DNA from: Clostridiales bacterium | GTDB taxonomy: Bacteria > Bacillota > Clostridia > Christensenellales > Borkfalkiaceae | Assembly (NCBI GenBank): GCA_015055965.1 | Contig: SVHG01000001.1 | Span: 124,001 to 188,000 of the forward strand | Direction: 5' to 3' | DNA length: 64,000 bases | Shown: positions 1-64,000 of the stretch, in pieces | Numbering within the stretch: position 1 is the first letter of the stretch | Layout of the letters: the number at the start of each line of letters is the position of its first letter | Notes under the pieces: generated by a model | Told to the model about the DNA's origin: nothing | Database searches by the model: none | The model's input: the letters and a program-made list of their open reading frames with translations, nothing else | Translations under genes and position numbers: made by a program

Positions 1-1285
1 GTAATTGAGTGCGCTTAGCTTCAATAGTAGCAGCAGTAGCGCCTGCCTTTGACTGTTCTGCAGATAAAGCAGCAGCTTGTTCATCAGAGAAACCGATTAA
101 TAGGTTTGCAACGTAGCCGTAGCCTTCGTAAGGATTGCAAAGAACGAAGGTTTCTTCTGTAACAGATTCAAGAGCTGATTCGTAAGAGGTAACGCCGTTA
201 AGGTAATTTTCGGTTTGAGCCTTAAGCTCTGCTTGGTATTGTTCCCAAATCTTATCGTTTGAAAGGCTACCCTTTAAACCGCTTACAAGTGAATTTTCGT
301 ACTTGCTAACTATCATTGATTCATATTGATTCTTAAGTGAAGCTAAGAAGTATGAATAATTCATAGCGTTATCTGCGTTAGTCTTTACGTCTTGCTTTTC
401 ATCTTGAGCGATAAGACCGTTCTTCTTTAAGTCTTCTATAGCAACGTTGAATGCTTTTAGGTTGCTACCGCTTAAGTCGATTGCGTAGTTATCAAAAACG
501 TATTTGTTAAGATGCCATACGTCCTCACAATCCTTTAAGCCTTCTTCTGCACCGCTAACACCCTTAAGAGCTGCTAAAGCTACTTCTAGGTCGTAATCGG
601 TATATTCGTAAAGGTCAGCGTCGCCGTCGTCACTCTTAAGAAGTTGATATTCGTATTCAGCTTCATTTTCCTTTTGAGTGGGAACTGCTCTTGCTTCAAA
701 GGTTTCGTCTTCCTTTTCGTCCTCTTCTTCATCATCTTCAGCATAAGTTTCAACTAATTGATTGATGCTGGTTCTGATGGTGTGCTTTGCTTGAGCAATT
801 TCAAAGGGAGTAAGATACTTTTCAAGCTCGCTAACTACTCTTTGTAATTCTTCAACGGTGTAATCTTCACCCATAGAAGCGGCAGAAGCGTTAATATTTC
901 CGGTAGCAGTTGCATTATCAATGAAGTATGCTAGGAATTGATCACCGTTTGCGTTAGCTGCGTTGTACATGTTTGCTAATTCAACTCTTGCGCCTTGAAT
1001 AATGATCTTGTTTTGAACTAGGTTCTTTAAAATCATTTCGTAGGTTGCTTCAACGGTATAACCGTATTGTTGAACGTACATATATCCGTAAGACATGAAT
1101 GCAGATAACATTTCAATTTTGTGAATGTGGTCTGCGGTAACGTCATCTTCGATTTGAACGGTGGCAACTACCTGAGCCATGTCTCTGTCTGTATCGGTGG
1201 TGATAAGTGCGCAACCTGCAAACGCCGTAACAGACAATACGGTGATTAAAAATAGGGTTACGATTTTGGTTAGAATTTTTCTCAT
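1..1285 (-). CDS. SurA/PrsA-like foldase lipoprotein (3' part outside window)
   Basis: The reading frame stays open from ATG at 1285 to the window edge, so the C-terminus is missing. The start follows an AGGAGAG ribosome binding site. The N-terminus is a lipoprotein signal: basic MRKILTK, a hydrophobic stretch, then a lipobox ending AFAGC. The following region (a pattern like YEMILKNLVQNKIIIQGA around residues 80-100) resembles the SurA_N chaperone domain of secreted peptidyl-prolyl isomerases, which help exported proteins fold outside the membrane. A Glu/Asp-rich insert lies near residues 170-190. Position just downstream of mfd matches clostridial gene order, where a PrsA/SurA-like protein follows mfd. 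No parvulin catalytic domain is visible in the part present. The family call is an inference from N-terminus and context. Confidence 0.6.
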   Translation of the reverse strand, partial: MRKILTKIVTLFLITVLSVTAFAGCALITTDTDRDMAQVVATVQIEDDVTADHIHKIEMLSAFMSYGYMYVQQYGYTVEATYEMILKNLVQNKIIIQGARVELANMYNAANANGDQFLAYFIDNATATGNINASAASMGEDYTVEELQRVVSELEKYLTPFEIAQAKHTIRTSINQLVETYAEDDEEEDEKEDETFEARAVPTQKENEAEYEYQLLKSDDGDADLYEYTDYDLEVALAALKGVSGAEEGLKDCEDVWHLNKYVFDNYAIDLSGSNLKAFNVAIEDLKKNGLIAQDEKQDVKTNADNAMNYSYFLASLKNQYESMIVSKYENSLVSGLKGSLSNDKIWEQYQAELKAQTENYLNGVTSYESALESVTEETFVLCNPYEGYGYVANLLIGFSDEQAAALSAEQSKAGATAATIEAKRTQL

Positions 1286-1404
1286 AAAACTCTCCTGATT
1301 TGGGGTGTTATACTTATTAGCGTTTTGTTTACGCCTTGATTTTTGCCCTAAAAATGCAAAAACCGCAAATAGCGCAAACTCCACCCTTAATTTTTACTTT
1401 ATAT

Positions 1405-1433
1405 ATTATACAAAATAAGTTAGGATATTGCAA
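1405..1433 (-). promoter_or_regulatory. Sigma-A type promoter for the foldase lipoprotein
   Basis: On the minus strand TTGCAA (1428-1433), a 17-nt spacer and TATAAT (1405-1410) precede the lipoprotein gene. This gives a leader of about 110 nt, so the gene can be transcribed independently of mfd. Confidence 0.65.
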
Positions 1434-1483
1434 GAACTTTTACGCCGTAAAATGCAAATTAAAAAAATATTTTTTTACTTTTT

Positions 1484-4400
1484 TCAGTTTTTTATAGCGC
1501 TTTTTAAAAATTTAATCATTTCTTCCAATATTTCTTCGTTAGTTAGCCCTTCATTATTGAATAATAGGCAGGGGGTTTCCTCAAATGCAAGGGTTACCTT
1601 ACCCTTATTTGAATTAATCGCATCCATCAATCCGTCCTTGTTTAAGGATTGAAGATTAGCAAATACCAGCTTGGCGGTTTTTTTACTTATTTCAGCCTTG
1701 ACTAATCCAAAATAACTGCAATATTCCTTTAAGCGCGCTATTTTTAGTAGGTTCACCGTTTCTAAGGGAAGCTCGCCGTAATTTTCACGCATACCCGTTA
1801 GCACGCGTTGCTCGTCCGCGTCGTTTTTAATTTCTGCTATTTGCTTGTAGCAATCCATTCGCACCGCGCTCGTTGAAATATAGTTTTCGGGAATAAAGGC
1901 GCTTACGCCAACGTCTATTTCCGTTTGATAGTTTACCGTAACCTCGCCAAGCTGCTGGCGAAGGAGCTTAGAATAAAGCTCGTAACCTATCTTATCCATA
2001 TGACCGTGCTGTTCCTTACCCATTACGTTACCTGCGCCCCTTATTTCTAAATCTCGCATAGCAATTTTAAATCCACTACCAAGATCAGAATATTCGGTTA
2101 ACGCAGAAAGTCGCTTGTAAGCCGCGTCCGTAAGAACGGAATCCGCCTTATAAGTAAAATACGCCCTTGCCATCTTATCGCTTCTACCAACCCTTCCCTT
2201 TAACTGATAAAGAGTGGAAAGTCCAAGCCTATCTGAATCAATTACTATAAGAGTGTTTGCAGATGGTAAGTCTACGCCGTTTTCTATTATGGTGGTTGAA
2301 ACCAAAACGTCGTATTCTTTTTTGTAAAAGCTTAATATGCGTTCTTCAAGCTCCTTTTCGCGCATTTGACCGTGTGCAAAAACCACCCTTGCTTCGGGAA
2401 TAAGTTGGGCTATATGCTCGTTAAACGCACTTATACTCTCAACTCTATTGTATAAAATAAAGGTTTGCCCCTCGCGTGAAAGCTCCTTTATTACAGCATC
2501 CCTAATTAACGCTTCGCTCTCTTCTAAAACGAATACCTGAACGGGTATTCTGGTCGTGGGGGGCGTATTGATAACGCTAATATCCCTTATACCCGTTAAA
2601 GACATGTGTAGCGTTCTTGGAATGGGGGTTGCAGATAACGTTAGCGTATCTACGTTCTTCTTTAAAAGCTTAATCTTTTCCTTATGCTCTACGCCAAAGC
2701 GCTGTTCTTCGTCTATTATAAGCAAGCCCAAATCGGCAAACTCAACGTCTTTAGAAAATAGTCTATGCGTGCCTATAACTAAATCTATTTCGCCATTTTT
2801 TAAAGCGTAAAGAATTTTATCTTGAGCAGAAGCAGATCTAAAGCGGTTAAGTACTCCTATTCTTAATCCGTAAGGGGCAAAGCGCTTTAAGCAAGTCATA
2901 TAATGCTGTTCGGTTAATATGGTAGTGGGGGCAATAAGGGCAACCTGCTTGCCGTCTAATATAGCCTTGAAGGCTGCGCGGAGAGCAACTTCCGTTTTTC
3001 CGTAACCAACGTCACCGCATAAAAGCCTATCCATTACCTTAGTGCTTTCCATATCTCGCTTAATTTCCGCAATAGATTGAAGCTGGTCTTCCGTTTCTTC
3101 AAACTCGAATGATTCTTCAAACTCTTCCATAAGCTCGTTATCGGGCGAAAAGGCAAATCCCTTTTGCTCCGCACGCTCCCTGTAAAGCTGCTTTAAATTG
3201 ATGGTAAGCTTGGCTATAGACGCTTTAACGCGCTCTTTAATCCTTTCAAACTCGCCAGAGCCTATCCTTGAAAGAGTGGGTTTTTCTTCTCCGCCAAGGT
3301 ACTTGGAAAGGGAGTCCATTTTGTCTACGCAAACGTAAAGCATATCGCCACCGCGATATTCGATGGCAACGTAATCCTTAGTGCCGTCCGTCGTGGTTAT
3401 CTTTTTAGTTCCGCGAACTATACCCACGCCGTGAACCTCGTGAACACAGAAATCGCCTATTTCGGGGGCGTTGTATAAATCGTTTCGGCGACGCTTAATC
3501 TTCTTTTCGCGTTCCTTTTTTGCGAATAAATCGTTAGTTCCTATTAAAACGAACTTTCCGTCGTGATATATAAACCCGCTTGCAAGATAAAAGGTGGTTA
3601 TTTTAACGCCTTCAAAATTATCGGGAAAATTATCGCCAAGGTCAGAAAATATTCTTCTTTTTTCCAAAGAATCAAAGGTACGCTCTGCTCTTTCGCCGTT
3701 TCCACAGCATACGAGCACCTTATAACCTAATCTTTTCCAGTTCTTTACGTCCTCAAAAAAGTCTTCCGGACGTAAGGAATATCTGGGAATAGGACTACAT
3801 TTTAGTCTGTATGTTTTTAACGGATTAAAAAAGGGAATAGCCGTGGTTAAGCTTTGAAGAGAAAGCTTGCGCTTGAAGTTAAGCTCGCTTGCAATTTGCT
3901 TATCGCTCTTTAGCTGATTTACGGTAAAGGAAAAGCATTCGCAGTTCTTTTTTAATGAAAGACATCTTTCCGCATGTTCCTTTAAAGCGCCTAAAAGCGA
4001 ATCGCTTAAAAGCTTGCCCTCGTCGTAAACGACAACTGCGTTTTCGCCCATATAATCAGATATTTTACCCTGCATTGAATGCAGCAACGGAGCTATAAAC
4101 GAAAGCGCGGGGTGGCTTAAATCACCATCTAATCTTTCGTTGATCTCATTTATTATATCGCGCGCCTTGGAAGCAAAAAGGCTAACCCCAAAAGCGCTTA
4201 ATTCCTTTTTTAACTGCGCTTTTATTATTGCAATTTCGCTTGCATCAACGGTAAAATCTACGGTAGGTAAAACTAAAAGCTTAGATATTTTACCTGCCAA
4301 CTTTCCACCGACTTCATCAAAATAGCGAATTTCTTCTAATTCATCCCCAAAGAAATCCAATCTTGCGGGAGCTTCTGCGTTAATGGGGAATAGGTGCAAA

Positions 4401-4909
4401 ATGTCACCGCGAACGGTAAACTCCCCTTTACGCTCTATTTCTTCTACCCTGCGGTAGCCAAACGAAACCAGCTTATTTATTAGGCTATCAAAGGGATACT
4501 CCTTACCCTTTTCTATTTCGTAGCTATCTATCTTTCTTGGAATTAACTGAATAAGCGATTCAAAGGTGGCAACTAGAAAATCTGCCCCTTGCGAAAGCTG
4601 ATATAAGGAATAAATTCTATTGTAAAGGCTATCTTTATTAAAGGCTTTGTTAAAGAGTAAAACGTCATCCTTTGCGGGAAGATATACTGCCTTTTTACCC
4701 GTTAACGCCCTTAATTCTATGCACACGGCTTTAGCAGTAAGCTCGTCACGCGCAACGTAAACTACGGGGGCGTTTATTTGCGAAGCAAGGTAACATTTTT
4801 CTGCAAACGCAACGCCAAAAACCGCAGTGGGAATCCCACTACGGACGTCTGTTAACAAAGAATTTAATTCTTCGCTTAAGTTTTCGGGTTTTATATAATT
4901 AGAAAGCAT
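1484..4909 (-). CDS. mfd: Transcription-repair coupling factor Mfd
   Basis: This 1141-residue protein is the usual Mfd length. Mfd removes RNA polymerase stalled at DNA lesions and recruits UvrA. Visible parts in order: a UvrB-like N-terminal region, a CarD-like RNA polymerase interaction domain near residue 490 (GDFCVHEVHGVGIV), a translocase motor with Walker A GDVGYGKT near 633 and DEEQ near 731, the RecG-like TLSATPIPRTL, then a C-terminal TRCF domain. The gene lies 72 bp downstream of pth, the common clostridial order. No Shine-Dalgarno sequence is visible. Instead TAAAAT sits exactly 6 nt before the ATG, although no good -35 box is placed for it. A copy of the dispersed CTATAG motif lies in the pth-mfd gap. 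Confidence 0.97.
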   Translation of the reverse strand: MLSNYIKPENLSEELNSLLTDVRSGIPTAVFGVAFAEKCYLASQINAPVVYVARDELTAKAVCIELRALTGKKAVYLPAKDDVLLFNKAFNKDSLYNRIYSLYQLSQGADFLVATFESLIQLIPRKIDSYEIEKGKEYPFDSLINKLVSFGYRRVEEIERKGEFTVRGDILHLFPINAEAPARLDFFGDELEEIRYFDEVGGKLAGKISKLLVLPTVDFTVDASEIAIIKAQLKKELSAFGVSLFASKARDIINEINERLDGDLSHPALSFIAPLLHSMQGKISDYMGENAVVVYDEGKLLSDSLLGALKEHAERCLSLKKNCECFSFTVNQLKSDKQIASELNFKRKLSLQSLTTAIPFFNPLKTYRLKCSPIPRYSLRPEDFFEDVKNWKRLGYKVLVCCGNGERAERTFDSLEKRRIFSDLGDNFPDNFEGVKITTFYLASGFIYHDGKFVLIGTNDLFAKKEREKKIKRRRNDLYNAPEIGDFCVHEVHGVGIVRGTKKITTTDGTKDYVAIEYRGGDMLYVCVDKMDSLSKYLGGEEKPTLSRIGSGEFERIKERVKASIAKLTINLKQLYRERAEQKGFAFSPDNELMEEFEESFEFEETEDQLQSIAEIKRDMESTKVMDRLLCGDVGYGKTEVALRAAFKAILDGKQVALIAPTTILTEQHYMTCLKRFAPYGLRIGVLNRFRSASAQDKILYALKNGEIDLVIGTHRLFSKDVEFADLGLLIIDEEQRFGVEHKEKIKLLKKNVDTLTLSATPIPRTLHMSLTGIRDISVINTPPTTRIPVQVFVLEESEALIRDAVIKELSREGQTFILYNRVESISAFNEHIAQLIPEARVVFAHGQMREKELEERILSFYKKEYDVLVSTTIIENGVDLPSANTLIVIDSDRLGLSTLYQLKGRVGRSDKMARAYFTYKADSVLTDAAYKRLSALTEYSDLGSGFKIAMRDLEIRGAGNVMGKEQHGHMDKIGYELYSKLLRQQLGEVTVNYQTEIDVGVSAFIPENYISTSAVRMDCYKQIAEIKNDADEQRVLTGMRENYGELPLETVNLLKIARLKEYCSYFGLVKAEISKKTAKLVFANLQSLNKDGLMDAINSNKGKVTLAFEETPCLLFNNEGLTNEEILEEMIKFLKSAIKN

Positions 4910-4954
4910 AGTCTAATTTTAAAGGAAATTTTGCCTTGTTTTATAAGACAAAAC

Positions 4955-4976
4955 CACCGATAATCGAGCTATAGGC
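4955..4976 (-). repeat. Copy of the dispersed CTATAG...CGATTA motif
   Basis: Read on the minus strand the copy is CTATAGCTCGATTATCGG, 6 nt past the pth stop codon and inside the pth-mfd gap. It belongs to a family of about 18 copies in this window (see findings). Confidence 0.6.
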
Positions 4977-4981
4977 GGGTT

Positions 4982-5548
4982 TTAGGCTCTGCGGTTGAAC
5001 TTAGCCATAAGCTCGTCTGCCGTTGCGCCCTTTAAAAATTCAACGCCACATTCGCCTGCTTTTTCTATTGCGGGGCGAACAAGCTCTTTATCTTCCGCAA
5101 TCATATTCATAAGAACGTAATCTATAAGCGGAATGTTTGGATTAGTATTTTTAGCACCTATTCTTAATCTTTTAAAGTTATCGCCTATATGCGAACAAAT
5201 ACTGCGCATTCCGTTATGCGTTCCAGAAGAGCCGGTTGGGCGAAAACGAAGAGCTCCTTTATCTATATCTATATCGTCGTACATAACAAGAATATCTTCT
5301 ATGGGGCATTTATAGAACGCCATAAAAGCGGAAACGCATTCTCCGCTATTATTCATATAGGTTTGTGGCTTAACTAAAAACACCTTTTCGCCGTTAATAT
5401 TGCCTTCCCCATAAACGCCGTTTCTACCCTTTTTATTAAGGACGATACCCGTTTTTTGGGAAATTACGTCTAACGCCATAAAGCCTAAGTTATGATAGTT
5501 GTTTTCGTACTTACTGCCGGGATTACCCAGCCCAAAAATTATTTTCAT
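4982..5548 (-). CDS. pth: Peptidyl-tRNA hydrolase
   Basis: Pth frees tRNA from peptidyl-tRNA that has dropped off the ribosome. The 188-residue length is typical. The N-terminal GLGNPGSKYENNYHNLGF contains the catalytic His in the HNLGF position, and the conserved KPQTYMNNSGE and DDIDIDKGALRFR motifs follow. It lies upstream of mfd in the same direction. No ribosome binding site is visible before the ATG. A terminator-like hairpin with a T run ends about 10 nt upstream of the start codon, which is unusual for the 5' end of an essential gene. Confidence 0.96.
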   Translation of the reverse strand: MKIIFGLGNPGSKYENNYHNLGFMALDVISQKTGIVLNKKGRNGVYGEGNINGEKVFLVKPQTYMNNSGECVSAFMAFYKCPIEDILVMYDDIDIDKGALRFRPTGSSGTHNGMRSICSHIGDNFKRLRIGAKNTNPNIPLIDYVLMNMIAEDKELVRPAIEKAGECGVEFLKGATADELMAKFNRRA

Positions 5549-5555
5549 GATTCGT

Positions 5556-5582
5556 GTAAAAAAGGGGCATTTTCTGCCCCTT
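5556..5582 (-). terminator. Terminator-like hairpin abutting the pth start
   Basis: An 8-bp GC-rich stem (AAGGGGCA / TGCCCCTT) is followed on the minus strand by a six-T run ending about 10 nt before the pth ATG. It could end transcripts arriving from prs, or act as an attenuator in the pth leader. Confidence 0.7.
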
Positions 5583-5828
5583 AATATTTATTTATTTTTT
5601 TATATAGATACGTTTCCTAAATAGCGAAGTATATAAGCCTTATTGTAAATAAGCACTAGATGCGAGCGTGGCTTACGCAATGATATTGCTGATGCAAATG
5701 ATGTTTGAGCGTTGCTCAAATGATGTTTTGCTTGCGCAAAATGATATTCGCACCCGTGCGAATTTAGGGATGGCTCTTATTGTAGAATAAGGCTTCGCCT
5801 AATACGCGTAAAAGCTTATATCTCTTAA

Positions 5829-5952
5829 AATAAGCCTTAGTTGCAAGCAGTTGGCACAAACAACGAGTATTTTGCGAGGGCGCGTACTTGGCGTACGTAA
5901 CCGACGCAAAAACGCAGTTTTTGTGACAAATGCGAAGCAGATGTGGCTTATT
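5829..5952. repeat. Structured stem-loop element, copy 1
   Basis: The outer helix is AATAAGCC (5829-5836) with GGCTTATT (5945-5952). The inner helix pairs CACAAA and TTTTGCG (5855-5876) with CGCAAAA and TTTGTG (5905-5925). The apex is the conserved GCGCGTACTTGGCGTACGT hairpin. It is the third helix variant compared with the copies at 14.3 and 59.1 kb. Confidence 0.7.
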
Positions 5953-6001
5953 GTAAATAAGCACTAGATGCAAGTAGTTGGCTTACGCAAAAACTTTTTT
6001 G

Positions 6002-6100
6002 TGTCATTCTGGAGCGTTAGCGATAGAATCTCTACCCACCTCAGTTAAAGCAACCCTTTAAGACTCTATCATTTTCGCAAGCGAAAATTCCAGAGTGACA
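6002..6100. repeat. TGTCATTCTGG-type inverted repeat
   Basis: The ends TGTCATTCTGG and CCAGAGTGACA form an imperfect inverted repeat of about 99 bp with internal GATAGAATC / GACTCTATC arms. It resembles the TGTCATTCTGAG-like repeats found in many bacterial genomes. It sits inside a stem-loop element, whose two halves continue on either side. A degenerate relative lies at 55.45-55.51 kb. Confidence 0.65.
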
Positions 6101-6185
6101 AAATATTGGAGTGTGCTTTTAGCGTACGTAACCGAAAGAAATATGAGTTTTCGTGACAAATACGAAGCAGATAGGGATTATTGTA

Positions 6186-6310
6186 AATAAGCACTAGATG
6201 CGAGCTAGAGTGGTGAAACCGAGCATTGACTGAAGGGAGTTTACTTTAGCGTAAATGACCGAAGGCAAGCGCAAGGCTTCGCCTCTATAGCGAAGCAGAT
6301 AGGGCTTATT
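6186..6310. repeat. Structured stem-loop element next to prs stop
   Basis: The outer arms AATAAGC and GCTTATT enclose GATGCGAGC near one end and GCGAAGCAGAT at the other. The apical part has a TTTAC/GTAAA stem flanked by GGG and GACC, replacing the CGTAC/GTACG stem of other copies. It ends directly at the prs stop codon. Confidence 0.55.
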
Positions 6311-7273
6311 TTATTTGTCGTAAACCTCACTCATCTTCTTATCTAGATATATATTCTCTATAGCCTTAGCTAAAAGACGAGCAACGGAAAGAATTTCTAT
6401 TTTTTCTATGCGCTTTTCTTGGGGAATATTAATGGTATCTAATATTACTAATTTTTGAATGGGTGACTTTTCTATTCTTTCTATAGCAGGGCCTGAAAGA
6501 ACGGCGTGAGTACAGCAAGCAAAAATTTCCTTAGCGCCGTTTGCGTGAAGAGCTTCTGCGCCTTGGCAAATAGTACCGGCGGTATCAATTAAGTCGTCTA
6601 CCAATAAACAGGTTTTGCCCTTTACCTCGCCTATTATGTTCATAATTTCAACCTGATTTGCTTTAGGTCTTCTTTTATCAATAATAGCCATGGGGCAATT
6701 TATCTTTTGAGCAATTTTACGTGCGCGAGCAACAGAGCCAACGTCAGGCGAAACAACGACGAAATCGTCGTGAGTCTTACCTTCTAACATTTCAACGAAG
6801 TGTTGACATAATATATTTCCGCCTTCTAGGTGGTCAACGGGAATATCGAAGAAGCCTTGAATTTGAGCGGCGTGAAGATCTACGGTTAGAACTCTATCTG
6901 CGCCGGCAGAGGTAATGATATCTGCAACTAATTTTGCGGTAATGGGATCACGTGGGCGAGCCTTACGGTCTTGACGGGCATAACCAAAATAAGGCATAAC
7001 TGCAGTAATTCTGCCTGCAGACGCTCTGCGTAAAGCATCAATACAAATAAGCAAGTCCATTAAATTTTCGTTAACGGGTGAAGATGTGGATTGAATAATG
7101 AACACGTCTCTTCCGCGAACGGTTTCGCCAATATGAACGCTAGTTTCACCGTCAGAGAAGTGACCTACTTCAATGTTACCAAGCTCCACCTTTAATTCTT
7201 TTGCGATTGCTTCTGCTAAAGGCTTGTTTGCATTACCGGTAAATAACTTAATTTCTGTGCTGTGTGTAATCAT
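6311..7273 (-). CDS. prs: Ribose-phosphate pyrophosphokinase
   Basis: Prs makes PRPP from ribose-5-phosphate and ATP for nucleotide, His and Trp synthesis. The protein has 320 residues, as expected. Conserved stretches include [10 protein letters not shown], the catalytic region [35 protein letters not shown] and the PRPP loop [11 protein letters not shown]. The ATG at 7273 follows GGAGGGCG. A promoter with a 17-nt spacer lies at 7307-7335. The gene ends directly against repeat sequence. The usual Firmicute partner glmU is not next to it. Confidence 0.97.
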
Positions 7274-7306
7274 ACGCCCTCCGTAAAATATTGAGTTACT
7301 ATTTTA

Positions 7307-7335
7307 ATGATATAAAAATTTATAAAATTAGTCAA
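7307..7335 (-). promoter_or_regulatory. Promoter of prs
   Basis: Minus-strand TTGACT (7330-7335), a 17-nt spacer and TATCAT (7307-7312) lie about 34 nt upstream of the prs start codon. Confidence 0.6.
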
Positions 7336-7460
7336 TTAAAAAGCGGGGAAAAATCAATAATTTTACCCTATTCAGCTTAAAAAAGCAAAGCTTTTGCCTA
7401 ACTCTTGTTTAAAAACAAGATTTTGCTAATTTTAATTTAAGCTTAAAGATTTTTTAAAGG

Positions 7461-7988
7461 TTACTGCTTATTTACCTTTTCACGCTTTTGCTTAAAAAAT
7501 TCATCCCAAATTTTTCTGCACTCTTCTTCTAAAACACCGGCGGTAAATTGCGTTTTGTGATTTAATCCGCTATTTTCAAAAAGCTCTTTTCGGCTTTCAA
7601 AAGCGCCCGATTTATTTTCGTTCATGCCAAATATTACCCTATCTATACGCGCGGAAACTATTGCCCCGGCGCACATTAAGCAGGGCTCTAAGGTAACGTA
7701 CATTTCACAACCGTCTAACCGCCACCCAAGCTTTTTAGAAGCGCTTATAATAGCAAGCGTTTCCGCATGGTAAATAGCACAATCCTTTCTTTCCTTTTTG
7801 TTTTGAGCGCGAGCAATTACTTTTCCGTTTTTAACTATAACGCAACCAACCGGAATTTCCCCTGCCTTTAAGGCAAGTTTTGCCTGCTTTATAGCCATTT
7901 TCATAAAATATTCGTCACTCTTTAGCCGTTCCTGCCTTTGCTTGTCCAGCTTTTCTAACTGCTTTTTGGATTGCTTTAGGGAATTCAT
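7461..7988 (-). CDS. tadA: tRNA-specific adenosine deaminase TadA
   Basis: TadA converts adenosine 34 of tRNA-Arg(ACG) to inosine. The zinc site is visible as HAETLAI (the Glu is the proton shuttle) and PCLMCAGA. The protein has 175 residues, longer than most because of a Lys/Gln-rich N-terminal extension of about 28 residues before the deaminase fold begins at YFMKMAIKQAKLA. A shorter start at that Met is possible. The first ATG overlaps the rlmH stop codon by ATGA, implying translational coupling. A deaminase acting on other substrates cannot be fully excluded, but the motifs favour TadA. Confidence 0.88.
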   Translation of the reverse strand: MNSLKQSKKQLEKLDKQRQERLKSDEYFMKMAIKQAKLALKAGEIPVGCVIVKNGKVIARAQNKKERKDCAIYHAETLAIISASKKLGWRLDGCEMYVTLEPCLMCAGAIVSARIDRVIFGMNENKSGAFESRKELFENSGLNHKTQFTAGVLEEECRKIWDEFFKQKREKVNKQ

Positions 7989-8446
7989 TTGTGATACTTA
8001 CCTCCCCCACCGATCATAAATCCGCGATAAATCTGTTCGCACAGCATTACCCTAAATAAAGTATGCGGAAAGGTCATATCTGAAAAGGAAAGCAATTTAT
8101 CTGCCTTTGCCTTAACCCTATCGCTTATACCGCAGGAAGAGCCGATAACGAAGGTTATTTCGCCAACGCTATCTTTAACGCGCGCCAAGGTTTTAGAAAG
8201 CTTAACTGAATCACACTTTTCCCCTTCTATTGCCATTACCACAACGTAACTGCGAAGCTTTTTAATAATTTCTTCACTTTCACGCTCTAAAGCAAGGGAT
8301 TCGGGAATATCGTCTAAGCTTTGCTCCTTGCATTCTAAAATATTAAATTCACAAAAGCGGGTTAAGCGCTTTGAATATTCGTTTATAGCGTCCGTAAAGT
8401 ATTTTTCTTTTACCTTACCAACCGCCACCACGTTGACCTTATACAT
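7985..8446 (-). CDS. rlmH: 23S rRNA m3-pseudouridine-1915 methyltransferase RlmH
   Basis: RlmH is a small SPOUT-fold enzyme that methylates pseudouridine 1915 of 23S rRNA on 70S ribosomes. Length is 153 residues. The SAM-binding knot is seen as the ITFVIGSSCGIS segment, and the C-terminus LCEQIYRGFMIGGGGKYHK matches the family. The start follows AAGGGG. It overlaps tadA by 4 bp. Confidence 0.93.
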   Translation of the reverse strand: MYKVNVVAVGKVKEKYFTDAINEYSKRLTRFCEFNILECKEQSLDDIPESLALERESEEIIKKLRSYVVVMAIEGEKCDSVKLSKTLARVKDSVGEITFVIGSSCGISDRVKAKADKLLSFSDMTFPHTLFRVMLCEQIYRGFMIGGGGKYHK

Positions 8447-8503
8447 ATTTTTCCCCTTAACGCCTTGATTAATCTAACGGGCTAAAAGTATTAGCAATAA
8501 AAA

Positions 8504-9463
8504 TTACACGCTTGAAACTAGGTTTACAACCCAAATAAGTATGCAAGCAACTATACCGGGCGCAGAAAAGATTAAGAAAAACTTCATTTCCTGCTTTTTG
8601 TTTGATATCTTTGCATAGTCGCTATCTAACTCTTCATCACTTTTAGGTATTTTGCACTTAAAAATTAAATATAAAATGCAAAGTGCGAATACCGCAATAC
8701 CTAAAACGCATAAAACTATTTGTACCGTTTTATCAAACGCGAAGCCATCCGGCGTTAAAAAATATAGCGTTACGATATATAAATTATTGATAAAGTGAAA
8801 TAGAACGGAGGGGATTATTGATCCGCTTTTTACGACCAAAAGGGTAAGCGTTACGCCTATTATCATTTGATAAACTGTTTGCGCGGGGTTCTTGTGATAA
8901 AGTGAAAATAACCCGCCGCAGACGATAATTGCGAACAACGTACCGCATTTTCTTGCGCCGTTTAAAAGTAAGCCCCTAAAAATACACTCTTCTAAAAGGG
9001 CGGGAAGCAAGCAAACTATAACAACGCAAAGAATATAATCGCCAAAGTGCCTTTTGGGTAAAACTAAATCGGTCATTTTATATCCCGCATCCCTAAGAAT
9101 GGTAATAAACCAATCGTTTACCCAGCCTAAGCCAAACAGCGCGCCAAACGCAAGAGCTACTGCTATTAGATAGTAAACGGCGTTGCACTTTTTTACGTTT
9201 AAGCTAAGCGGCAAGCTTAAGTTGTGCTTTTTGGTTAAATACGCCAACACTATAAAAAGTGAAAGCGAAGAAAGGGCGAATGATAAATATTTATACACCG
9301 CGCTTTCTGAAAATTCCTTGGTGTTTAGCCCGTTCGCTATTAATATGAATGAAAATATTAGGGATATAACCAAGGGGATTGCCGTTGCTAGGGTGAATAC
9401 CATTCCCCCATCGCTACCAGTTAATATAAAATTTTTATTTACTGCGTTTTCTTTTTTATTCAT
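8504..9463 (-). CDS. CPBP family intramembrane protease
   Basis: This is a multi-pass membrane protein of about 319 residues with the CPBP (Abi/CAAX-protease-like) signature: LLEECIFRGLL (EExxxR), a first His in FSLYHKNP and a second in LFHFINN. Such proteins cut substrates within the membrane, and bacterial members often give bacteriocin immunity or process signals. The substrate is unknown. I choose ATG 9463 over the upstream ATG 9478 because TATAAT (9470-9475) overlaps the earlier codons, with TTTACT 17 nt further upstream. That places the ATG 6 nt after the -10 box, so the mRNA would be leaderless. No Shine-Dalgarno sequence is seen. Confidence 0.85.
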   Translation of the reverse strand: MNKKENAVNKNFILTGSDGGMVFTLATAIPLVISLIFSFILIANGLNTKEFSESAVYKYLSFALSSLSLFIVLAYLTKKHNLSLPLSLNVKKCNAVYYLIAVALAFGALFGLGWVNDWFITILRDAGYKMTDLVLPKRHFGDYILCVVIVCLLPALLEECIFRGLLLNGARKCGTLFAIIVCGGLFSLYHKNPAQTVYQMIIGVTLTLLVVKSGSIIPSVLFHFINNLYIVTLYFLTPDGFAFDKTVQIVLCVLGIAVFALCILYLIFKCKIPKSDEELDSDYAKISNKKQEMKFFLIFSAPGIVACILIWVVNLVSSV

Positions 9464-9469
9464 GCGCCT

Positions 9470-9498
9470 ATTATACATTAAAAGTGAAAATAAGTAAA
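9470..9498 (-). promoter_or_regulatory. Predicted leaderless promoter of the CPBP gene
   Basis: Minus strand: TTTACT (9493-9498), 17-nt spacer, TATAAT (9470-9475), then 6 nt and ATG. Transcription would begin at or within a base or two of the start codon. Confidence 0.6.
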
Positions 9499-9679
9499 GT
9501 GTTTTTGGTAAATACCAAAAAAGCTAGCTATATTTAACTACTTTTTTTATCTTATTGGTTTTGCTATTTTCTTTTACTGCTACGCAACCTTTCTTTTAAT
9601 CACTCTACCCGCCCTTTCTTTTTGCTTTTTCCTTTGCCAACTTTTTAACTCTATTTTTTTAAAAACTGTAAAAAATCGT

Positions 9680-9736
9680 TTGACTTATCTGTTTTTATGT
9701 ACTATAATTCACTTGAACAATTGAAGAGTTGTTCAA
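9680..9736 (+). promoter_or_regulatory. Promoter and operator of the metal-efflux operon
   Basis: TTGACT (9680-9685), a 17-nt spacer and TATAAT (9703-9708) form a strong promoter. Directly downstream, TTGAACAA (9713-9720) and TTGTTCAA (9729-9736) are a perfect 8-bp inverted repeat with an 8-bp spacer covering the start site. This layout suits an ArsR/SmtB repressor, whose known operators are 12-2-12 imperfect palindromes containing TGAA/TTCA arms. Confidence 0.85.
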
Positions 9737-9759
9737 ATGTTTGACTATTGAGGTGTTTT

Positions 9760-10125
9760 ATGGCAAAGCGCGACGAATTAAATTTAGATAGCGATTTTAA
9801 GGAAGAAAAGTTAACTGATTTCGTTCGCAGAAAAATTGCGAGTGAAGAAAAAATTTACGATTTAGCAGAGTTATTTAAGGTTTTTGGCGATAGCACGCGC
9901 ACTAAAATTCTTTGCTGTTTAGAGGTTAAGGATTTATACGTTGGTGAGCTTGCCGAGGTTTTGAATATGAGCGTTTCTGCCGTTTCGCATCAGCTTAGAG
10001 TTCTTAAAAACGCCAAGCTTGTTAGAGGTGTTAAGGAGGGAAAAGAGGTTAAATATTCGTTAGACGACAACCACGTTATGATGATTATTTCTTGCGGACT
10101 TACCCACCTTGCAGAAAGAGATTAA
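9760..10125 (+). CDS. ArsR/SmtB-family metal-sensing repressor
   Basis: This 121-residue winged-helix repressor probably dissociates from DNA on binding Zn(II) or a similar metal. The recognition helix is in VSAVSHQLRVLKNAKLV. Near the C-terminus the pattern D-x-H-x10-H-x2-E (DNH ... THLAE) matches the alpha-5 metal site of SmtB/CzrA-type zinc and cobalt sensors. The ELCV(C)D cysteine site of ArsR/CadC is absent (it reads EVKDLYVGE), so arsenic sensing is unlikely. I chose ATG 9760 over the in-frame TTG at 9748 because GAGGTG lies at the right distance. It heads an operon with the HMA protein and P-type ATPase, and the operator lies just upstream. Confidence 0.93.
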   Translation: MAKRDELNLDSDFKEEKLTDFVRRKIASEEKIYDLAELFKVFGDSTRTKILCCLEVKDLYVGELAEVLNMSVSAVSHQLRVLKNAKLVRGVKEGKEVKYSLDDNHVMMIISCGLTHLAERD

Positions 10126-10154
10126 TTAAAAACCAAATTAATTAGGAGTGTATT

Positions 10155-10373
10155 ATGAAAAAGGTTTACAAAGTAGAAAACGTTGATTGCGCTCATTGCG
10201 CTATGGCTATGCAAAATTTCATACTTAAAGTCGACGGGGTTGAAAGCGCAACCTTAAACTTTTTAACAAAGCGCCTTACCATTGAGTTAGACGAAAGCAG
10301 AATTGACGAGATTATGGTTGAGGTCGAAAAGGCGTGCAAAAAGGTTGACCGCGAGGTTTACGTAGTTAAATAA
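10155..10373 (+). CDS. Stand-alone heavy-metal-associated (HMA) domain protein
   Basis: A 72-residue ferredoxin-like HMA domain with metal-binding DCAHCA near residues 10-15 (the usual motif is MTCxxC). Such proteins carry soft metal ions to P1B-type ATPases. It has its own AGGAGTG ribosome binding site and ends 1 nt before the ATPase start. The ATPase lacks an N-terminal HMA domain, so this protein probably supplies it in trans. CopZ-like copper binding is possible by motif, but the sensor and ATPase class argue for Zn/Cd/Pb. Confidence 0.9.
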   Translation: MKKVYKVENVDCAHCAMAMQNFILKVDGVESATLNFLTKRLTIELDESRIDEIMVEVEKACKKVDREVYVVK

Positions 10374-10374
10374 T

Positions 10375-12279
10375 ATGCTTAATTTTAAATTGAATAAAAA
10401 ACAAAAAAACAAGGTAATTAGAATTGCAATTGCCCTTTTTTGCTTTGTTGTTTTGTTTGCTTTAAGTAAGATTTTTAAGCTTGAAAGCGCGTTTAACAAA
10501 CCTATAGGCTGGCTTTTTCCCTTTTTACTTTGGTTTGCTCTTTACGTTTTTATTGCTTACGACGTTTTAATTAAGGCGTTTTACAACCTTAAAAACGGCA
10601 GAATTTTTGACGAGAATTTTTTAATGCTGATTGCAAGCCTTGGCGCGTTTGCGCTTGGAATATTTAACGGCGCTTCACAAAGACAGGCAGAAGGGTTTGA
10701 CGAAGCCGTTGCAGTTATTATATTTTACCAAATTGGGCAGTTCTTTGAACAGGTCGCAACCGAAAAATCACGCAAAAGTATTGCAGAGCTTTTAGATATT
10801 CGCCCAGACCACGCTAATTTATTAAAGGATAACCAAATTTCTTCCGTTTATCCGGATGAGATAGCGGTGGGCGAAACTATCGTAATTTACCCGGGCGAAA
10901 AAATTCCGCTTGACTGCACCGTTATAAAGGGAAGCTCTACTATTGATAATAAATCGCTAACCGGGGAATCACTTCCCGTTGACGTTAGCGAAGGAAGTAC
11001 TCTTTTAAGCGGTGGGCTAAATTTAACCTCTGAGCTTGTTTGCAGGGTGGATAAACACTTTTACGACGGTACGGTATCTAAAATTTTAGACCTTGTTGAA
11101 AACGCTTCCGATAAAAAATCTAAAGCAGAGGGCTTTATAGAACGGTTTGCAAAATACTATACCCCTTCCGTTATAATCCTTGCCCTACTTACCGCAATTA
11201 TTCCTTCATTAATATTTAAAAATTGGCAAGTTTGGGTTTATAGGGCGTTATCCTTCTTGGTTGTTTCCTGCCCGTGCGCGTTAGTAATTTCCGTTCCCAT
11301 GACGTTCTTCGTGGCGCTTGGTAAGGCATCACGCAGTAGAATTTTAATTAAAGGCTCAAATTATTTAGAGCTTTTGGCAAGGGCCAACGTATTTTTGTTT
11401 GATAAAACGGGAACTATAACTCACGGTAATTTTGAAGTAACCAAAGTATTCCCTGAAGAAAACAAGGAAGAAATTTTACACCTTGCTTGTATTGCAGAAA
11501 AAAAATCATCACACCCCATTGCCCTTTCTATAATGAAGGCTTACGGCAAGAATATAGAAGAGGATTATACCTTAACCAACCTTGCAGGACTTGGCGTAAT
11601 GGCAACTGACGGCGAAAATGAAATTTTATGCGGTAACGCTACTCTTTTAGAAAATAACGGCGTGGATATTTTAGCTAAGTGCGAAGGGGCTGTTTATATT
11701 GCTAAAAATAGGCACTTCGTTGGATATATCGTTATTGCAGATACCGTTAAAAGTGAAGCTAATCGCGTTATAGGGGCACTTAATAACCAAAACTGCAAAA
11801 CGGTTATGCTAACCGGCGATAGCCAAAGCGTGGCAGAAGAGGTTTGCAAACAATGCAATATTTCACAGTTTAAAGCCCAGCTTTTACCACAAGATAAGGT
11901 AGCTGAAGTAGAAAAAATCATTAACCAAAAAGCGCCTAACGAAGTGGTTTGCTTTATTGGCGACGGCATTAACGACGCGCCCGTTCTTATGCGAAGCGAC
12001 GTTGGTATTGCTATGGGCGCAATAGGTAGCGACGCGGCTATTGAAGCTGCAGACGTAGTTTTAATGAAAGATAATTTAAGCGATATTTTAACAGCTAAGA
12101 AGATTGCTAAAAAGGCGCTTAAAATAGTAAAGCAAAATATAGTATTTTCTATTACCGTTAAAGTGCTAATTTTATTACTTTCTTTATTTGGAATTACGAA
12201 TATGTGGTTTTCTATTTTTGGCGACGTTGGCGTTGCAGTTATTGCAATATTAAACGCTTTAAGGGTTGATAAAAACTAA
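10375..12279 (+). CDS. P1B-type heavy-metal (Zn/Cd/Pb) exporting ATPase
   Basis: This 634-residue membrane pump has the P1B features: actuator motif LTGES, transmembrane CPC (about residues 299-301 in VVSCPCALVIS), phosphorylated Asp in DKTGT (about D343), the class-specific HP motif SSHP, and hinge GDGIND (about 528). The last membrane segment contains FGDVGVAVIAILNALR, whose Asp is characteristic of the ZntA/CadA (P1B-2) group, pointing to Zn, Cd or Pb rather than Cu. There is no N-terminal HMA domain. It starts 1 nt after the HMA gene stop and is followed by a strong terminator. Confidence 0.95.
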   Translation: MLNFKLNKKQKNKVIRIAIALFCFVVLFALSKIFKLESAFNKPIGWLFPFLLWFALYVFIAYDVLIKAFYNLKNGRIFDENFLMLIASLGAFALGIFNGASQRQAEGFDEAVAVIIFYQIGQFFEQVATEKSRKSIAELLDIRPDHANLLKDNQISSVYPDEIAVGETIVIYPGEKIPLDCTVIKGSSTIDNKSLTGESLPVDVSEGSTLLSGGLNLTSELVCRVDKHFYDGTVSKILDLVENASDKKSKAEGFIERFAKYYTPSVIILALLTAIIPSLIFKNWQVWVYRALSFLVVSCPCALVISVPMTFFVALGKASRSRILIKGSNYLELLARANVFLFDKTGTITHGNFEVTKVFPEENKEEILHLACIAEKKSSHPIALSIMKAYGKNIEEDYTLTNLAGLGVMATDGENEILCGNATLLENNGVDILAKCEGAVYIAKNRHFVGYIVIADTVKSEANRVIGALNNQNCKTVMLTGDSQSVAEEVCKQCNISQFKAQLLPQDKVAEVEKIINQKAPNEVVCFIGDGINDAPVLMRSDVGIAMGAIGSDAAIEAADVVLMKDNLSDILTAKKIAKKALKIVKQNIVFSITVKVLILLLSLFGITNMWFSIFGDVGVAVIAILNALRVDKN

Positions 12280-12289
12280 ATAAAAAAGC

Positions 12290-12320
12290 AAACGGCTTGT
12301 GCAAAACAAGCCGTTTTTTT
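12290..12320 (+). terminator. Intrinsic terminator of the metal-efflux operon
   Basis: An 11-bp stem (AAACGGCTTGT / ACAAGCCGTTT) with a 5-nt loop is followed by a T run, 10 nt past the ATPase stop codon. Confidence 0.92.
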
Positions 12321-12334
12321 GTGTAAATATAGGT

Positions 12335-12353
12335 CTATAGGTCGATTATCGAC
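12335..12353 (+). repeat. Copy of the dispersed CTATAG motif
   Basis: CTATAGGTCGATTATCGAC lies antisense to the gene at 12358, with CTATAG beginning 23 nt from the end of its stop codon. Copies near 16356 and 56482 have the same 23-nt offset. Confidence 0.65.
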
Positions 12354-12357
12354 TATT

Positions 12358-12999
12358 TTAGGTGTTGTTTGGGAATAGTGGAAGTTCAAAAAATCCAGAG
12401 CATACCTCTTGTGTGTATTCTTGGCAAGGGGGTATGGTTGCATAGCCGTAAGAGGGAACTAAAAGCTCTACTTCCATAACGATTTTTAAAATTACGGTAA
12501 CACAGCAAGAAACTGTGAAGCTGTTCGTTTCTGCATCAAAAACACCTTCCGGCGCTATAATAGAAACTGATGCTTCTACGTAATAAGGTATAATAGAAGG
12601 CTCTGGAACGAACAATATAACGTCACTAGTTAAGGTGGTGGAGCTTGTTGCCCTGCCCTCTACACCGTTAGCATCCGTATATAAAACCTCCATGGGAACG
12701 GTCATTGTAACCTGTACTCTTGCAAAGTTAGGTCTATCGGTCAACCTATCCACCTGCAAAGAGGTTATAGTTGCCTTGGTGGTAGTGCTTTTTGCAGACA
12801 CGAAGGTCAACGGATATGTAGGATTTTCTGGGGTAAAGTCGGTTAACGTTAAAACTATACCCTCTTCTTGAGTTTGTTTTATACAGGCATCAAAAACCTT
12901 TTTAGCTTGCACGCAGACCTTTTCGCTAAGTCCGTTTAAAGCATTACCGGTTATTTGTGAAGGACAGCGATCAGATTGATAATTAGAAAAAAATGACAT
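12358..12999 (-). CDS. Conserved clostridial protein of unknown function
   Basis: The 213-residue protein has no signal peptide or membrane segment. It has a short Cys-containing N-terminal part (residues 1-40), a beta-rich middle (many Val/Thr alternations) and a closing segment IPPCQEYTQEVC...FFELPLFP. It carries several Cys residues (VSCCV, PPCQ, EVCS). I recall similar conserved proteins across Clostridia but no established function. The beta-rich, Cys-containing composition would suit a structural or spore-surface role, which is only a guess. The ATG follows GGAGG. Confidence 0.8.
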   Translation of the reverse strand: MSFFSNYQSDRCPSQITGNALNGLSEKVCVQAKKVFDACIKQTQEEGIVLTLTDFTPENPTYPLTFVSAKSTTTKATITSLQVDRLTDRPNFARVQVTMTVPMEVLYTDANGVEGRATSSTTLTSDVILFVPEPSIIPYYVEASVSIIAPEGVFDAETNSFTVSCCVTVILKIVMEVELLVPSYGYATIPPCQEYTQEVCSGFFELPLFPNNT

Positions 13000-13322
13000 T
13001 TTTTACCTCCGTTACAATATATCTTTTCACTTTAATATATGCAGAAGATTATATTTTTTGCCACTTTTCCTAATTATATAATATATAATAAATTTATTAG
13101 TAAGTTAGAACACCTCATCCGTCTTGACTTAGCACACTCGTCAATCCACCTTTCCCCACTGGGGAAGGCTTTTTTACAATTCAAACGTTAACAATTTCAG
13201 TTTTATAATAAATAGTAAAATATTTTTTCTCTCACCCAATATTTAATAGCAAACCACAATTTTATAAAATTATCACATAAAAAAAGCACGAGTAAAAATG
13301 ATGCAAACCCATGCTTTATTTA
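13000..13322. other. AT-rich gap with a decayed dispersed repeat
   Basis: The 323-bp gap contains a CACCTCATCCGTC...CCCCACTGGGGAAGG sequence at 13111-13176. This is a degraded copy of a repeat type common in Firmicute assemblies, ending in a CCCC/GGGG hairpin and T run. No coding potential is seen. A weak AAAGCA/TGCTTT hairpin lies at about 13284-13318 beside the HNH gene end. Confidence 0.6.
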
Positions 13323-14132
13323 TTAATATTTATCGCCTTTTTCTTTATTACAATAAACGCAAAGTGTTTGCAAATTATCGTAAGTACTTTTACCACCTTT
13401 TGCAATTGGTTTTATATGGTCAATTTCTAAATTAACCTCTCTATCCGTTCTGCCACATATTTTGCAACGGTAACCATCTCTTGCATATATTTCAAATCGC
13501 ATTTTATTGGAAACTTTTCCTCTTTCCACTCTACAAATAGCATCCCATATCCCCCTATCATTATAAAAGTTACCTCGCTTATAATTTAATTTTTTGATAA
13601 GTTCTCTTATTTGACCTTCTTCAAAACTTGCCCATTTAGCAGCAATTTTTTCTCCTTTTAAAGTTGTCAAATATAAAACTACGCTTATAGAAAAAGATAA
13701 TTGAGGGGCTAAAAGACCTTCTTTAAAAAGCAATTCTTCCAATCTTAATAAATATTTCTTATTTAAACGGTTATTAAAATTTTCAAATTCGCCTAAATTT
13801 TTAATGCTTTTTATTTCTTCACAATATTTTACATATTCTCTTTTATTGATAGCAACATAATTCATTTCTTTAAGAACAACGTATTGCTCAAATTGCAATT
13901 GATAAATTAAATAGTCTTCACAAGAAATGCTATCGTAGTAAATTTTGTTATCATAGTCCTGCGTCCTTTTTGCATTAGCAGTAATTTTATAAAATCTATA
14001 TTTGTTATTTAAATCAAGCAATTTTTTTAAAGTAACACTATTGCCTTTTATGTATTCAATATACTTTTTTCGCCTATAAGAGAAAAAAATCACTATACCA
14101 ATAATCAAGAGAATTATCAAGTAAATCACCAA
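13323..14132 (-). CDS. HNH endonuclease with N-terminal membrane anchor
   Basis: The 269-residue protein begins with one hydrophobic segment (about residues 2-18), followed by a Lys-rich region and a middle domain of unknown type. It ends in an HNH nuclease domain: CKICG, LEIDHIKPIAKGG, TYDNLQTLCVYCNKEKG. The two CxxC pairs bind structural zinc and the DH pair is catalytic. The first codon is TTG, with GTG next; AAGG lies upstream. It stands alone between repeats, and codon use is AT-richer than in neighbours, so acquisition by transfer is plausible. It may be a solitary defence or mobile nuclease, and no partner is visible. Confidence 0.85.
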   Translation of the reverse strand: MVIYLIILLIIGIVIFFSYRRKKYIEYIKGNSVTLKKLLDLNNKYRFYKITANAKRTQDYDNKIYYDSISCEDYLIYQLQFEQYVVLKEMNYVAINKREYVKYCEEIKSIKNLGEFENFNNRLNKKYLLRLEELLFKEGLLAPQLSFSISVVLYLTTLKGEKIAAKWASFEEGQIRELIKKLNYKRGNFYNDRGIWDAICRVERGKVSNKMRFEIYARDGYRCKICGRTDREVNLEIDHIKPIAKGGKSTYDNLQTLCVYCNKEKGDKY

Positions 14133-14228
14133 TTTAACCTTTTGTTTTTATTAACTATAATAATTATATCATACTGTTGAAAACTATGCTATCAAAATCT
14201 TTAATAAAGTTGCAAATACACATAAAAA

Positions 14229-14255
14229 AAGCACGAGAAAACTCGTGCTTTTTAT
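14229..14255. terminator. Terminator hairpin
   Basis: Stem AAGCACGAG / CTCGTGCTT with a short loop and T runs on both strands, between the HNH gene and a stem-loop element. Confidence 0.75.
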
Positions 14256-14283
14256 ACTTTATTTAAACCGAACGAATAAAAAT

Positions 14284-14436
14284 ATTTGAGAATAAGCTTT
14301 AGCGTAAACTTTTTAGATACAAATAAGATGAGCAAAATGCGGATTTACAATGGGCGCGTACTTGCCGTACGTAACCTGCAGTAAAACGTAAATTTTGCAA
14401 TATATTACGACGTATATAAAAAGTTTTAACTCAAAT
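14284..14436. repeat. Structured stem-loop element, copy 2
   Basis: Nested helices: ATTTGAG with CTCAAAT (outer), AAACTTTTTAGATAC (14306-14320) with GTATATAAAAAGTTT (14412-14426), then GCAAAAT/ATTTTGC and TTTAC/GTAAA flanking an internal loop. The apex is GCGCGTACTTGCCGTACGT. It sits just downstream of tsf. Its helices differ from those at 59.1 kb but pair equally well. Confidence 0.75.
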
Positions 14437-14459
14437 AGATTTTATGAATGAGGTTATTA

Positions 14460-15119
14460 TTACGCTTTCATCTTAGCAACTTGAGCTGCCACTTCATCTG
14501 CTAGGTTTTCGCTCTTCTTTTCTAGACCTTCGCCCATTACGAAGCAAACGAATCTACGAACAGAAATCTTTTCACCGATTTGAGCAGTAGCTTCAACTAC
14601 TAATTGATTGATGGTTTTAGAAGGATCTTTAACAAACTTTTGGTTTAATAAGCAGTTATCTTCATAGTAGCTTTTAATTCTACCTTCAACCATTCTTTCA
14701 ACGATAGCAGCAGGCTTACCTTCTGCAAGAGCTTGAGCGCGTAAGATTTCCTTTTCGTGTTCTAAAACAGAAGCGGGAACGTCTTCAGGTGCAAGATATT
14801 CGGGCTTTGCAGCAGCAATATGCATAGCGATATCGTGAACTAAAGCCTTAAATTGATCGCCACGAGCAACGAAGTCGGTTTCGCAGTTAACTTCTACTAA
14901 AACACCGATAGTTCCGTTCATGTGGATATAGCTATCTACAAGACCTTCAGCAGCGATTCTGCCAGCCTTCTTTGCAGCCTTAGCAATACCTTTTTCACGA
15001 AGATAGTCGATTGCCTTTTCCATATCGCCGTTGGTTTCGGTAAGAGCGTTCTTACAGTCCATCATACCAGCGCCGGTTCTTTGACGAAGGGTCATAACGT
15101 CTTTAGCGGTAAAACTCAT
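14460..15119 (-). CDS. tsf: Elongation factor Ts
   Basis: EF-Ts recycles EF-Tu by releasing GDP. The N-terminal UBA-like part ([16 protein letters not shown]) and the core motif [16 protein letters not shown] are clear. At 219 residues it is the short form, lacking the longer C-terminal half of E. coli EF-Ts, as in several other bacteria. It follows rpsB with a 24-bp gap and AGGAGA before the ATG. Confidence 0.96.
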
Positions 15120-15143
15120 AATAAATCTCCTTAAATTTTAAAA

Positions 15144-15959
15144 TTACTTAGATTCCTTAGCTTCAACTGCAGCAACAGCTTCTTCTGCAACAGCGTCTTC
15201 AGCTGCTACTTCTTCAGCGGTAACTTCTACTTGAGCCATATTGGTAACTTCTTCGTGAGCGTGCTTAACAGCATCTTCACCTTGCTTAGCTTCGATAACT
15301 GCGTCTGCAATAATAGAAGCAAGTAGCTTAACGGCGCGGATAGCGTCGTCGTTACCGGAAATAACGTAATCAACCATATCGGGATCACAGTTGGTATCGG
15401 TAATAGCAACAACGGGGATACCTAACTTTCTTGCTTCCTTAACAGCGATATCTTCACAGTTGGGGTCAACTACGAACATTACGCCGGGAAGGGTTCTCAT
15501 TTCTCTGATACCGCCAAGGTTGGTTTGTAATTTATCTCTTTCAGTCTTTAAAGCGATAACTTCTTTCTTGGGAAGAAGATCAAATTCGCCCATCTTTTCC
15601 ATTTGGTCAAGCTTGTTAAGTCTTTCTACTCTTGAACGAATGGTCTTGAAGTTGGTTAAGGTACCACCTAACCATCTTGAGTTGACGTAGTACATACCAC
15701 ATCTTTCTGCTTCTTGTTGGATAGCTTCTTGAGCTTGTTTCTTAGTACCAACGAATAATACGGTCTTGTTTTCTTTAACTGCTTCTACTACGAATTTGTA
15801 AGCGTCTTCGATAAGACCTACGGTAAGAGCAAGGTCAATGATGTGAATACCATTTCTTTCACCAAAGATGTACTTGCGCATTTTGGGGTTCCATCTTCTG
15901 GTCTGGTGACCGAAGTGAACACCGGCTTCAAGAAGTTGCTTCATTGTTGTAACTGCCAT
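15144..15959 (-). CDS. rpsB: 30S ribosomal protein S2
   Basis: S2 joins the small subunit late and is needed for S1 binding. It starts [22 protein letters not shown] after the first residues and contains [12 protein letters not shown] and [13 protein letters not shown]. The 271-residue chain ends in an acidic, Ala/Glu/Val-rich tail of about 40 residues. GGAGG lies before the ATG. Transcription begins about 130 nt upstream from a clear promoter, leaving room for a regulatory leader. Confidence 0.97.
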
Positions 15960-16090
15960 GATTTAGCCTCCGTTTAATCCTCCTTATACTTCCCTTTCCG
16001 CGGCAACGGTAGGACTGGGGCAACCGAATCTCCGATTTGGGATTTTGAGACAACGAAATTGCCGAAATATAAGTGTGAATTTTTTCAACC
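15960..16090 (-). ncRNA. Probable S2 (rpsB) mRNA leader
   Basis: The leader of about 130 nt between the predicted start site and rpsB is GC-richer than the surrounding intergenic DNA and contains complementary runs (for example CGGCAATTTCGTTG against CAACGGTAGG-like strings and TTGCCGCGG). Leaders bound by S2 are known upstream of rpsB in Firmicutes. The fit to that family is inferred from position and was not modelled. Confidence 0.4.
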
Positions 16091-16095
16091 TTGTT

Positions 16096-16124
16096 ATTCT
16101 AACATATTTGTTTTTTATTTGCAA
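16096..16124 (-). promoter_or_regulatory. Promoter of rpsB-tsf
   Basis: Minus strand TTGCAA (16119-16124), 17-nt spacer, TAGAAT (16096-16101). Confidence 0.65.
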
Positions 16125-16283
16125 CTGTTTTTTAGCCCTTATTTAGAATAAATAAGCACAATTTTAATATTTTTTTACATTTTTTATTGGTTACTCATCC
16201 ATTGTAAATGGTAATTTGTGCATACCTTCATACAAGCAACACTAAAATCGCGCTCTTGGTAAAAAATTATTGCAAATAAAAAA

Positions 16284-16303
16284 TGGCAAGACAACGCTTG
16301 CCA
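16284..16303 (-). terminator. Terminator of the DUF2752 gene
   Basis: Stem TGGCAAG / CTTGCCA with a 6-nt loop is followed on the minus strand by TTTTTTATTT. A dispersed CTATAG motif copy (16356-16373, antisense) lies between it and the stop codon. Confidence 0.8.
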
Positions 16304-16378
16304 AAAGGTAAATTTTTAATTTAATTTTGAACAGTTTTTATTAAAATAAGCCACGCTATAGGTTGATAAACGCATATT

Positions 16379-16783
16379 TTAGTAAATTACGGAGGTGAAG
16401 TTTCTTAACACGGCAAACGCAATATATAAACCAAAATACACGTATAGGTAAACGGAATAATTCTTTGGGTAAGGTATAATTTTTTTACCCATAAATAAAT
16501 TTACCGTTAGCGTTAAAAAGATATAACCAAGAATTGGCAAGGTTGAAGTAAAAAAGGCGTGGTAATAAAAGGCTTTGCCAAACTGGAAGGTTGCAATACA
16601 GTAAACCGCCCTAGTAAGCCCGCAGGATGGGCAATGAAAGCCGATTTCTACAACGTGACCCAATAAATGATATATATCGTTTTCTAGCGGTTTTTTCACC
16701 ATGACGTATATAAAAATTATTAAACACACGCTATAAAATGCAATTATGCTTGCGCGTATTAAAGTGATCTTTTTATTTTTCAT
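16379..16783 (-). CDS. DUF2752 membrane protein
   Basis: A 134-residue protein with three or four membrane segments and the DUF2752 signature CPSCGLTRA near residue 50. The two Cys may bind metal or form a disulfide. Function is unknown. It follows the DUF4190 repeat protein in the same direction, a pairing of small membrane proteins sometimes seen in Clostridia. Confidence 0.85.
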   Translation of the reverse strand: MKNKKITLIRASIIAFYSVCLIIFIYVMVKKPLENDIYHLLGHVVEIGFHCPSCGLTRAVYCIATFQFGKAFYYHAFFTSTLPILGYIFLTLTVNLFMGKKIIPYPKNYSVYLYVYFGLYIAFAVLRNFTSVIY

Positions 16784-16818
16784 AATTTTTCCACACGTGT
16801 ATTGCTTTACTAAAAAAA

Positions 16819-16849
16819 TTAGCGCAATGAATAACCACTGCGCTAAAAA
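16819..16849 (-). terminator. Terminator after the DUF4190 repeat protein
   Basis: Stem TTAGCGCA / TGCGCTAA followed by a T-rich stretch on the minus strand, between the DUF4190 and DUF2752 genes. Confidence 0.65.
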
Positions 16850-16851
16850 TT

Positions 16852-17733
16852 TTATAAACCTATAACTCTTTTAATTAGATTAAACAAGCCTATAATAGCG
16901 TTGTTGTTATTGTTAAAGCTACTTGAATCTTCCGGATAGCTTTGCATTGCATCTTCAAATCCGCTCATAAAAGCATCCATAAATTCGTTAACTAAATCTG
17001 TAGTTGCAATACCTAAAAGGCCAAATACTATACCGAAAGCCGCGGTAATAATGCCCGCTAAAGCCATTCCGCAGGGGCTTTTTCTTTGAACGATAATACC
17101 AAATATTAAAGCTATTATTGCGCAAATTAGCCCTATAATTGAACAACAGCAAATAGTTACGCTTACTATACCTAATACCATTGAAGCTATTGCTAAGCCT
17201 TTACCCTTTTTGCGGGGTACTTCATTATAATAGGTATTGTAATCGTTAGAATATCCGCCGGGATTTCTGTTTTGATAAGGGCTTTGGTAACTGCCTGAAT
17301 TATCGCTTCCACTTTGATAGGGATTTTGATATTCGTTAGTGTTGTATTGGTTACCACTACCGCTTTGATAGGGATTTTGATAACCGTTTTGGTTATCGCT
17401 TCCACTTTGGTAGGGATTTTGATAGCCATTGGGGGTATCATTTCCGCTTTGGTAGGGATTTTGATAACCGTTTTGGTTATCGCTTCCACTTTGATAGGGG
17501 TTTTGATAGCCGTTTTGGTTACCGCTTCCGCTTTGGTAGGGATTTTGATAACCGTTTTGGTTATCGCTTCCACTTTGATAGGGATTTTGATAGCCGTTTT
17601 GGTTACCGCTTCCGCTTTGATAGGGATTTTGATAGCCGCTAGTGTTATCGCTTCCGTTTTGATTTACGTCTTGGTTACCGCTAAGGTTACCGTTTTCATC
17701 TTGATAAGGGTTTTTATTTTCGTAATCGTTCAT
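16852..17733 (-). CDS. DUF4190 membrane protein with a 14-residue repeat region
   Basis: The first half (about residues 33-150) is a hydrophilic array of 14-residue units YQNPYQSGSxNQNG: eight clear units plus a degenerate one. The second half has two membrane segments (AIASMVLGIVSVTICCCSI... and MALAGIITAAFGIVFGLLGI) matching DUF4190. The tail is short and cytosolic or external. The repeats are nearly identical in DNA (42 bp period), so copy number probably varies by slippage. Function is unknown. The low-complexity Gln/Asn/Tyr/Ser region could be a flexible or phase-separating segment. A TTGTGC-N17-TATAAA promoter lies at 17769-17797. Confidence 0.85.
   Translation of the reverse strand: MNDYENKNPYQDENGNLSGNQDVNQNGSDNTSGYQNPYQSGSGNQNGYQNPYQSGSDNQNGYQNPYQSGSGNQNGYQNPYQSGSDNQNGYQNPYQSGNDTPNGYQNPYQSGSDNQNGYQNPYQSGSGNQYNTNEYQNPYQSGSDNSGSYQSPYQNRNPGGYSNDYNTYYNEVPRKKGKGLAIASMVLGIVSVTICCCSIIGLICAIIALIFGIIVQRKSPCGMALAGIITAAFGIVFGLLGIATTDLVNEFMDAFMSGFEDAMQSYPEDSSSFNNNNNAIIGLFNLIKRVIGL
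17283..17634. repeat. 42-bp coding tandem repeat
   Basis: Eight units of 42 bp and one diverged unit inside the DUF4190 gene. Units differ mostly in the SGSD/SGSG codons. The reading frame is kept, and long open frames on the other strand and frames here are by-products. Confidence 0.9.
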
Positions 17734-17851
17734 AATCTTTTTTCTCTTTTGTTTTATTTTATGCGCGCTTTATACGCTTAATTAAATAATAGCACAATTT
17801 AGATGAAATTTCAACTATTTTATATACCATATAAAAAAGTTTAGCAGTTGC

Positions 17852-19924
17852 CTATTTTTTAGGCATTACACGATTTTTTAAAAGCATTATAATAACCGGC
17901 GTTAAAATAGCAAGAGCTATAACCGCCACCGTTAAAATTAAATAGATGGGATCAAAAATCTTAGCCAAGTATTCGCCAAAGCTAACGTCATCTTCTAAAG
18001 CGCTACCAACGTAGCGGTAAGAATATTCGCCGTTTTCCCCTTCTATGCAAATAAAAATTTCTGCGTCGCTTTCTAAAAGATCAAGGGTAACGCATCTTTC
18101 AACTGCGGGCGCTTGTTTTATTGCAAGCGTTTTATACAAACCGATTTTTTGTTCTTTGAAGCTTTCTTGGTTGATATTTAAAGAACCGCTAACCGCCCTT
18201 CTGTTAAGCCTGTTGGTGGAACGAACTGCCATTACGGTTGCATTATCATCTAAAAGACCGCCCGTCCATCTAACCTGATACTTACCGTTTGGTAAGCGTT
18301 TTAACATAACGTCATCTAATTTTTGCGTACCTTCCTCTTCGGGAAGCTCCACCGTAAAGGTTACGGATTGCGTTTGCTTATCAAGGGTTACGTTACTAAA
18401 CACAATACCGCTGTTTGCACCGTTTGAATAGCTTATAAGCGTTTCACTTGGGGAAGTAAGACTGCTAACCAAATTAGAAGTGTTCTTACTTTTATCGCTG
18501 TTACCGTAGCTATCAAAGGAATAATAACCGCCGTCTAAGGTGTAGCCCACCTTACCGTTTGCAAGCATTGCGTAAGAAAAAACGTTAAAGGGAGCGGAAA
18601 GCTTTTTAGCACTTTGCGGGTTGCCTGCCCTAAATACGTAAACCTCGTCTTCGCCGTACATATTGCCCATATCTATTGCAGTAGGTAAGCCTGAAGAGTT
18701 AATAAACGCGCTTTCCTGCGATACGCGGTAAATAATAAGTCCGTCACCCGAAAGACCGCCGTCGAAGGCGCAGTCTTGAGTTGCGAGCGAAGCAGAACGA
18801 AGCTCTGCCATAAAATATTCGCCCGTTTGCAAATAGCTATTTAAAACTATTTTTGCCACTACCTTTCCTTCGCTCACAGATAGGGGTAAGGTATACGTTC
18901 CGCTTTTGGCTATATGTAAAATATTATCGTAATTGAGCCAGCCAAGCTTTAAGCGAGTGTAAGCCAACATATTTTGCGGTATGGAATGGGTGCTCGCCAT
19001 AAGGTCGAACTCGCCAACTGCTTCGTAGGAAGAATCCTCGTAAGAATAGTAATCGGCAAGCCCTAAAAGATGGGCTGTTTCGTGCGTTAAAAGGCCGATA
19101 TTGTAAAGCCCTGCTTCGCTTTCTGAAATAACCGAGCAATTTTCATTCGCTTTTTTTGCAGTTATGCCTGATGCCGTTAAAATATTATAGCTAGTAACCG
19201 CTTTACCGCCAAGCGTTGCGGGCGCAAGCTTTTCGTAATGCTCTGCCTTATTGTAATAACTATTTAAATCTACCGTTGAAAAATCGTAAATATTGCCGGA
19301 GTGTGGCCAAAGCACGTCACCCCAATCGCCGGTTGCTTCACAGTCCGTTATGATAACCAAGCTATCAATCTTTCCGTCCCCGCTTAAATCGCCGTTATAA
19401 CCGCTTGGGATTTGTAGCTTAGAAAGTATTTCCCTAATTAACGACTGTTCTCTGTAAAAACCGTCTAAAAGCGGAAGCGCGCCTTGGGAATTAGCCTTAA
19501 CCACTTCCCCTGCGCCGTTAAAATATCTGTTATCGTAGCCTTGGGGATTTATCTCTTCATAAGCGCCGTTAATCCACTTATAGCGCGGTTTATAGTAATC
19601 CACGGGCTTGCTTGAACGAATGATTTCACTACCGCTACCGCCAATTATTTGCGTTTGCAAAATCAGCTTACCCTTACTCTGCTTAAGAAAGTAATTTTTA
19701 ACCGAATGGGCGGTTGTTTCATACATTTTATAAAGGTCATCTATAAAGCCGTTTAAAAAATTACTTCCTTCATTTTCAAAGGTCAAAAAGACTACCGTGT
19801 TTTGCAAGCTTTTAGCTTCTTGCGGGTTGTTATCCTCATTACCGCCACCGCCTTTGCACCCCGAAAATATATTTATTACCGTTAAAATTATAACGAATAT
19901 TGCAATAAACTTTTTATTTTTCAT
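17852..19924 (-). CDS. M6 family metalloprotease, lipoprotein
   Basis: The 690-residue secreted zinc protease has a lipoprotein signal ending at Cys23 (FSGC) and the catalytic HETAHLLGLADYY near residue 281 (HExxHxxGxxD, the M6 immune-inhibitor-A class), followed by the Met-turn region FDLMAST. A C-terminal hydrophobic segment and basic tail (LKNRVMPKK) suggest a second membrane anchor, so the catalytic domain is probably tethered at both ends. The region after the protease is beta-rich. TATAAT with an extended TG lies exactly 6 nt before the ATG, so the mRNA is probably leaderless. It is divergent from galK. Confidence 0.9.
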   Translation of the reverse strand: MKNKKFIAIFVIILTVINIFSGCKGGGGNEDNNPQEAKSLQNTVVFLTFENEGSNFLNGFIDDLYKMYETTAHSVKNYFLKQSKGKLILQTQIIGGSGSEIIRSSKPVDYYKPRYKWINGAYEEINPQGYDNRYFNGAGEVVKANSQGALPLLDGFYREQSLIREILSKLQIPSGYNGDLSGDGKIDSLVIITDCEATGDWGDVLWPHSGNIYDFSTVDLNSYYNKAEHYEKLAPATLGGKAVTSYNILTASGITAKKANENCSVISESEAGLYNIGLLTHETAHLLGLADYYSYEDSSYEAVGEFDLMASTHSIPQNMLAYTRLKLGWLNYDNILHIAKSGTYTLPLSVSEGKVVAKIVLNSYLQTGEYFMAELRSASLATQDCAFDGGLSGDGLIIYRVSQESAFINSSGLPTAIDMGNMYGEDEVYVFRAGNPQSAKKLSAPFNVFSYAMLANGKVGYTLDGGYYSFDSYGNSDKSKNTSNLVSSLTSPSETLISYSNGANSGIVFSNVTLDKQTQSVTFTVELPEEEGTQKLDDVMLKRLPNGKYQVRWTGGLLDDNATVMAVRSTNRLNRRAVSGSLNINQESFKEQKIGLYKTLAIKQAPAVERCVTLDLLESDAEIFICIEGENGEYSYRYVGSALEDDVSFGEYLAKIFDPIYLILTVAVIALAILTPVIIMLLKNRVMPKK

Positions 19925-19930
19925 ACCTTT

Positions 19931-19974
19931 ATTATATCATATTTGTAGACAAAAGGCATTTAAAATGTTATAAT
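19931..19974. promoter_or_regulatory. Divergent promoters of the M6 protease and galK
   Basis: On the plus strand TAGACA (19946-19951), 17 nt, TATAAT (19969-19974) drives galK. On the minus strand TGATATAAT, with TATAAT at 19931-19936, lies 6 nt from the protease ATG. The two promoters are back to back within 45 bp. Confidence 0.65.
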
Positions 19975-20008
19975 ATTTAAGAAAATTATAAAAAATTACG
20001 GAGGCGTT

Positions 20009-21223
20009 ATGGATCTTTCACTTTTTTACGGTAAAAATTATCACTCTTCTCGTGATGAAAGAGCTAAACAACTTTACGATTATTTTGTTAAAAAAGAGGG
20101 TAAAAAGCCCGAATATATCCTATCTTCACCCGGAAGAGCGGAAATATTAGGCAACCACACAGACCACAACCACGGTAAGGTTATGGTTGCTTCTATCAAC
20201 TGCGATATTTTATGCTTTGCTTCACCCGTTAGCGACGGTAGCATTACCCTTTACTCAGAGGGATATCCCCCAATTCGCACAACCGTTGACGACGATTCTA
20301 TCTCTAAAGAAGAATACGGCACTTCTCTTGCTCTCGTTAAAGGTGTTTGCACTAAGCTTCGCCAATTAGGTTACACCTTCGGCGGATTCGTTGCCTATAA
20401 CACTTCTAATATTTTTAAGGGCGCGGGCGTTTCTTCTTCAGCTGCGTTTGAGGTTTTAATTTGTGAAATCATTAACCTTATGTACTTAGACGGTAAGCTT
20501 GACCCTATTACTAAAGCTATCGTTTCACAGTTTTCTGAAAACGTTTACTTTGGTAAGCCCTGCGGTTTATTAGACCAAAGCGGTATTGCTTTAGGCTCTT
20601 TATCTAAATTAGATTTCAACACCCCCGAAAAGCCACTTATAAGAACGTTAACCGCCCCTGAGGGATACACCTTAGTTCTTACTAATACCGGCGGTGACCA
20701 CGCAAAGCTTACCCAACACTACGCTGCAATTAGAACGGAAATGGAATCTATCGCGCAGTACTTTGGCGAAAAGGTGCTTCGCGACGTGGATGAAGAAAAA
20801 TTCCTTGCAAGCATGCCGGAGTTAAAGGCTAAATTCTCTTCACGCGCTATTCTTCGCGCTATTCACTTCTATAACGAAAACAAGCGTGTTGACCTTGCTG
20901 AAAAGGCGCTTGACGAAGGGGATTCTATTGCATTTTTAAATCAAGTTGCCTCAAGTGGGTTAAGCAGTATGAGCGTTTTACAAAACTGCTACGTTCCCGG
21001 CGAAACCAATCAGCCCGTTATGCTTGCTATTGAATACAGTAAGCAAATTACTAAAAAGAGCTTCTTCCGCGTTCACGGCGGCGGTTTTGCAGGTTCTATT
21101 TTAGCCTTCGTTGAAAATAGCGAATTAGAGGGCTACGTAGATAGCATGAAAAAGGTGTTCGGCGATGCAAACGTATTCACCGCTCAAATAAGAGCTACCG
21201 GCACTTGCGGTTATAAACTCTAA
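20009..21223 (+). CDS. galK: Galactokinase
   Basis: This GHMP-family kinase makes galactose-1-phosphate from galactose and ATP, the first committed Leloir step. The 404-residue chain has the galactokinase signature variant GRAEILGNHTDHNHGKV (the Firmicute form has Asn where E. coli has Glu), the ATP loop GAGVSSSAAFEVL, catalytic Asp in LLDQSG, and motif 3 GGGFAGS. GGAGG precedes the ATG. No other gal genes are adjacent, so galT and galE must be elsewhere. Another GHMP sugar kinase is a less likely alternative. Confidence 0.88.
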   Translation: MDLSLFYGKNYHSSRDERAKQLYDYFVKKEGKKPEYILSSPGRAEILGNHTDHNHGKVMVASINCDILCFASPVSDGSITLYSEGYPPIRTTVDDDSISKEEYGTSLALVKGVCTKLRQLGYTFGGFVAYNTSNIFKGAGVSSSAAFEVLICEIINLMYLDGKLDPITKAIVSQFSENVYFGKPCGLLDQSGIALGSLSKLDFNTPEKPLIRTLTAPEGYTLVLTNTGGDHAKLTQHYAAIRTEMESIAQYFGEKVLRDVDEEKFLASMPELKAKFSSRAILRAIHFYNENKRVDLAEKALDEGDSIAFLNQVASSGLSSMSVLQNCYVPGETNQPVMLAIEYSKQITKKSFFRVHGGGFAGSILAFVENSELEGYVDSMKKVFGDANVFTAQIRATGTCGYKL

Positions 21224-21254
21224 TTCGACAAATAAAGTTAAAACACTTTAATAT

Positions 21255-21317
21255 TTGGCAATTTATCGCCACGGTTTTATTATACAATTTCGGTATAATT
21301 TCCGTGGCGGTTTTTTT
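21255..21317 (+). promoter_or_regulatory. Promoter embedded in a hairpin before spoIIE-like gene
   Basis: TTGGCA (21255-21260), a 17-nt spacer and TATTAT (21278-21283) form a promoter. It overlaps an inverted repeat: CGCCACGG (21267-21274) with CCGTGGCG (21302-21309), and inner TTATAC with GTATAA. Seven T follow the right arm up to the ATG at 21318. As RNA, read-through from galK would fold into a terminator; as DNA, the palindrome spans the promoter. Confidence 0.7.
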
Positions 21318-23555
21318 ATGAAAAATTTTACCTATAAAGCAGTAATTAAATATTTACTTTGCTCCTTTTTCTTTGTAGTGGCTAACTGTATAACGCAGGA
21401 TACTCCACTTTCTATTGCCTTTTTACCCGCCTTTATGGGCAACGGATTTTCCCCGCTTGCTACAGCTATTTTATTTTGCATAGTGGCGCTTTTATTTTTT
21501 AGCCTGGAGCAAACTGCTATTTTGCTTGCTACGGCATTATTTCTTGCAATAGTTTTTGCTATTTATAAAAGCAAAAACAAACAGGTTAAGGGAGAGTTTA
21601 TATTCTATTTATTAATAGCTCTTACACCCTATATTTTTACGCGGTTTTTTACCCAAGCCTTACAAGTAAAACTAATCTATAGCGCGATTATCTATGCTTT
21701 CGCAATAATTTTTAACATTGCAGTTAACGTTATTTTCGTTGGCAAATTTCAAAAAAAATGCGCCCGCCACGAGCGCGTTGCGCTATACCTTTTTACCGTT
21801 ATTTTTTCTTTGGGCTTAATTGCGCTTTTAGGTGTTGAAATTTACCGCTTAATTGCAATTTCGTTAATGCTGTTTTTATGCAAATTTTTTAAAGGTCCAA
21901 AGGCTTTCGTTCCTGCATTCTTACTGCCCGTTGCAATCGCTTTATACACCAACGGAATTTCCGTGCTTGCAATATTTCAAATTTATTGCGCCACGATATT
22001 ACTTTTTATTGACTATTCGCCCCTGCTTTCTGCCCTAGCATTAACTATCACGCAGTTTACGGTATTCTATTTTTCAGGGGAAATTTTTGCGTTTAAAATA
22101 AGTGACTTCCTTTTAACCCTTACCCCTACCCTTATTTTTCTATTTACTCCTGCTAAAATTATAGAAAAGCTTAGGGACTTTTTACTTAAGTTTGAAGAAC
22201 CGGAGCTTACTAGAGAGGTTATTAATATACAAAGAGGTATACTTTCGCTTAAGCTAAACGAGCTTTCCGCACTCTTTTATCAAATGGAAAATGCCCTTAA
22301 TTGCTTTGACGAGCTTCTTTTAACTAACGAAAGCATGAGTGAAAAAATAGCTGAAGAATGTGTTAATAACGTTTGCACCGTTTGCCCGTTTTTTGCAGAC
22401 TGTAAAAGAAAGCGCCACCCCAATAAAGATGATTTATTAAAGCTTATAAGCGTTGGACTATCAAAGGGAAAGATATCGTTAATCGACCTATCACGCGACT
22501 TTTCCTCTTACTGCTACTCCGTTAACGGAATGATTTACGAGATTAACAGACTAATTTTTATATACCTGGAAAAAACGGAAGAGAACGAACAAACCTTAAA
22601 ATTTAAAAGGTTAATATCTACGCAGTCTAACGCTGTGGCGCAGGTTCTTTCACAGCTGGGATACGAGTTTTCATGTCAAATAGAATTTAATAGAAAAATA
22701 GAAAAAGCTGCGATTAACGCGCTATACGAAAACGGCGTTACCTGCAAGCAAATAATTTGCGTTGGCGATAATTTACACCTTTTGTTTGACGACGATAAAA
22801 TCGTTTATTCTAAAATAGCAAATATTCTTTCCGTTGCGCTTAATAAACCGCTTGCTTTAAAGGATAAAAGGCAGTTAAGGGGTGGGACGGTTGCAATTTT
22901 TCAAAACGCGCCACGCTACGACGCCTGCTTCGGTATTGCGCAACGCTCTAAGGAGGGCGCGGTTGTGTGCGGTGACTGCCATTCCCTTACCAAAATAAAC
23001 GAAGGGTGCTTTTTGGTTTCTTTATGCGACGGAATGGGAAGCGGTTATAAGGCGTATAAAAACTCACAAACGGCAATTTCTCTTTTTGAGTGCTTTTATA
23101 AATCGGGCTTACCGCGTGAAAACAGCTTAACGCTTGCAAATAAAATTCTTTGCGCTTGCTCCGAAGAAAGCTTTGCCACCCTTGATTTAGCTATTTTTAA
23201 TCTTTTTACCGCTAATTTAGATAGCGTTAAAATAGGCGCTTCGTGCGGGTTTTTAATTAGTGAGGACTGCATTAAAATTATAGAAAACGACTCTTTACCC
23301 CTTGGTATCTTAGATGAAATTCAACCTAATTTAACTTCCCTGCAGTTAAAATCGGGGGATATTTTGGTTCTTCTTTCAGACGGGGTTTCAGACGCATTCT
23401 TTTCTAATACGGACACGGTTGATTTTTTACTCACTCAAAGCACGCGCAATCCACAAACGCTTGCAAACAACCTACTTGAAGAAGCGCTTAAAAAATACGA
23501 AGGAGTTGCAAAGGACGATATGACCGTTATTTGCGTTAAAATTTACAATCCTTAA
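21318..23555 (+). CDS. spoIIE: SpoIIE-like serine phosphatase (stage II sporulation protein E)
   Basis: About 745 residues: an N-terminal block of about ten membrane segments (to roughly residue 300), a central region with a Cys cluster (CVNNVCTVCPFFADC), and a C-terminal PP2C phosphatase domain with FLVSLCDGMGSG and ILVLLSDGVSDAF, whose Asp residues bind the metals. In sporulating Firmicutes SpoIIE dephosphorylates SpoIIAA to activate sigma-F in the forespore. I reject the upstream TTG at 21255 because it is the promoter -35 box, and choose ATG 21318. The Shine-Dalgarno sequence is weak (GGCGG). Confidence 0.9.
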   Translation: MKNFTYKAVIKYLLCSFFFVVANCITQDTPLSIAFLPAFMGNGFSPLATAILFCIVALLFFSLEQTAILLATALFLAIVFAIYKSKNKQVKGEFIFYLLIALTPYIFTRFFTQALQVKLIYSAIIYAFAIIFNIAVNVIFVGKFQKKCARHERVALYLFTVIFSLGLIALLGVEIYRLIAISLMLFLCKFFKGPKAFVPAFLLPVAIALYTNGISVLAIFQIYCATILLFIDYSPLLSALALTITQFTVFYFSGEIFAFKISDFLLTLTPTLIFLFTPAKIIEKLRDFLLKFEEPELTREVINIQRGILSLKLNELSALFYQMENALNCFDELLLTNESMSEKIAEECVNNVCTVCPFFADCKRKRHPNKDDLLKLISVGLSKGKISLIDLSRDFSSYCYSVNGMIYEINRLIFIYLEKTEENEQTLKFKRLISTQSNAVAQVLSQLGYEFSCQIEFNRKIEKAAINALYENGVTCKQIICVGDNLHLLFDDDKIVYSKIANILSVALNKPLALKDKRQLRGGTVAIFQNAPRYDACFGIAQRSKEGAVVCGDCHSLTKINEGCFLVSLCDGMGSGYKAYKNSQTAISLFECFYKSGLPRENSLTLANKILCACSEESFATLDLAIFNLFTANLDSVKIGASCGFLISEDCIKIIENDSLPLGILDEIQPNLTSLQLKSGDILVLLSDGVSDAFFSNTDTVDFLLTQSTRNPQTLANNLLEEALKKYEGVAKDDMTVICVKIYNP

Positions 23556-23770
23556 CGCAATATTTGCTTAAAGCATAATAAAAAACGATAAAGGAGCAAA
23601 CGACTACTGCTTACCCCATATTTTTTAACAAAATTTATATAATTTTTGTCATAAAGGTATTTAAAAGGCATTTACTTTATGATATAATTTAACTGCTCTT
23701 GGAAATTTACGTTGGGAGGAATTTTACGATTAAAGCATATTATTATAAAAATCTGAAGCGAAAAAAAATT

Positions 23771-23810
23771 AATCCCCCTAAAAGCGACGCGCTTAAAGAG
23801 GGATTTTTAA
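23771..23810 (+). terminator. Hairpin with T tract in the leader of the 23847 gene
   Basis: AATCCC pairs with GGGATT and an inner AAGCG with CGCTT, followed by five T. It lies after a TATAAT at 23683-23688 and before the next gene, so it may terminate spoIIE transcripts or attenuate the downstream gene. Confidence 0.55.
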
Positions 23811-23846
23811 ATTGTTATTTTCCTTGCCGAATAAAGGGGGATAACG

Positions 23847-24368
23847 ATGGAGCTTATAACGATACTTTCAAAGTACAGCGTTGATTGCGTTGCTACCGCT
23901 ATTTTTACCTGTGTTGCCGTTTTTACGTTAAAACGAAGGCTAACACTACCCGATAAAGCAAATAAATTGCTTCCTTTTGGGGTTGCTTTTGTTATTTACG
24001 CTATTTCTGCGCTATTTAACCTTCTTAGTATGGATTTAGTTATTAGCAAAAGCATGACTGCGGGAGGTCTTGCTACGGTGATTTACGCTTTTTGCGGTGG
24101 ATACTCGCTTACCAAGGAGGACGAGCTTAAAAAGCTTATGTCTGCTTTACTAAAAACGGTGGTTAAGGACGAGCATATTGCAAAAATTACGGATGAAATT
24201 ATTCAAGGCTTAAATAACGAAGAGGACGAGCATTTAATAACCGTTAAAATAAGCGATTTAATTCGCGCTAACGTTACTGAAGAGGTTACCGAAGAAAAAA
24301 TACGCGCGGTTGCTACCGTTTTTATTCAAACCTATCGAGATTTAGCTGTGAATAAAAAGTCTGTTTAA
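23847..24368 (+). CDS. Small membrane protein with acidic cytosolic tail
   Basis: I do not recognise a family. The 173 residues contain two or three hydrophobic segments in the first 90 residues, then a soluble helical tail rich in Glu and Lys. AAGGGGGA lies well placed before the ATG. It stands alone after spoIIE and ends before a bidirectional terminator shared with the next gene. Confidence 0.75.
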   Translation: MELITILSKYSVDCVATAIFTCVAVFTLKRRLTLPDKANKLLPFGVAFVIYAISALFNLLSMDLVISKSMTAGGLATVIYAFCGGYSLTKEDELKKLMSALLKTVVKDEHIAKITDEIIQGLNNEEDEHLITVKISDLIRANVTEEVTEEKIRAVATVFIQTYRDLAVNKKSV

Positions 24369-24407
24369 AATTTACAATCAACCACGTTAATTAAATAGTA
24401 AAAAAAA

Positions 24408-24437
24408 GCCGTAACCTTAAGTTACGGCGATTTTTTT
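24408..24437. terminator. Bidirectional terminator
   Basis: Stem GCCGTAAC / GTTACGGC with a 5-nt loop, A run before and T run after, between convergent genes ending at 24368 and 24475. Confidence 0.92.
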
Positions 24438-24474
24438 ATTAAACTATAGGGTTGCTCCTACCCGTTTATAAAAA

Positions 24475-24864
24475 TTAGTCTAAGTTAAGAACTCTTAGAA
24501 CAGAAACAGCGATACAAACAATAACACCGATAGCAACGGTTAACCATTTCCAAAGCATACCGCCTAAGAAAATGAAAGAGATAAGCATAACAATACCGGC
24601 AGCTGCGAAGCAAGCTAAACCAAGATCGTGATAGCCAAGCTCTTTAGCTTTAAGCTTTAATACAGTGTAAACGATACCAGCTACGAAAATAGCACAACCG
24701 ATGATAGCAACAGCAATGAAGCCACCGTCAGAAAGAGCGGTTAAACCATTGAAAGCGTCAACTAAAATACCGCAAAGGATTAGAACGCCAACGATAACTG
24801 AAGGAATAACTACACCGAATTTTTTAATGATACCTAAATAGTAATTACCAATCTTTTTTAACAT
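24475..24864 (-). CDS. Four-helix small membrane protein
   Basis: A 129-residue protein with four predicted membrane segments, one per roughly 30 residues, and short polar links. No family is recognised. The ATG follows AAAAGGAG. Codon use is of the highly expressed type seen in tsf and rpsB here (regular GCT/GTT/ATC), so it may be abundant. Confidence 0.75.
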   Translation of the reverse strand: MLKKIGNYYLGIIKKFGVVIPSVIVGVLILCGILVDAFNGLTALSDGGFIAVAIIGCAIFVAGIVYTVLKLKAKELGYHDLGLACFAAAGIVMLISFIFLGGMLWKWLTVAIGVIVCIAVSVLRVLNLD

Positions 24865-25005
24865 AATTTTTCTCCTTTTTTTTGTAGAGCTAGCTTGCGT
24901 GAAATTTGGAGCATTAATGCAAACGCGCTCAATTTATTGTATTAAATAATACTTTAATTATTTTATACCACTTATCCACATTTGTCAACCCTTATCTTCA
25001 TTAAA

Positions 25006-25051
25006 TTGCATTTTTCACACAATTTTAACATTTAACGAGTGAAAAATGCAA
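25006..25051. promoter_or_regulatory. 13-bp inverted repeat in the gap before the TetR-type gene
   Basis: TTGCATTTTTCAC (25006-25018) and GTGAAAAATGCAA (25039-25051) are perfect complements separated by 20 nt. The 414-bp gap holds no gene. The repeat lies between the 24475 and 25280 genes, with no T run, so it is more likely a protein-binding site or RNA structure than a terminator. Confidence 0.6.
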
Positions 25052-25143
25052 AAAATTTTGTGCTTTCGTTGTAATTTAAAGCAAAAATCCTGCTTAATTG
25101 TAAAAAAATCAACAATAATTGAGTATTTTATTACAAAATAGCG

Positions 25144-25172
25144 TTGAATTTACACTTTTTTTATGATATAAT
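25144..25172 (+). promoter_or_regulatory. Promoter of the TetR-type regulator
   Basis: TTGAAT (25144-25149), 17-nt spacer, TATAAT (25167-25172), giving a leader of about 100 nt. Confidence 0.65.
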
Positions 25173-25279
25173 GGTAGCGTTAAAAATTAATTTCCAGATA
25201 TATTTTCATTATATTCATTTAACCGTGAATTAGTAACTCATTATTTGCCTATTATTAGGCAGCTATAGGAGAAGCTTAT

Positions 25280-25810
25280 ATGCAAACCAGCGAAGAAACT
25301 AAAATTCTTATTGCAGAAAATTTTAAGTTGTTATTACAAAAGCATAAGTTTAGCGAAATAACCGTTTGTATGCTTTGCGAAAAATGCAATTTGAACCGCA
25401 AATTTTTCTATAAATATTTCCGTGATAAATTTGATTTAGCTAATTTTATATTTAAAAAGGACTTTTTAGATGAATATTCTAATCAAAACCCCGCCTTTTC
25501 AGAGATTTTTGAACCAATGATTTTTTACTTTTATGAAAATCAAAAGCTTTACAGAAAGCTACTAGAAAAGGTTGAGCAAAACTCCTTTACGGAAACCCTT
25601 CATAAACTAATTTTTGAATACATTTCAAAAGAAAAGGCCTTAACACTTTACGTAAGTGAGCAAGAAAAAATCTTTACCGTTAACTTTTTTACGGATGCTT
25701 TAGTTATTTCTATTCGCAAATGGATTATTTCAAGTAACCCCTATCCCGCACAGCAATATTTAGCAAATTTAGGAGGACTTTTTGTTCCGCTAATAGACAG
25801 ATTGTTCTAA
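25280..25810 (+). CDS. TetR/AcrR-type transcriptional regulator
   Basis: The 176-residue protein has a TetR-like helix-turn-helix in its first 55 residues (FSEITVCMLCEKCNLNRKFF, then YKYFRDKFDLANFIF). The C-terminal half is aromatic-rich and lacks a recognisable ligand family, resembling the DhaS-like TetR group. AGGAG precedes the ATG. The target is unknown; the downstream radical SAM gene may form an operon, but a motif copy and a separate promoter-like TATAAA lie between them. Confidence 0.85.
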   Translation: MQTSEETKILIAENFKLLLQKHKFSEITVCMLCEKCNLNRKFFYKYFRDKFDLANFIFKKDFLDEYSNQNPAFSEIFEPMIFYFYENQKLYRKLLEKVEQNSFTETLHKLIFEYISKEKALTLYVSEQEKIFTVNFFTDALVISIRKWIISSNPYPAQQYLANLGGLFVPLIDRLF

Positions 25811-25819
25811 AAAGACATT

Positions 25820-25838
25820 CTATAGGTCGATTATCGCC
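25820..25838 (+). repeat. Copy of the dispersed CTATAG motif
   Basis: CTATAGGTCGATTATCGCC starts 10 nt past the TetR-type gene stop and precedes the TATAAA of the radical SAM gene, covering the -35 position. Confidence 0.65.
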
Positions 25839-25864
25839 ACTTTTGAACTTTTTATAAAACAATT

Positions 25865-26806
25865 ATGAGAGGTAAATATAAACAAAAACAACCCGTAAGA
25901 TATTATTCTTTTTCGGACTATTTAAAGCAAAAATTTAATAAAAAGGTTTATAAAATTGCGCTTGACGGTGGCATGACTTGCCCTAACAGAGACGGCTTAA
26001 GGGGAGATCGCGGTTGTATTTTTTGTAGTGCAGGCGGAAGCGGAGATTTTGCCGTTAACGCGCTTAATAATTTAGAGGATGCAATAAGCCAAGCAAAGCT
26101 AAAGGTTAAAGATAAAACCAATCAAAACGCATTTATTGCCTACTTTCAAAGCTACACGAACACTTACGCCCCCGTTGACTATTTAAGAAAGCTCTTTTTG
26201 CCCGTTATTCAAAGAGAAGATATAGTGGCGCTATCTATCGCCACTCGCCCGGACTGCTTGGGAAAGGACGTTCTTTGCTTAATTGAAGAGCTTTGCAAAA
26301 TTAAACCCGTTTTTATAGAGCTTGGCTTGCAAACGATACACGAAGAGAGCGCGCAGTATATTCGCAGAGGGTATGCACTTTCCTGCTTTGACGAAGCAGT
26401 TGATAATTTAAACAAAGTGGGCGCTAACGTAGTAGTTCACCTAATAATGGGGCTACCTAATGAGAGTAAGGAACAAATGCTAGAAAGCGTAAAATACGTT
26501 GCAAGCAAAGATATAAACGGTGTTAAGCTTCATCTTTTACACGTTTTAAAAAACACCGATCTTGCAACCGAATACGAGCTAAACAAATTTGCAACTCTTA
26601 CTAAGGAAGAGTATTACTCTATTATTGCAGACGCAATAGAGCTACTCCCTAAAAAGGTAGTAATTCATAGACTTACGGGTGACGCCCCTAAAAAACTACT
26701 AATTGCACCCGCTTGGTCAGCAAATAAGAAGGACGTACTTAACGGAATGAAACGTTACTTTAACGAACACGACGTTTTACAGGGTAAAAGCTTTACAAAT
26801 AAATAA
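25865..26806 (+). CDS. Radical SAM protein, YhcC/YtqA family
   Basis: The 313-residue protein carries the unusual iron-sulfur motif of this family, Cys39-x11-Cys51-x2-Cys54 (CPNRDGLRGDRGCIFC), rather than plain CxxxCxxC. The TIM-barrel parts IATRPDCL, ELGLQTIHEESAQYIRRG and LIMGLPNES are clear. The family (TIGR01212 type) has no fully established substrate in most species; some members act in tRNA modification-like chemistry. No Shine-Dalgarno sequence is seen; TATAAA lies exactly 6 nt before the ATG. Confidence 0.9.
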   Translation: MRGKYKQKQPVRYYSFSDYLKQKFNKKVYKIALDGGMTCPNRDGLRGDRGCIFCSAGGSGDFAVNALNNLEDAISQAKLKVKDKTNQNAFIAYFQSYTNTYAPVDYLRKLFLPVIQREDIVALSIATRPDCLGKDVLCLIEELCKIKPVFIELGLQTIHEESAQYIRRGYALSCFDEAVDNLNKVGANVVVHLIMGLPNESKEQMLESVKYVASKDINGVKLHLLHVLKNTDLATEYELNKFATLTKEEYYSIIADAIELLPKKVVIHRLTGDAPKKLLIAPAWSANKKDVLNGMKRYFNEHDVLQGKSFTNK

Positions 26807-26822
26807 CCCGTTAAAAAGCAAA

Positions 26823-26851
26823 GAGACCTAAAAATTTAGGTCTCTTTTTTT
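26823..26851 (+). terminator. Terminator of the radical SAM gene
   Basis: Stem AGAGACCTAAA / TTTAGGTCTCT with a 2-nt loop and T run. Confidence 0.92.
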
Positions 26852-26897
26852 ATTGCTTTTTTATTATTTTAACTTCTAATAAATACAATTAGTCCCT

Positions 26898-26915
26898 TTA
26901 TAGGTCGATTAACGC
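26898..26915 (+). repeat. Dispersed motif overlapping a stop codon
   Basis: TTATAGGTCGATTAACGC ends on the last base of the TAG stop codon of the RyR/TrkA-N gene (antisense orientation). Confidence 0.6.
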
Positions 26916-29089
26916 TATTTTTTAATAATCTTTTTACCTGACTTATCAAGTAGCCAATAAGCGTCGTCCATTATTTGATAGTCGTAAGAAATAACGTCTG
27001 CTTCTTCTTTAGAAATACCGTCCCTTTCGCAAAGAATGTTAGCGTATTCCTCTAATCCCTTAAAGGTGGTTAAATTTCCGTGCCTACGCATCAAATAACT
27101 CTTGCCGTTCGTATGCTTGGTTTTACCGTTAACCGTAACGGTTTCATTTTTAATTAACTCTTTCGTGGCAGGAACGAAGCCCTGCGTTATCATAAAGGAA
27201 TTCCAACGGTAATGCTCTAGAGTAGCAAGATTTTTACGCTTAGAAGGAATAAATTCAACGCCGTATTTAATAATACGCTTTCCATCTATCGTTTGCGTAT
27301 AATAGGTGGTATTAGGCATATCGCCCTTAGCGTAAATCTGCATATACTCTTCTTCGGTAAGAGCTTCGCCCTTCTCGCCTTTATCGCAATAATCTAAGCC
27401 CAAAAGATTTAACTTTGAACGAAGGCTTAAGCAACAGTATAAGCTTGACTCTCTTTCTGCCTGAGTCTTTTGACTATACCATTTATTTTCTGATTTCTTC
27501 TTATAATCCTCTATAAACTTTTCGTCTATATTAACCCCGTCACTATTTTTTAGTGAAAATTCTAAATCGTAAACGGCGTTTCTTAAAAGGGCCATTTTAG
27601 TAAGAGAATCGGCGGTGATGTTAGCAAGGTTGTAAATAGCCGTTTCGTTGCCAAAGTAAAAGCAGTTTCTGCTTCCATCTATTGCAGTACCAAGCTTTTG
27701 CGCAGAATTTTTACTGAATAAATAGCAGTTTTCAACGCCCCATTCTTCCTTCTTAACGCAGAGCTTTTTGGTTACGTCTAAATTATCCAAATCGTTTCCT
27801 AAGGAAACTAAAATTACGTTTACAGAGCTTGGGGTTTTGCAAATGATATCTTTAATCTTGCCGTAAAACTCGCGGTCGTTAACATTCATTTTGGTATAAT
27901 GCTCTAACGCGGGTAAATCGGGAAGCTCTAAATAATCCTCTTGCTTAAAATCCTTCCTTTCAAACTTATAGCGGTTGTATCCGTGGTTAAGATTTTTATC
28001 ACTCTTAGCCTCTTCCTTATCAATCACGTGATAATTAACCTGTTTAAGTTTAATATCTTCTCCCTCTTTAACCAAGAACTGATTGTTAGCCACAGAGGTT
28101 AAGAAAATTTGCCTATTCGTGTAACCAAAGCCAACGAATACTACGTTAATTTCCGTTTCCGGTTTTAAGCAAGCGGAAGAATAATCAATATGCTCTTTAT
28201 TTAAAAATTTTGTTAAGGGGAATTTGTCTATAAAGTCTACGGCGCATTCGTGATGCACGTCTACGTAGCGCAGGCATCCCCTTCCTTGCTTAATTAGATC
28301 TAAATAAATTTCTTCGTATGACGCGTCGCCAAACACGAAAACCTTTAAACGCTGCAGTAAGGAGTGATTATCAGCGTTTAATTCAATTTGCTCGTTAAAG
28401 CGTTTAATTAAATCTAGATTTTGTTGCGATTCTAATTCGTTTATTATTACCGTTATTTCGCCCTGCTTTAACTCTTTAAAAATACCCTTCACAAAGTCCG
28501 CGCGGTTGTTTTCTTTGTGATAAAATATCTTTTTAAAATATAAATCTTCCTTTTCTTTTTCATCTAAGTCGCCAATAAGAAGCTTCTTCATACTTTGATT
28601 AGAAAAGTATATATCTGCATTTTCTACCTTTTCGCCAAATATATACAGCTTTGGCTTACGTGTATGGCGAAGATAAAATAGATGAAGGGCGTTGCTTAAA
28701 CGCTGATGCACTATTGAAAGCGTAAAAAGTAAGGCGTTAAGAGCAACTAATACAAAGCCGATATGCAAGGTAAAATTAAACAGGCTGCTTGCCTCTATTA
28801 ACGGGGTAATTTCTGAATATTCATATTTTAAAACCACTAAGTTAACAAGCTTTGCAAGAGATTTAAAAAACGCTACGTGAAACGCCGTTCCGTTATATAA
28901 AAACGCTACTAAATATAAAGGTAGCATGCTTACGTAAATAAAGGCAAATTTACCTTTACGGAAAGCGCGCAAATAGGTTAACGCCTCTTTTCTTGGGCTT
29001 ATTAGCGTTTTAATAATTACACCCACGGTATAAAAAGCTAACAGCAATAAGCAAAACGCCGTTATTATATTACATAATATCAAATTCAT
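26915..29089 (-). CDS. Membrane protein with TrkA-N-like and RyR domains
   Basis: 724 residues. The N-terminus has three or four membrane segments (about residues 5-30, 48-70, 100-130). The cytosolic part begins KLYIFGEKVENADIYF, then a Rossmann-like domain around residue 321 (NVVFVGFGYTNRQIF) followed by NVILVSLGND, as in TrkA-N/RCK-type nucleotide-binding modules. Near residue 625 LATLEHYRWNSFMITQGF resembles the RyR domain, which in bacteria is often joined to TrkA-N and linked to nucleotide-derived signals. There is no ion channel pore motif. It lies 53 bp downstream of the tandem-AAA gene, so they probably form one system, for example a membrane sensor or effector controlled by an ATPase. 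Role is inferred. Confidence 0.75.
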   Translation of the reverse strand: MNLILCNIITAFCLLLLAFYTVGVIIKTLISPRKEALTYLRAFRKGKFAFIYVSMLPLYLVAFLYNGTAFHVAFFKSLAKLVNLVVLKYEYSEITPLIEASSLFNFTLHIGFVLVALNALLFTLSIVHQRLSNALHLFYLRHTRKPKLYIFGEKVENADIYFSNQSMKKLLIGDLDEKEKEDLYFKKIFYHKENNRADFVKGIFKELKQGEITVIINELESQQNLDLIKRFNEQIELNADNHSLLQRLKVFVFGDASYEEIYLDLIKQGRGCLRYVDVHHECAVDFIDKFPLTKFLNKEHIDYSSACLKPETEINVVFVGFGYTNRQIFLTSVANNQFLVKEGEDIKLKQVNYHVIDKEEAKSDKNLNHGYNRYKFERKDFKQEDYLELPDLPALEHYTKMNVNDREFYGKIKDIICKTPSSVNVILVSLGNDLDNLDVTKKLCVKKEEWGVENCYLFSKNSAQKLGTAIDGSRNCFYFGNETAIYNLANITADSLTKMALLRNAVYDLEFSLKNSDGVNIDEKFIEDYKKKSENKWYSQKTQAERESSLYCCLSLRSKLNLLGLDYCDKGEKGEALTEEEYMQIYAKGDMPNTTYYTQTIDGKRIIKYGVEFIPSKRKNLATLEHYRWNSFMITQGFVPATKELIKNETVTVNGKTKHTNGKSYLMRRHGNLTTFKGLEEYANILCERDGISKEEADVISYDYQIMDDAYWLLDKSGKKIIKK

Positions 29090-29118
29090 TTTTAGTCCTT
29101 TTCCTTAAAAAAGTTGGT

Positions 29119-29136
29119 CTATAGCGCGATTAACGC
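29119..29136 (+). repeat. Copy of the dispersed CTATAG motif
   Basis: CTATAGCGCGATTAACGC lies in the 53-bp gap between the two genes of the RyR/AAA pair, 24 nt from the AAA gene stop, antisense to it. Confidence 0.65.
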
Positions 29137-29142
29137 AGGTTT

Positions 29143-31308
29143 TTAACGAAAACCAATTTTGCGGGTTTTGCTTTCAAAATGTCTAAATTCCTTATCGGTT
29201 GAAGCAAGCTCAAAATCTTCCTTTGTGATAACGATTTTTTCGCTGTTTAAGTTGCGCTGTCTTATAGCGCATTTAGCAAGCGTTCTTTCGTATAGGTTAC
29301 GAACGAATCTTGCGTTACTGAACTGCTTAGAATCGACGAAGTGGGCAGGTAACGCGTTAAAATATTCTGCCGCTTTTTCAAACAGACCTTCTTCTGCAAC
29401 GTAAGGCGCTTTTACCATGGTTTTAAAGATTAAGCCCAATTCCTCACGGTTGAAGTTGGGGAATTCTATTACGTAAGGCATACGGCTTGCTAAGCCTTGG
29501 TTACCTTCCATAAGCTTTTCCATTTCGTTTGGATAACCGGCCATAATTACTAATAAATCCGAACGGTTATTTTCCATTTCCGCAATAAGAGTATCTAGCG
29601 CTTCTCTGCCGTAATCCTTGCCGTCGCTATCCCCCCTGTAAAGAGAATAAGCTTCATCTATAAACAGAATAGAGCCGTACGCATCCCTACACATAGCGGA
29701 GGTTTTGGGAGCGGTTTCACCAATATATCTACCGCAAAAATCCCTGCCGGCGTATTCAAAGAAGTTACCTATACGTAAAACCCCTTTATCCTTTAAAACC
29801 TTGCCTATAATGCGGGCAACGGTAGTTTTACCCGTTCCGGGATTACCTATAAAACGCATGTGAATACAAGGGCTTGAAGCGCCGGTTGCTCTTGCAATTT
29901 CGATTTGAGCAATAATCTCTTCTACCCTTCTTTTAATCTTATCGCCACCGATCATGCCGTCTAGCGTTTCCATACCAACGTCAGTATTTTCTATCTTAGC
30001 GCAAATAGCTTTAACCTCTTCGGGATTGATGGTCTTATCTAAAGAGCCGGCCTTAGAGCAAGCTAAAAGCTTTTGGTAAAGAATTTCTGAAACAACCTTT
30101 TCTACCGTTGAAAATCCGTAAAACTTACCGTCCCTTTTTTCTTGGAAAATCTTTTCATCAAAGCTATTCCAAGCCTCTTCAGTTAAGGTAAAGGAATGCT
30201 CGCCTAGCTTGTTTTGCGCGTACTTACGAAGCTCTTCCTGCGTTAAAGCGGGGAATGATACCCCCTTTAAAAAGGCCATATCGGTAATACCTTCCTTAAC
30301 GCGTTCAAATATTTCTGCGTTAACGCAAGGTATTCTGTAAACTAACACGAAGGTTGATGATTTTTTATTTATTTCGCGAATGAAAGAGCGTAGAGAACGG
30401 TTGTTTACGTTGGTCATCCATTCGGATATATCTAGACAAACGAGTAGCTGATTATCGGGATTAAATCTTTCTGAAAGCTTATTAAATAAGTCCCTTAAAC
30501 CGCCGAATACTTCATCTTCCTTTTCAGAGCCTTTGTTGGGAACTGTTAATTCCGCAACCGACTGCGCGCTTAGCTTTCTTAAGCCTAAACCACCCAATAG
30601 CCCTGCAAATAGTGAAAGCACGGTTGAAAGTCCGTAGCCCGTATTGATTGAGAATAGGTAGTTTTGGTTCAAAATACATTCTAAAGAACCGCTTTGCTTA
30701 GCCATTGGCGCAATAGCAACCAACTCACGAGCCAAAGCCTTAAATTCTTCCGCGCCCACTAAATTTTCTATTTTAGTTAGATAATCGCTTTCGTTAGAAA
30801 AACAGTCGTCAAACGTAATATCTTCCTGTTTTTCTTCAGATTTAAGATCTTCAAATAAAGACTTTTCGCCAAAGGTTGCCAAAACGCCGTCCTTTGCGTC
30901 ACCCTCTTTAGAAATACCCAAACCGTCCCCAAAGCTTTTCTCCACTTTTTTATCGTTTATAGAAAACAAAGATTTACTTTCGTCCGCAGGGGCAGATTTA
31001 TCGTTATCTACCAAAGAACTCAAATCAATCTTTTTTGCAAAGATACCACTTAAATCGGTAACCGTTAAAACGGATTTGTAATCGGGCTCGTTGTACTCTT
31101 CACGTAGTAGCTTAACAACCGATAAAATTACTTGATTTGCAGAAACCTTATTTTGGTCAAATGATACGCTTACCATATCGTAAAGATGCTCTTCACACTT
31201 AACGCCCTCGCCGTAAATCTTTCCAAACATATCAATAATTTCGGAAACGATTAGGCCTGAAGACTGTTTAGCAAGCCAGCTTCTTGAAATTTCAAATTTG
31301 AGTTTCAT
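29143..31308 (-). CDS. Tandem AAA+ ATPase, CbxX/SpoVK-like
   Basis: 721 residues. An N-terminal domain of about 100 residues and a linker rich in Asp/Ser/Lys precede a degenerate first AAA domain (about 180-420) whose Walker A position reads NTGYGLST, without the Lys. The second AAA domain is intact: GNPGTGKT near 486, GRYIGETAPKT, FIDEAYSLYRG near 551, and sensor/arginine-finger region SRMPYVIEFPNF. This C-terminal module matches the CbxX/CfqX group, which includes SpoVK, EccA and Rubisco activase CbbX. One catalytic ring plus one regulatory ring is a common tandem-AAA plan. It starts after GGAGAA and precedes the RyR/TrkA-N gene. Confidence 0.85.
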   Translation of the reverse strand: MKLKFEISRSWLAKQSSGLIVSEIIDMFGKIYGEGVKCEEHLYDMVSVSFDQNKVSANQVILSVVKLLREEYNEPDYKSVLTVTDLSGIFAKKIDLSSLVDNDKSAPADESKSLFSINDKKVEKSFGDGLGISKEGDAKDGVLATFGEKSLFEDLKSEEKQEDITFDDCFSNESDYLTKIENLVGAEEFKALARELVAIAPMAKQSGSLECILNQNYLFSINTGYGLSTVLSLFAGLLGGLGLRKLSAQSVAELTVPNKGSEKEDEVFGGLRDLFNKLSERFNPDNQLLVCLDISEWMTNVNNRSLRSFIREINKKSSTFVLVYRIPCVNAEIFERVKEGITDMAFLKGVSFPALTQEELRKYAQNKLGEHSFTLTEEAWNSFDEKIFQEKRDGKFYGFSTVEKVVSEILYQKLLACSKAGSLDKTINPEEVKAICAKIENTDVGMETLDGMIGGDKIKRRVEEIIAQIEIARATGASSPCIHMRFIGNPGTGKTTVARIIGKVLKDKGVLRIGNFFEYAGRDFCGRYIGETAPKTSAMCRDAYGSILFIDEAYSLYRGDSDGKDYGREALDTLIAEMENNRSDLLVIMAGYPNEMEKLMEGNQGLASRMPYVIEFPNFNREELGLIFKTMVKAPYVAEEGLFEKAAEYFNALPAHFVDSKQFSNARFVRNLYERTLAKCAIRQRNLNSEKIVITKEDFELASTDKEFRHFESKTRKIGFR

Positions 31309-31626
31309 AACTAATTCTCCGTTTTTCTTTAGTAATACGAACCGTTTCTTTACGCGTATACTATTATAAGTAATAAAATTATTATATCATACGCGCGCAA
31401 GGTTGTCAAGAAATAATAATTAGTTATGTTAACGGCTTTAAATATTTATATTGTTACGGCTTAAAGCCTTCTTCTTAATTTCACAACCACGTTTATAAAA
31501 TTAAAACAGCGATTTTTCTTCGCTGTTTTATGCCGTTTATATACAGTTAATCGACTTATAGGCCAACTTTTTAATGTTTAAGCCAACGCCTTAATTAGGG
31601 CTTTATTTAACGCATATTAGTAAAAA
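31309..31626. other. Gap with terminator and motif copy
   Basis: A hairpin AAAACAGCGA / TCGCTGTTTT lies at 31503-31529 and a minus-oriented dispersed motif at 31546-31562, ahead of the stop of the next gene. The rest is AT-rich with no visible gene. Confidence 0.6.
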
Positions 31627-32154
31627 CTATCTATTAACTCCCCATTTTACAGGTCTAACGAATTTATTCCAATCCCTTGACCATAAGATAGGTAGCTTTT
31701 GCGCTTGACATTCTATTTCTAATATCGGGCACTTTAAAAACAGATATTCGCCAACCCGTTTTACCGTTTGGGGAATATACACAAGCTCTAGCGAAGAGCA
31801 TTCCGTGAAGGCGTTTGCGCCGATTTCCTCTAGCCCACTTGCAAAAATTGCCTGCTTTAGCTTTACGCATTTTATAAAAGCCCTTGCCCCTATTCTTTTA
31901 ATATTTGGCGAAAAGGCAATCTCTTCCAGCCCCTCTAAAAAGGCAAACGCATCACTTTCTATAGCGACTAAGCTATTTGGTAAAATTATCTTTTTAACTG
32001 CATTAAGCCCAAAAAAAGCGTGCTCTTTAATTTTTATAATTCCTTCCGGTAAAGCAAGCTCGGTTAACTCCTTATCTAAAAGCTCAACACCGATAAGAGC
32101 ACCCTCCCTTACACTATAAATAACCACTTCATTTTGAATTATACCGCTTAGCAA
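31627..32154 (-). CDS. BspA-type leucine-rich repeat protein, no signal peptide
   Basis: A 175-residue protein with about four LRR_5 (BspA/TpLRR) units, seen as repeats of the form IxIPxxVxxIGxxAF, such as LPEGIIKIKEHAFFGL and LPNSLVAIESDAF. It has no signal peptide, unlike the lipoprotein relative at 45.7 kb. The start is TTG after GGGGGTG, which is well spaced. It lies upstream of the AAA/RyR pair in the same direction but 318 bp away, so membership in that system is only possible. It ends NKFVRPVKWG, like the final unit of the other LRR protein. Confidence 0.8.
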   Translation of the reverse strand: MLSGIIQNEVVIYSVREGALIGVELLDKELTELALPEGIIKIKEHAFFGLNAVKKIILPNSLVAIESDAFAFLEGLEEIAFSPNIKRIGARAFIKCVKLKQAIFASGLEEIGANAFTECSSLELVYIPQTVKRVGEYLFLKCPILEIECQAQKLPILWSRDWNKFVRPVKWGVNR

Positions 32155-32427
32155 GAAATCACCCCCACTAACTGTTTTAACAATTTTAGTTTAACAAATA
32201 CACCAAAAATAGTCAATATTTTTTAATATTAAAAACAAATATTGTTTTTCGACACAAAATTGCTTTTAAAAGATGTATTTTTTTGGTACAATTAATACAA
32301 TAATAATCATCTGCTAAACAGTTTACCAAAAATTTACTGCTTTAACGGTATAATAACGCATATAGATTAAAAACAGGCGTTGTAGATTTTTTTGCTTAAC
32401 GTTAAGTTTTTATATTGGGAGTGCAAA
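32155..32427. other. AT-rich divergent gap
   Basis: 273 bp of AT-rich sequence between divergent genes. No clear consensus promoter or repeat was found; several TATAAT-like strings occur (for example near 32350). Confidence 0.4.
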
Positions 32428-35142
32428 ATGTTAGAATTAAAGGACATTATTAAACATTACGAAGTGGGCGATTTGGTTGTTGAAGCTCTTAAGGGAGTTA
32501 GCCTTTCCTTCCGCAAAAACGAATTCGTTTCCATATTAGGCCCTTCGGGTTGCGGTAAAACCACCCTATTAAATATTATCGGTGGGCTTGACCGCTACAC
32601 CGCAGGCGATATAGTTATAAACGGCGTTTCCACCAAGCTTTATACGGATAGCGACTGGGATGCTTACAGAAACCATTCAATCGGCTTCGTTTTTCAAAGC
32701 TATAACCTTATTCCCCATCAAACGGTTTTAGCCAACGTAGAGCTTGCGTTAACCCTTTCGGGCGTTGATCCTAAAACGCGTAAGGAACGCGCAACCAAAG
32801 CCTTAGAAAAGGTGGGGCTTGGCGATCAACTTAAAAAGCTACCCGCTCAGCTTTCAGGCGGTCAGATGCAAAGGGTTGCAATCGCAAGAGCAATAGTTAA
32901 CGATCCCGAAATTATTCTTGCAGACGAGCCCACCGGCGCGCTTGATACCGAAACGAGTATTCAGGTAATGGATATTTTAAAGGAGCTTTCACAAGACAAG
33001 CTGGTTATCATGGTTACCCATAACCCAGAGCTTGCGCAAGCTTATTCCAGCCGTATTATCAATCTTAGGGACGGCTTGGTAAAGGACGATTCAGACCCAT
33101 TCCACGTAACGCTTGCAGATAAAAACGAAAGTCAAGATAGTGATAGCAAAAACGTTAAGGAAAAGAAGAAAAAACCCTCTATGAGCTTCTTAACCGCACT
33201 TTCGCTATCCCTTAAAAACCTTGGAACAAAGAAGGCAAGAACAATGCTAACCTCCTTTGCAGGCTCTATTGGTATAATTGGTATTGCTCTAATACTTTCT
33301 CTTTCAAGCGGTTTTTCTACTTATATAGATAACGTTCAGCGCGACACGTTAACCAACTACCCCATAAGCTTAACCAAGAGCACTATGAATATGCAAAGCT
33401 TTGCGACCTCTTTTATGGAAGCAGGCAAAACGGAAAATTTAACCAAGTTCCCCGATGGCAATACGGTTGAGCCAAATAAAATGATTGAAGGAATGCTAGA
33501 CACTCTTTCACAAACCTTTGGCTCTAACGACTTGGTTGCCTTTAAACAGTATATAGACTCTAACCCGGATTTATTTGATCCCACCAAGCAAGATAAGATA
33601 AGCGCTATTTCCTATTCCTATAACTTTGGCTTTGACCTTTACCAAAAGGAAAATAACGGCGATTACCGCAGAATTAACTATTTAGACTCCGACGTTAACA
33701 CCTATCTTCCCTCCGAAATTGATCCCAACGTAAAAAAAGCGTTTGAAAGCGTTTACGGAACGTTTAGATCCATGATGGCAACGGGAACGTGGGGAGAAAT
33801 TCTTGGAAATAACGACCTTATTAAATTACAGTACGATCTTCTTGACGGCGCGACCAAAAAGAGCGATTGGCCCTCTCAAGCAGGACCTAGCGAGGACGGA
33901 ACTTGGCCTATAATGATAGTCGTTGACCAATATAATAGAATCCCCGACTATTCTTTATATATGATGGGACTTCTTTCAGACCAAGAGGTTCAGTATATGT
34001 TAACCGAAATGGTTTACAAGATGCAAGACAGACAGCTTGGAACTAACGACGCTGATAAGAAGCTTAAGGAAATCTTCGGCGACGACTTTAAGCCCTATAG
34101 CAACCCCATCACCTTTGACGACCTTATCGGTAAGGAATACGACGTTCTTCTTAAAGGTCAGTATTACACTAAAACGGGTGAAAAATCGGTTGCAGGTAAC
34201 ACCTTTAACGTTTATGAAAAAACCCTTTCAGCTAAGGACATTCTTGACGGCACGGTTGCAAACGCAAACGAAGAAATTAACCAATCGGTAAAAATTAAGG
34301 TTTGCGGTATTTTAAGATTAAAGGAAGGTGCTTCCGCAGGTGCGCTTTCCCAATCCATTTATTACACACCTAAGTTTACAGAATATTTAATGGACAAAAC
34401 GCAAACACTTCCCGCAGTTAAGGATCAAATGCAATATTTAGATTATGACAACGGCTTAGGAACTGTGTTCAGCGTTATTCCTTACGAAGGAAACCATTGG
34501 TTTAACCCCATTGACGAAAAGGGCGGAAAGCTCTTAACGGCTACCTCTACCAGCCTTGGCCTGGTTGATAAAAACGATCCTTTATCAATCTCTATTTACC
34601 CCACTTCGTTCGAAAATAAGGACTACGTTGTAGAAATTATTAACAATTACAACAATACCTTAGAGGATGAATCAAAGAAAATTCAGTACACCGATTATAT
34701 TGGAATGATGATTAGCTCTATCACCGTTATCATAGATGCTATTACCTATATTTTAATTGCATTCGTTTCTATTTCTCTTGTGGTTTCTTCTATTATGATA
34801 GGCGTTATTACCTATATTTCAGTTTTAGAAAGAACTAAGGAAATTGGTGTGCTTCGCGCAATGGGCGCTTCTAAAAAAGACGTTGCCCGTGTGTTCAACG
34901 CAGAAACGGTTATTATCGGCTTCGTTTCGGGTATGCTGGGTATAATTATTACCATTATTTTAAATATTCCCATAAGCTTAATTATTAAGTCTTTAGCGGG
35001 TATCGCAGGCGTTTCTACTCTTCCCGTTGCAGGCGGTATTATATTAGTTTGCATAAGCGTTCTTCTAACCTTGATTGCAGGCATTATTCCTTCCGGCATG
35101 GCTTCCAAAAAAGACCCCGTTATTGCTTTACGTAGCGAATAA
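32428..35142 (+). CDS. MacB-like ABC transporter, ATPase fused to permease
   Basis: About 904 residues. The N-terminal ATPase (to about 230) has GPSGCGKT, LSGGQMQRVAIARA and LADEPTGALD. A charged linker leads to a first membrane helix, a large extracytoplasmic domain of about 450 residues, and three C-terminal FtsX-type helices with the typical SIMIGVITYISVLERTKEIGVLRAMGAS. Members of this group (MacB, BceB, LolE relatives) transmit ATP-driven motion across the membrane for drug, peptide or lipoprotein handling and are usually two separate proteins. Substrate is not visible. I choose ATG 32428 with GGGAG upstream rather than the in-frame TTG at 32392. Confidence 0.92.
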   Translation: MLELKDIIKHYEVGDLVVEALKGVSLSFRKNEFVSILGPSGCGKTTLLNIIGGLDRYTAGDIVINGVSTKLYTDSDWDAYRNHSIGFVFQSYNLIPHQTVLANVELALTLSGVDPKTRKERATKALEKVGLGDQLKKLPAQLSGGQMQRVAIARAIVNDPEIILADEPTGALDTETSIQVMDILKELSQDKLVIMVTHNPELAQAYSSRIINLRDGLVKDDSDPFHVTLADKNESQDSDSKNVKEKKKKPSMSFLTALSLSLKNLGTKKARTMLTSFAGSIGIIGIALILSLSSGFSTYIDNVQRDTLTNYPISLTKSTMNMQSFATSFMEAGKTENLTKFPDGNTVEPNKMIEGMLDTLSQTFGSNDLVAFKQYIDSNPDLFDPTKQDKISAISYSYNFGFDLYQKENNGDYRRINYLDSDVNTYLPSEIDPNVKKAFESVYGTFRSMMATGTWGEILGNNDLIKLQYDLLDGATKKSDWPSQAGPSEDGTWPIMIVVDQYNRIPDYSLYMMGLLSDQEVQYMLTEMVYKMQDRQLGTNDADKKLKEIFGDDFKPYSNPITFDDLIGKEYDVLLKGQYYTKTGEKSVAGNTFNVYEKTLSAKDILDGTVANANEEINQSVKIKVCGILRLKEGASAGALSQSIYYTPKFTEYLMDKTQTLPAVKDQMQYLDYDNGLGTVFSVIPYEGNHWFNPIDEKGGKLLTATSTSLGLVDKNDPLSISIYPTSFENKDYVVEIINNYNNTLEDESKKIQYTDYIGMMISSITVIIDAITYILIAFVSISLVVSSIMIGVITYISVLERTKEIGVLRAMGASKKDVARVFNAETVIIGFVSGMLGIIITIILNIPISLIIKSLAGIAGVSTLPVAGGIILVCISVLLTLIAGIIPSGMASKKDPVIALRSE

Positions 35143-35149
35143 TCGTTAA

Positions 35150-35219
35150 TTAATCGACTTATAGGCTAACTTTTAACAAAAATTAACGCCCTTTTGCTAA
35201 ATACAAAAGGGCGTTTTTA
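35150..35219 (+). terminator. Motif copy and terminator after the ABC gene
   Basis: A minus-oriented dispersed motif (35150-35164) lies within 8 nt of the stop codon. It is followed by a stem AACGCCCTTTTG / CAAAAGGGCGTT with a T run (35185-35219), a strong terminator. Confidence 0.85.
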
Positions 35220-35274
35220 TTATGCTTTTTTTAGTTTAAATTGTAAAGGGTAAGCCGTTTGATTCGTGGCGTTT

Positions 35275-36450
35275 TTACTTTAAATATTGGGTAAAACCGC
35301 TTGCAAACAGCAAATGAAATGCAGTTGGCTTTTCAGTTATATAGGGCGCAAGATAAAGGGCTTTAGAGCGTTGCTTTGCGTTATAGTGCTCTACCGAATA
35401 TTTTCTTCCGCCGTACTGCCGTTTGAGCATAGCACTATCTTCTTCTATTTGTTCAAGCTGTTGCTTTATAACCTTTAAAAGCTCTTTATTTGCCGTTATT
35501 TTACTCTTATACTCTTCTATCTTTTTTATATCGTATAAATAATCCGGCAAGCTAACCCTCTTTTTAATATACTCGTTAGCAAAAAGAGAGTTAATCTCAT
35601 TCTCTTCTAACACCACGCCGGGAAGAGAAAGAGTAAAAGAGGTATCGTTGGTAAAATAAAGCTCGTACGATCTTAAAATCATTTTATAAAGCAAGTATTC
35701 CCTTTCACCCTTTAAAGAAAGATTTTGCATCTTTAAAAGAATGCTCGAAGCAGAGCTTGCAATATTTCCACAGCCTGAAAGATATTCGCTGGCGATTACG
35801 TAAAGCAAGGCAAGAATAAGCTTTTCTAAAGATCTGGTAGCCAAATAGCTTTTTAACTCTTTTAAGCCTTCATTTAAACAATTTTCCGCCCTTTTGCAGT
35901 CAAAAAGCCCCGCTATAGATTGATTAACTAACATTTCAACGAAAAATATCTTTTTAGATAAAACGCATCTGATTCCATCTGCAACTTTATTTTTACCGCA
36001 AGCAGAAAGCAAATTTTCGTCAATTATTAAAAGGTTATTATTATTCTCTAACACCCTTAATAAAAATGAAGAAAATTCAAAATCAAGGGGAATATACGTA
36101 ACCCTTGCGTTAGTGTTTAAGCAGTAATCTAAAGCAAACAAAGCCAACTGCTCGTCACCGATAACGATTAATTCTTGCAAGTTGTTAACGCTGTTTAAAA
36201 GCTTGGGGGTGCTTTGCAAAAAGGGAATTTCTTCATCTAAGCAAAAGCAAGCTAAATTTTGCCCGCTAAACAAATCCTTAATAGATTTACCAAGCTCATA
36301 CCAACCCTTTTCATAACACAAGATTGCTTTTTGACTATTTTGCGAAAGCTCTTGCTTAATAACTTCTAGGCAATTACCGCAACGCAAATTTTTATTTAAA
36401 ATAATGCTTGCGGTGGAACTTTCCACCGCAAGCGCGCTATTAATCTTCAT
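35275..36450 (-). CDS. Protein resembling degenerate iron-containing/DHQ-synthase-fold dehydrogenase
   Basis: 391 residues. The N-terminal half has the alternating beta-alpha look of the Fe-ADH/sn-glycerol-1-phosphate dehydrogenase/DHQ-synthase fold (KAILCYEKGWYELGKSIKDLF, LIVIGDEQLALFALDYCL, RVTYIPLDF, IIDENLL, VADGIRCVLSKK), but the Gly-rich GGGS NAD-binding loop is replaced by IGDEQ. The His metal ligands are not obvious. A C-terminal coiled coil (about 330-365) follows. It overlaps the PHP-like gene by 11 bp, so they are co-translated. I infer a non-catalytic or altered relative; function is unknown. Confidence 0.5.
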   Translation of the reverse strand: MKINSALAVESSTASIILNKNLRCGNCLEVIKQELSQNSQKAILCYEKGWYELGKSIKDLFSGQNLACFCLDEEIPFLQSTPKLLNSVNNLQELIVIGDEQLALFALDYCLNTNARVTYIPLDFEFSSFLLRVLENNNNLLIIDENLLSACGKNKVADGIRCVLSKKIFFVEMLVNQSIAGLFDCKRAENCLNEGLKELKSYLATRSLEKLILALLYVIASEYLSGCGNIASSASSILLKMQNLSLKGEREYLLYKMILRSYELYFTNDTSFTLSLPGVVLEENEINSLFANEYIKKRVSLPDYLYDIKKIEEYKSKITANKELLKVIKQQLEQIEEDSAMLKRQYGGRKYSVEHYNAKQRSKALYLAPYITEKPTAFHLLFASGFTQYLK

Positions 36451-37681
36451 AACGGCCCTTACTCTTACCTATTTGTGCAAACAAGGTAATCCTACGTTGA
36501 AAATCCGGGCATTTTTTAATACTCTTATTAGAGAAAAATCCGTCGTCCCTATTAATATTCATACTGATTTCGCTTCCGAGTAAAGCGTAAGCGCATTTTT
36601 CAATATAAGCCCTGCAAGAAGCAGGCGCAGCGCAACCGAAGTGATTTCTTGGGTATTCCGTTTTTTCTGCAAACACAGCAAGCATTTCGCGTTTTTCTAT
36701 AGCTTTAATAAAATCTACTATCATGCTGGCGCTTAAGTTTTGCGCAGAAATACAGATAACGTTAAAGCCCATCTTCTTCGCTCTTTCTATTTCCGCTTCA
36801 AAATCAAGAAGAGTTTGCTCGCTTTCCGTTTGGTTCTTTAGCCAGTTATTGGGCGCGCTGTATTCGTACGCCGCCGCACAGCCGTGCCTTTTAGCAATAG
36901 CCATATAATCTGCAAGAGCAGGAGGCGTTAAGCCGGCTTCTACACTGTTAAAGTTGTGGCGAAGAGCAGAGATTAAATCGTATCTGTAAAAGGGATCGTT
37001 GGCGTCACAAAGCAGGTTATACTCACCTTCTAAAATATCCAAGCAAAGAGTAGTTCTTAAAAATTCCGCAAGTCTTCTTCCCTTACCAAACTTTTGCTCT
37101 AATTTAACGGCAGTTGCCATGTATACGTGCTTCAAGGTAAGGGTTGCGCCCTTTTTACCTTTAACGAATTTGTAAACGTCTCTATCAAAATCCAAGCTCA
37201 TATCGTACTTGCGAAGCTTTCTATTGATTTTTTCGCAAACGATTTTTGCCCTTTGCACGCATTGTTCCCTAAATGAAGTAAGCAAGGGCTTAAATTCCTG
37301 CTTGCACTCCGGCGTGATAGAATAAAAGGAAGCTAAGCATTCCTTGCCCTCTTTATCTGAAAGAGTAACCTCAAAGCCGTTAAGCGCAGATATTCCCAAA
37401 ACGTTACAAGAATAAATAAATTCCTCATTTGCAAATTCCGTACCGTAATCGCAAGAGCAAGCAACCTTTACACCGCTCTTATACGCCATATATGCAGCCA
37501 ACGAAGGCGTATAGGGCGAAAAAGAAAAGTCTGTGTGAATATTAAGGTTAACCTCTTTTAACTTTCTATCGGGAACAAGCTGGGGTTCAACCGCTTCCCT
37601 ATTTTTTAAATCTTTAATTATTATCCTTCTTATAAACCCAAAGCTACTGTTAAGCCTTTCTATTAATTTTTCACTTTGCAT
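36440..37681 (-). CDS. PHP-like protein with altered metal-site residues
   Basis: 413 residues. NLNIHTDFSFSPYTP at residues 45-59 closely follows the HxHTxYSFSPYSP opening of PHP-domain hydrolases, but the first metal-ligand His is Asn47. The later DHDS-type motif reads CDYGT. The middle has a Lys/Arg-rich helical part and an EAGLTPPALADYMA segment that could complete the barrel. PHP proteins are metal-dependent phosphoesterases; loss of these residues suggests a changed or lost activity. The ATG follows AGAGGTAG and the gene overlaps its downstream partner. Confidence 0.6.
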   Translation of the reverse strand: MQSEKLIERLNSSFGFIRRIIIKDLKNREAVEPQLVPDRKLKEVNLNIHTDFSFSPYTPSLAAYMAYKSGVKVACSCDYGTEFANEEFIYSCNVLGISALNGFEVTLSDKEGKECLASFYSITPECKQEFKPLLTSFREQCVQRAKIVCEKINRKLRKYDMSLDFDRDVYKFVKGKKGATLTLKHVYMATAVKLEQKFGKGRRLAEFLRTTLCLDILEGEYNLLCDANDPFYRYDLISALRHNFNSVEAGLTPPALADYMAIAKRHGCAAAYEYSAPNNWLKNQTESEQTLLDFEAEIERAKKMGFNVICISAQNLSASMIVDFIKAIEKREMLAVFAEKTEYPRNHFGCAAPASCRAYIEKCAYALLGSEISMNINRDDGFFSNKSIKKCPDFQRRITLFAQIGKSKGRYED

Positions 37682-37812
37682 AGCTACCTCTTAGGCGATT
37701 GTTTATTTGCCTTTTATTTTACAGCAAAATGCAAGAAATGTCAATACTTTTGCTAAATTTTACCGCCAAAAGATAAAAGTAAAAAAAATTATAAAAAATT
37801 TTCAAAAAAGGC

Positions 37813-37840
37813 TTGTAAAATGCCAAATTTATGTTATAAT
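37813..37840 (+). promoter_or_regulatory. Promoter of the HU gene
   Basis: TTGTAA (37813-37818), 16-nt spacer, TATAAT (37835-37840). Confidence 0.6.
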
Positions 37841-37882
37841 ATAATTAGTCTTAAAAGGCAATTAACATTTTGGAGGTATATT

Positions 37883-38155
37883 ATGAACAAAAGTGAATTT
37901 ATTAGAGCTTATGCAGACAAATTAGGGGTAACCATTAAAGAAGCAGAACATAACTTTGAAGCGCTTGTTGATACTTTAGCTGCTTCATTAGAAAAAGGTG
38001 AATACGTTCACATTTCCGGATTTGCTACCTTTGAAGTTAAAGAAAAGGCAGCAAGAGAGGGTGTTAACCCCAAAACCGGCGAGAAGATCGTTATCCCCGC
38101 TTGCAAGTCACCCAACGTAAAATTCAGCAAAGCATTTAAGGATCTTTTTAACTAA
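37883..38155 (+). CDS. hup: HU family DNA-binding protein
   Basis: The 90-residue HU/IHF fold protein bends and compacts DNA. Conserved parts: MNKSEFIRAYADKLG, the beta-arm start HISGFATFEVKEKAAREGVNPKTGEKI and C-terminal SPNVKFSKAFKDLF. ATG 37883 follows GGAGG; the upstream in-frame start at 37820 lies within the promoter and is rejected. A terminator follows at 38170-38200. Confidence 0.96.
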   Translation: MNKSEFIRAYADKLGVTIKEAEHNFEALVDTLAASLEKGEYVHISGFATFEVKEKAAREGVNPKTGEKIVIPACKSPNVKFSKAFKDLFN

Positions 38156-38480
38156 TAAATTAATAACGGATATCCGCTCTTAACGGGCGGATATTTTTTT
38201 ATTCTTAATTTTTAGCCTGTTTTTAGTATTACGCGCTAAAAGCAAAAAAAATAAATTCATTATTTCTTTATTGTTTTAAAAACAAACTATTTTAATAAAA
38301 AGTGGCTCTATAGCGCGGTTATTAACCAATTCTACCAGCAGTAGAGCTGTTTTTTTTAACTCTACTACCCGTTTTAAATGAGTATAGCTACCTTGTTTAA
38401 ATTTTAAGTGACATTTTTTTTAATTTATAATATAATGTTTACGTAAAACAAATGCAAAACAAAACAAGGTAGGTAACGTT
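38156..38480 (+). other. Gap between HU and DegV genes
   Basis: It holds the HU terminator (38170-38200, stem ATATCCGC / GCGGATAT with T run), a plus-oriented dispersed motif (38308-38326), a T-rich stretch after a small TCTAC/GTAGA hairpin (38332-38357), and the DegV promoter GTGACA (38408-38413), 17 nt, TATAAT (38431-38436). Confidence 0.7.
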
Positions 38481-39371
38481 ATGAGTAATTACGTATTAAG
38501 CGCTTGTTCAACCGTTGATTTAAGCGTTGAAAGATTAGCGGAAAGAAATATTAGTTGGAAGTCTTTCCATTATTTTATTGATGAAAAGGAATTTGCAGAC
38601 GATATGTTTTCTAAGTCTATGAGCATGAAGGATTTTTACGATTCTATGCTTCAAGGCAAGATGACGAGAACTTCACAAATCAACACCGAAGAATATTTTG
38701 AATATTTTGAAGGCTTATTTGAAAAGTATGATGAAATCGTTCACGTAACCCTTTCTTCAGGGCTTTCAGGCTCATTTAACAGTGCGCGTATTGCGAGCGA
38801 AATGCTTAAAGAAAAATATCCTAATAAGAAGCTTTACTTAATTGACTCTCTTGGAGCATCCGGCGGTCACGGTTTAATTGTTGAGCTTTTAGCAGATAAG
38901 CGTGATAAAGGCGCAACCGCAAGCGAGCTGTTTGAATACGGCGAAAAGCTTAAATTAAACGTTCACTTTGACTTTTATTCCACTGATTTAACCTTTTACG
39001 TTCGTGGCGGACGCGTTTCTAAGGCTGCCGGTCTTATTGGTAACATCTTAAAGATTTGCCCCGTTTTAGATATGAATAACGAAGGTAAGCTTATAGTTAG
39101 AAGAAAGGCTCACGGCAAGATTAAAGCTGCAGAAGCTCTTTTAGAGAACATGACTAATTGCGCCTTAAACGGAATGGATTACAACGGAAGATGTATCGTT
39201 TGCCACTCTAACTGCATAGCAGAAGCTAACCGCGTTGTTGCTTTAATTGAAGAACGCTTTGAAAACCTAAAGGGTAAAATTGACGTATACCCCATTGGCC
39301 CTACCATTGGTAGCCACTCCGGCCCGGGAACGGTTGCATTATTCTACGTTGGAAGCGAACGCGGTATCTAA
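38481..39371 (+). CDS. DegV family fatty-acid-binding protein
   Basis: DegV proteins bind fatty acids and, in FakB form, present them to the kinase FakA for membrane lipid use. The 296-residue chain contains TRTSQINTEEYFEYFE, HVTLSSGLSGSFNSA and IDSLGASGGHG, matching the ligand-binding cleft motifs. AAGGTAGG precedes the ATG. No fakA is adjacent. Confidence 0.93.
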   Translation: MSNYVLSACSTVDLSVERLAERNISWKSFHYFIDEKEFADDMFSKSMSMKDFYDSMLQGKMTRTSQINTEEYFEYFEGLFEKYDEIVHVTLSSGLSGSFNSARIASEMLKEKYPNKKLYLIDSLGASGGHGLIVELLADKRDKGATASELFEYGEKLKLNVHFDFYSTDLTFYVRGGRVSKAAGLIGNILKICPVLDMNNEGKLIVRRKAHGKIKAAEALLENMTNCALNGMDYNGRCIVCHSNCIAEANRVVALIEERFENLKGKIDVYPIGPTIGSHSGPGTVALFYVGSERGI

Positions 39372-39400
39372 TTTCAAACACACTAACTCTCAATATAAAA

Positions 39401-39446
39401 AATATGCGATAATCGCTTTATACAGGCGGTTATCGCATATTTTTTT
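39401..39446 (+). terminator. Terminator of the DegV gene containing a motif copy
   Basis: Stem AATATGCGATAA / TTATCGCATATT with a T run. The loop and one arm contain the minus-oriented dispersed motif (39410-39425), showing that motif copies can be built into hairpins. Confidence 0.8.
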
Positions 39447-39493
39447 GTTTTAACACTAGTATTTTTAATTTTATTTTAAACCTAATTTTAATA

Positions 39494-39522
39494 AAAAGCC
39501 AAAGAGTAACTTCGGCTTTTTT
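39494..39522. terminator. Terminator at the end of the defence island
   Basis: Stem AAAAGCC-AAG / CTT-GGCTTTT with T run, convergent between the DegV gene and the helicase gene. Confidence 0.75.
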
Positions 39523-39526
39523 ACTG

Positions 39527-42382
39527 CTATTTAATTTTTAAAAACCCCTTTTCAAAAGCGTTAATAACGAACATTTTTTCACCGACGGTAAACTTTATTT
39601 TAATGTATTTTTGTGCCTTGTCAATATTGATAATTGTTCCATCTCCAAACTTTGCGTGCGTAACAACTAAGCCAACAACAATCTTTGAGTAATCGAAGGA
39701 AGGTTTTTCTTCCTTAACTTCTTGTTTTTGAGTAGTGGTAACCACATAAGGATTAACCTTTGGCACAACTTTCGGCTTATCTTCCGTAACGGCAATTTCT
39801 TCGACAATTGCTTCCGATATAGTCGCTTGCATTGTTGCTTGTTGGTTAAAGAACAATTTTTCATACTCTTCACGGCGGATAACTGTATCCCAACCACCAA
39901 CTTCGTCTTTAACGGATTTTTCTATACCCGTGTATGAAAGCGACGAATCTTCATAACGCTTAAACTTGAATATTGCGTCGTTCATAAGGCTTGCGTTAAA
40001 CACACCGATAGAACAAAGCAAATTAAAGTCGTTAACGTCTAACCCCGTAACTTTCTTGAAAAGCCCCGGCTCTAACTGTGTAATAACGTCTTTAAGTGAA
40101 CGTTCACGGTAATCGGTAAGATACATAAAGATAGGAACGCGCGTAGCAAACTTAATAAGTTTTTCTTGAATCTGCTTACGCATAGACTTGTATTCTTTTT
40201 CTTCTTGCGTAAGCTCTTTCTTTTCTTTATCAGTAAGTTTTGTTTCCTTTTCTTTTTTAGCCTTTTTAACGGCTTCCGACTTATTGATAATAGCCGTAAT
40301 ATCTTGATTTAATGAACGGAATCCTTCAATACGCATAAGTGCGTCGAGAGCATCTTTATTCGCAAGTAAGCGCGATAATGTATCGTTATCCACGTTAACC
40401 AAAAGCGCCGATTCCCAACGCTTAGCAAGGAGCGTTGCACTCGTACCTGCCATAGCGATATCCAAAATGTCTTGCGCGTTGATTTGCTTCATCGTACTAC
40501 CGTCGTACGCTAAAACAGGCAAGAAATGAATAAAGTCGGCAACTTTCTTTTCGGGGTTAGATTCTTCTACGTTAAGACGGCAAGAATAATCGGAAATTTG
40601 ACGGAGCGCACGGTCAAGTGAAAAGTCAAAAACGTAACACTCTTGCTTCATAATTTGTTTATTGCCAAGGTTATCAGTAATTTCCCAAGGCGATTGTACA
40701 CGGAACGCCGTTTGGAAATACGTTTCAGGCGATTTAAGATTACGTAGCATAAATACACCCGTCCACGGACGAACGGTTACACCCGTAGTAAGTTTACCGC
40801 AAGAAAGGGTTATCGTTTTTGTTTCAAGCGGATTCCCCATAGAACTTTGCACGGGATAAAGCGCATCTAAACCTATACCTGCGCCTGTACCTGCGCAAAT
40901 ATTTATTTTATAATCGTGATAAAATGCGTTTTGCTTTTGTTTAAGTAAGTTTGCCATTGCAAAGCAACTTGCAACGTTAGGTAAAAACCATAACGTATGC
41001 GATAAAACGTTAAGTAGGCGCGTATCCGAAAACGGCATAGGCGGACGTTTATCTTGCCCAAGTTTTAAGTCGTCAACGCTACTCGGCAAGTATGAGCCAC
41101 GAATTAAATCAAGCCACTTTTGAACTTCGTTTTCATAAGTAAATTTAGCATCGTCCCCTTTACCCTTTGCAGAGAAAAACACGTTAAGGTCAAATTCGTC
41201 GTATTCGCCTTGTAAGGCAATTTGGCGTATAGATTCGGGTATGCGATAAGTAAGCATAACCATACGCGGTAAAGATAAATAAGGATTATTAGAACCCACC
41301 CATTTTTCTTTTGCGTTTTGCTCGTCACTATAAGTCCAATTGTAAATTTGGTCTTCTATAAATTCGCCACTATTTATAGCGCGGAAAGGAGTCCCCGATA
41401 AGAATAAATAATACCCAGTTGTTATAGGCAAGAACGTTTCATTATAAGCGTTATCTGCTTCTGTCTGCTTATAATGTTCCATATCAAAATCGGCATTTTC
41501 TTCTTCGTCAGGATTTTCAAACAACTTTTTAGCATTTTCACGCCACGCGCCAAAGTGGTATTCATCAAAGATAACTAAATCCCAATTGGTTGTATGAATA
41601 AATTCATTTTTTGCCTTAATACCACCATTTTCGTTAGTGCCAAGCAGGTCTTGGAAAGAACCAAAAACCACAATAGGACGGGATTTATCTGCGCTTGCAA
41701 ATTGCATATCGATATTTATTTTATTATCATGCGCATCCTTATTAGAAACGAACTGCCAACCTTCAAAATCTATGTGAGAAACAAGGTCTTCACGCCAAGC
41801 AGATTCTACCGCGGGCTTAAAGGTAAGAACTAAAACTCGCTTAAAATCCATTTTTTTGGCGAGTTGATAGGATGCAAACGTTTTTCCAAAACGCATTTTT
41901 GCATTCCACAAAAATTTAGGCGCTTTTTCAGGCTCATCCGCTTTTGCTTTATCAAAAAACTCAATTGTCTTTTGTACGGCGCGCGTTTGTTCGGGGCGCA
42001 TCTTAAAAGTAAGCGTACGATTTTCTTCGGTACTTATTCCGTCACGCACGTAATTGATTGCACCAATAACGTCATTTATAGCGCATTTAAACCACTCGTT
42101 TTTATCTAACCCTTGATTTAATTGTAAAAAACCTTTGCGTTTTAATATTTTATGTATATCGTGGTCTGTAAAACACGTGCCATCAGAACGCATTGCAGAT
42201 TCTTTAAGCAGTATTTTATATTCAATACCGCTTGTGTGTAACTGTTCTTTTACACGTGTTTCAACGTCACGGTCAGTAAAACCAACCTTTATATAACCTT
42301 TATGTGAAGCAACCCCAACAAGCTCATAAGCATAAATTGTAGGATTAACCGCAGGTCTTTGTATAAAAAATTCTTGATTCAT
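39527..42382 (-). CDS. GIY-YIG nuclease / SF2 helicase fusion, restriction subunit
   Basis: 951 residues. Residues 15-100 form a T5orf172-type GIY-YIG nuclease module (YAYELVGV...GYIKVGFTDRDVETRV, then DIHKIL and EWF). The helicase follows: Walker A AKMRFGKT (161-168), DEYH box (273-276), SGTP (329-332), and motif V/VI region QTAFRVQSPW. A Lys/Glu-rich coiled region comes next. The C-terminal 45 residues (HAKFGDGTIINIDKAQKYIKIKF) resemble the small Tudor-like tail of UvrD/PcrA helicases. ATP-driven translocation with a GIY-YIG cutter suggests a type III-like or type II-like restriction subunit acting with the neighbouring methylases. Stop of the preceding gene lies 2 nt before its ATG. Confidence 0.85.
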   Translation of the reverse strand: MNQEFFIQRPAVNPTIYAYELVGVASHKGYIKVGFTDRDVETRVKEQLHTSGIEYKILLKESAMRSDGTCFTDHDIHKILKRKGFLQLNQGLDKNEWFKCAINDVIGAINYVRDGISTEENRTLTFKMRPEQTRAVQKTIEFFDKAKADEPEKAPKFLWNAKMRFGKTFASYQLAKKMDFKRVLVLTFKPAVESAWREDLVSHIDFEGWQFVSNKDAHDNKINIDMQFASADKSRPIVVFGSFQDLLGTNENGGIKAKNEFIHTTNWDLVIFDEYHFGAWRENAKKLFENPDEEENADFDMEHYKQTEADNAYNETFLPITTGYYLFLSGTPFRAINSGEFIEDQIYNWTYSDEQNAKEKWVGSNNPYLSLPRMVMLTYRIPESIRQIALQGEYDEFDLNVFFSAKGKGDDAKFTYENEVQKWLDLIRGSYLPSSVDDLKLGQDKRPPMPFSDTRLLNVLSHTLWFLPNVASCFAMANLLKQKQNAFYHDYKINICAGTGAGIGLDALYPVQSSMGNPLETKTITLSCGKLTTGVTVRPWTGVFMLRNLKSPETYFQTAFRVQSPWEITDNLGNKQIMKQECYVFDFSLDRALRQISDYSCRLNVEESNPEKKVADFIHFLPVLAYDGSTMKQINAQDILDIAMAGTSATLLAKRWESALLVNVDNDTLSRLLANKDALDALMRIEGFRSLNQDITAIINKSEAVKKAKKEKETKLTDKEKKELTQEEKEYKSMRKQIQEKLIKFATRVPIFMYLTDYRERSLKDVITQLEPGLFKKVTGLDVNDFNLLCSIGVFNASLMNDAIFKFKRYEDSSLSYTGIEKSVKDEVGGWDTVIRREEYEKLFFNQQATMQATISEAIVEEIAVTEDKPKVVPKVNPYVVTTTQKQEVKEEKPSFDYSKIVVGLVVTHAKFGDGTIINIDKAQKYIKIKFTVGEKMFVINAFEKGFLKIK

Positions 42383-42384
42383 AA

Positions 42385-43056
42385 CTAAATTTCCAAATAT
42401 GTAAATTTATTATCTTTTATTGTTTTTTCCAAAGAATATATTTTTGTAAATTGTTTTATTTCGTCTTTTATATAAAAGCATTTAGGTTCATATTCACCTA
42501 AAAAAACACAATTTCTTCCGTCATGTATTTTTTCTGTTTTTTCCCTTTTTGCATTCTTTTCAACAACTATTCGATATTCTTGTTGAGGAGTGAATACAGG
42601 ATGTTTAATAAATAAATGATCATTATTATTGCTTGTTAAAAATTTAATAGTATCTTTTTCAGTTATTGTTTTATAGTCAACTAAACCTCTACAGTAACTG
42701 TATTTTGAATCTAAACTATCTAGTGCTTTTTCAAATTTATCATACTCAATAACAACTGCATAACCTTTTATACATTCAAAGTTTTTTATAATTTCATTAC
42801 TAATTTTAATTTTATTATCGATTATATTGTTATCAAAAACCGCAAACATACAATAGATATAAAAACTAGGGCATTTTTGGATTTGTTTGCTATAAGAAAT
42901 AGCTGCTTCTCTAATATCTCCAATACCACGAGTACCAGAAATTCTTTCTAGTTCGGCATAATAATTAGCAGCGTTCATGTAAAGTATTCCATCGTATAAT
43001 AAATCTGCATGTTCTTTTTTTTTAACAAATTTTATTAAATATTTTACATTTTTCAT
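42385..43056 (-). CDS. Unrecognised protein inside the restriction operon
   Basis: 223 residues, noticeably AT-rich and rich in Lys, Ile, Asn and Tyr. It begins KYLIKFVKKKEHADLLYDGILYMNAANYYAELE. I recall LYMNxxxYF-type openings in small proteins near phage and defence genes, but no function is known to me. The gene is tightly packed between the methylase (3-bp gap) and helicase (2-bp gap), so it is co-expressed with them and may be an effector, specificity or anti-restriction-control factor. There is no membrane segment. Confidence 0.65.
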   Translation of the reverse strand: MKNVKYLIKFVKKKEHADLLYDGILYMNAANYYAELERISGTRGIGDIREAAISYSKQIQKCPSFYIYCMFAVFDNNIIDNKIKISNEIIKNFECIKGYAVVIEYDKFEKALDSLDSKYSYCRGLVDYKTITEKDTIKFLTSNNNDHLFIKHPVFTPQQEYRIVVEKNAKREKTEKIHDGRNCVFLGEYEPKCFYIKDEIKQFTKIYSLEKTIKDNKFTYLEI

Positions 43057-43059
43057 TTT

Positions 43060-44601
43060 TTAATCCATAGGGCGAATCATAGATTCGATAAAGTCTATTT
43101 CTTCTTGTGTTAAACCGTATTTTTCGTATAACTCTTCATCCGTCCAGGATTTAGAAAAATCTTGCATAGGAACAAATTGGTACACTTTTTGCGGGGCACT
43201 TTGTGTGCTTTTTAATATTAGAACCATAAATCTAAAAAACTTCGTTTCTATATAAGATACTACATTTTCAGCCTCTACTTTAGACTTAAAAGGTCCAATA
43301 ACTGTATAAGTTTCCGTACAACAAGACCTAGGCTCAACAACAAACGGCTTATTGATTACTTGTGTAGGATAAGAATTACCCATACCGTAAGCACGTGAAA
43401 TAAGCACTTTCCACTTTTCTATTAAATCATGACCTTTTCTAATAGATTTACTTTCAACGTAACCAACGCCTTCTTTTTTCCACCCAAAATAATAAAATTT
43501 TACAGCATCATTAAAAGATGTTAACATATAGGAAGGCTTTACTCTATACATAGTGTTTTCCACTCTAACATCATAGCCAAAAGCATCATTGGGTTTTACT
43601 AATTTTATAAATGAATCATTTGTTTTGTCTTTAACTTTTGTAAGAATGGTTATTTGCTCACTATATCGAATAAATGTATCTGAAAAATCTTCTAATAAAT
43701 ACCTGTTAGATATTGCTATAATATCATTTTTAGAGTGCGTGTAAATATTGCATTTATCATTATAATTTTTATCCCACAAAAAATAGCAAACCCCACCCTC
43801 GATTTGAACACCAGGAAAACAGTCTGGAGAGTTTGGAAAATCGTGGAGTTCACAAATCCTTTTATCTTCAAGCATTATTTTTCTAAATGTATCTAAGCCT
43901 CGCCCACCAGCATACCATCTCGCAGGGATAATAAAAGACATATATTTAGGATTTAATTTCTTGGCTTGCTCAACAAAATAGTGATATATAGGCATTGCAC
44001 TTGCCCCATTGCCTCCGTCACTCATTTGGTATGGGGGATTTCCTATGATTACGTCAAATTTCATATTAAACAACTTCTCCAAATTATCGGTGTGTATAAA
44101 TTCATAAGCGTGAGTTTCTAATTCTTCGCCACGGTCATAAGTTCTATTTGTTCCACAATATTTACAGCGTCCGTTTACCCAAGTGTGGTCTATTCGCTTA
44201 AAACGGATATTTCCTTGCGCGGTATCAAACTTGGTAACCGAAAAATCGCTATTCGGGTATTTGCTACAATAGATTCCACGACGAGAAAGTAAACTTGTAA
44301 GTTCAGTTATTGCTATACCGAAAAGTTGTTTATGGAAAATATGATCGATACGTTCTTGCAAATCGGGGAACTGTGGCTCTAAACCTTTGATAAGGCGTTT
44401 AGCAATCTCTCTTAAAAACACGCCCGTTTTACACGCAGGGTCTAAAAAAGTCGTATCGGGATTTCTAAATAATTCCTGTGGCAACATATCGAGCATTTGG
44501 TTTACGATTTCGGGCGGGGTAAATACTTCGTCGTTAGATAGGTTTGCAAGGCAACTTAAAACGTCAGGATTGTAAACTTTATTAAATAAATTATCACTCA
44601 T
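43060..44601 (-). CDS. N6-adenine DNA methyltransferase, Eco57I-like
   Basis: 513 residues. SAM-binding motif I is FLDPACKTG (52-60) and the catalytic motif IV is NPPY (188-191, in FDVIIGNPPYQ), the adenine-N6 class. A single CxxC (CKYCG) near 148 and a long C-terminal region, probably the target-recognition part, follow. It should protect host sites or modify DNA for the helicase-nuclease. It overlaps the 221-residue methylase-like gene by 8 bp. Confidence 0.9.
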   Translation of the reverse strand: MSDNLFNKVYNPDVLSCLANLSNDEVFTPPEIVNQMLDMLPQELFRNPDTTFLDPACKTGVFLREIAKRLIKGLEPQFPDLQERIDHIFHKQLFGIAITELTSLLSRRGIYCSKYPNSDFSVTKFDTAQGNIRFKRIDHTWVNGRCKYCGTNRTYDRGEELETHAYEFIHTDNLEKLFNMKFDVIIGNPPYQMSDGGNGASAMPIYHYFVEQAKKLNPKYMSFIIPARWYAGGRGLDTFRKIMLEDKRICELHDFPNSPDCFPGVQIEGGVCYFLWDKNYNDKCNIYTHSKNDIIAISNRYLLEDFSDTFIRYSEQITILTKVKDKTNDSFIKLVKPNDAFGYDVRVENTMYRVKPSYMLTSFNDAVKFYYFGWKKEGVGYVESKSIRKGHDLIEKWKVLISRAYGMGNSYPTQVINKPFVVEPRSCCTETYTVIGPFKSKVEAENVVSYIETKFFRFMVLILKSTQSAPQKVYQFVPMQDFSKSWTDEELYEKYGLTQEEIDFIESMIRPMD

Positions 44602-45259
44602 TTTCTTGCACTCTCCTATAATGCGTTATGTATCGGCGTAAAAATTTAGCTTTGTCCTCTTTTTCATCAAACAAGGATTGCTGTTTTTTAGTTTGTTTTT
44701 CTTCTTCGTTCATTTTAAGTAAATGGGCAAAGGTATAATCTTGCCGTTGCATTTGAAATCCCGTTATAAACGCCCACTCTGAAAACACGATTGGCTCATC
44801 AGTTTCGTTACCATTTTCATCAACACAATTAAGTGTTAAGGCATTACCACATACAATATTCTTGGTTAGAATAAACTTAACGGCTTCGCGCGTTTGGTCA
44901 TTACAATCTTTTTTGCAAACGGCTTTATATTCTTTATCCCATAATTTGAAAAGCCTATCACGGCAAGCAAGCACGTTGTCTTGCATAATATCTACGCCGT
45001 AAACACTGCTTATAGCAAGTACGGCGTTTTTTTCGTAATCAAGCGTAGATTTTTTGTATTTACGTTTAACCACTTCAAGCTTACGCGTAAGAATTTCCGC
45101 TAAAAAATTACCATCACCACAGGCAGGCTCCAAAAAACGGCTATCTATGCGCTCTGTTTCATCTTTAACAAGATCACACATTGCCTTAACTTCCCTTTCA
45201 TTTGTAAAAACTTCACCGTATTCGCGGATGCGTTGTTTTGATTTAGTTTGCGTATTCAT
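44594..45259 (-). CDS. Methylase-like subunit lacking the catalytic NPPY motif
   Basis: 221 residues. It has a methyltransferase motif I, FLEPACGDG (42-50), and the usual following helix, but no NPPY/DPPY motif is visible. Thus it may bind SAM but probably does not methylate alone; it could pair with the 513-residue methylase as a split enzyme. A helical C-terminus rich in Lys/Glu follows (KQTKKQQSLFDEKEDKAKFLRRYITHYRR). Start: ATG 45259 lies 6 nt after TATAAT, with TTGACA 17 nt further up, so the message is leaderless. Confidence 0.8.
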   Translation of the reverse strand: MNTQTKSKQRIREYGEVFTNEREVKAMCDLVKDETERIDSRFLEPACGDGNFLAEILTRKLEVVKRKYKKSTLDYEKNAVLAISSVYGVDIMQDNVLACRDRLFKLWDKEYKAVCKKDCNDQTREAVKFILTKNIVCGNALTLNCVDENGNETDEPIVFSEWAFITGFQMQRQDYTFAHLLKMNEEEKQTKKQQSLFDEKEDKAKFLRRYITHYRRVQENE

Positions 45260-45326
45260 ACATATATTATATGTGTTTTACACATATTTGTCAATGTGCG
45301 TTGCACATTTTTGGTAAAATAACACT
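45259..45326. promoter_or_regulatory. Divergent control region of the restriction island
   Basis: Minus strand: consensus TTGACA (45289-45294), 17 nt, TATAAT (45266-45271), then 6 nt and the methylase-like ATG. Plus strand: TAAAAT (45315-45320), 6 nt, ATG of the Xre gene, without a good -35. Three palindromes cover the region: ACATATA-T-TATATGT (45260-45274), ATATGTG-TTTTA-CACATAT (45269-45287) and TGTGC-GT-TGCACA (45295-45307). These are good operators for the Xre protein, which would repress the methylase promoter and could regulate its own. Confidence 0.75.
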
Positions 45327-45545
45327 ATGGAATTCGGAAAAAATTTTAAAAACTGTAGAAAAGAAGTAGGTCTTTCACAAAAAGAAGTAGCAAAACAACT
45401 TGGCTTAAATCAGTCTAGCGTTAGTGATTGGGAAAACGATATTTCGCGCCCTGATTATGAAACACTTTTTAAACTTTGCCAAATTTATAACGTTTCGCTA
45501 TATCAATTGCTTGGGATTAACGAATATACCTTTCAAGAAGAATAG
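45327..45545 (+). CDS. Xre-family helix-turn-helix regulator
   Basis: 72 residues, a complete HTH: MEFGKNFKNCRKEVGLSQKEVAKQLGLNQSSVSDWEN... The recognition helix is QSSVSDWENDISRP. It is divergent from the restriction genes and probably controls their timing, like controller (C) proteins. The ATG lies 6 nt after TAAAAT with no Shine-Dalgarno sequence. After the stop at 45545, an open stretch in another frame continues the usual Xre tail (see next feature), so the gene may be frameshifted. Confidence 0.85.
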   Translation: MEFGKNFKNCRKEVGLSQKEVAKQLGLNQSSVSDWENDISRPDYETLFKLCQIYNVSLYQLLGINEYTFQEE

Positions 45546-45642
45546 CTATATTCTTTTGAGTCAACAAGAAAAATTTTTGATATATAGATTTAGAAAGTTA
45601 TCCTCTAAAAAACAAAAAGATTTAATTAATTTATTACAATAA
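45546..45642 (+). pseudogene. Out-of-frame tail of the Xre gene
   Basis: In the +1 frame the sequence encodes ILLSQQEKFLIYRFRKLSSKKQKDLINLL, a typical C-terminal helix pair of Xre regulators (LSxxEKxLIxxFRKLSxxxQ). A one-base indel near 45540 would join it to the HTH. It may be a mutation, an assembly error or a programmed shift. Confidence 0.6.
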
Positions 45643-45647
45643 CAAAA

Positions 45648-45722
45648 AGCACCTGCTATTTTTAGCAAGTGCTTCTTATTATTAAACGAAAACCCGTTGG
45701 CTTGTTGATACCAACGGGTTTA
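45648..45722. terminator. Two consecutive hairpin terminators
   Basis: AAGCACcTGCTA / TAGCAaGTGCTT (45648-45674) and AAACCCGTTGG / CCAACGGGTTT (45690-45721) end the convergent Xre and leucine-rich repeat genes. Confidence 0.85.
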
Positions 45723-45742
45723 TTTTTAACTTTTAAAAGTGA

Positions 45743-47062
45743 TTAGCCTTGATAACCCCAAACCACCTTGCAGTTGGAATAATTCCAATCCCTTTCCCAA
45801 CCATTAGGAGCGGTTTGCGCTTCTGCATATATCGTTAATTTATTACAAATGTAAAATGCGGAATTGCCAAGTTCTTGATCGGTGGCGGGAATTATTACCT
45901 TAACTAATGAGGTACAGCAAGAAAAAGCGGCTTCGCCAATTGCAGTAACCCCTTGCGGTATAATAATTTCTTTAACCTTGTTACATTTTACGAATGAGTG
46001 ACTGCCTATTTTATTTAATGTGTTAGGTAAAGTAATTGAGGTTGCGCTTTCACAATAAGCAAAGGCAAAATCTTCTACCGTAGTAACACCGCTTGGAATT
46101 GCTATGCTAGAAAGCTTTTTACAATTAAAGAAGGCGTAAGGAGCGATTGCGTTTACGGTTGAAGGAATAACGGCGGTTACAAGCTTTATACAGTTATAGA
46201 AGCATTCTTCGCCGATTGAAGTAACACCTTCCGGAATAGTTACGCTTTGAAGAGAGGCACAGTCACGGAATAAAAAGTCATTTAACTCAGTAACGCCCTG
46301 CGGTACGGTTGCCGTTAATAAAGAACTACATTTTGAAAATGCGCCTTCGCCAATATCGTTTACGCCGTTGGGGATATTAAGCTCTGCAATAGCGTAACAG
46401 CTTGCTAACGCGTAAGAACCAATCGAGGTAAGCGTTGAAGGAAGATCTATAGCGGTAAGCGCCTTACATTTGTATAAAGCGTAATTGCCCAAACGGTTTA
46501 AATTTTTAGGCAACGTTATACTTTCTAACGAACCACAACCACTAAAAGACCAATCTTCTAACGCAGTAATAGACTCCGGAATAACAACGGATTTTAAAGC
46601 TTCGCAATTGCTAAACGCCATTTTACCGATTGAATTAACTGTGCTTGGAATTGTTATATCTACAAGCGAAACACAATTACAAAACGCGCCTTCGCTTATA
46701 ACCTCAAGCGAAGAAGGAAGCTCTACCTTTTCTAGTAAAGAACAGCCCTCAAACGCCTTATCTGCTATTTCGCGCACGTTTGAACCAACCGTAACGCCGG
46801 TTAGCTTTGAATTATTTAAAAATGCGCCCTTTTCTATTTTTACAACGGGAAGACCTTCGTAAAGGTCGGGAATAACGAGCTCTGATTCTCTTTTTAATCC
46901 GCCTATACCCGTTACGGCGTATCCTTCTTTAAAAGAGATCAACTTGTAGCTTAACGTGTTTTTTGATAAATCTTTAACCGATTCATTTCCCGCACAACCT
47001 GCAAAAGCAGAAAGTACAAGCAATAAAGAAAGGGCAAGTAACAGTAAGTTTTTTCTTTTCAT
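45743..47062 (-). CDS. BspA-type leucine-rich repeat lipoprotein
   Basis: About 439 residues. The lipoprotein signal KRKNLLLLALSLLLVLSAFAGC anchors it outside the membrane. About a dozen 22-24-residue LRR_5 units (CxxLxxVxIPxxVTxIGxxAFxxC) follow, then a closing motif WERDWNYSNCKVVWGY. BspA-like proteins bind host or bacterial surface partners in gut and oral bacteria. ATG 47062 follows AAGGAGT; an upstream in-frame ATG at 47077 lacks one. The gene is next to the barnase-type lipoprotein; both are membrane-anchored surface proteins. Confidence 0.92.
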   Translation of the reverse strand: MKRKNLLLLALSLLLVLSAFAGCAGNESVKDLSKNTLSYKLISFKEGYAVTGIGGLKRESELVIPDLYEGLPVVKIEKGAFLNNSKLTGVTVGSNVREIADKAFEGCSLLEKVELPSSLEVISEGAFCNCVSLVDITIPSTVNSIGKMAFSNCEALKSVVIPESITALEDWSFSGCGSLESITLPKNLNRLGNYALYKCKALTAIDLPSTLTSIGSYALASCYAIAELNIPNGVNDIGEGAFSKCSSLLTATVPQGVTELNDFLFRDCASLQSVTIPEGVTSIGEECFYNCIKLVTAVIPSTVNAIAPYAFFNCKKLSSIAIPSGVTTVEDFAFAYCESATSITLPNTLNKIGSHSFVKCNKVKEIIIPQGVTAIGEAAFSCCTSLVKVIIPATDQELGNSAFYICNKLTIYAEAQTAPNGWERDWNYSNCKVVWGYQG

Positions 47063-47090
47063 AATACTCCTTATCATATATAAACTAGCT

Positions 47091-47106
47091 ATTAATCGCG
47101 TTATAG
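47091..47106 (-). repeat. Copy of the dispersed CTATAG motif
   Basis: Minus-oriented CTATAACGCGATTAAT sits in the 59-bp gap between the RNase-type and leucine-rich lipoprotein genes, 16 nt beyond the former's stop. Confidence 0.6.
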
Positions 47107-47121
47107 CGCGACTTTTGATTA

Positions 47122-48468
47122 TTAACAGTAAAAATTTGCGTTGTAGTTAGATAAATAATTCGCAAAGATATTAATGGGCGTATTTTCGCCGTAATTTCCA
47201 AAATATTCAAAGTTATAAAGAGCAACTTCTACGTAAGAGGTGGGATTATAATCATATTTACTTGAAAGAGCTCCACCGCCGGTAATATTACCGAAGATTT
47301 CACCCCAACCGTTGTAATAGTTTAAATACTCTTGAAAATCGTTATAGTGATTATAGGTATAGAATAAATATTTTTCTGAAGGATTGGTAATATCTACGCT
47401 ACCGTCGTATCTGGAATAAACTATACGCGCAGCGCCCCTTGTAATATAGCTTCCGTTATTGTAAACTGCAACGTCGTAATTGCCGGCAGTAGTTCCGGTA
47501 GTTCCAATATCAAGCTCGTAATAACGATAGCTTCCACCGCATCCGCTGATGTTTGGTAAAACCGGCTCATAAGGATAGCGTGAGGTGTCCCCGCTAAAGC
47601 TACTATGATTAACTCTTAAATAAACGCCCCACTCACTTTGCGTGGGCTTCGTTTTTTTACTTTCGGTATAATTTACAGGAACGTCGTTAAAGGCAAAGAT
47701 GTAAGCAGCAACCTCTTCTAAGGTTACGTACGCGCCACCTTTATATATTTCCTTAACTACTATTCCGTTTTTATCTACAACGTAATAAGTGCTTTTATCT
47801 GAAGAATAGCGCGCGTTACTGTTTTTCAAGTACAAATCCCCCTCTATAGGTCGATTATCTGCTATTGTAGGCTCTTGATCCTGCTCTGCAATAGAGCCTG
47901 ACATTAAGTAATATTTACTTCTTAAAAGAGCGTCTGCACTATTTTTTGCAGGTGTATAATTTGCGTAAAATTCGCTTTCACTTACCGTTGCGTAATAGCT
48001 TTCTAAATCTTCGTCTTCTACTACGGTTACGGTAATTTTATCACTTTTTTCGCCTAAAACAATTTCAACCTCGCACTTACCTTCCTTTAAAGCGGTAAGC
48101 TTATAATCGTAAGAAATACTAACGCAATCGTTTTGAGCGCGAAATCTAACGCCACCACCGTAATCGCCAACGATTTCCCATTCTAACGTTATAAATTCGC
48201 CAACGGCAAGCTCTACGTTTTCAGTTATAAAGAATACAAAATATTCTTCTTGCGTTGAAGAGCTATCGCTTAAGTCCTCACTAGAGCTATCTTCTAACGA
48301 AGAGCTATCTTTTAAATCTTCACTAGTTGAAGAATTTTGCTCTTCCGTAATGCTTGAAGAATTGCTTGAGTTAGACGAGCTACTATCTACCCTTCCCTTA
48401 GGAGTGCACGCCGTCATGCAAGAGCAATATATTATAATTGCAATAAAAACACTAAATAACCTTTTCAT
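47122..48468 (-). CDS. Lipoprotein with Ig-like and barnase-type ribonuclease domains
   Basis: 448 residues. Lipobox Cys21 (CMTAC), a Ser/Asp/Glu-rich linker (28-75), an Ig-like BIG2-type domain (80-150), then a region from about 245 to 385 that matches the barnase/RNase N1 family: VAAYIFAFNDVPVNYTESK resembles barnase VADYLQTYHKLPDNYITKSE. The catalytic residues have counterparts: Glu318 (YYELDIG), Arg344 and Arg348 (RGAARIVYS, spaced as barnase R83/R87), His374 (YNHYNDF, as H102). The protein is probably an outside-anchored RNase for nutrient RNA or competition. No barstar-like inhibitor gene is adjacent. The dispersed motif occurs inside the gene at 47844-47862 (residues 201-211). Confidence 0.75.
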   Translation of the reverse strand: MKRLFSVFIAIIIYCSCMTACTPKGRVDSSSSNSSNSSSITEEQNSSTSEDLKDSSSLEDSSSEDLSDSSSTQEEYFVFFITENVELAVGEFITLEWEIVGDYGGGVRFRAQNDCVSISYDYKLTALKEGKCEVEIVLGEKSDKITVTVVEDEDLESYYATVSESEFYANYTPAKNSADALLRSKYYLMSGSIAEQDQEPTIADNRPIEGDLYLKNSNARYSSDKSTYYVVDKNGIVVKEIYKGGAYVTLEEVAAYIFAFNDVPVNYTESKKTKPTQSEWGVYLRVNHSSFSGDTSRYPYEPVLPNISGCGGSYRYYELDIGTTGTTAGNYDVAVYNNGSYITRGAARIVYSRYDGSVDITNPSEKYLFYTYNHYNDFQEYLNYYNGWGEIFGNITGGGALSSKYDYNPTSYVEVALYNFEYFGNYGENTPINIFANYLSNYNANFYC

Positions 48469-48591
48469 TTTAATCCTTCGTTGATAGATAGCCTTTTATT
48501 TTTATTATTTATTATTACTATTATATTTTAATATAATTTCAATTTTTTTTCAACCTTTTTAAGCCAAATATGAATAATACTTATTCCCACC

Positions 48592-48619
48592 TTGATTTAT
48601 TTAAAAATTATGATATAAT
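48592..48619 (+). promoter_or_regulatory. Promoter of the metallophosphoesterase gene
   Basis: TTGATT (48592-48597), 16-nt spacer, extended TGATATAAT (-10 box 48614-48619). Confidence 0.6.
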
Positions 48620-48674
48620 ATTAGCGTACACAAATTTTTACACAGTCAACTAATAAAAGGCAAGGAAACGAAAA

Positions 48675-49193
48675 GTGAAAATAATTATTGCATCCGATCT
48701 ACACGGCTCTTTTTATTACGTAAGCAAGCTAATTGAGCAGTTTAATACTCTTAATGCAGATAAGCTAATTTTACTAGGGGATATTTTATACCACGGTCCA
48801 AGAAACGACCTTCCAAGAGATTATAACCCCAAAAAGGTTATAGGCTTGCTTAATTCCCTTAAAGATAAAATAGTTTGCGTTCGCGGTAACTGTGATGCAG
48901 AAGTGGATTCAATGGTACTTGAATTTTCCTTGCTTACCCCTAACCGCATAATAAAGATAGATGGCAAGACTTGGCATTTAACGCACGGACATAAATATAA
49001 CCAAAATAACCCAAAGCCAACGGTTAAGACGGGCGAAATACTTTTATTCGGCCATTCACATATCCCCTTTGACGGTGAAATAAACGGAGCGCGTTATTTA
49101 AACCCCGGCTCTGTATCTATTCCAAAGCAAAATAGCAAGCATTCCTTTATTTTATATAAAGACGGAGAATTCATCTTTAAAAGCTTAGATTAA
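48675..49193 (+). CDS. YfcE-type metallophosphoesterase
   Basis: 172 residues with GTG start after AAGGAAACG. All metal-site motifs of the calcineurin-like fold are present: DLHGSFYYV, GDILYHGPRND, RGNCDAEVD, THGHKYN and GHSHIPF. YfcE members hydrolyse phosphodiesters in vitro; the natural substrate is uncertain. A terminator at 49244-49272 (stem ATACGCCCAAGG / CCTTGGGCGTAT) follows. Confidence 0.9.
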   Translation: MKIIIASDLHGSFYYVSKLIEQFNTLNADKLILLGDILYHGPRNDLPRDYNPKKVIGLLNSLKDKIVCVRGNCDAEVDSMVLEFSLLTPNRIIKIDGKTWHLTHGHKYNQNNPKPTVKTGEILLFGHSHIPFDGEINGARYLNPGSVSIPKQNSKHSFILYKDGEFIFKSLD

Positions 49194-49243
49194 AAAACGA
49201 TTAATCAAGGTTACTTTAACAACTAAATTTTTAACGCTAAAAA

Positions 49244-49272
49244 ATACGCCCAAGGTTTTTCCTTGGGCGTAT
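49244..49272. terminator. Terminator between the phosphoesterase and small gene
   Basis: 12-bp stem ATACGCCCAAGG / CCTTGGGCGTAT with a 5-nt loop, A run before and T-rich after; bidirectional. Confidence 0.9.
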
Positions 49273-49291
49273 AAAATTATATGCTTTTTTA

Positions 49292-49480
49292 TTACCAATC
49301 TTGTTTGATATTAGTTTTAACGTCGTCATAATAATCAAAGTAACGGCGTTTAAAATCCTCCCTTTCACGCTTTTTTTGCGCGGGAGTTTTAGGGGTTGGC
49401 TTAAATGGCTTTTTTACTTCCGTATTGCAAGTATCATTCCCATTTTCTGCGCCATTTACGGTTGTTTTTTGTTCTTCCAT
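49292..49480 (-). CDS. Small charged protein, unknown
   Basis: 62 residues starting MEEQKTTVNGAENG with a Pro/Lys-rich middle (KPFKPTPKTPAQKK) and an aromatic, basic C-terminus. No family recognised. ATG 49480 follows ACGGAGA. It lies just after rpmF. Confidence 0.65.
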   Translation of the reverse strand: MEEQKTTVNGAENGNDTCNTEVKKPFKPTPKTPAQKKREREDFKRRYFDYYDDVKTNIKQDW

Positions 49481-49553
49481 ATAAAATCTCCGTAAAAACA
49501 ATTAGGCGAATTGCATTGCAATCCGCCACGAAAAAAAGCAAAATTATTCTTTA

Positions 49554-49745
49554 TTAGTTGTTTTCTTCGTTGTGTTCTACAACTGCTTTGCCGTTATAGT
49601 AACCGCAGTGGGGGCAAACCTTATGTGCTTGTTTGCTTTCGTGGCACTGAGGGCATTCAACAAGCGTGGGCATAGTAGCCTTGTAGTTGCTTGCAAATCT
49701 CTTATTTCCTCTCTGTTTAGAAACCTTTCTCTTGGGAACTGCCAT
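49554..49745 (-). CDS. rpmF: 50S ribosomal protein L32
   Basis: 63 residues. It starts AVPKRKVSKQRGNKRFASNYK and has the zinc ribbon CPQC...CPHCGYYNGK. It lies 27 bp after the DUF177 gene, the classic arrangement. Confidence 0.96.
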   Translation of the reverse strand: MAVPKRKVSKQRGNKRFASNYKATMPTLVECPQCHESKQAHKVCPHCGYYNGKAVVEHNEENN

Positions 49746-49772
49746 TTGTATACACCTCTCTTTTGATTATTT

Positions 49773-50219
49773 TTAATTATTACCGTGACCGCAATCAGTT
49801 TGGTTAAGGTTAGCGCCGCATACGGGGCATAAGCCTTTACAGTCTTCTTTACAGTAGATTACAGTCGGCTGACTAATGATTATTGCTTCGTTTACGCACG
49901 AAGTTAAATCAACTTTTCCGCTTTTATATAAGTAAGCATCCTCTTCTTCATAGAGGCTGAACTTTACCGAAAAGGAATGATTTACTACCTCTTCCGCATG
50001 CTCTAAGCATCTTGAACAGCTACAAGAAATACGGTAGGATAAATCTATATCCGCATAAACGTCCTTCCCGTCTAAGCTAACGAACGCGTTAACTGCAACT
50101 AAGCCTTCAAACTTAGCTTCCGGTAGGGATATAATAAGCTCTTCCGGGGCTGAATATTCAAAAGAAAATTCGGCGCTAAGAAGACCTTCCTGTTTCATTT
50201 TTAAAAGATCAATAATCAT
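49773..50219 (-). CDS. DUF177 (YceD) family protein
   Basis: About 148 residues, upstream of rpmF as in most bacteria; members help 23S rRNA maturation. Motifs: CSCSRCLEHAEE and the metal-binding pair YCKEDCKGLCPVCGANL. I choose ATG 50219 (MIIDLLKMKQEG) because the promoter occupies the longer frame's upstream codons. No strong ribosome binding site is visible. Confidence 0.88.
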   Translation of the reverse strand: MIIDLLKMKQEGLLSAEFSFEYSAPEELIISLPEAKFEGLVAVNAFVSLDGKDVYADIDLSYRISCSCSRCLEHAEEVVNHSFSVKFSLYEEEDAYLYKSGKVDLTSCVNEAIIISQPTVIYCKEDCKGLCPVCGANLNQTDCGHGNN

Positions 50220-50254
50220 AGCAAAATGACACAACCATTCGTCGTGCGGGTTCA

Positions 50255-50283
50255 ATTATACAGTAAATTAACTTATATGTCAA
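50255..50283 (-). promoter_or_regulatory. Consensus promoter of the DUF177-rpmF operon
   Basis: Minus strand TTGACA (50278-50283), 17-nt spacer, TATAAT (50255-50260). Confidence 0.8.
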
Positions 50284-50345
50284 ACAATTTTGAGCAAATT
50301 AACGGAATTTTGCACCTGTTTTATGCAAAATTCCGCCATATTTTA

Positions 50346-51551
50346 CTATTTTACGCTTTTTGCTAGCTCTGCAGTATCTCTTGCGATAACAAGTTCTTCG
50401 TTGGTGGGAATAATAAGAACTTTAACTCTGCTACCTTCACCTGTGATATCGCAAATACCGCTAGTAGGATGAGCGTTCTTTTCCTCGTCAATTACAACGC
50501 CCATGTATTCAAGCTCGCTTGCAACCATGTGTCTTACGTACGCGTCGTGTTCGCCAATACCTGCGGTAAATACGATACAGTCAACACCGCCCATAGCAGC
50601 AGCGTAAGAGCCAACGTATTTCTTGCAAGAATAGCCGAATATTTCGAGAGCTAAAGCAGCGCGGTGATTACCTTCGCTTGCAGCGCTTGATAAATCTCTG
50701 AAGTCGCTTGATACTCCGCTTACACCGCTAACGCCTGACTTCTTATTACAAATGGTAATAAGCTCTGAAATACCAACGTTAAGCTTACCTGCAAGGTATT
50801 CTAAAATAGCGGGGTCTATATCGCCACATCTGGTACCCATGGGAACACCGCCAAGGGGGGTGAAGCTCATAGAGGTATCAACGCACTTACCGTTCTTAAC
50901 GGCAGCAATAGAAGAACCGTTACCAAGGTGACAGGTAATAACCTTAAAGCCGTTTTCGGGGTTTACGCCAAGATATTTAGCAGCTTCGCCGGATACGAAA
51001 CGGTGGCTAGTGCCGTGGAAGCCGTATCTACGAATCTTGTAATCGGTATAATATTCATAAGGAAGCGCAAAGATAAACGCCTTTTCGGGCATGGTTGCGT
51101 GGAAAGCGTTATCAAAGGTTGCTACCATGGGAACGTTGGGCATAATTGCCTTGCACGCGTTAACACCCATAATATTTGCAGGTTGATGAAGGGGCGCAAA
51201 TTCAATATTGCTTGCGCAAACGTCCATAACCTCGTCGTCAATTAAAACTGAACAGTCGTAAGCTCCGCCGCTGTGAACTATTCTATGACCTACAGCGTCA
51301 ATTTCATCCATAGACTTGATTGCGCCGTGGTTTTCATCTACTAAAGCAGCTAAGGTAAGCTCTATAGCAGCCTTATGGTCCGGCATGGGAGAAGTAATGG
51401 TAACCTCCTTGCCGTTTGCTTTATGCTTTAAGAAAGATCCTTCTAAGCCTATTCTTTCACAACCGCCCTTTGCAATTGCCTGTTCGGTTGCCATATCAAT
51501 AAGCTGATATTTTAGTGAAGAGCTACCTGCGTTGATAACTAATACTTTCAT
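50346..51551 (-). CDS. ackA: Acetate kinase
   Basis: Converts acetyl phosphate plus ADP to acetate plus ATP, the energy-yielding step of acetate fermentation. About 401 residues with NAGSSSLKYQ, the FHATMPEKAF loop, RRYGFHGTSHRFV (catalytic His/Arg region) and CHLGNGSSIAA. ATG 51551 follows AAGGAG; the longer in-frame start is rejected. It follows pta by 34 bp, forming the standard operon. Confidence 0.97.
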   Translation of the reverse strand: MKVLVINAGSSSLKYQLIDMATEQAIAKGGCERIGLEGSFLKHKANGKEVTITSPMPDHKAAIELTLAALVDENHGAIKSMDEIDAVGHRIVHSGGAYDCSVLIDDEVMDVCASNIEFAPLHQPANIMGVNACKAIMPNVPMVATFDNAFHATMPEKAFIFALPYEYYTDYKIRRYGFHGTSHRFVSGEAAKYLGVNPENGFKVITCHLGNGSSIAAVKNGKCVDTSMSFTPLGGVPMGTRCGDIDPAILEYLAGKLNVGISELITICNKKSGVSGVSGVSSDFRDLSSAASEGNHRAALALEIFGYSCKKYVGSYAAAMGGVDCIVFTAGIGEHDAYVRHMVASELEYMGVVIDEEKNAHPTSGICDITGEGSRVKVLIIPTNEELVIARDTAELAKSVK

Positions 51552-51585
51552 TTTATATATCTCCTTTTTTTGCAAATTATAATGA

Positions 51586-52581
51586 TTACTGAGCTTGAAG
51601 AGCGGTTAAAGCTACCGTTAGCACGATATCTTCTGCCTTACAACCTCTTGACAAGTCGTTCATGGGCTTTGCAAAGCCTTGACAAACAGGACCTACTGCC
51701 ATAAAGCCGCCAAGACGTTCTGCAATTTTGTAACCGATATTACCAGCATCTAAGTCAGGGAAAATAAGAACGTTTGCTTGACCTGCAACGGGTGAATTGG
51801 GCGCTTTTGACTTAGCAACTGAAGGAACGATTGCAGCGTCAAACTGGAGCTCGCCGTCTATGTTTAATTCGGGAGCGATTTCGTGAGCCTTAGCAACAGC
51901 TGCTGATACCTTGTTTACGTCGTCGTGCTTTGCGCTTCCCTTGCTAGAGAAAGAAAGCATTGCTACCTTAGGATCTAAGCCGGCAAGAGCCTTTGCGTTT
52001 CTTGCTGCAGATACTGCGATAAAGGCAAGCTTATCTGAATCGGGATTAGGTTCTAATCCGCAGTCAGAGAAGATGAACGCGCCGTCCTTACAGTATTGAT
52101 TGCCTTGTTCGGGAGCAATCATAAGGAAAAAGCTTGATACAAGGGGAACACCGGGCGCGGTTTTAATAATTTGTAAACCGGGACGAAGGGTGTTTGCTGT
52201 TGAGTGGCATGCGCCTGATACTAAACCGTCTACGTCGCCTGCTTTTAACATTAAAGTACCAAAGTAAGTGCTTTCGCTTGCCGTTTCAAGCGCTTGCTCC
52301 ATAGTCATACCCTTAGACTTGCGAAGCTCGTATAAAAGCTCTGCGTATTCTTTTAGCTTGGGGCTGGTTTTGGGGTTAACGATTTGAATACCGGTAAGAT
52401 CAACGCCGGGGTTTTCTGCCTTGATTTGCTCTTCGTCGCCAAGTAAAACGATTTTAGCAATCTTACGGCTTACGATTTCAGAAGCAGCGGTAACCACTCT
52501 TTTATCCTCGCCTTCGGTTAAAACCACGGTTTTGTTAAGCGCTGATGCATTTGCAACTAATTTGTTAATAAGTTCAGACAT
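51586..52581 (-). CDS. pta: Phosphate acetyltransferase
   Basis: Makes acetyl phosphate from acetyl-CoA. 331 residues, the short Pta form without the N-terminal regulatory domain. Motifs VLTEGEDKRVV, GDVDGLVSGACHSTANTLRPGLQII and FPDLDAGNIGYKIAERLGG are typical. AAGGAG precedes the ATG, and ackA follows. Confidence 0.97.
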   Translation of the reverse strand: MSELINKLVANASALNKTVVLTEGEDKRVVTAASEIVSRKIAKIVLLGDEEQIKAENPGVDLTGIQIVNPKTSPKLKEYAELLYELRKSKGMTMEQALETASESTYFGTLMLKAGDVDGLVSGACHSTANTLRPGLQIIKTAPGVPLVSSFFLMIAPEQGNQYCKDGAFIFSDCGLEPNPDSDKLAFIAVSAARNAKALAGLDPKVAMLSFSSKGSAKHDDVNKVSAAVAKAHEIAPELNIDGELQFDAAIVPSVAKSKAPNSPVAGQANVLIFPDLDAGNIGYKIAERLGGFMAVGPVCQGFAKPMNDLSRGCKAEDIVLTVALTALQAQ

Positions 52582-52643
52582 AACTTTCTCCTTATTCCTT
52601 GTAAAAAGTTGAATTTTTTTACGTTTTGTTGTATTATTGTTAC

Positions 52644-52672
52644 GGTAAGTAAAACTCCGTTTACACTAACCG
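52644..52672. promoter_or_regulatory. Imperfect palindrome between pta and tmcAL
   Basis: GGTaAGTaaAAC and GTTtACaCTaACC form an imperfect inverted repeat in the divergent gap. It could bind a regulator of the acetate genes; no family is suggested. Confidence 0.35.
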
Positions 52673-52737
52673 CACGCATTATATAATATTATTATAAAGT
52701 AAATTATTCAAATTGTAAATAAAAAAGAGGTATTATT

Positions 52738-53919
52738 TTGAAAATCGGGTTGACTATTTGCGAATATAACCCCTTTCATAACGGGCATCTTTATTCTATT
52801 TCGCAAATAAAAGAACAACTTAATCCCGACGCTACCGTGGTTATTATGAGCGGTAACTTCACCCAGCGCGGTGAAATTGCCGTTATGCATAAATACCAAA
52901 GAGCAAAGCATGCGATTATGGCGGGGGCTGATATCGTTATAGAGCTACCAACCGTTTTTGCAACCGCGCCCGCAGAAATATTTGCTAAAGGCGCAGTTAA
53001 GCTTTTAAGCTCTTTAAAGGGGGAAAAGCATCTTTGCTTCGGTATTGAAAGCGGGGATAAAGCGGGGCTTTTAGCAACCGCAACCGCCCTATCTTCAGAA
53101 AGTAAGGAATTTAAAAAGCTGGTTAAGGAGTTTTTAAAGGAAGGCGTTTCCCTAGCAAAGGCAAAACAGCTTGCGCTTGAAAAGCTTAACCCACCGGATA
53201 TAGACCTTGGCTTTACCCTTTCGCCAAACAACATACTAGCCCTTGAATATACTAAATCTATAATTGAAGAGGGCTATTCAATGGATATCTTACCCATCTT
53301 AAGAAGGGGTACGGGGTATAAGGATAAGAGCGCAAAGGAAAATATTGCATCAGCGTTGGGTATTCGCGCCCTTATTGAAGAGGGTAAAATTAAAAAGTGC
53401 AAGGGGCTAACCCCCGATTACGTTTACGAAGACCTACCCAAAGCTCTACCAAACGTTAGCGACGCCGTTATGATTGCCCTTAACAAAGCAACTAAGGAAG
53501 AATTAAGCCAAATAACGGACTGTACGGAAGGGCTTGAAAATAGAATTAAGGCGCACTTAAAGGACTGCTTTGAGCTTAAAGAGCTTATTAATAAAATTGC
53601 AACCAAGCGCTATACAGCAACTAGGATTTCCCGTATTACCCTTTCTGCGCTACTTGGAACAAGCGACGCGTTTATGCGTAAATGCTTAAAATCCCCCTTA
53701 TACTTAAAGGTGCTTGCAATTAACGAAGATAGATTAGACTTACTTTCTTCGCTTAGCGGGGAACTGCCCTTTATTATGCGAAAGAGCGATACTGCAAAGC
53801 TTTCTAACGTGGCGTTGAAATGCTTTGAGTTAGACGTTAAGGCTAACGATATTTATAATCAAATTACCAAAACAAAAACCAACGAATTTGAAACAAAAAT
53901 TGTAAAAGTGGGGTTATAA
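52738..53919 (+). CDS. tmcAL: tRNA(Met) cytidine acetate ligase TmcAL (YlbM)
   Basis: In Firmicutes TmcAL acetylates the wobble cytidine of elongator tRNA-Met using acetate and ATP. 393 residues with the nucleotidyltransferase motif NPFHNGHL near the start and SGNFTQRGE. The start is TTG after AGAGG. It is divergent from pta-ackA, which supplies acetate; this is a conserved order. Confidence 0.92.
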   Translation: MKIGLTICEYNPFHNGHLYSISQIKEQLNPDATVVIMSGNFTQRGEIAVMHKYQRAKHAIMAGADIVIELPTVFATAPAEIFAKGAVKLLSSLKGEKHLCFGIESGDKAGLLATATALSSESKEFKKLVKEFLKEGVSLAKAKQLALEKLNPPDIDLGFTLSPNNILALEYTKSIIEEGYSMDILPILRRGTGYKDKSAKENIASALGIRALIEEGKIKKCKGLTPDYVYEDLPKALPNVSDAVMIALNKATKEELSQITDCTEGLENRIKAHLKDCFELKELINKIATKRYTATRISRITLSALLGTSDAFMRKCLKSPLYLKVLAINEDRLDLLSSLSGELPFIMRKSDTAKLSNVALKCFELDVKANDIYNQITKTKTNEFETKIVKVGL

Positions 53920-53932
53920 GGCGATTATCGCC
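53914..53932 (+). repeat. Dispersed motif overlapping the tmcAL stop codon
   Basis: TTATAAGGCGATTATCGCC contains the tmcAL TAA (53917-53919). It lies only about 11 nt upstream of the next start codon, which has no ribosome binding site. Confidence 0.65.
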
Positions 53933-53942
53933 AATTTTAAAG

Positions 53943-54491
53943 ATGAAAACTCTATGCGTTACAGGTCACCGCCCAGATAGCTTACCTTGGAAAAAGAACA
54001 CCGAAAGCTCACTGTGTAAGGACTTTTTACTAACCTTAAAAGAGAATATTAAATTTGCAATTTCAAACGGCTACACTCACTTTATTGCAGGGGGCGCGCT
54101 TGGGGTTGATACCCTGTTTGCATTAACCGTTATAGAGCTTAAGGCAGAAGGCGAAAATATTACCCTTGAAATTGCCGTTCCTTGCAAAACCCAATCTAAA
54201 TCCTGGAGTGAAGCGAATAGAAATCTTTACGATTATATTCTTTCTAAGGCAGACGAGGTAACCTACCTAGCAGAAAATTATTACGTTTTTTGCATGCAAA
54301 AGAGAAATGAATATATGGTAAACAAAAGCGATTGCGTTCTTTGCTGTTACAACGGCAAAAAAAGCGGTGGAACTTATAACACTATAAAGCTTGCCCAAAG
54401 AATGAACAAAAAGCTTCTTTACGTGCAGATTTGTGAAGAGCCTAAAAACGGCGGAAATCAAATAATTATGTTTTTAGATAAAATTGTTTAA
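53943..54491 (+). CDS. DUF1273/SLOG-family nucleotide-binding protein
   Basis: 182 residues with the Rossmann-like SLOG signature: CVTGHRPDSLP, FIAGGALGVDTLFA and GGTYNTIKLA. SLOG proteins bind nucleotides or nucleotide-derived signals, and the YpsA branch influences cell division in B. subtilis. It follows tmcAL by 23 bp with only a motif copy between. There is no Shine-Dalgarno sequence. A strong hairpin built from the same motif follows at 54554-54590. Confidence 0.85.
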   Translation: MKTLCVTGHRPDSLPWKKNTESSLCKDFLLTLKENIKFAISNGYTHFIAGGALGVDTLFALTVIELKAEGENITLEIAVPCKTQSKSWSEANRNLYDYILSKADEVTYLAENYYVFCMQKRNEYMVNKSDCVLCCYNGKKSGGTYNTIKLAQRMNKKLLYVQICEEPKNGGNQIIMFLDKIV

Positions 54492-54553
54492 ATTGATTAT
54501 AACTAAACGCAAGCATTTAAAAGCAAGCGCAAAAAATAAAATTAAAGAATATT

Positions 54554-54590
54554 AAAAAGTGCCGATATAACGCGATTATCGGCACTTTTT
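54554..54590 (+). terminator. Terminator built from a dispersed motif copy
   Basis: Arms GTGCCGATA / TATCGGCAC with flanking A and T runs; the loop is the motif core ACGCGAT. This is the best hairpin of the motif family. Confidence 0.8.
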
Positions 54591-54662
54591 ATTTATTTCT
54601 TATTCACTTTTTAGTTAATTTATAGCAAATATTAAAACTGTAGCAACTTTTATTTTTTATCC

Positions 54663-55343
54663 TTAATTCTTAGTAAGTTTGAAGCACATATGATGAAAAT
54701 TATATAGTCTATTATCATTTAATTCAGCTTCAATCCAACCTTTGCTGTACCCTGCATAATACAGTGTATGATTTTCAAAATCAACTAAAAATAATGCATA
54801 CACCCCACCTCCTTCATAGCCCCATCCTTTAGTTAGTACTTTCATAAATCTAAAGAATACCGGTTGTTCATCATAAATACCAAAATGATAAGTGCCGAAA
54901 TCGGGAAATAATGATCCATACTTTTCTTCCTGTTCTGGAGTTATTATAATATAACCTAATGGAGTTAATTCTTCTTTCCCTTCGATACGATTAACTAAGG
55001 AAATGGTGATTTTGCGAGCACCATCTTCTAAAGTAGTAAATTCACTTTCAGTTTTAAAGGGGTTTAATTTTTCAAAAAAATTTGAACCTTTCAAAAATCC
55101 TTGAGATTCCCAATCTTCTTGATTAGCAAAAGCCACTTCTGGCAGGGCTTCAAAAGTATATCCCTCAACTTCCGGAATAAGGGCATCTGCTTGTTCTTTT
55201 CTTTGCCTTTCAATTTCTAGGAATTCTTGAAGTTCTTTTTCATTTGTATAGGCTACAAAAGATAAAAAGCACCCTGAACAGCAAGAAAAAATCACAAAAG
55301 TTAAAAATAAAGTTAAAATTTTAAATATGCTAGACTTTTTCAT
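54663..55343 (-). CDS. Lipoprotein of unknown function
   Basis: 226 residues with signal KKSSIFKILTLFLTFVIF and lipobox ending SGC (about Cys25). A short coiled-coil-like part (NEKELQEFLEIERQRKEQAD) precedes a beta-rich soluble domain with no recognised family. AAGGAAG precedes the ATG. The gene is flanked by repeat remnants. Confidence 0.75.
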   Translation of the reverse strand: MKKSSIFKILTLFLTFVIFSCCSGCFLSFVAYTNEKELQEFLEIERQRKEQADALIPEVEGYTFEALPEVAFANQEDWESQGFLKGSNFFEKLNPFKTESEFTTLEDGARKITISLVNRIEGKEELTPLGYIIITPEQEEKYGSLFPDFGTYHFGIYDEQPVFFRFMKVLTKGWGYEGGGVYALFLVDFENHTLYYAGYSKGWIEAELNDNRLYNFHHMCFKLTKN

Positions 55344-55709
55344 AATTTTCTTCCTTTTTATGTTTATGCCACTATTTTATCATACGTATAGCTATATGTC
55401 AATACCCAAATTTTTAAAAAATTTGGTAATTTAAAGAGATTTTTTGACAAGCTCAGAATAACTAATATAGCTTAGAGATTCTATCGTTTTCTTACGAAAA
55501 CTCCAGAATGACAAGTATTTGTTTTATCACTCAGTATTTAATTTTTTTTGTCCAAATTTTTCAACCAAATACTTACGCTCCAGAATAACAAATAATATAT
55601 AAACGTTAAAAAACACAAAAAAATAAAAGCATCAGTTACGCTTAAAAAAGTGTTTACTGATGCTTTTTTATTGTTATTTTTTATTAAAAAGTGGGCTATA
55701 GCGCGATTA
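55344..55709. other. Repeat-remnant gap
   Basis: It contains a decayed TGTCATTC-type half repeat (55445-55515, with GATTCTATCG and CCAGAATGACA), another partial copy near 55565-55590, a hairpin terminator AAAAGCATCAGT / ACTGATGCTTTT (55625-55667) and a motif copy (55696-55713) overlapping the next gene's TGA. Confidence 0.65.
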
Positions 55710-56447
55710 TCAGCTATTAAATAGCATTTTTGCAAAAAATGCAGAGCGTGAATCGCTGGAGTGTTCACCCTTGATTTCTATTCCGTTTTCTATTTGCTTA
55801 CGGCTTATTTTTACACTTTCGCCCAAGCGTAATTCGCCGGTGAAGAAAATTTCAAAACGGGAAATATTAGCTATTTTTAAATAGTATTCTTCCGGTAAAT
55901 TATCAAAGGCTAGCTCACCGTATCTAAAGTTGTTAACGTGGTTAAAGCTATCTATCCAAGAGGGGCGAACGGCAATTTCTTCAGAAAACTCAAACTCGCC
56001 GTTTATTACTGCTTTGCTTTTAGCGGTAAACAGTTCTTCCCCTTCCGGTAGGTTTATTTGATCGTAAATGCTTCTATCCATACAAATTCTTCTTTTGTTT
56101 AAATCTATTAAAGAAGAGTAAGTTGCGCCAACCGCTACGACTTCGTTTTGTTCATTTCTCATTTCAACTTCTCTGCGGAACATTATTCCCTTTTTATAGG
56201 TATGCCAAGTTGTAACGTTAAGAACGCTACCCTCTTTTACCGGTTTATAAATTTCTACAGAAAGAGATAAAAGAATCCACGTTACGTTAAATTTTTCCAT
56301 CATTTCAGGAACGGAAATACCCTTTCTTTTTAAATCCTTTTCCGTTGTGTTTACTATTATTCTTTGATATCCCGTAGGGGTTAAAAAGCCGTCTTTATTA
56401 AGAACACAAACCTCAACCTCGTATGGGTAAGTAGACTTTTCACTCAT
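55710..56447 (-). CDS. Acyl-ACP thioesterase
   Basis: 245 residues, double hot-dog fold. The C-terminal DSFNHVNNFRYGELAF carries the catalytic His-Asn motif of bacterial FatA/FatB-like enzymes, which release free fatty acids from acyl carrier protein. The ATG follows GAGGTG. The TGA stop overlaps a dispersed motif copy. Confidence 0.9.
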   Translation of the reverse strand: MSEKSTYPYEVEVCVLNKDGFLTPTGYQRIIVNTTEKDLKRKGISVPEMMEKFNVTWILLSLSVEIYKPVKEGSVLNVTTWHTYKKGIMFRREVEMRNEQNEVVAVGATYSSLIDLNKRRICMDRSIYDQINLPEGEELFTAKSKAVINGEFEFSEEIAVRPSWIDSFNHVNNFRYGELAFDNLPEEYYLKIANISRFEIFFTGELRLGESVKISRKQIENGIEIKGEHSSDSRSAFFAKMLFNS

Positions 56448-56481
56448 GTTTCACCTCGTTGCATTAATTTGAAAAATTAGT

Positions 56482-56500
56482 CTATAGCTTAATTATTAAC
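56482..56500 (+). repeat. Copy of the dispersed CTATAG motif
   Basis: CTATAGCTTAATTATTAAC, 23 nt antisense from the stop of the 56505 gene. Confidence 0.55.
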
Positions 56501-56504
56501 TATT

Positions 56505-58160
56505 TTAGTCCTTTTCATAAGACCAAGAAGTAATAAGATAAATACCGGTATTTTGCGTTTCTTCATAGGTAACGAATATCTTTTCGCCCGCTTTAATAAA
56601 TAGCGCGCTTTCATCCTTTGCGATACTTAGCTTATAGTATACCTTGTTACCGTTTTCTTCCGCTTCATAGAAGAATACGGTGTTACCGTCTATAACCGTT
56701 TCTTTTACTGAAAGCACGGTTATTTCCTTCTTTTCCGATAAGTTAACGGACTCGTCTAAAAGTCCTTTTTTAATTAGCATTTCTTTATAAGCTTCAACCG
56801 CTTCCTCTTGGGTGTTGCCGGTTGCAATAATATTACTGTAATCTTCTACGTTTACAAGACAATGCATTTTAACTATACCTGAAGAATCCTTAAGCACCAT
56901 TATATAGGTTGCCTCGCCGTAAAGGTTAACCAAGGCGGGAAAAGCCGCTTCGTAACGCATATTTTGAACTTCGCCCTCTGCAGCTTCCATAGCGGCGTGC
57001 TCTGATGCGCCTATTACGGGATAATACTTATAATCGCCCGTTCTTGCATTGGTTAATATAAAGCCTATATTGCTTTCGTCCCCGGAAACTGAGGTTACGC
57101 CTGTAAAATACCAAACGTCGTCGTTTAAGGTTAAGTAGCCGTAATCGTCTGTGGTTTGCTTACAGCCCTTGTTACCGATAACGCTGTTTAGAAAGCCACC
57201 TGAAAGAGTTCCGTGCCAATTGTATTTTTTGGTTGCAACGTCGCCGTCATAAACGATATCTACCCATTGGGGTATTTCCCCTATGGCGTAAATTTCGCTT
57301 TCGCCCGTGCAGGGGTTAAATATAATTGCTTCGTTTACGTCTTTAGCGCCAAAAACGCCAACTCTTGGCTTAAAGCAAGGAACTATATAGAAGGGATTGC
57401 CGTTATCATCAACCTCAAAGCGGGGCTCTCCTAATATTTTAGTGGGATAACTAAAACGTAGCTTTCGGTTTAAATTTTCGCCAAAAAAGGCGCTTTTTGC
57501 ATACTTTAACGGAGATTTAAACTCTATATATTGCGCGTCGTTACTAACTGCAGGGTCTACCATAATATAACCGGGCACGCCCTTATTTTTATTACCTATC
57601 CACTTAAAGAAGTCTTCGTATTCTAAAACGGCAACCTTTTTAGGTGTGTTGTTAAAGTTGATTTGGTTATACTGCTCTGAAACGGTGTACTGAGAAACGA
57701 ATTCTTCTAACGAGCCAAGCTTTTTATCGCCTAGCTTTTGCGCAGAAGCGGTATCCATAAGCGCAATATTGGTTACGTTAGTGGTTTTAGGCATATCAAC
57801 CTCAAATACACTTTCTTCAACCGTGATAACGCTTGCATAAGCGCGCGCATTAAATAAGGTTGAAGATATTATTAAACCGATTATTAAAATTGCAATAGGC
57901 GCTAACGCTATAAAGGAAAGCTTTTTAAACTTAACCCGCCCGTTAAAGGGTAATGAGTTTTTCTTTATTTTAACCCCCTTACTATTTAGCGTAAGGTTAA
58001 AAGAAAAGGGCAACGTATATATAAATATTAGAAAAGCCAAGAAAACCCAAAAGCCTTCGTTTTGCAAATTGATTGCAGGTAGAGTTATATAATAAGCTAA
58101 AAATGCAATTAGAGTAATAGCTAAATAAGCTACAACGTATTTTATGATTTTTTTATTCAT
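56505..58160 (-). CDS. Large membrane-anchored protein of unknown function
   Basis: 551 residues. Three membrane segments lie in the first 110 residues, followed by a long beta-rich extracytoplasmic domain with many Tyr, Gly and Asn. I recognise no catalytic motif. Related proteins occur in Clostridia without known function, to my memory. AGGAGA precedes the ATG. A dispersed motif lies on each side of the gene (56482 and 58182). Confidence 0.75.
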   Translation of the reverse strand: MNKKIIKYVVAYLAITLIAFLAYYITLPAINLQNEGFWVFLAFLIFIYTLPFSFNLTLNSKGVKIKKNSLPFNGRVKFKKLSFIALAPIAILIIGLIISSTLFNARAYASVITVEESVFEVDMPKTTNVTNIALMDTASAQKLGDKKLGSLEEFVSQYTVSEQYNQINFNNTPKKVAVLEYEDFFKWIGNKNKGVPGYIMVDPAVSNDAQYIEFKSPLKYAKSAFFGENLNRKLRFSYPTKILGEPRFEVDDNGNPFYIVPCFKPRVGVFGAKDVNEAIIFNPCTGESEIYAIGEIPQWVDIVYDGDVATKKYNWHGTLSGGFLNSVIGNKGCKQTTDDYGYLTLNDDVWYFTGVTSVSGDESNIGFILTNARTGDYKYYPVIGASEHAAMEAAEGEVQNMRYEAAFPALVNLYGEATYIMVLKDSSGIVKMHCLVNVEDYSNIIATGNTQEEAVEAYKEMLIKKGLLDESVNLSEKKEITVLSVKETVIDGNTVFFYEAEENGNKVYYKLSIAKDESALFIKAGEKIFVTYEETQNTGIYLITSWSYEKD

Positions 58161-58181
58161 GATTTTCTCCTAAAAAGCGCT

Positions 58182-58200
58182 CTATAAGCGCGTTAACAGC
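58182..58200 (+). repeat. Copy of the dispersed CTATAG motif
   Basis: CTATAAGCGCGTTAACAGC lies 22 nt upstream of the 56505-58160 gene's start, at the border of the repeat array. Confidence 0.5.
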
Positions 58201-58204
58201 ACTT

Positions 58205-58860
58205 TTGAGCACAGGGAGCGACCTTATTGGTCGCAAAGCTTATAAAATGATATTGCTAGTGCAATGATATTCGTGCGTTGCGCGAATGATGTTTTGCTAA
58301 TGCAAAATGATGTTCGCCCCAAGCGAATTAAGGGATGGCTCGTATTATCGAAAAGCCGTTGGCTTTGTAATGATATTGCTAGCGCAATGATACTCGTGCG
58401 TTGCACGAATGATGTTTTGCTAACGCAAAATGATGTTCGCACCCGTGCGAATTAAGGGATGGCTCGTATTATAGAAAAGCCGTTGGCTTTGTAATGATAT
58501 TGCTAGCGCAATGATATTCGTGCGTTGCACGAATGATGTTTTGCTAACGCAAAATGATGTTCGCCCCAAGCGAATTAAGGGATGGCTCTTATTATAGAAA
58601 AGCCGTTGGCTTTGTAATGATATTGCTAGCGCAATGATATTCGTGCGTTGCACGAATGATGTTTTGCTAACGCAAAATGATGTTCGCCCCAAGCGAATTA
58701 AGGGATGGCTCGTATTATAGAAAAGCCGTTGGCTTTGTAATGATATTGCTAGCGCAATGATATTCGTGCGTTGCACGAATGATGTTTTGCTAACGCAAAA
58801 TGATGTTCGCCCCAAGCGAATTAAGGGATGGCTCTTATTATAGAATTTAAGGCTTTGCCG
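58205..58860. repeat. Short-hairpin array with ~123-bp period
   Basis: Five units anchored at AGGGATGGCT (58331, 58455, 58578, 58701, 58824; periods 124, 123, 123, 123). Each unit strings together hairpins preceded by TGATA or TGATG: ATTGCTAGCGCAAT, ATTCGTGCGTTGCACGAAT, TTTTGCTAACGCAAAA, TTCGCCCCAAGCGAA and AAGCC-GTT-GGCTT. The units are nearly identical, so they were copied recently. A single related unit lies at 5680-5770. Confidence 0.9.
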
Positions 58861-58868
58861 CTATAACG

Positions 58869-59097
58869 AAGTATACTCAAAGGTGATGAGTAAAAAGAAT
58901 TTGAGAATATACTTTTTACAACGGATTAAGAGTTTAGATGCGAGCAAGACGAGGCGTTTTACTTTTGAGCGCAGGGAGCGACCTTGTTGGTCGCAAAGCT
59001 TATAAAATGATATCCACTTATCGGTGGGTTAAATCTTGCCTTTGTCCTATTGCGAAGTATACTCAAAGGCGATAAGTAAAAAGAATTTGAGAATAAG
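58869..59097. repeat. 43-bp direct repeats bordering stem-loop elements
   Basis: GAAGTATACTCAAAGG...GAATTTGAGAATA occurs at 58869-58911 and 59055-59097 with few differences. The two copies bracket one stem-loop element. Confidence 0.75.
58930..59064. repeat. Structured stem-loop element, copy 3
   Basis: GAGTTTAGATG pairs with GTATACTC. The apical part (GGGAGCGACCTTGTTGGTCGC) and a 55-bp stretch with it are shared with 58203-58255, where the hairpin array begins. This places the array inside the loop of a related element. Confidence 0.6.
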
Positions 59098-59238
59098 CGT
59101 AGCGGTAAAGCGTTTAGATGCAAGCAAGAGAAAAAAACTGCGGATTTAGCGAGGGCGCGTACTTGCCGTACGTAACCGACGCTAAAACGTAAAGTTTTTG
59201 CACTATCGCGAAGTATATAAGCGCTTTTATTCCAAATT
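59084..59238. repeat. Structured stem-loop element, copy 4
   Basis: Helices: AATTTGAGAATAA with TTATTCCAAATT, AAAGCGTTTAGATGC (59107-59121) with GTATATAAGCGCTTT (59213-59227), AAAAACT/AGTTTTT and TTTAGCG/CGCTAAA around an internal loop, and apical GCGCGTACTTGCCGTACGT. The apex and loop match copy 2, while the helices differ. Confidence 0.75.
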
Positions 59239-59260
59239 CCTTTTTACGAAGAGCCTATTC

Positions 59261-61276
59261 TTAATCGAGTTCGAACATACCTGTATAAAGCTGATAATAC
59301 TTACCCTTTTTCGCAATTAAATCCTCGTGATTACCGCGTTCGATAATTTCGCCGTGTTCCATAACCATAATCACGTCTGAATTGCGAATGGTAGAAAGGC
59401 GGTGAGCAATAACGAATACCGTTCTGCCTTCCATAAGCTTATCCATACCGCGTTGAACTAAAAATTCCGTTCTGGTATCTATAGAAGAAGTAGCTTCGTC
59501 TAAAATCATAACGGGGGAATCTGCAATAGCAGCGCGCGCTATAGAAAGAAGCTGTCTTTGACCTTGAGAAAGGTTTGCACCGTCGCCGGTAAGCATAGTA
59601 TCGTAGCCTTCGGGAAGTCTAGAAATAAAGTCGTGTGCGTTAGCAAGCTTAGCCGCAGCAACAATCTCTTCATCAGTAGCATCCATTCTGCCGTAGCGAA
59701 TGTTTTCTGCAATAGTTCCGCTGAATAGGTTAACCTCTTGAAGAACGACACCTAACGAACGGCGAAGATCTGCCTTTTTGATTTTATTAATATTTATACC
59801 GTCGTAACGAACCTTGCCGTCTGCAATATCGTAAAAGCGGTTAATAAGATTCGTTATAGTGGTTTTACCCGCGCCAGTTGCGCCAACTAACGCTATTTGC
59901 TGACCGGGATTTGCGTAAACCGAAATATCGTTTAAAACCTGCTTGCCTTCAACGTATTCAAAATCCACCTTTTCAAGGGTGATTTCACCGCGTAAGCGAA
60001 TATATTCAGGCTCACCCTCTTTTGCCTTGGGGTTATGCCAAGCCCAAATACCGGTATGCTCCTCGCAGGGGATAATTTCGCCATTTTCGCCTATTTTAGC
60101 GTTAACAAGGGTAATATAGCCTTCGTCTGCTTCAGGCTTTTCATCCATAAGCTCAAATACGCGTTCTGCGCCTGCAAGAGCCATAACTATACTGTTGATT
60201 TGCTGAGAAACCATGGTTATTGGGCGAGAGAAGTTTCTTGAAAGCAGCAAGAATGAAGAAACTATACCAAGCATTACGTAAGGAGTAGCGGCTTCTCCGC
60301 TGGGAACTATAAGCATACCCTTTAACGCAAGCACGCCGCCAACCATAGCAACTATAACGTACTGCAAATAGTTTAGGTTTGCCATAATAGGCATAAATAT
60401 ATTAGCAAAGGTATGCGCCTTGGTCATATTTTCACAAAGCTCGCCGTTAAGCTTATCAAAATCCTCCTTTGCTTGCTCTTCGTGGTTAAACACCTTAACA
60501 ACCTTTTGGCCGTTAGACATTTCTTCTATATAGCCGTTTAGCTTACCAACCGATTTTTGTTGAGCAATAAAGTATTTTGCGCTGTTACCGCCAACGAATT
60601 TAATAACCACAAGCATAATAATTAGGGTTGCAATTACAACTAAGGTTAACTGCCAGCTGGTGGTAACCATCATAATAAAGGAGGTAATAATGGTAACTAT
60701 ACTTGAAACGCTGTTGGGAATGCTTTGAGCGATAAGCTGTTCGATAGCATCAGTATCGTTGGTGTAACGGCTCATAATATTACCAAATTCGTTTCTATCA
60801 AAGTAAGAAATGGGTAAGCGTTGCATTTTTGAGAACAAGTCTTCCCTAACCGTTTTTAAAACGCCCTGTGATACCTTAACCATAATAAAATTGAATAAGA
60901 ATGAAGATATAATACCTATAACGTATATTATAATCATCTTAATAATTTCTTTCACTATGGGATCAAAGTTAAGAGAGCTTGCAGGCTGACCTGCCTTAAC
61001 GGCTTCAACTAAAACACCTATTTGTTTGATTAATTCCTTTAAAAAGTCTGCAGCGTATAAGCTTGCTACTGCGCTTAAGCCTATACATATTAAAACTACG
61101 ACTATTCTTAACGCGTAACCTTTAATTAAATAGCCAAGCAATCTTGCAAAGGTTTTACCCGCGTTCTTTGCGCCACGCTTCATTTTTTTACCACCCGGCA
61201 TTCCGGGATGACCTTGTTTTCCCTTTTCCATAGGCGCTTGGTTGGGAGGCATTTTTTTGTTTTTATCTTTATTCAT
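59261..61276 (-). CDS. ABC exporter half-transporter with canonical site
   Basis: About 671 residues. Gly/Met/Lys-rich N-terminus, six membrane helices, then the ATPase: GATGAGKTT, LSQGQRQLLSIARA, MILDEATSSID with catalytic Glu. It pairs with the upstream gene as a heterodimer like LmrCD/BmrCD, multidrug or lipid exporters. ATG 61276 follows GGAGG and overlaps the partner's end by 8 bp. A repeat element lies directly downstream. Confidence 0.93.
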   Translation of the reverse strand: MNKDKNKKMPPNQAPMEKGKQGHPGMPGGKKMKRGAKNAGKTFARLLGYLIKGYALRIVVVLICIGLSAVASLYAADFLKELIKQIGVLVEAVKAGQPASSLNFDPIVKEIIKMIIIYVIGIISSFLFNFIMVKVSQGVLKTVREDLFSKMQRLPISYFDRNEFGNIMSRYTNDTDAIEQLIAQSIPNSVSSIVTIITSFIMMVTTSWQLTLVVIATLIIMLVVIKFVGGNSAKYFIAQQKSVGKLNGYIEEMSNGQKVVKVFNHEEQAKEDFDKLNGELCENMTKAHTFANIFMPIMANLNYLQYVIVAMVGGVLALKGMLIVPSGEAATPYVMLGIVSSFLLLSRNFSRPITMVSQQINSIVMALAGAERVFELMDEKPEADEGYITLVNAKIGENGEIIPCEEHTGIWAWHNPKAKEGEPEYIRLRGEITLEKVDFEYVEGKQVLNDISVYANPGQQIALVGATGAGKTTITNLINRFYDIADGKVRYDGININKIKKADLRRSLGVVLQEVNLFSGTIAENIRYGRMDATDEEIVAAAKLANAHDFISRLPEGYDTMLTGDGANLSQGQRQLLSIARAAIADSPVMILDEATSSIDTRTEFLVQRGMDKLMEGRTVFVIAHRLSTIRNSDVIMVMEHGEIIERGNHEDLIAKKGKYYQLYTGMFELD

Positions 61277-63044
61277 TTTCAGAGCCTCCTTTATTTTGTG
61301 AGTAATATACCTCTTGGTAAATTTCGTTGGTAGCAAGTAGCTCGTCGTGATTACCAAAGCCTACCACCTTGCCGCCTTCCATTACTATAATCTTATCTGC
61401 ATCCTGAACGGAAGCTATACGCTGAGCTATAATAATCTTGGTTGTAGTGGGAATATATTCCTTAAAGCCCTTTCTAATAAGAGCGTCCGTTCTGGTATCT
61501 ACTGCAGAGGTAGAGTCGTCTAAAATTAAAATCTTTGGCTTTTTAAGCAGCGCTCTTGCAATACATAAGCGTTGCTTTTGACCGCCTGATACGTTAGCAC
61601 CGCCTTGGTCTATAAGGGTATCGTATTTATCGGGGAAGCTATTTATAAACTCTGCTGCTTGAGCAAGCTCGCAAGCTTCTGCAATTTCTTCGTCCGTTGC
61701 GTTTTCATTACCCCAACGAAGGTTTTCTTTAATAGTGCCGGAGAATAGAACGTTCTTTTGTAAAACTACTGAAACGGCATCACGAAGCACCTTTAAATCG
61801 TATTCCTTAACGTTTACACCGCCAACCTTAACCTCGCCCTCGGTTGCGTCGTAAAGGCGGGGAATAAGCTGAATTAAGGTGGTTTTGGAAGAACCCGTTC
61901 CACCGATTATACCTATCGTTTGCCCAGATTCAATCTTTAAATCAACGTCCGTTAAGCATAATTTATCCTTCTTTGATTTATAGCTAAAGTTAACGTCTTT
62001 AAACTCAATAGAGCCGTCTATAACTTCGTTAACGGCATTTTCGGGGCTTAAAATATCACTATGCTCATCTAATACCTCGCATATTCTTTTTGCAGGCGCT
62101 TCTGCAATAGTTATTTGAACGAAGATCATAGAAAGCATCATAAGACTCATAAGAACCTGCGTTACGTAAGTGATTAAGGTAGAAAGCTCACTTGCGGTAA
62201 ATCCACCAACAACGGTAGCATCCCCAATAACCGCCTTAGTACCAAACCAACAAATTAAAACTGTGGATGCGTAAACGGCAAGATTCATTAAGGGGTTGTT
62301 AAAGGCAACTATTCTTTCTGCCTTAACGAAATCCTTATGGATTTGACCGGAAGCCTCTTTAAATTTTCTGGTTTCCTCATCTTCACGCACGTAGGTTTTA
62401 ACAACACGCATACCGCGAATGTTTTCTTGAACTACTACGTTTAATCTATCGTAATTCTTAAATACCTTATCAAACACGGGGAAGGCAAGCTTCATAATAA
62501 TAAGCAATCCTACTGCTAATAAGGGAATGGTTGCTAAAAATACAAGCGCTAGCTTTGCGTTAAGCATAAAGCTCATAATTAGCGTGAATATCAAGTTTAG
62601 GGGGGCACGTACTGCAATTCTTATAACCATTTGGAATGCCATTTGAACCCAGTTAACGTCCGTAGTCATTCTTGTTATAAGCGAAGAAGAAGAGAATTTA
62701 TCTATATTGTTAAAAGAATAATTTTGAACGCTATAGAACATATTCTTTCTTAAATTCTTTGCAAAGCCCGCAGATGAAATTGCCGCCATTCTGCCGGACA
62801 TAGCGCCAAAATATAAAGCAACTAAGGCAAACACAACCAGCAATCCACCGTAGCCCAAAATTTGCTTAATGGGATCGCCCGCGGTAACCGCGTTTGGATC
62901 GCCCGCATTTTCTATAACTGCAAGCAGCTTACTCATTACGTAAGGGATAAGCACGTCAAAAATAACCTCTAAGGTTACGAAAATAGGGGTAAGAATGGTT
63001 TGCTTTTTATACTCCCCTATGCTTTTTGAAAGCTTTTTAATCAT
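61269..63044 (-). CDS. ABC exporter half-transporter with degenerate catalytic site
   Basis: About 591 residues. Six-helix membrane domain and an ATPase with GGTGSSKTT, VSGGQKQRLCIARA and LILDDSTSAVD, where the catalytic Glu is Asp. This marks the degenerate site of heterodimeric exporters (as in TM287/288). I choose ATG 63044, 8 nt after AGGA and just past the MarR stop; starts at 63068 and 63053 are possible. It is co-translated with both neighbours. Confidence 0.92.
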   Translation of the reverse strand: MIKKLSKSIGEYKKQTILTPIFVTLEVIFDVLIPYVMSKLLAVIENAGDPNAVTAGDPIKQILGYGGLLVVFALVALYFGAMSGRMAAISSAGFAKNLRKNMFYSVQNYSFNNIDKFSSSSLITRMTTDVNWVQMAFQMVIRIAVRAPLNLIFTLIMSFMLNAKLALVFLATIPLLAVGLLIIMKLAFPVFDKVFKNYDRLNVVVQENIRGMRVVKTYVREDEETRKFKEASGQIHKDFVKAERIVAFNNPLMNLAVYASTVLICWFGTKAVIGDATVVGGFTASELSTLITYVTQVLMSLMMLSMIFVQITIAEAPAKRICEVLDEHSDILSPENAVNEVIDGSIEFKDVNFSYKSKKDKLCLTDVDLKIESGQTIGIIGGTGSSKTTLIQLIPRLYDATEGEVKVGGVNVKEYDLKVLRDAVSVVLQKNVLFSGTIKENLRWGNENATDEEIAEACELAQAAEFINSFPDKYDTLIDQGGANVSGGQKQRLCIARALLKKPKILILDDSTSAVDTRTDALIRKGFKEYIPTTTKIIIAQRIASVQDADKIIVMEGGKVVGFGNHDELLATNEIYQEVYYSQNKGGSENE

Positions 63045-63046
63045 TG

Positions 63047-63544
63047 TTAGCATTCCTGTTTTTTGCATTTACAACGCTCACACTCCTTTTTAGCATTATC
63101 TAATAAATTTGACTGCACCTTATACAGTAAGGATAGCAGGGTTTCTATTTCCTCTTGCGTAAGTCCGCTTTTTAACAGTTCTTCGTTACGCTTAAACTCT
63201 TCTTCCAACAAGTAAAACAGCTCTTTTGCCTTATCTGTTAACACTATTCGCTTTAAGCGCGCGTCGTAAGGCACGCTTTCACGCACGATAAGCCCGTTTT
63301 TTTCCATAAGCTGTAATATTGCGGTGGCGGTGCTTCTTCGCATAGAAAACCGTTTTTCTACGTCCTTTTGAAAAACGTCTTGCCCTTCACGAGATTTTAA
63401 ATAACCTATTATATAACCGTGCGTTCCCGTAACGTTATCTATAGTTTTTATTGTGGAAAGTCCTTCTAACCTTCGCTTAATAAGTATATTAACGTTGCGA
63501 AGAGCCATTCCTAAATTATTACTTTTCTCTTCTATACAACCCAT
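63047..63544 (-). CDS. MarR-family transcriptional regulator
   Basis: 165 residues with a winged helix (VEKRFSMRRSTATAILQLMEKNGLIVRESVPYDARLKRI) and a Cys/Lys-rich C-terminus (CERCKCKKQEC). It begins the exporter operon and probably represses it until a substrate binds. AGGGGG precedes the ATG. The terminal CxxCxCxxxxC could bind metal or respond to oxidation, an unusual feature for MarR. Confidence 0.9.
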   Translation of the reverse strand: MGCIEEKSNNLGMALRNVNILIKRRLEGLSTIKTIDNVTGTHGYIIGYLKSREGQDVFQKDVEKRFSMRRSTATAILQLMEKNGLIVRESVPYDARLKRIVLTDKAKELFYLLEEEFKRNEELLKSGLTQEEIETLLSLLYKVQSNLLDNAKKECERCKCKKQEC

Positions 63545-63848
63545 TTTGTTAGCCCCCTAACATTTTATATGTGAGTATTATATATTTATATTAAAATAAA
63601 GTCAAATATATGAAAGGCATCTTTTAAATAATTTTGCCATTTTTTAAAGTTTTTTAATACCTTAAAACGGTAATATTACACCATCTAACCAAGTAATGAT
63701 AAGCCTTTAAAAATTATTTTTCTTTTTTAATAAAAATTATTTAAGCCACAATAATAAATTACAAGCTAAAAGGGAAGGTTAATTTTTACCTAACCTTCCC
63801 CTTATTTTTATTTAAAATATGCAGTTAATCGCGCTATAGCGCGGTTTT
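63545..63848. other. Gap with terminator and motif
   Basis: AT-rich; a 10-bp terminator stem GGGAAGGTTA / TAACCTTCCC with a T-rich tail lies at 63770-63802. A dispersed motif (63825-63839, minus) lies next to the last gene's stop. No gene is seen. Confidence 0.7.
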
Positions 63849-64000
63849 TTAAGCTAAATCTATTTCTAAAAATCTAGCGGTATAGCTACCCGGTTTAAGC
63901 TTAAGCGTTACACCGTTTGCAGTAAAGGTTAGCTCTTCTTTGCTTCTTAAGGGATATGCTATTTTTGCGCCTTGAACAGCCCCGATATCAACGGGAATTT
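63849..64000 (-). CDS. C-terminal fragment of a possible glycoside hydrolase
   Basis: The last 50 residues of a gene running beyond the window: a beta-rich stretch ending LKPGSYTARFLEIDLA. Such endings (short beta domain with a TARFLEI-like close) occur in alpha-galactosidases and other glycoside hydrolases, but the call rests on this alone. TAA is at 63849-63851. Confidence 0.35.
   Translation of the reverse strand, partial: IPVDIGAVQGAKIAYPLRSKEELTFTANGVTLKLKPGSYTARFLEIDLA

Follow-up and report, generated by a model that had tools for sequence, protein, structure and literature searches.

Integron attC sites lie just after the stop codon of a cassette, vary in their stem while their structure is kept, and work as the antisense (bottom) strand. 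Among the dispersed repeats, REP elements are strand-specific hairpins with a needed mismatch that make contact with stop codons (PMC8266576, PMC3733652), and ERIC, bcr1, NEMIS, YPAL, and EFAR are long hairpins of approximately 100 to 170 bp that are intergenic, multicopy, and non-coding and lie beside coding sequences (PMC3733652, PMC2267715). The stem-loop families of Petrillo et al. 2008 (Efa-1, Sta-1, Clop-1, and Rpe) are structured intergenic repeats as well, which were found genome by genome (PMC2267715). Furthermore, ribosome termination structures (RTS) have been described just past stop codons in 128 genomes (PMC7518266).

The element analyzed here was identified in a 64,000-nt stretch of a contig from an uncultured gut Clostridiales bacterium (SVHG01000001.1, assembly GCA_015055965.1), referred to below as the window. 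Its kind, the palindromic, non-coding, mobile intergenic repeat, is already known, with EFAR and the families of Petrillo et al. compared by description only. It resembles ERIC, bcr1, NEMIS, YPAL, and EFAR in being palindromic and MITE-like, in size, in its intergenic location, in its many copies, and in its lack of coding capacity. However, ERIC-type repeats are described in one or a few related lineages, whereas the apex of the present element is retained across phyla; unlike them, it is also flush with a stop codon in one orientation and carries a purine-rich apical internal loop. By description, EFAR, from E. faecalis, is the most similar in behavior. While the element is cross-phylum, no cross-phylum family is proposed in the accessible portion of Petrillo et al. 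(PMC2267715), a comparison again made by description only. Rfam yielded no match in the window and nothing relevant at a relaxed E-value for the focal copy and for loci from other lineages. Moreover, a search by sequence words and by description, conducted mostly outside the subscription literature, revealed no published family that matches the element.

Fold, covariation, and folding strand

Three elements with a common apex, reported in the first-pass annotation, were recovered where it had placed them. The apex word GCGCGTACTTGNCGTACGTAACC occurs 3 times in the window compared to 0 times in 100 shuffles, and 11 times in the 2.06 Mb genome compared to 0 for a reversed control word. Four window copies share one fold, in which variable, compensating stems surround fixed loops (Table 1), and they fold better than shuffled sequences (z-scores of -4.2, -2.2, -5.4, and -5.2). 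For one of them, the proposed start at 59084 belongs to a real copy but lies approximately 20 nt outside the shared core, which begins at 59106. Two further variants had been proposed. The one ending beside prs fits the same model, whereas the other, diverged one shares the ends and has the GGGAGCGACC/GGTCGC apex, but its window copy scored below the threshold of the model and was not recovered; full-length relatives of this variant were recovered by the model elsewhere in the genome (G000:C6:35415 and C10:18520).

Table 1. Copies and variants of the element in the window, with bit scores from covariance model R1.
Feature	Coordinates	Strand	Score (bits)	Stems, apex, and end motifs	Adjacent gene end
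Left end with hairpin array replacing the apex	5640..5828	+		left end TAGATGCGAGC; array linked by ATGATGTT (sequence inspection)	
Core element, part of a head-to-tail array	5829..5952	+	105.4	P1 AATAAGCC/GGCTTATT	
Degraded copy	5953..6185	+		split by another palindromic repeat, GTGTCATTCTGGAGC...TTCCAGAGTGACA (sequence inspection)	
Core element	6186..6310	+	93.0	apex GGGAGTTTACTTTAGCGTAAATGACC	3' end directly abuts prs stop (minus strand, 6311)
Core element	14305..14427	+	114.9	outer stem AAACTTTTTA/TAAAAAGTTT	adjoins tsf (EF-Ts) stop (minus strand, 14460)
Diverged variant	58930..59064	+		apex GGGAGCGACC/GGTCGC; end motifs TAGATGCGAGC and GCGAAGTATA (sequence inspection)	
Copy including extra outer stem	59084..59250	+		outer stem GAATTTGAGAATAAGCG/CGCTTTTATTCCAAATTC	outer-stem end ~10 nt from ABC-transporter stop (ORF 59261-61357, minus strand)
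Core element	59106..59228	+	131.8	P1 AAAGCGTTTA/TAAGCGCTTT; P1b ATGC/GTAT; P2 AAAAACT/AGTTTTT; P3 TTTAGCG/CGCTAAA; apex GGGCGCGTACTTGCCGTACGTAACC at 59153-59177	

The element spans approximately 100 to 125 nt and is longer where an extra outer stem is present, as in the copies with cores at 59106 and 14305. Read on the strand of the original finding, it starts with P1, a stem of 8 to 13 bp that differs in almost every locus, followed by a conserved G.A mismatch and the 4-bp P1b, which occurs in the versions ATGC/GTAT, ATGC/GCAT, ATAC/GTAT, AACC/GGTT, AAAC/GTTT, and AAGG/CCTT. Inside P1b follow a GA/GAA loop, a GC pair, and the variable P2, which is connected to the likewise variable P3 by a GCG-GA / A-CGY-AA joint. 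The apex is built in the order GG, 3x3 loop, P4, TTNNC, P4', and CC, with the consensus GGG[AC]G-P4-TTNNC-P4'-T[GA]ACC. Its purine-rich 3x3 loop beside P4 reads GAG/TGA, GCG/TAA, or GAT/TGA and is retained across phyla, and the pair adjoining P4 is G.U in 222 of 263 paired cells and never A.C or U.G.

The claim of fixed loops combined with compensating stem changes was borne out by the covariance model R1, built from 13 copies. In this seed, 24 of 41 pairs showed changes on both sides with pairing retained, and 88% of cells were paired compared to 28% to 44% in slid controls. A 45-sequence alignment contained double changes in 34 of 40 pairs (86.6% of cells paired; slid controls, 27% to 41%), and for three alignments from different lineages, this one among them, the corresponding values were 34/40, 35/40, and 25/40, with 83% to 87% of cells paired compared to 27% to 43% in slid controls. 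As these three alignments were fitted to the model and hence lean towards pairing, the weight of the figures rests on the slid controls and on the variety of stems. The covariation is thus strong, and, as stated above, Rfam holds no match.

Mismatches within the outer stem (P1 and P1b), counted on alignments fitted to the pairing model, comprised 164 G.T but only 46 A.C, while P3 was without strand bias (36 GT and 39 AC). Since an unconstrained double-stranded palindrome should give equal numbers of both, the large excess of G.T indicates that the + strand folds. The folded strand is therefore the strand as originally read, with RNA and single-stranded DNA both compatible with this result.

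Placement at gene ends and taxonomic distribution

The main feature of the element, absent from the first-pass annotation, is that its 3' end comes to lie flush against the stop codon of an opposite-strand gene. Among loci outside the window, a simple longest-ORF method, which is weak in GC-rich DNA, called a gene on the 3' side of 154 elements, and for 125 of them the stop faced is antisense; 64 of these 125 lie at -3 to +6 nt from the stop, and 15 more overlap it further. On the 5' side, none of 43 sense stops was found within -3 to +6 nt. In the genome studied here, all 37 scored copies face an antisense stop, although these represent approximately 18 separate intergenic loci, as arrays and near-duplicates are non-independent. 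Most of the 3'-most copies are located at -5 to +2 nt from the stop, and the six copies found at 27 to 39 nt are of the type with the extra outer stem, which fills the gap. Copies in Deltaproteobacteria often follow directly after TGA, TAG, or TAA, as judged by eye, whereas in Selenomonadales and Rikenellaceae the orientation rule is kept but flush placement is less frequent.

Stable RNA genes are approached in a different sense. Three Clostridia genomes harbor matches within rRNA operons on the sense strand. In the two operons scanned, the 23S start lies 3 and 8 nt past the element and the 5S start 5 nt past it in one and approximately 77 nt in the other; one rRNA-operon copy is located approximately 210 nt ahead of the 16S, and in Edaphobacillus a tRNA starts 6 nt past the element. 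The folded strand is thus antisense to its neighbor at protein genes but corresponds to the transcribed strand in rRNA and tRNA operons. For this reason, replication-fork orientation was rejected, by reasoning, as the cause of the one-way placement.

In seven loci (L128, L135, L140, L156, L175, L233, and L259), the palindrome reaches 6 to approximately 26 nt into the last codons of the neighboring gene, so that the distal flank repeats the gene end in inverted form. Such an arrangement is not the outcome of a simple insertion and counts against a mobile reading.

The covariance model identified 43 copies in this genome. Several of its contig ends (C1, C3, C5, C9, C10, and C13) lie in or beside these repeats, and genome copy counts are therefore probably low. 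Matches were found in 144 of 201 genomes of the family, a lower bound as no more than 17 candidates per genome were scored, and in 19 of 291 genomes of the class, while the strict apex occurred in 0 of 397 additional genomes sampled from the phylum. A scan of 84,980 species mostly listed matches in Clostridia metagenome-assembled genomes (MAGs); among the matches listed are also Edaphobacillus, Staphylococcus pragensis, Alistipes, Rikenellaceae, Saprospiraceae, Selenomonadales, Sandaracinaceae, Rickettsiales, Cellvibrionaceae, and Deltaproteobacteria. Genome-wide counts reached 134 copies in the Deltaproteobacteria MAG WY2.bin34, 50 and 46 in two Clostridia/Christensenellaceae MAGs, 34 in a Selenomonadales genome, 26 each in Rikenellaceae and Sandaracinaceae, 23 in Saprospiraceae, and 13 in Alistipes, bearing in mind that MAG records can carry contamination. 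Edaphobacillus, Staphylococcus, Cellvibrionaceae, and Rickettsiales harbor 1 copy each, and the single weak matches in Staphylococcus (38 bits), Rickettsiales (32 bits), and Cellvibrionaceae (36 bits) are suggestive only.

Gain, loss, and explanations of the element

Two loci were compared across genomes, fhs (FTHFS; 52 genomes with the gene, 30 of them read) and a fakA-like gene that precedes a recG-like gene (in 60 genomes, of which 30 were read). Approximately one-third of the genomes read carry the element, mostly right after the stop codon, and others have a short spacer without a palindrome. Copies at the same locus were mostly less alike than copies from the same genome (e.g., L328 with L121, 85%; L348 with L103, 77%), with L311 and L314 as an exception (same locus, 91%), and the P1 sequence AAAAACGGATT occurs at two loci of genome G137. 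The nearest relatives are thus mostly found in the same genome and not at the same locus, which indicates largely independent gains and a P1 that moves together with its copy.

Within genome G424, two 23S-5S spacers are empty (L349 and L350), one carries the element (L281), and two contain a shortened form (L351 and L352). The latter retains just P1 and P1b, a pattern resembling deletion of the hairpin between short direct repeats. Presence and absence at one site in near-identical backgrounds were thus observed both in these rRNA spacers and in the gains at fhs and the fakA-like gene. Loss or gene conversion could alternatively account for the rRNA-operon pattern, and the empty L349 and L350 spacers contain no clear target-site duplication. 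Given the independent gains at the same stop codon and the rRNA operons of one genome that are without the element, the copies are probably mobile.

That P1 differs per locus first suggested insertion into pre-existing terminator loops. This idea was rejected, as the spacers after fhs in L320, L323, and L346 are short and contain no palindrome, i.e., no pre-existing hairpin, and P1 is absent from the empty rRNA spacer; furthermore, the start points of ordinary hairpins at these loci are scattered between -12 and +30 nt, which also counts against it. An autonomous parent of 3.2 kb, suspected from copies approximately 3.2 kb apart, was dismissed because these copies flank the 23S rRNA. Likewise, a phage origin was rejected: on sequence inspection, strict-apex matches in viral contigs were chance matches in coding sequence, and 5 viral contigs from a second apex scan gave no match in the model search. 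Two human-faecal phage records showed a 30-nt match (E 9e-3), and two distant copies had no plasmid matches.

Potential partner genes were searched for in two protein families, Y1_Tnp and RVT_1, of which diverged members could be missed. Y1_Tnp (PF01797) was found in only 5 of 30 genomes and is absent from the genome studied here (G000), from the genome with 134 copies (G585), and from G588, G589, G591, G583, and G590, whereas the reverse transcriptase RVT_1 (PF00078), also found in only 5 of 30, is absent from G000, G585, G588, G591, and most others. As neither occurs in most high-copy genomes tested, both were rejected as partners. No mobility gene was thus found with the element in these searches, which counts against a mobile reading.

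On balance, we favor the reading of the element as a non-autonomous mobile hairpin, the folded form of which is RNA or single-stranded DNA, and assign it a probability of roughly 0.58. The element would move as a folded single strand, with its apex and G.A loops recognized by some factor and the junction set at the 3' end of the strand; a junction fixed there would place this end against an opposite-strand stop or the 5' end of a stable RNA. While the stems would drift, selection, template-switch correction of imperfect palindromes, or both may re-establish their pairing. With respect to the stop codon, an enzyme might act at the border of ribosome-free or R-loop DNA, an idea that the upstream border of stable RNAs would fit as well; alternatively, selection might act against every other site. 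The spacers on the 5' side often exceed 150 nt, yet the element stays at the stop, which counts against plain selection. As an alternative to an insertion rule, the 3'-flush rule could result from selection on where insertions survive. Possible, though clearly more tentative, is a cross-phylum mobile class not recognized before, whose folded strand is recognized by its apex and joined by its 3' end to gene ends, and which is moved by neither Y1 nor reverse transcriptase but possibly by a broadly conserved host factor.

The one-way, stop-flush placement points to a mobile element or gene-end signal of a little-known kind. Should the stop-codon rule govern insertion, something in bacteria can read gene ends in DNA or RNA, and no enzyme is known for the element that exploits this. 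Should selection set the rule, the element amounts to a ready-made signal for gene ends with a cross-phylum spread. In either case, the conserved apex provides a bait for its binding factor, and the many copies (134 in one MAG) render both readings testable.

The results also bear on the nature of the folded molecule. A conserved folded nucleic acid, as proposed in the first-pass annotation, stands, with strong covariation and no corresponding Rfam family. Its reading as an RNA gene or regulatory RNA goes beyond these results. The folded strand is antisense to neighboring protein genes, every copy brings its own P1, insertions have arisen repeatedly and independently, and a single genome can contain empty sites, which is the behavior of a non-autonomous mobile hairpin. 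The element also cautions that a repeat with strong covariation need not be a regulatory RNA.

A functional placement would be expected if the element were a cis-acting RNA at gene ends, acting as a ribosome termination structure, an mRNA 3' stabilizer, or an antisense terminator or firewall. The flush placement in both Firmicutes and Deltaproteobacteria is in line with this, as is P1, which often reads AAAAC...GTTTT and resembles a bidirectional terminator; moreover, the element shares with the RTS known from 128 genomes (PMC7518266) a stable structure immediately 3' of stop codons. However, RTS are an mRNA folding property and not a homologous repeat, and the better fold of the element is on the opposite strand, with the G.T bias favoring the strand antisense to the gene. 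Considering also that many close relatives have no hairpin at the same gene (L320, L323, and L346), that copy number varies from none to more than 100 between genomes, and that the element precedes rRNA and tRNA in sense orientation, we regard a cis-acting RNA as unlikely.

It is rather improbable that the compensating changes mainly reflect template-switch correction of imperfect DNA palindromes in place of structural selection. While the palindrome extending into the last codons of the gene in the seven loci listed above is what outward correction would produce, the internal loops and the apex remain uncorrected across phyla, and one strand accommodates G.T much more readily than A.C.

A site similar to integron attC, where a tyrosine recombinase would act on the folded bottom strand beside the stop, appears very improbable. 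The geometry would be the same, i.e., a folded antisense strand directly after the stop, with a variable stem and a conserved structure. However, inspection of the element ends, which read TAAAAC...GTTTTA or other sequences, revealed no RYYYAAC/GTTRRRY core, and, unlike in integrons, there is no cassette array, the neighbors being fixed housekeeping genes (EF-Ts, prs, and fhs) that persist as the element is gained and lost.

Finally, mobilization by a Y1 (HUH) transposase, as for a REP-type or IS200/IS605-derived element, is mostly refuted and scarcely tenable, for although the element shares with REP/TnpA-REP (RAYT) a dispersed, strand-specific mismatch hairpin that would suit such an enzyme, and REPs also provide or abut stop codons (PMC3733652), the Y1 transposase is missing from most high-copy genomes tested, no GTAG or CGTC tag beside a 20 to 40 nt palindrome was seen on inspection of the aligned copies, and the element, at approximately 120 nt, is several times the length of a REP (20 to 40 nt).

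Other repeats in the window and at fhs

The intergenic regions that harbor the element also contain a second palindromic family. It consists of tandem 123-bp units (58246-58860 and 5697-5787), each comprising four short hairpins joined by AATGATRTT, and sometimes replaces the apex of the element. At 6005-6105, a copy of the element has received an insertion of a third palindromic repeat (GTGTCATTCTGGAGC...TTCCAGAGTGACA). Furthermore, short dispersed palindromes of the form CTATAGGTCGATTATCG + TATTTTA occur in at least 12 copies in the window, at 12334, 16355, 25819, 26899, 29120, 47843, 53913, and 56481, among other positions, and nine 42-bp coding repeats are found within an ORF at 17263-17763. 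In other genomes (L322, L338, L342, and L345), the fhs stop is followed by arrays of short hairpins joined by GTGAATTG. These arrays lie near the stop where related genomes carry the element, and another repeat family may thus use the same place.
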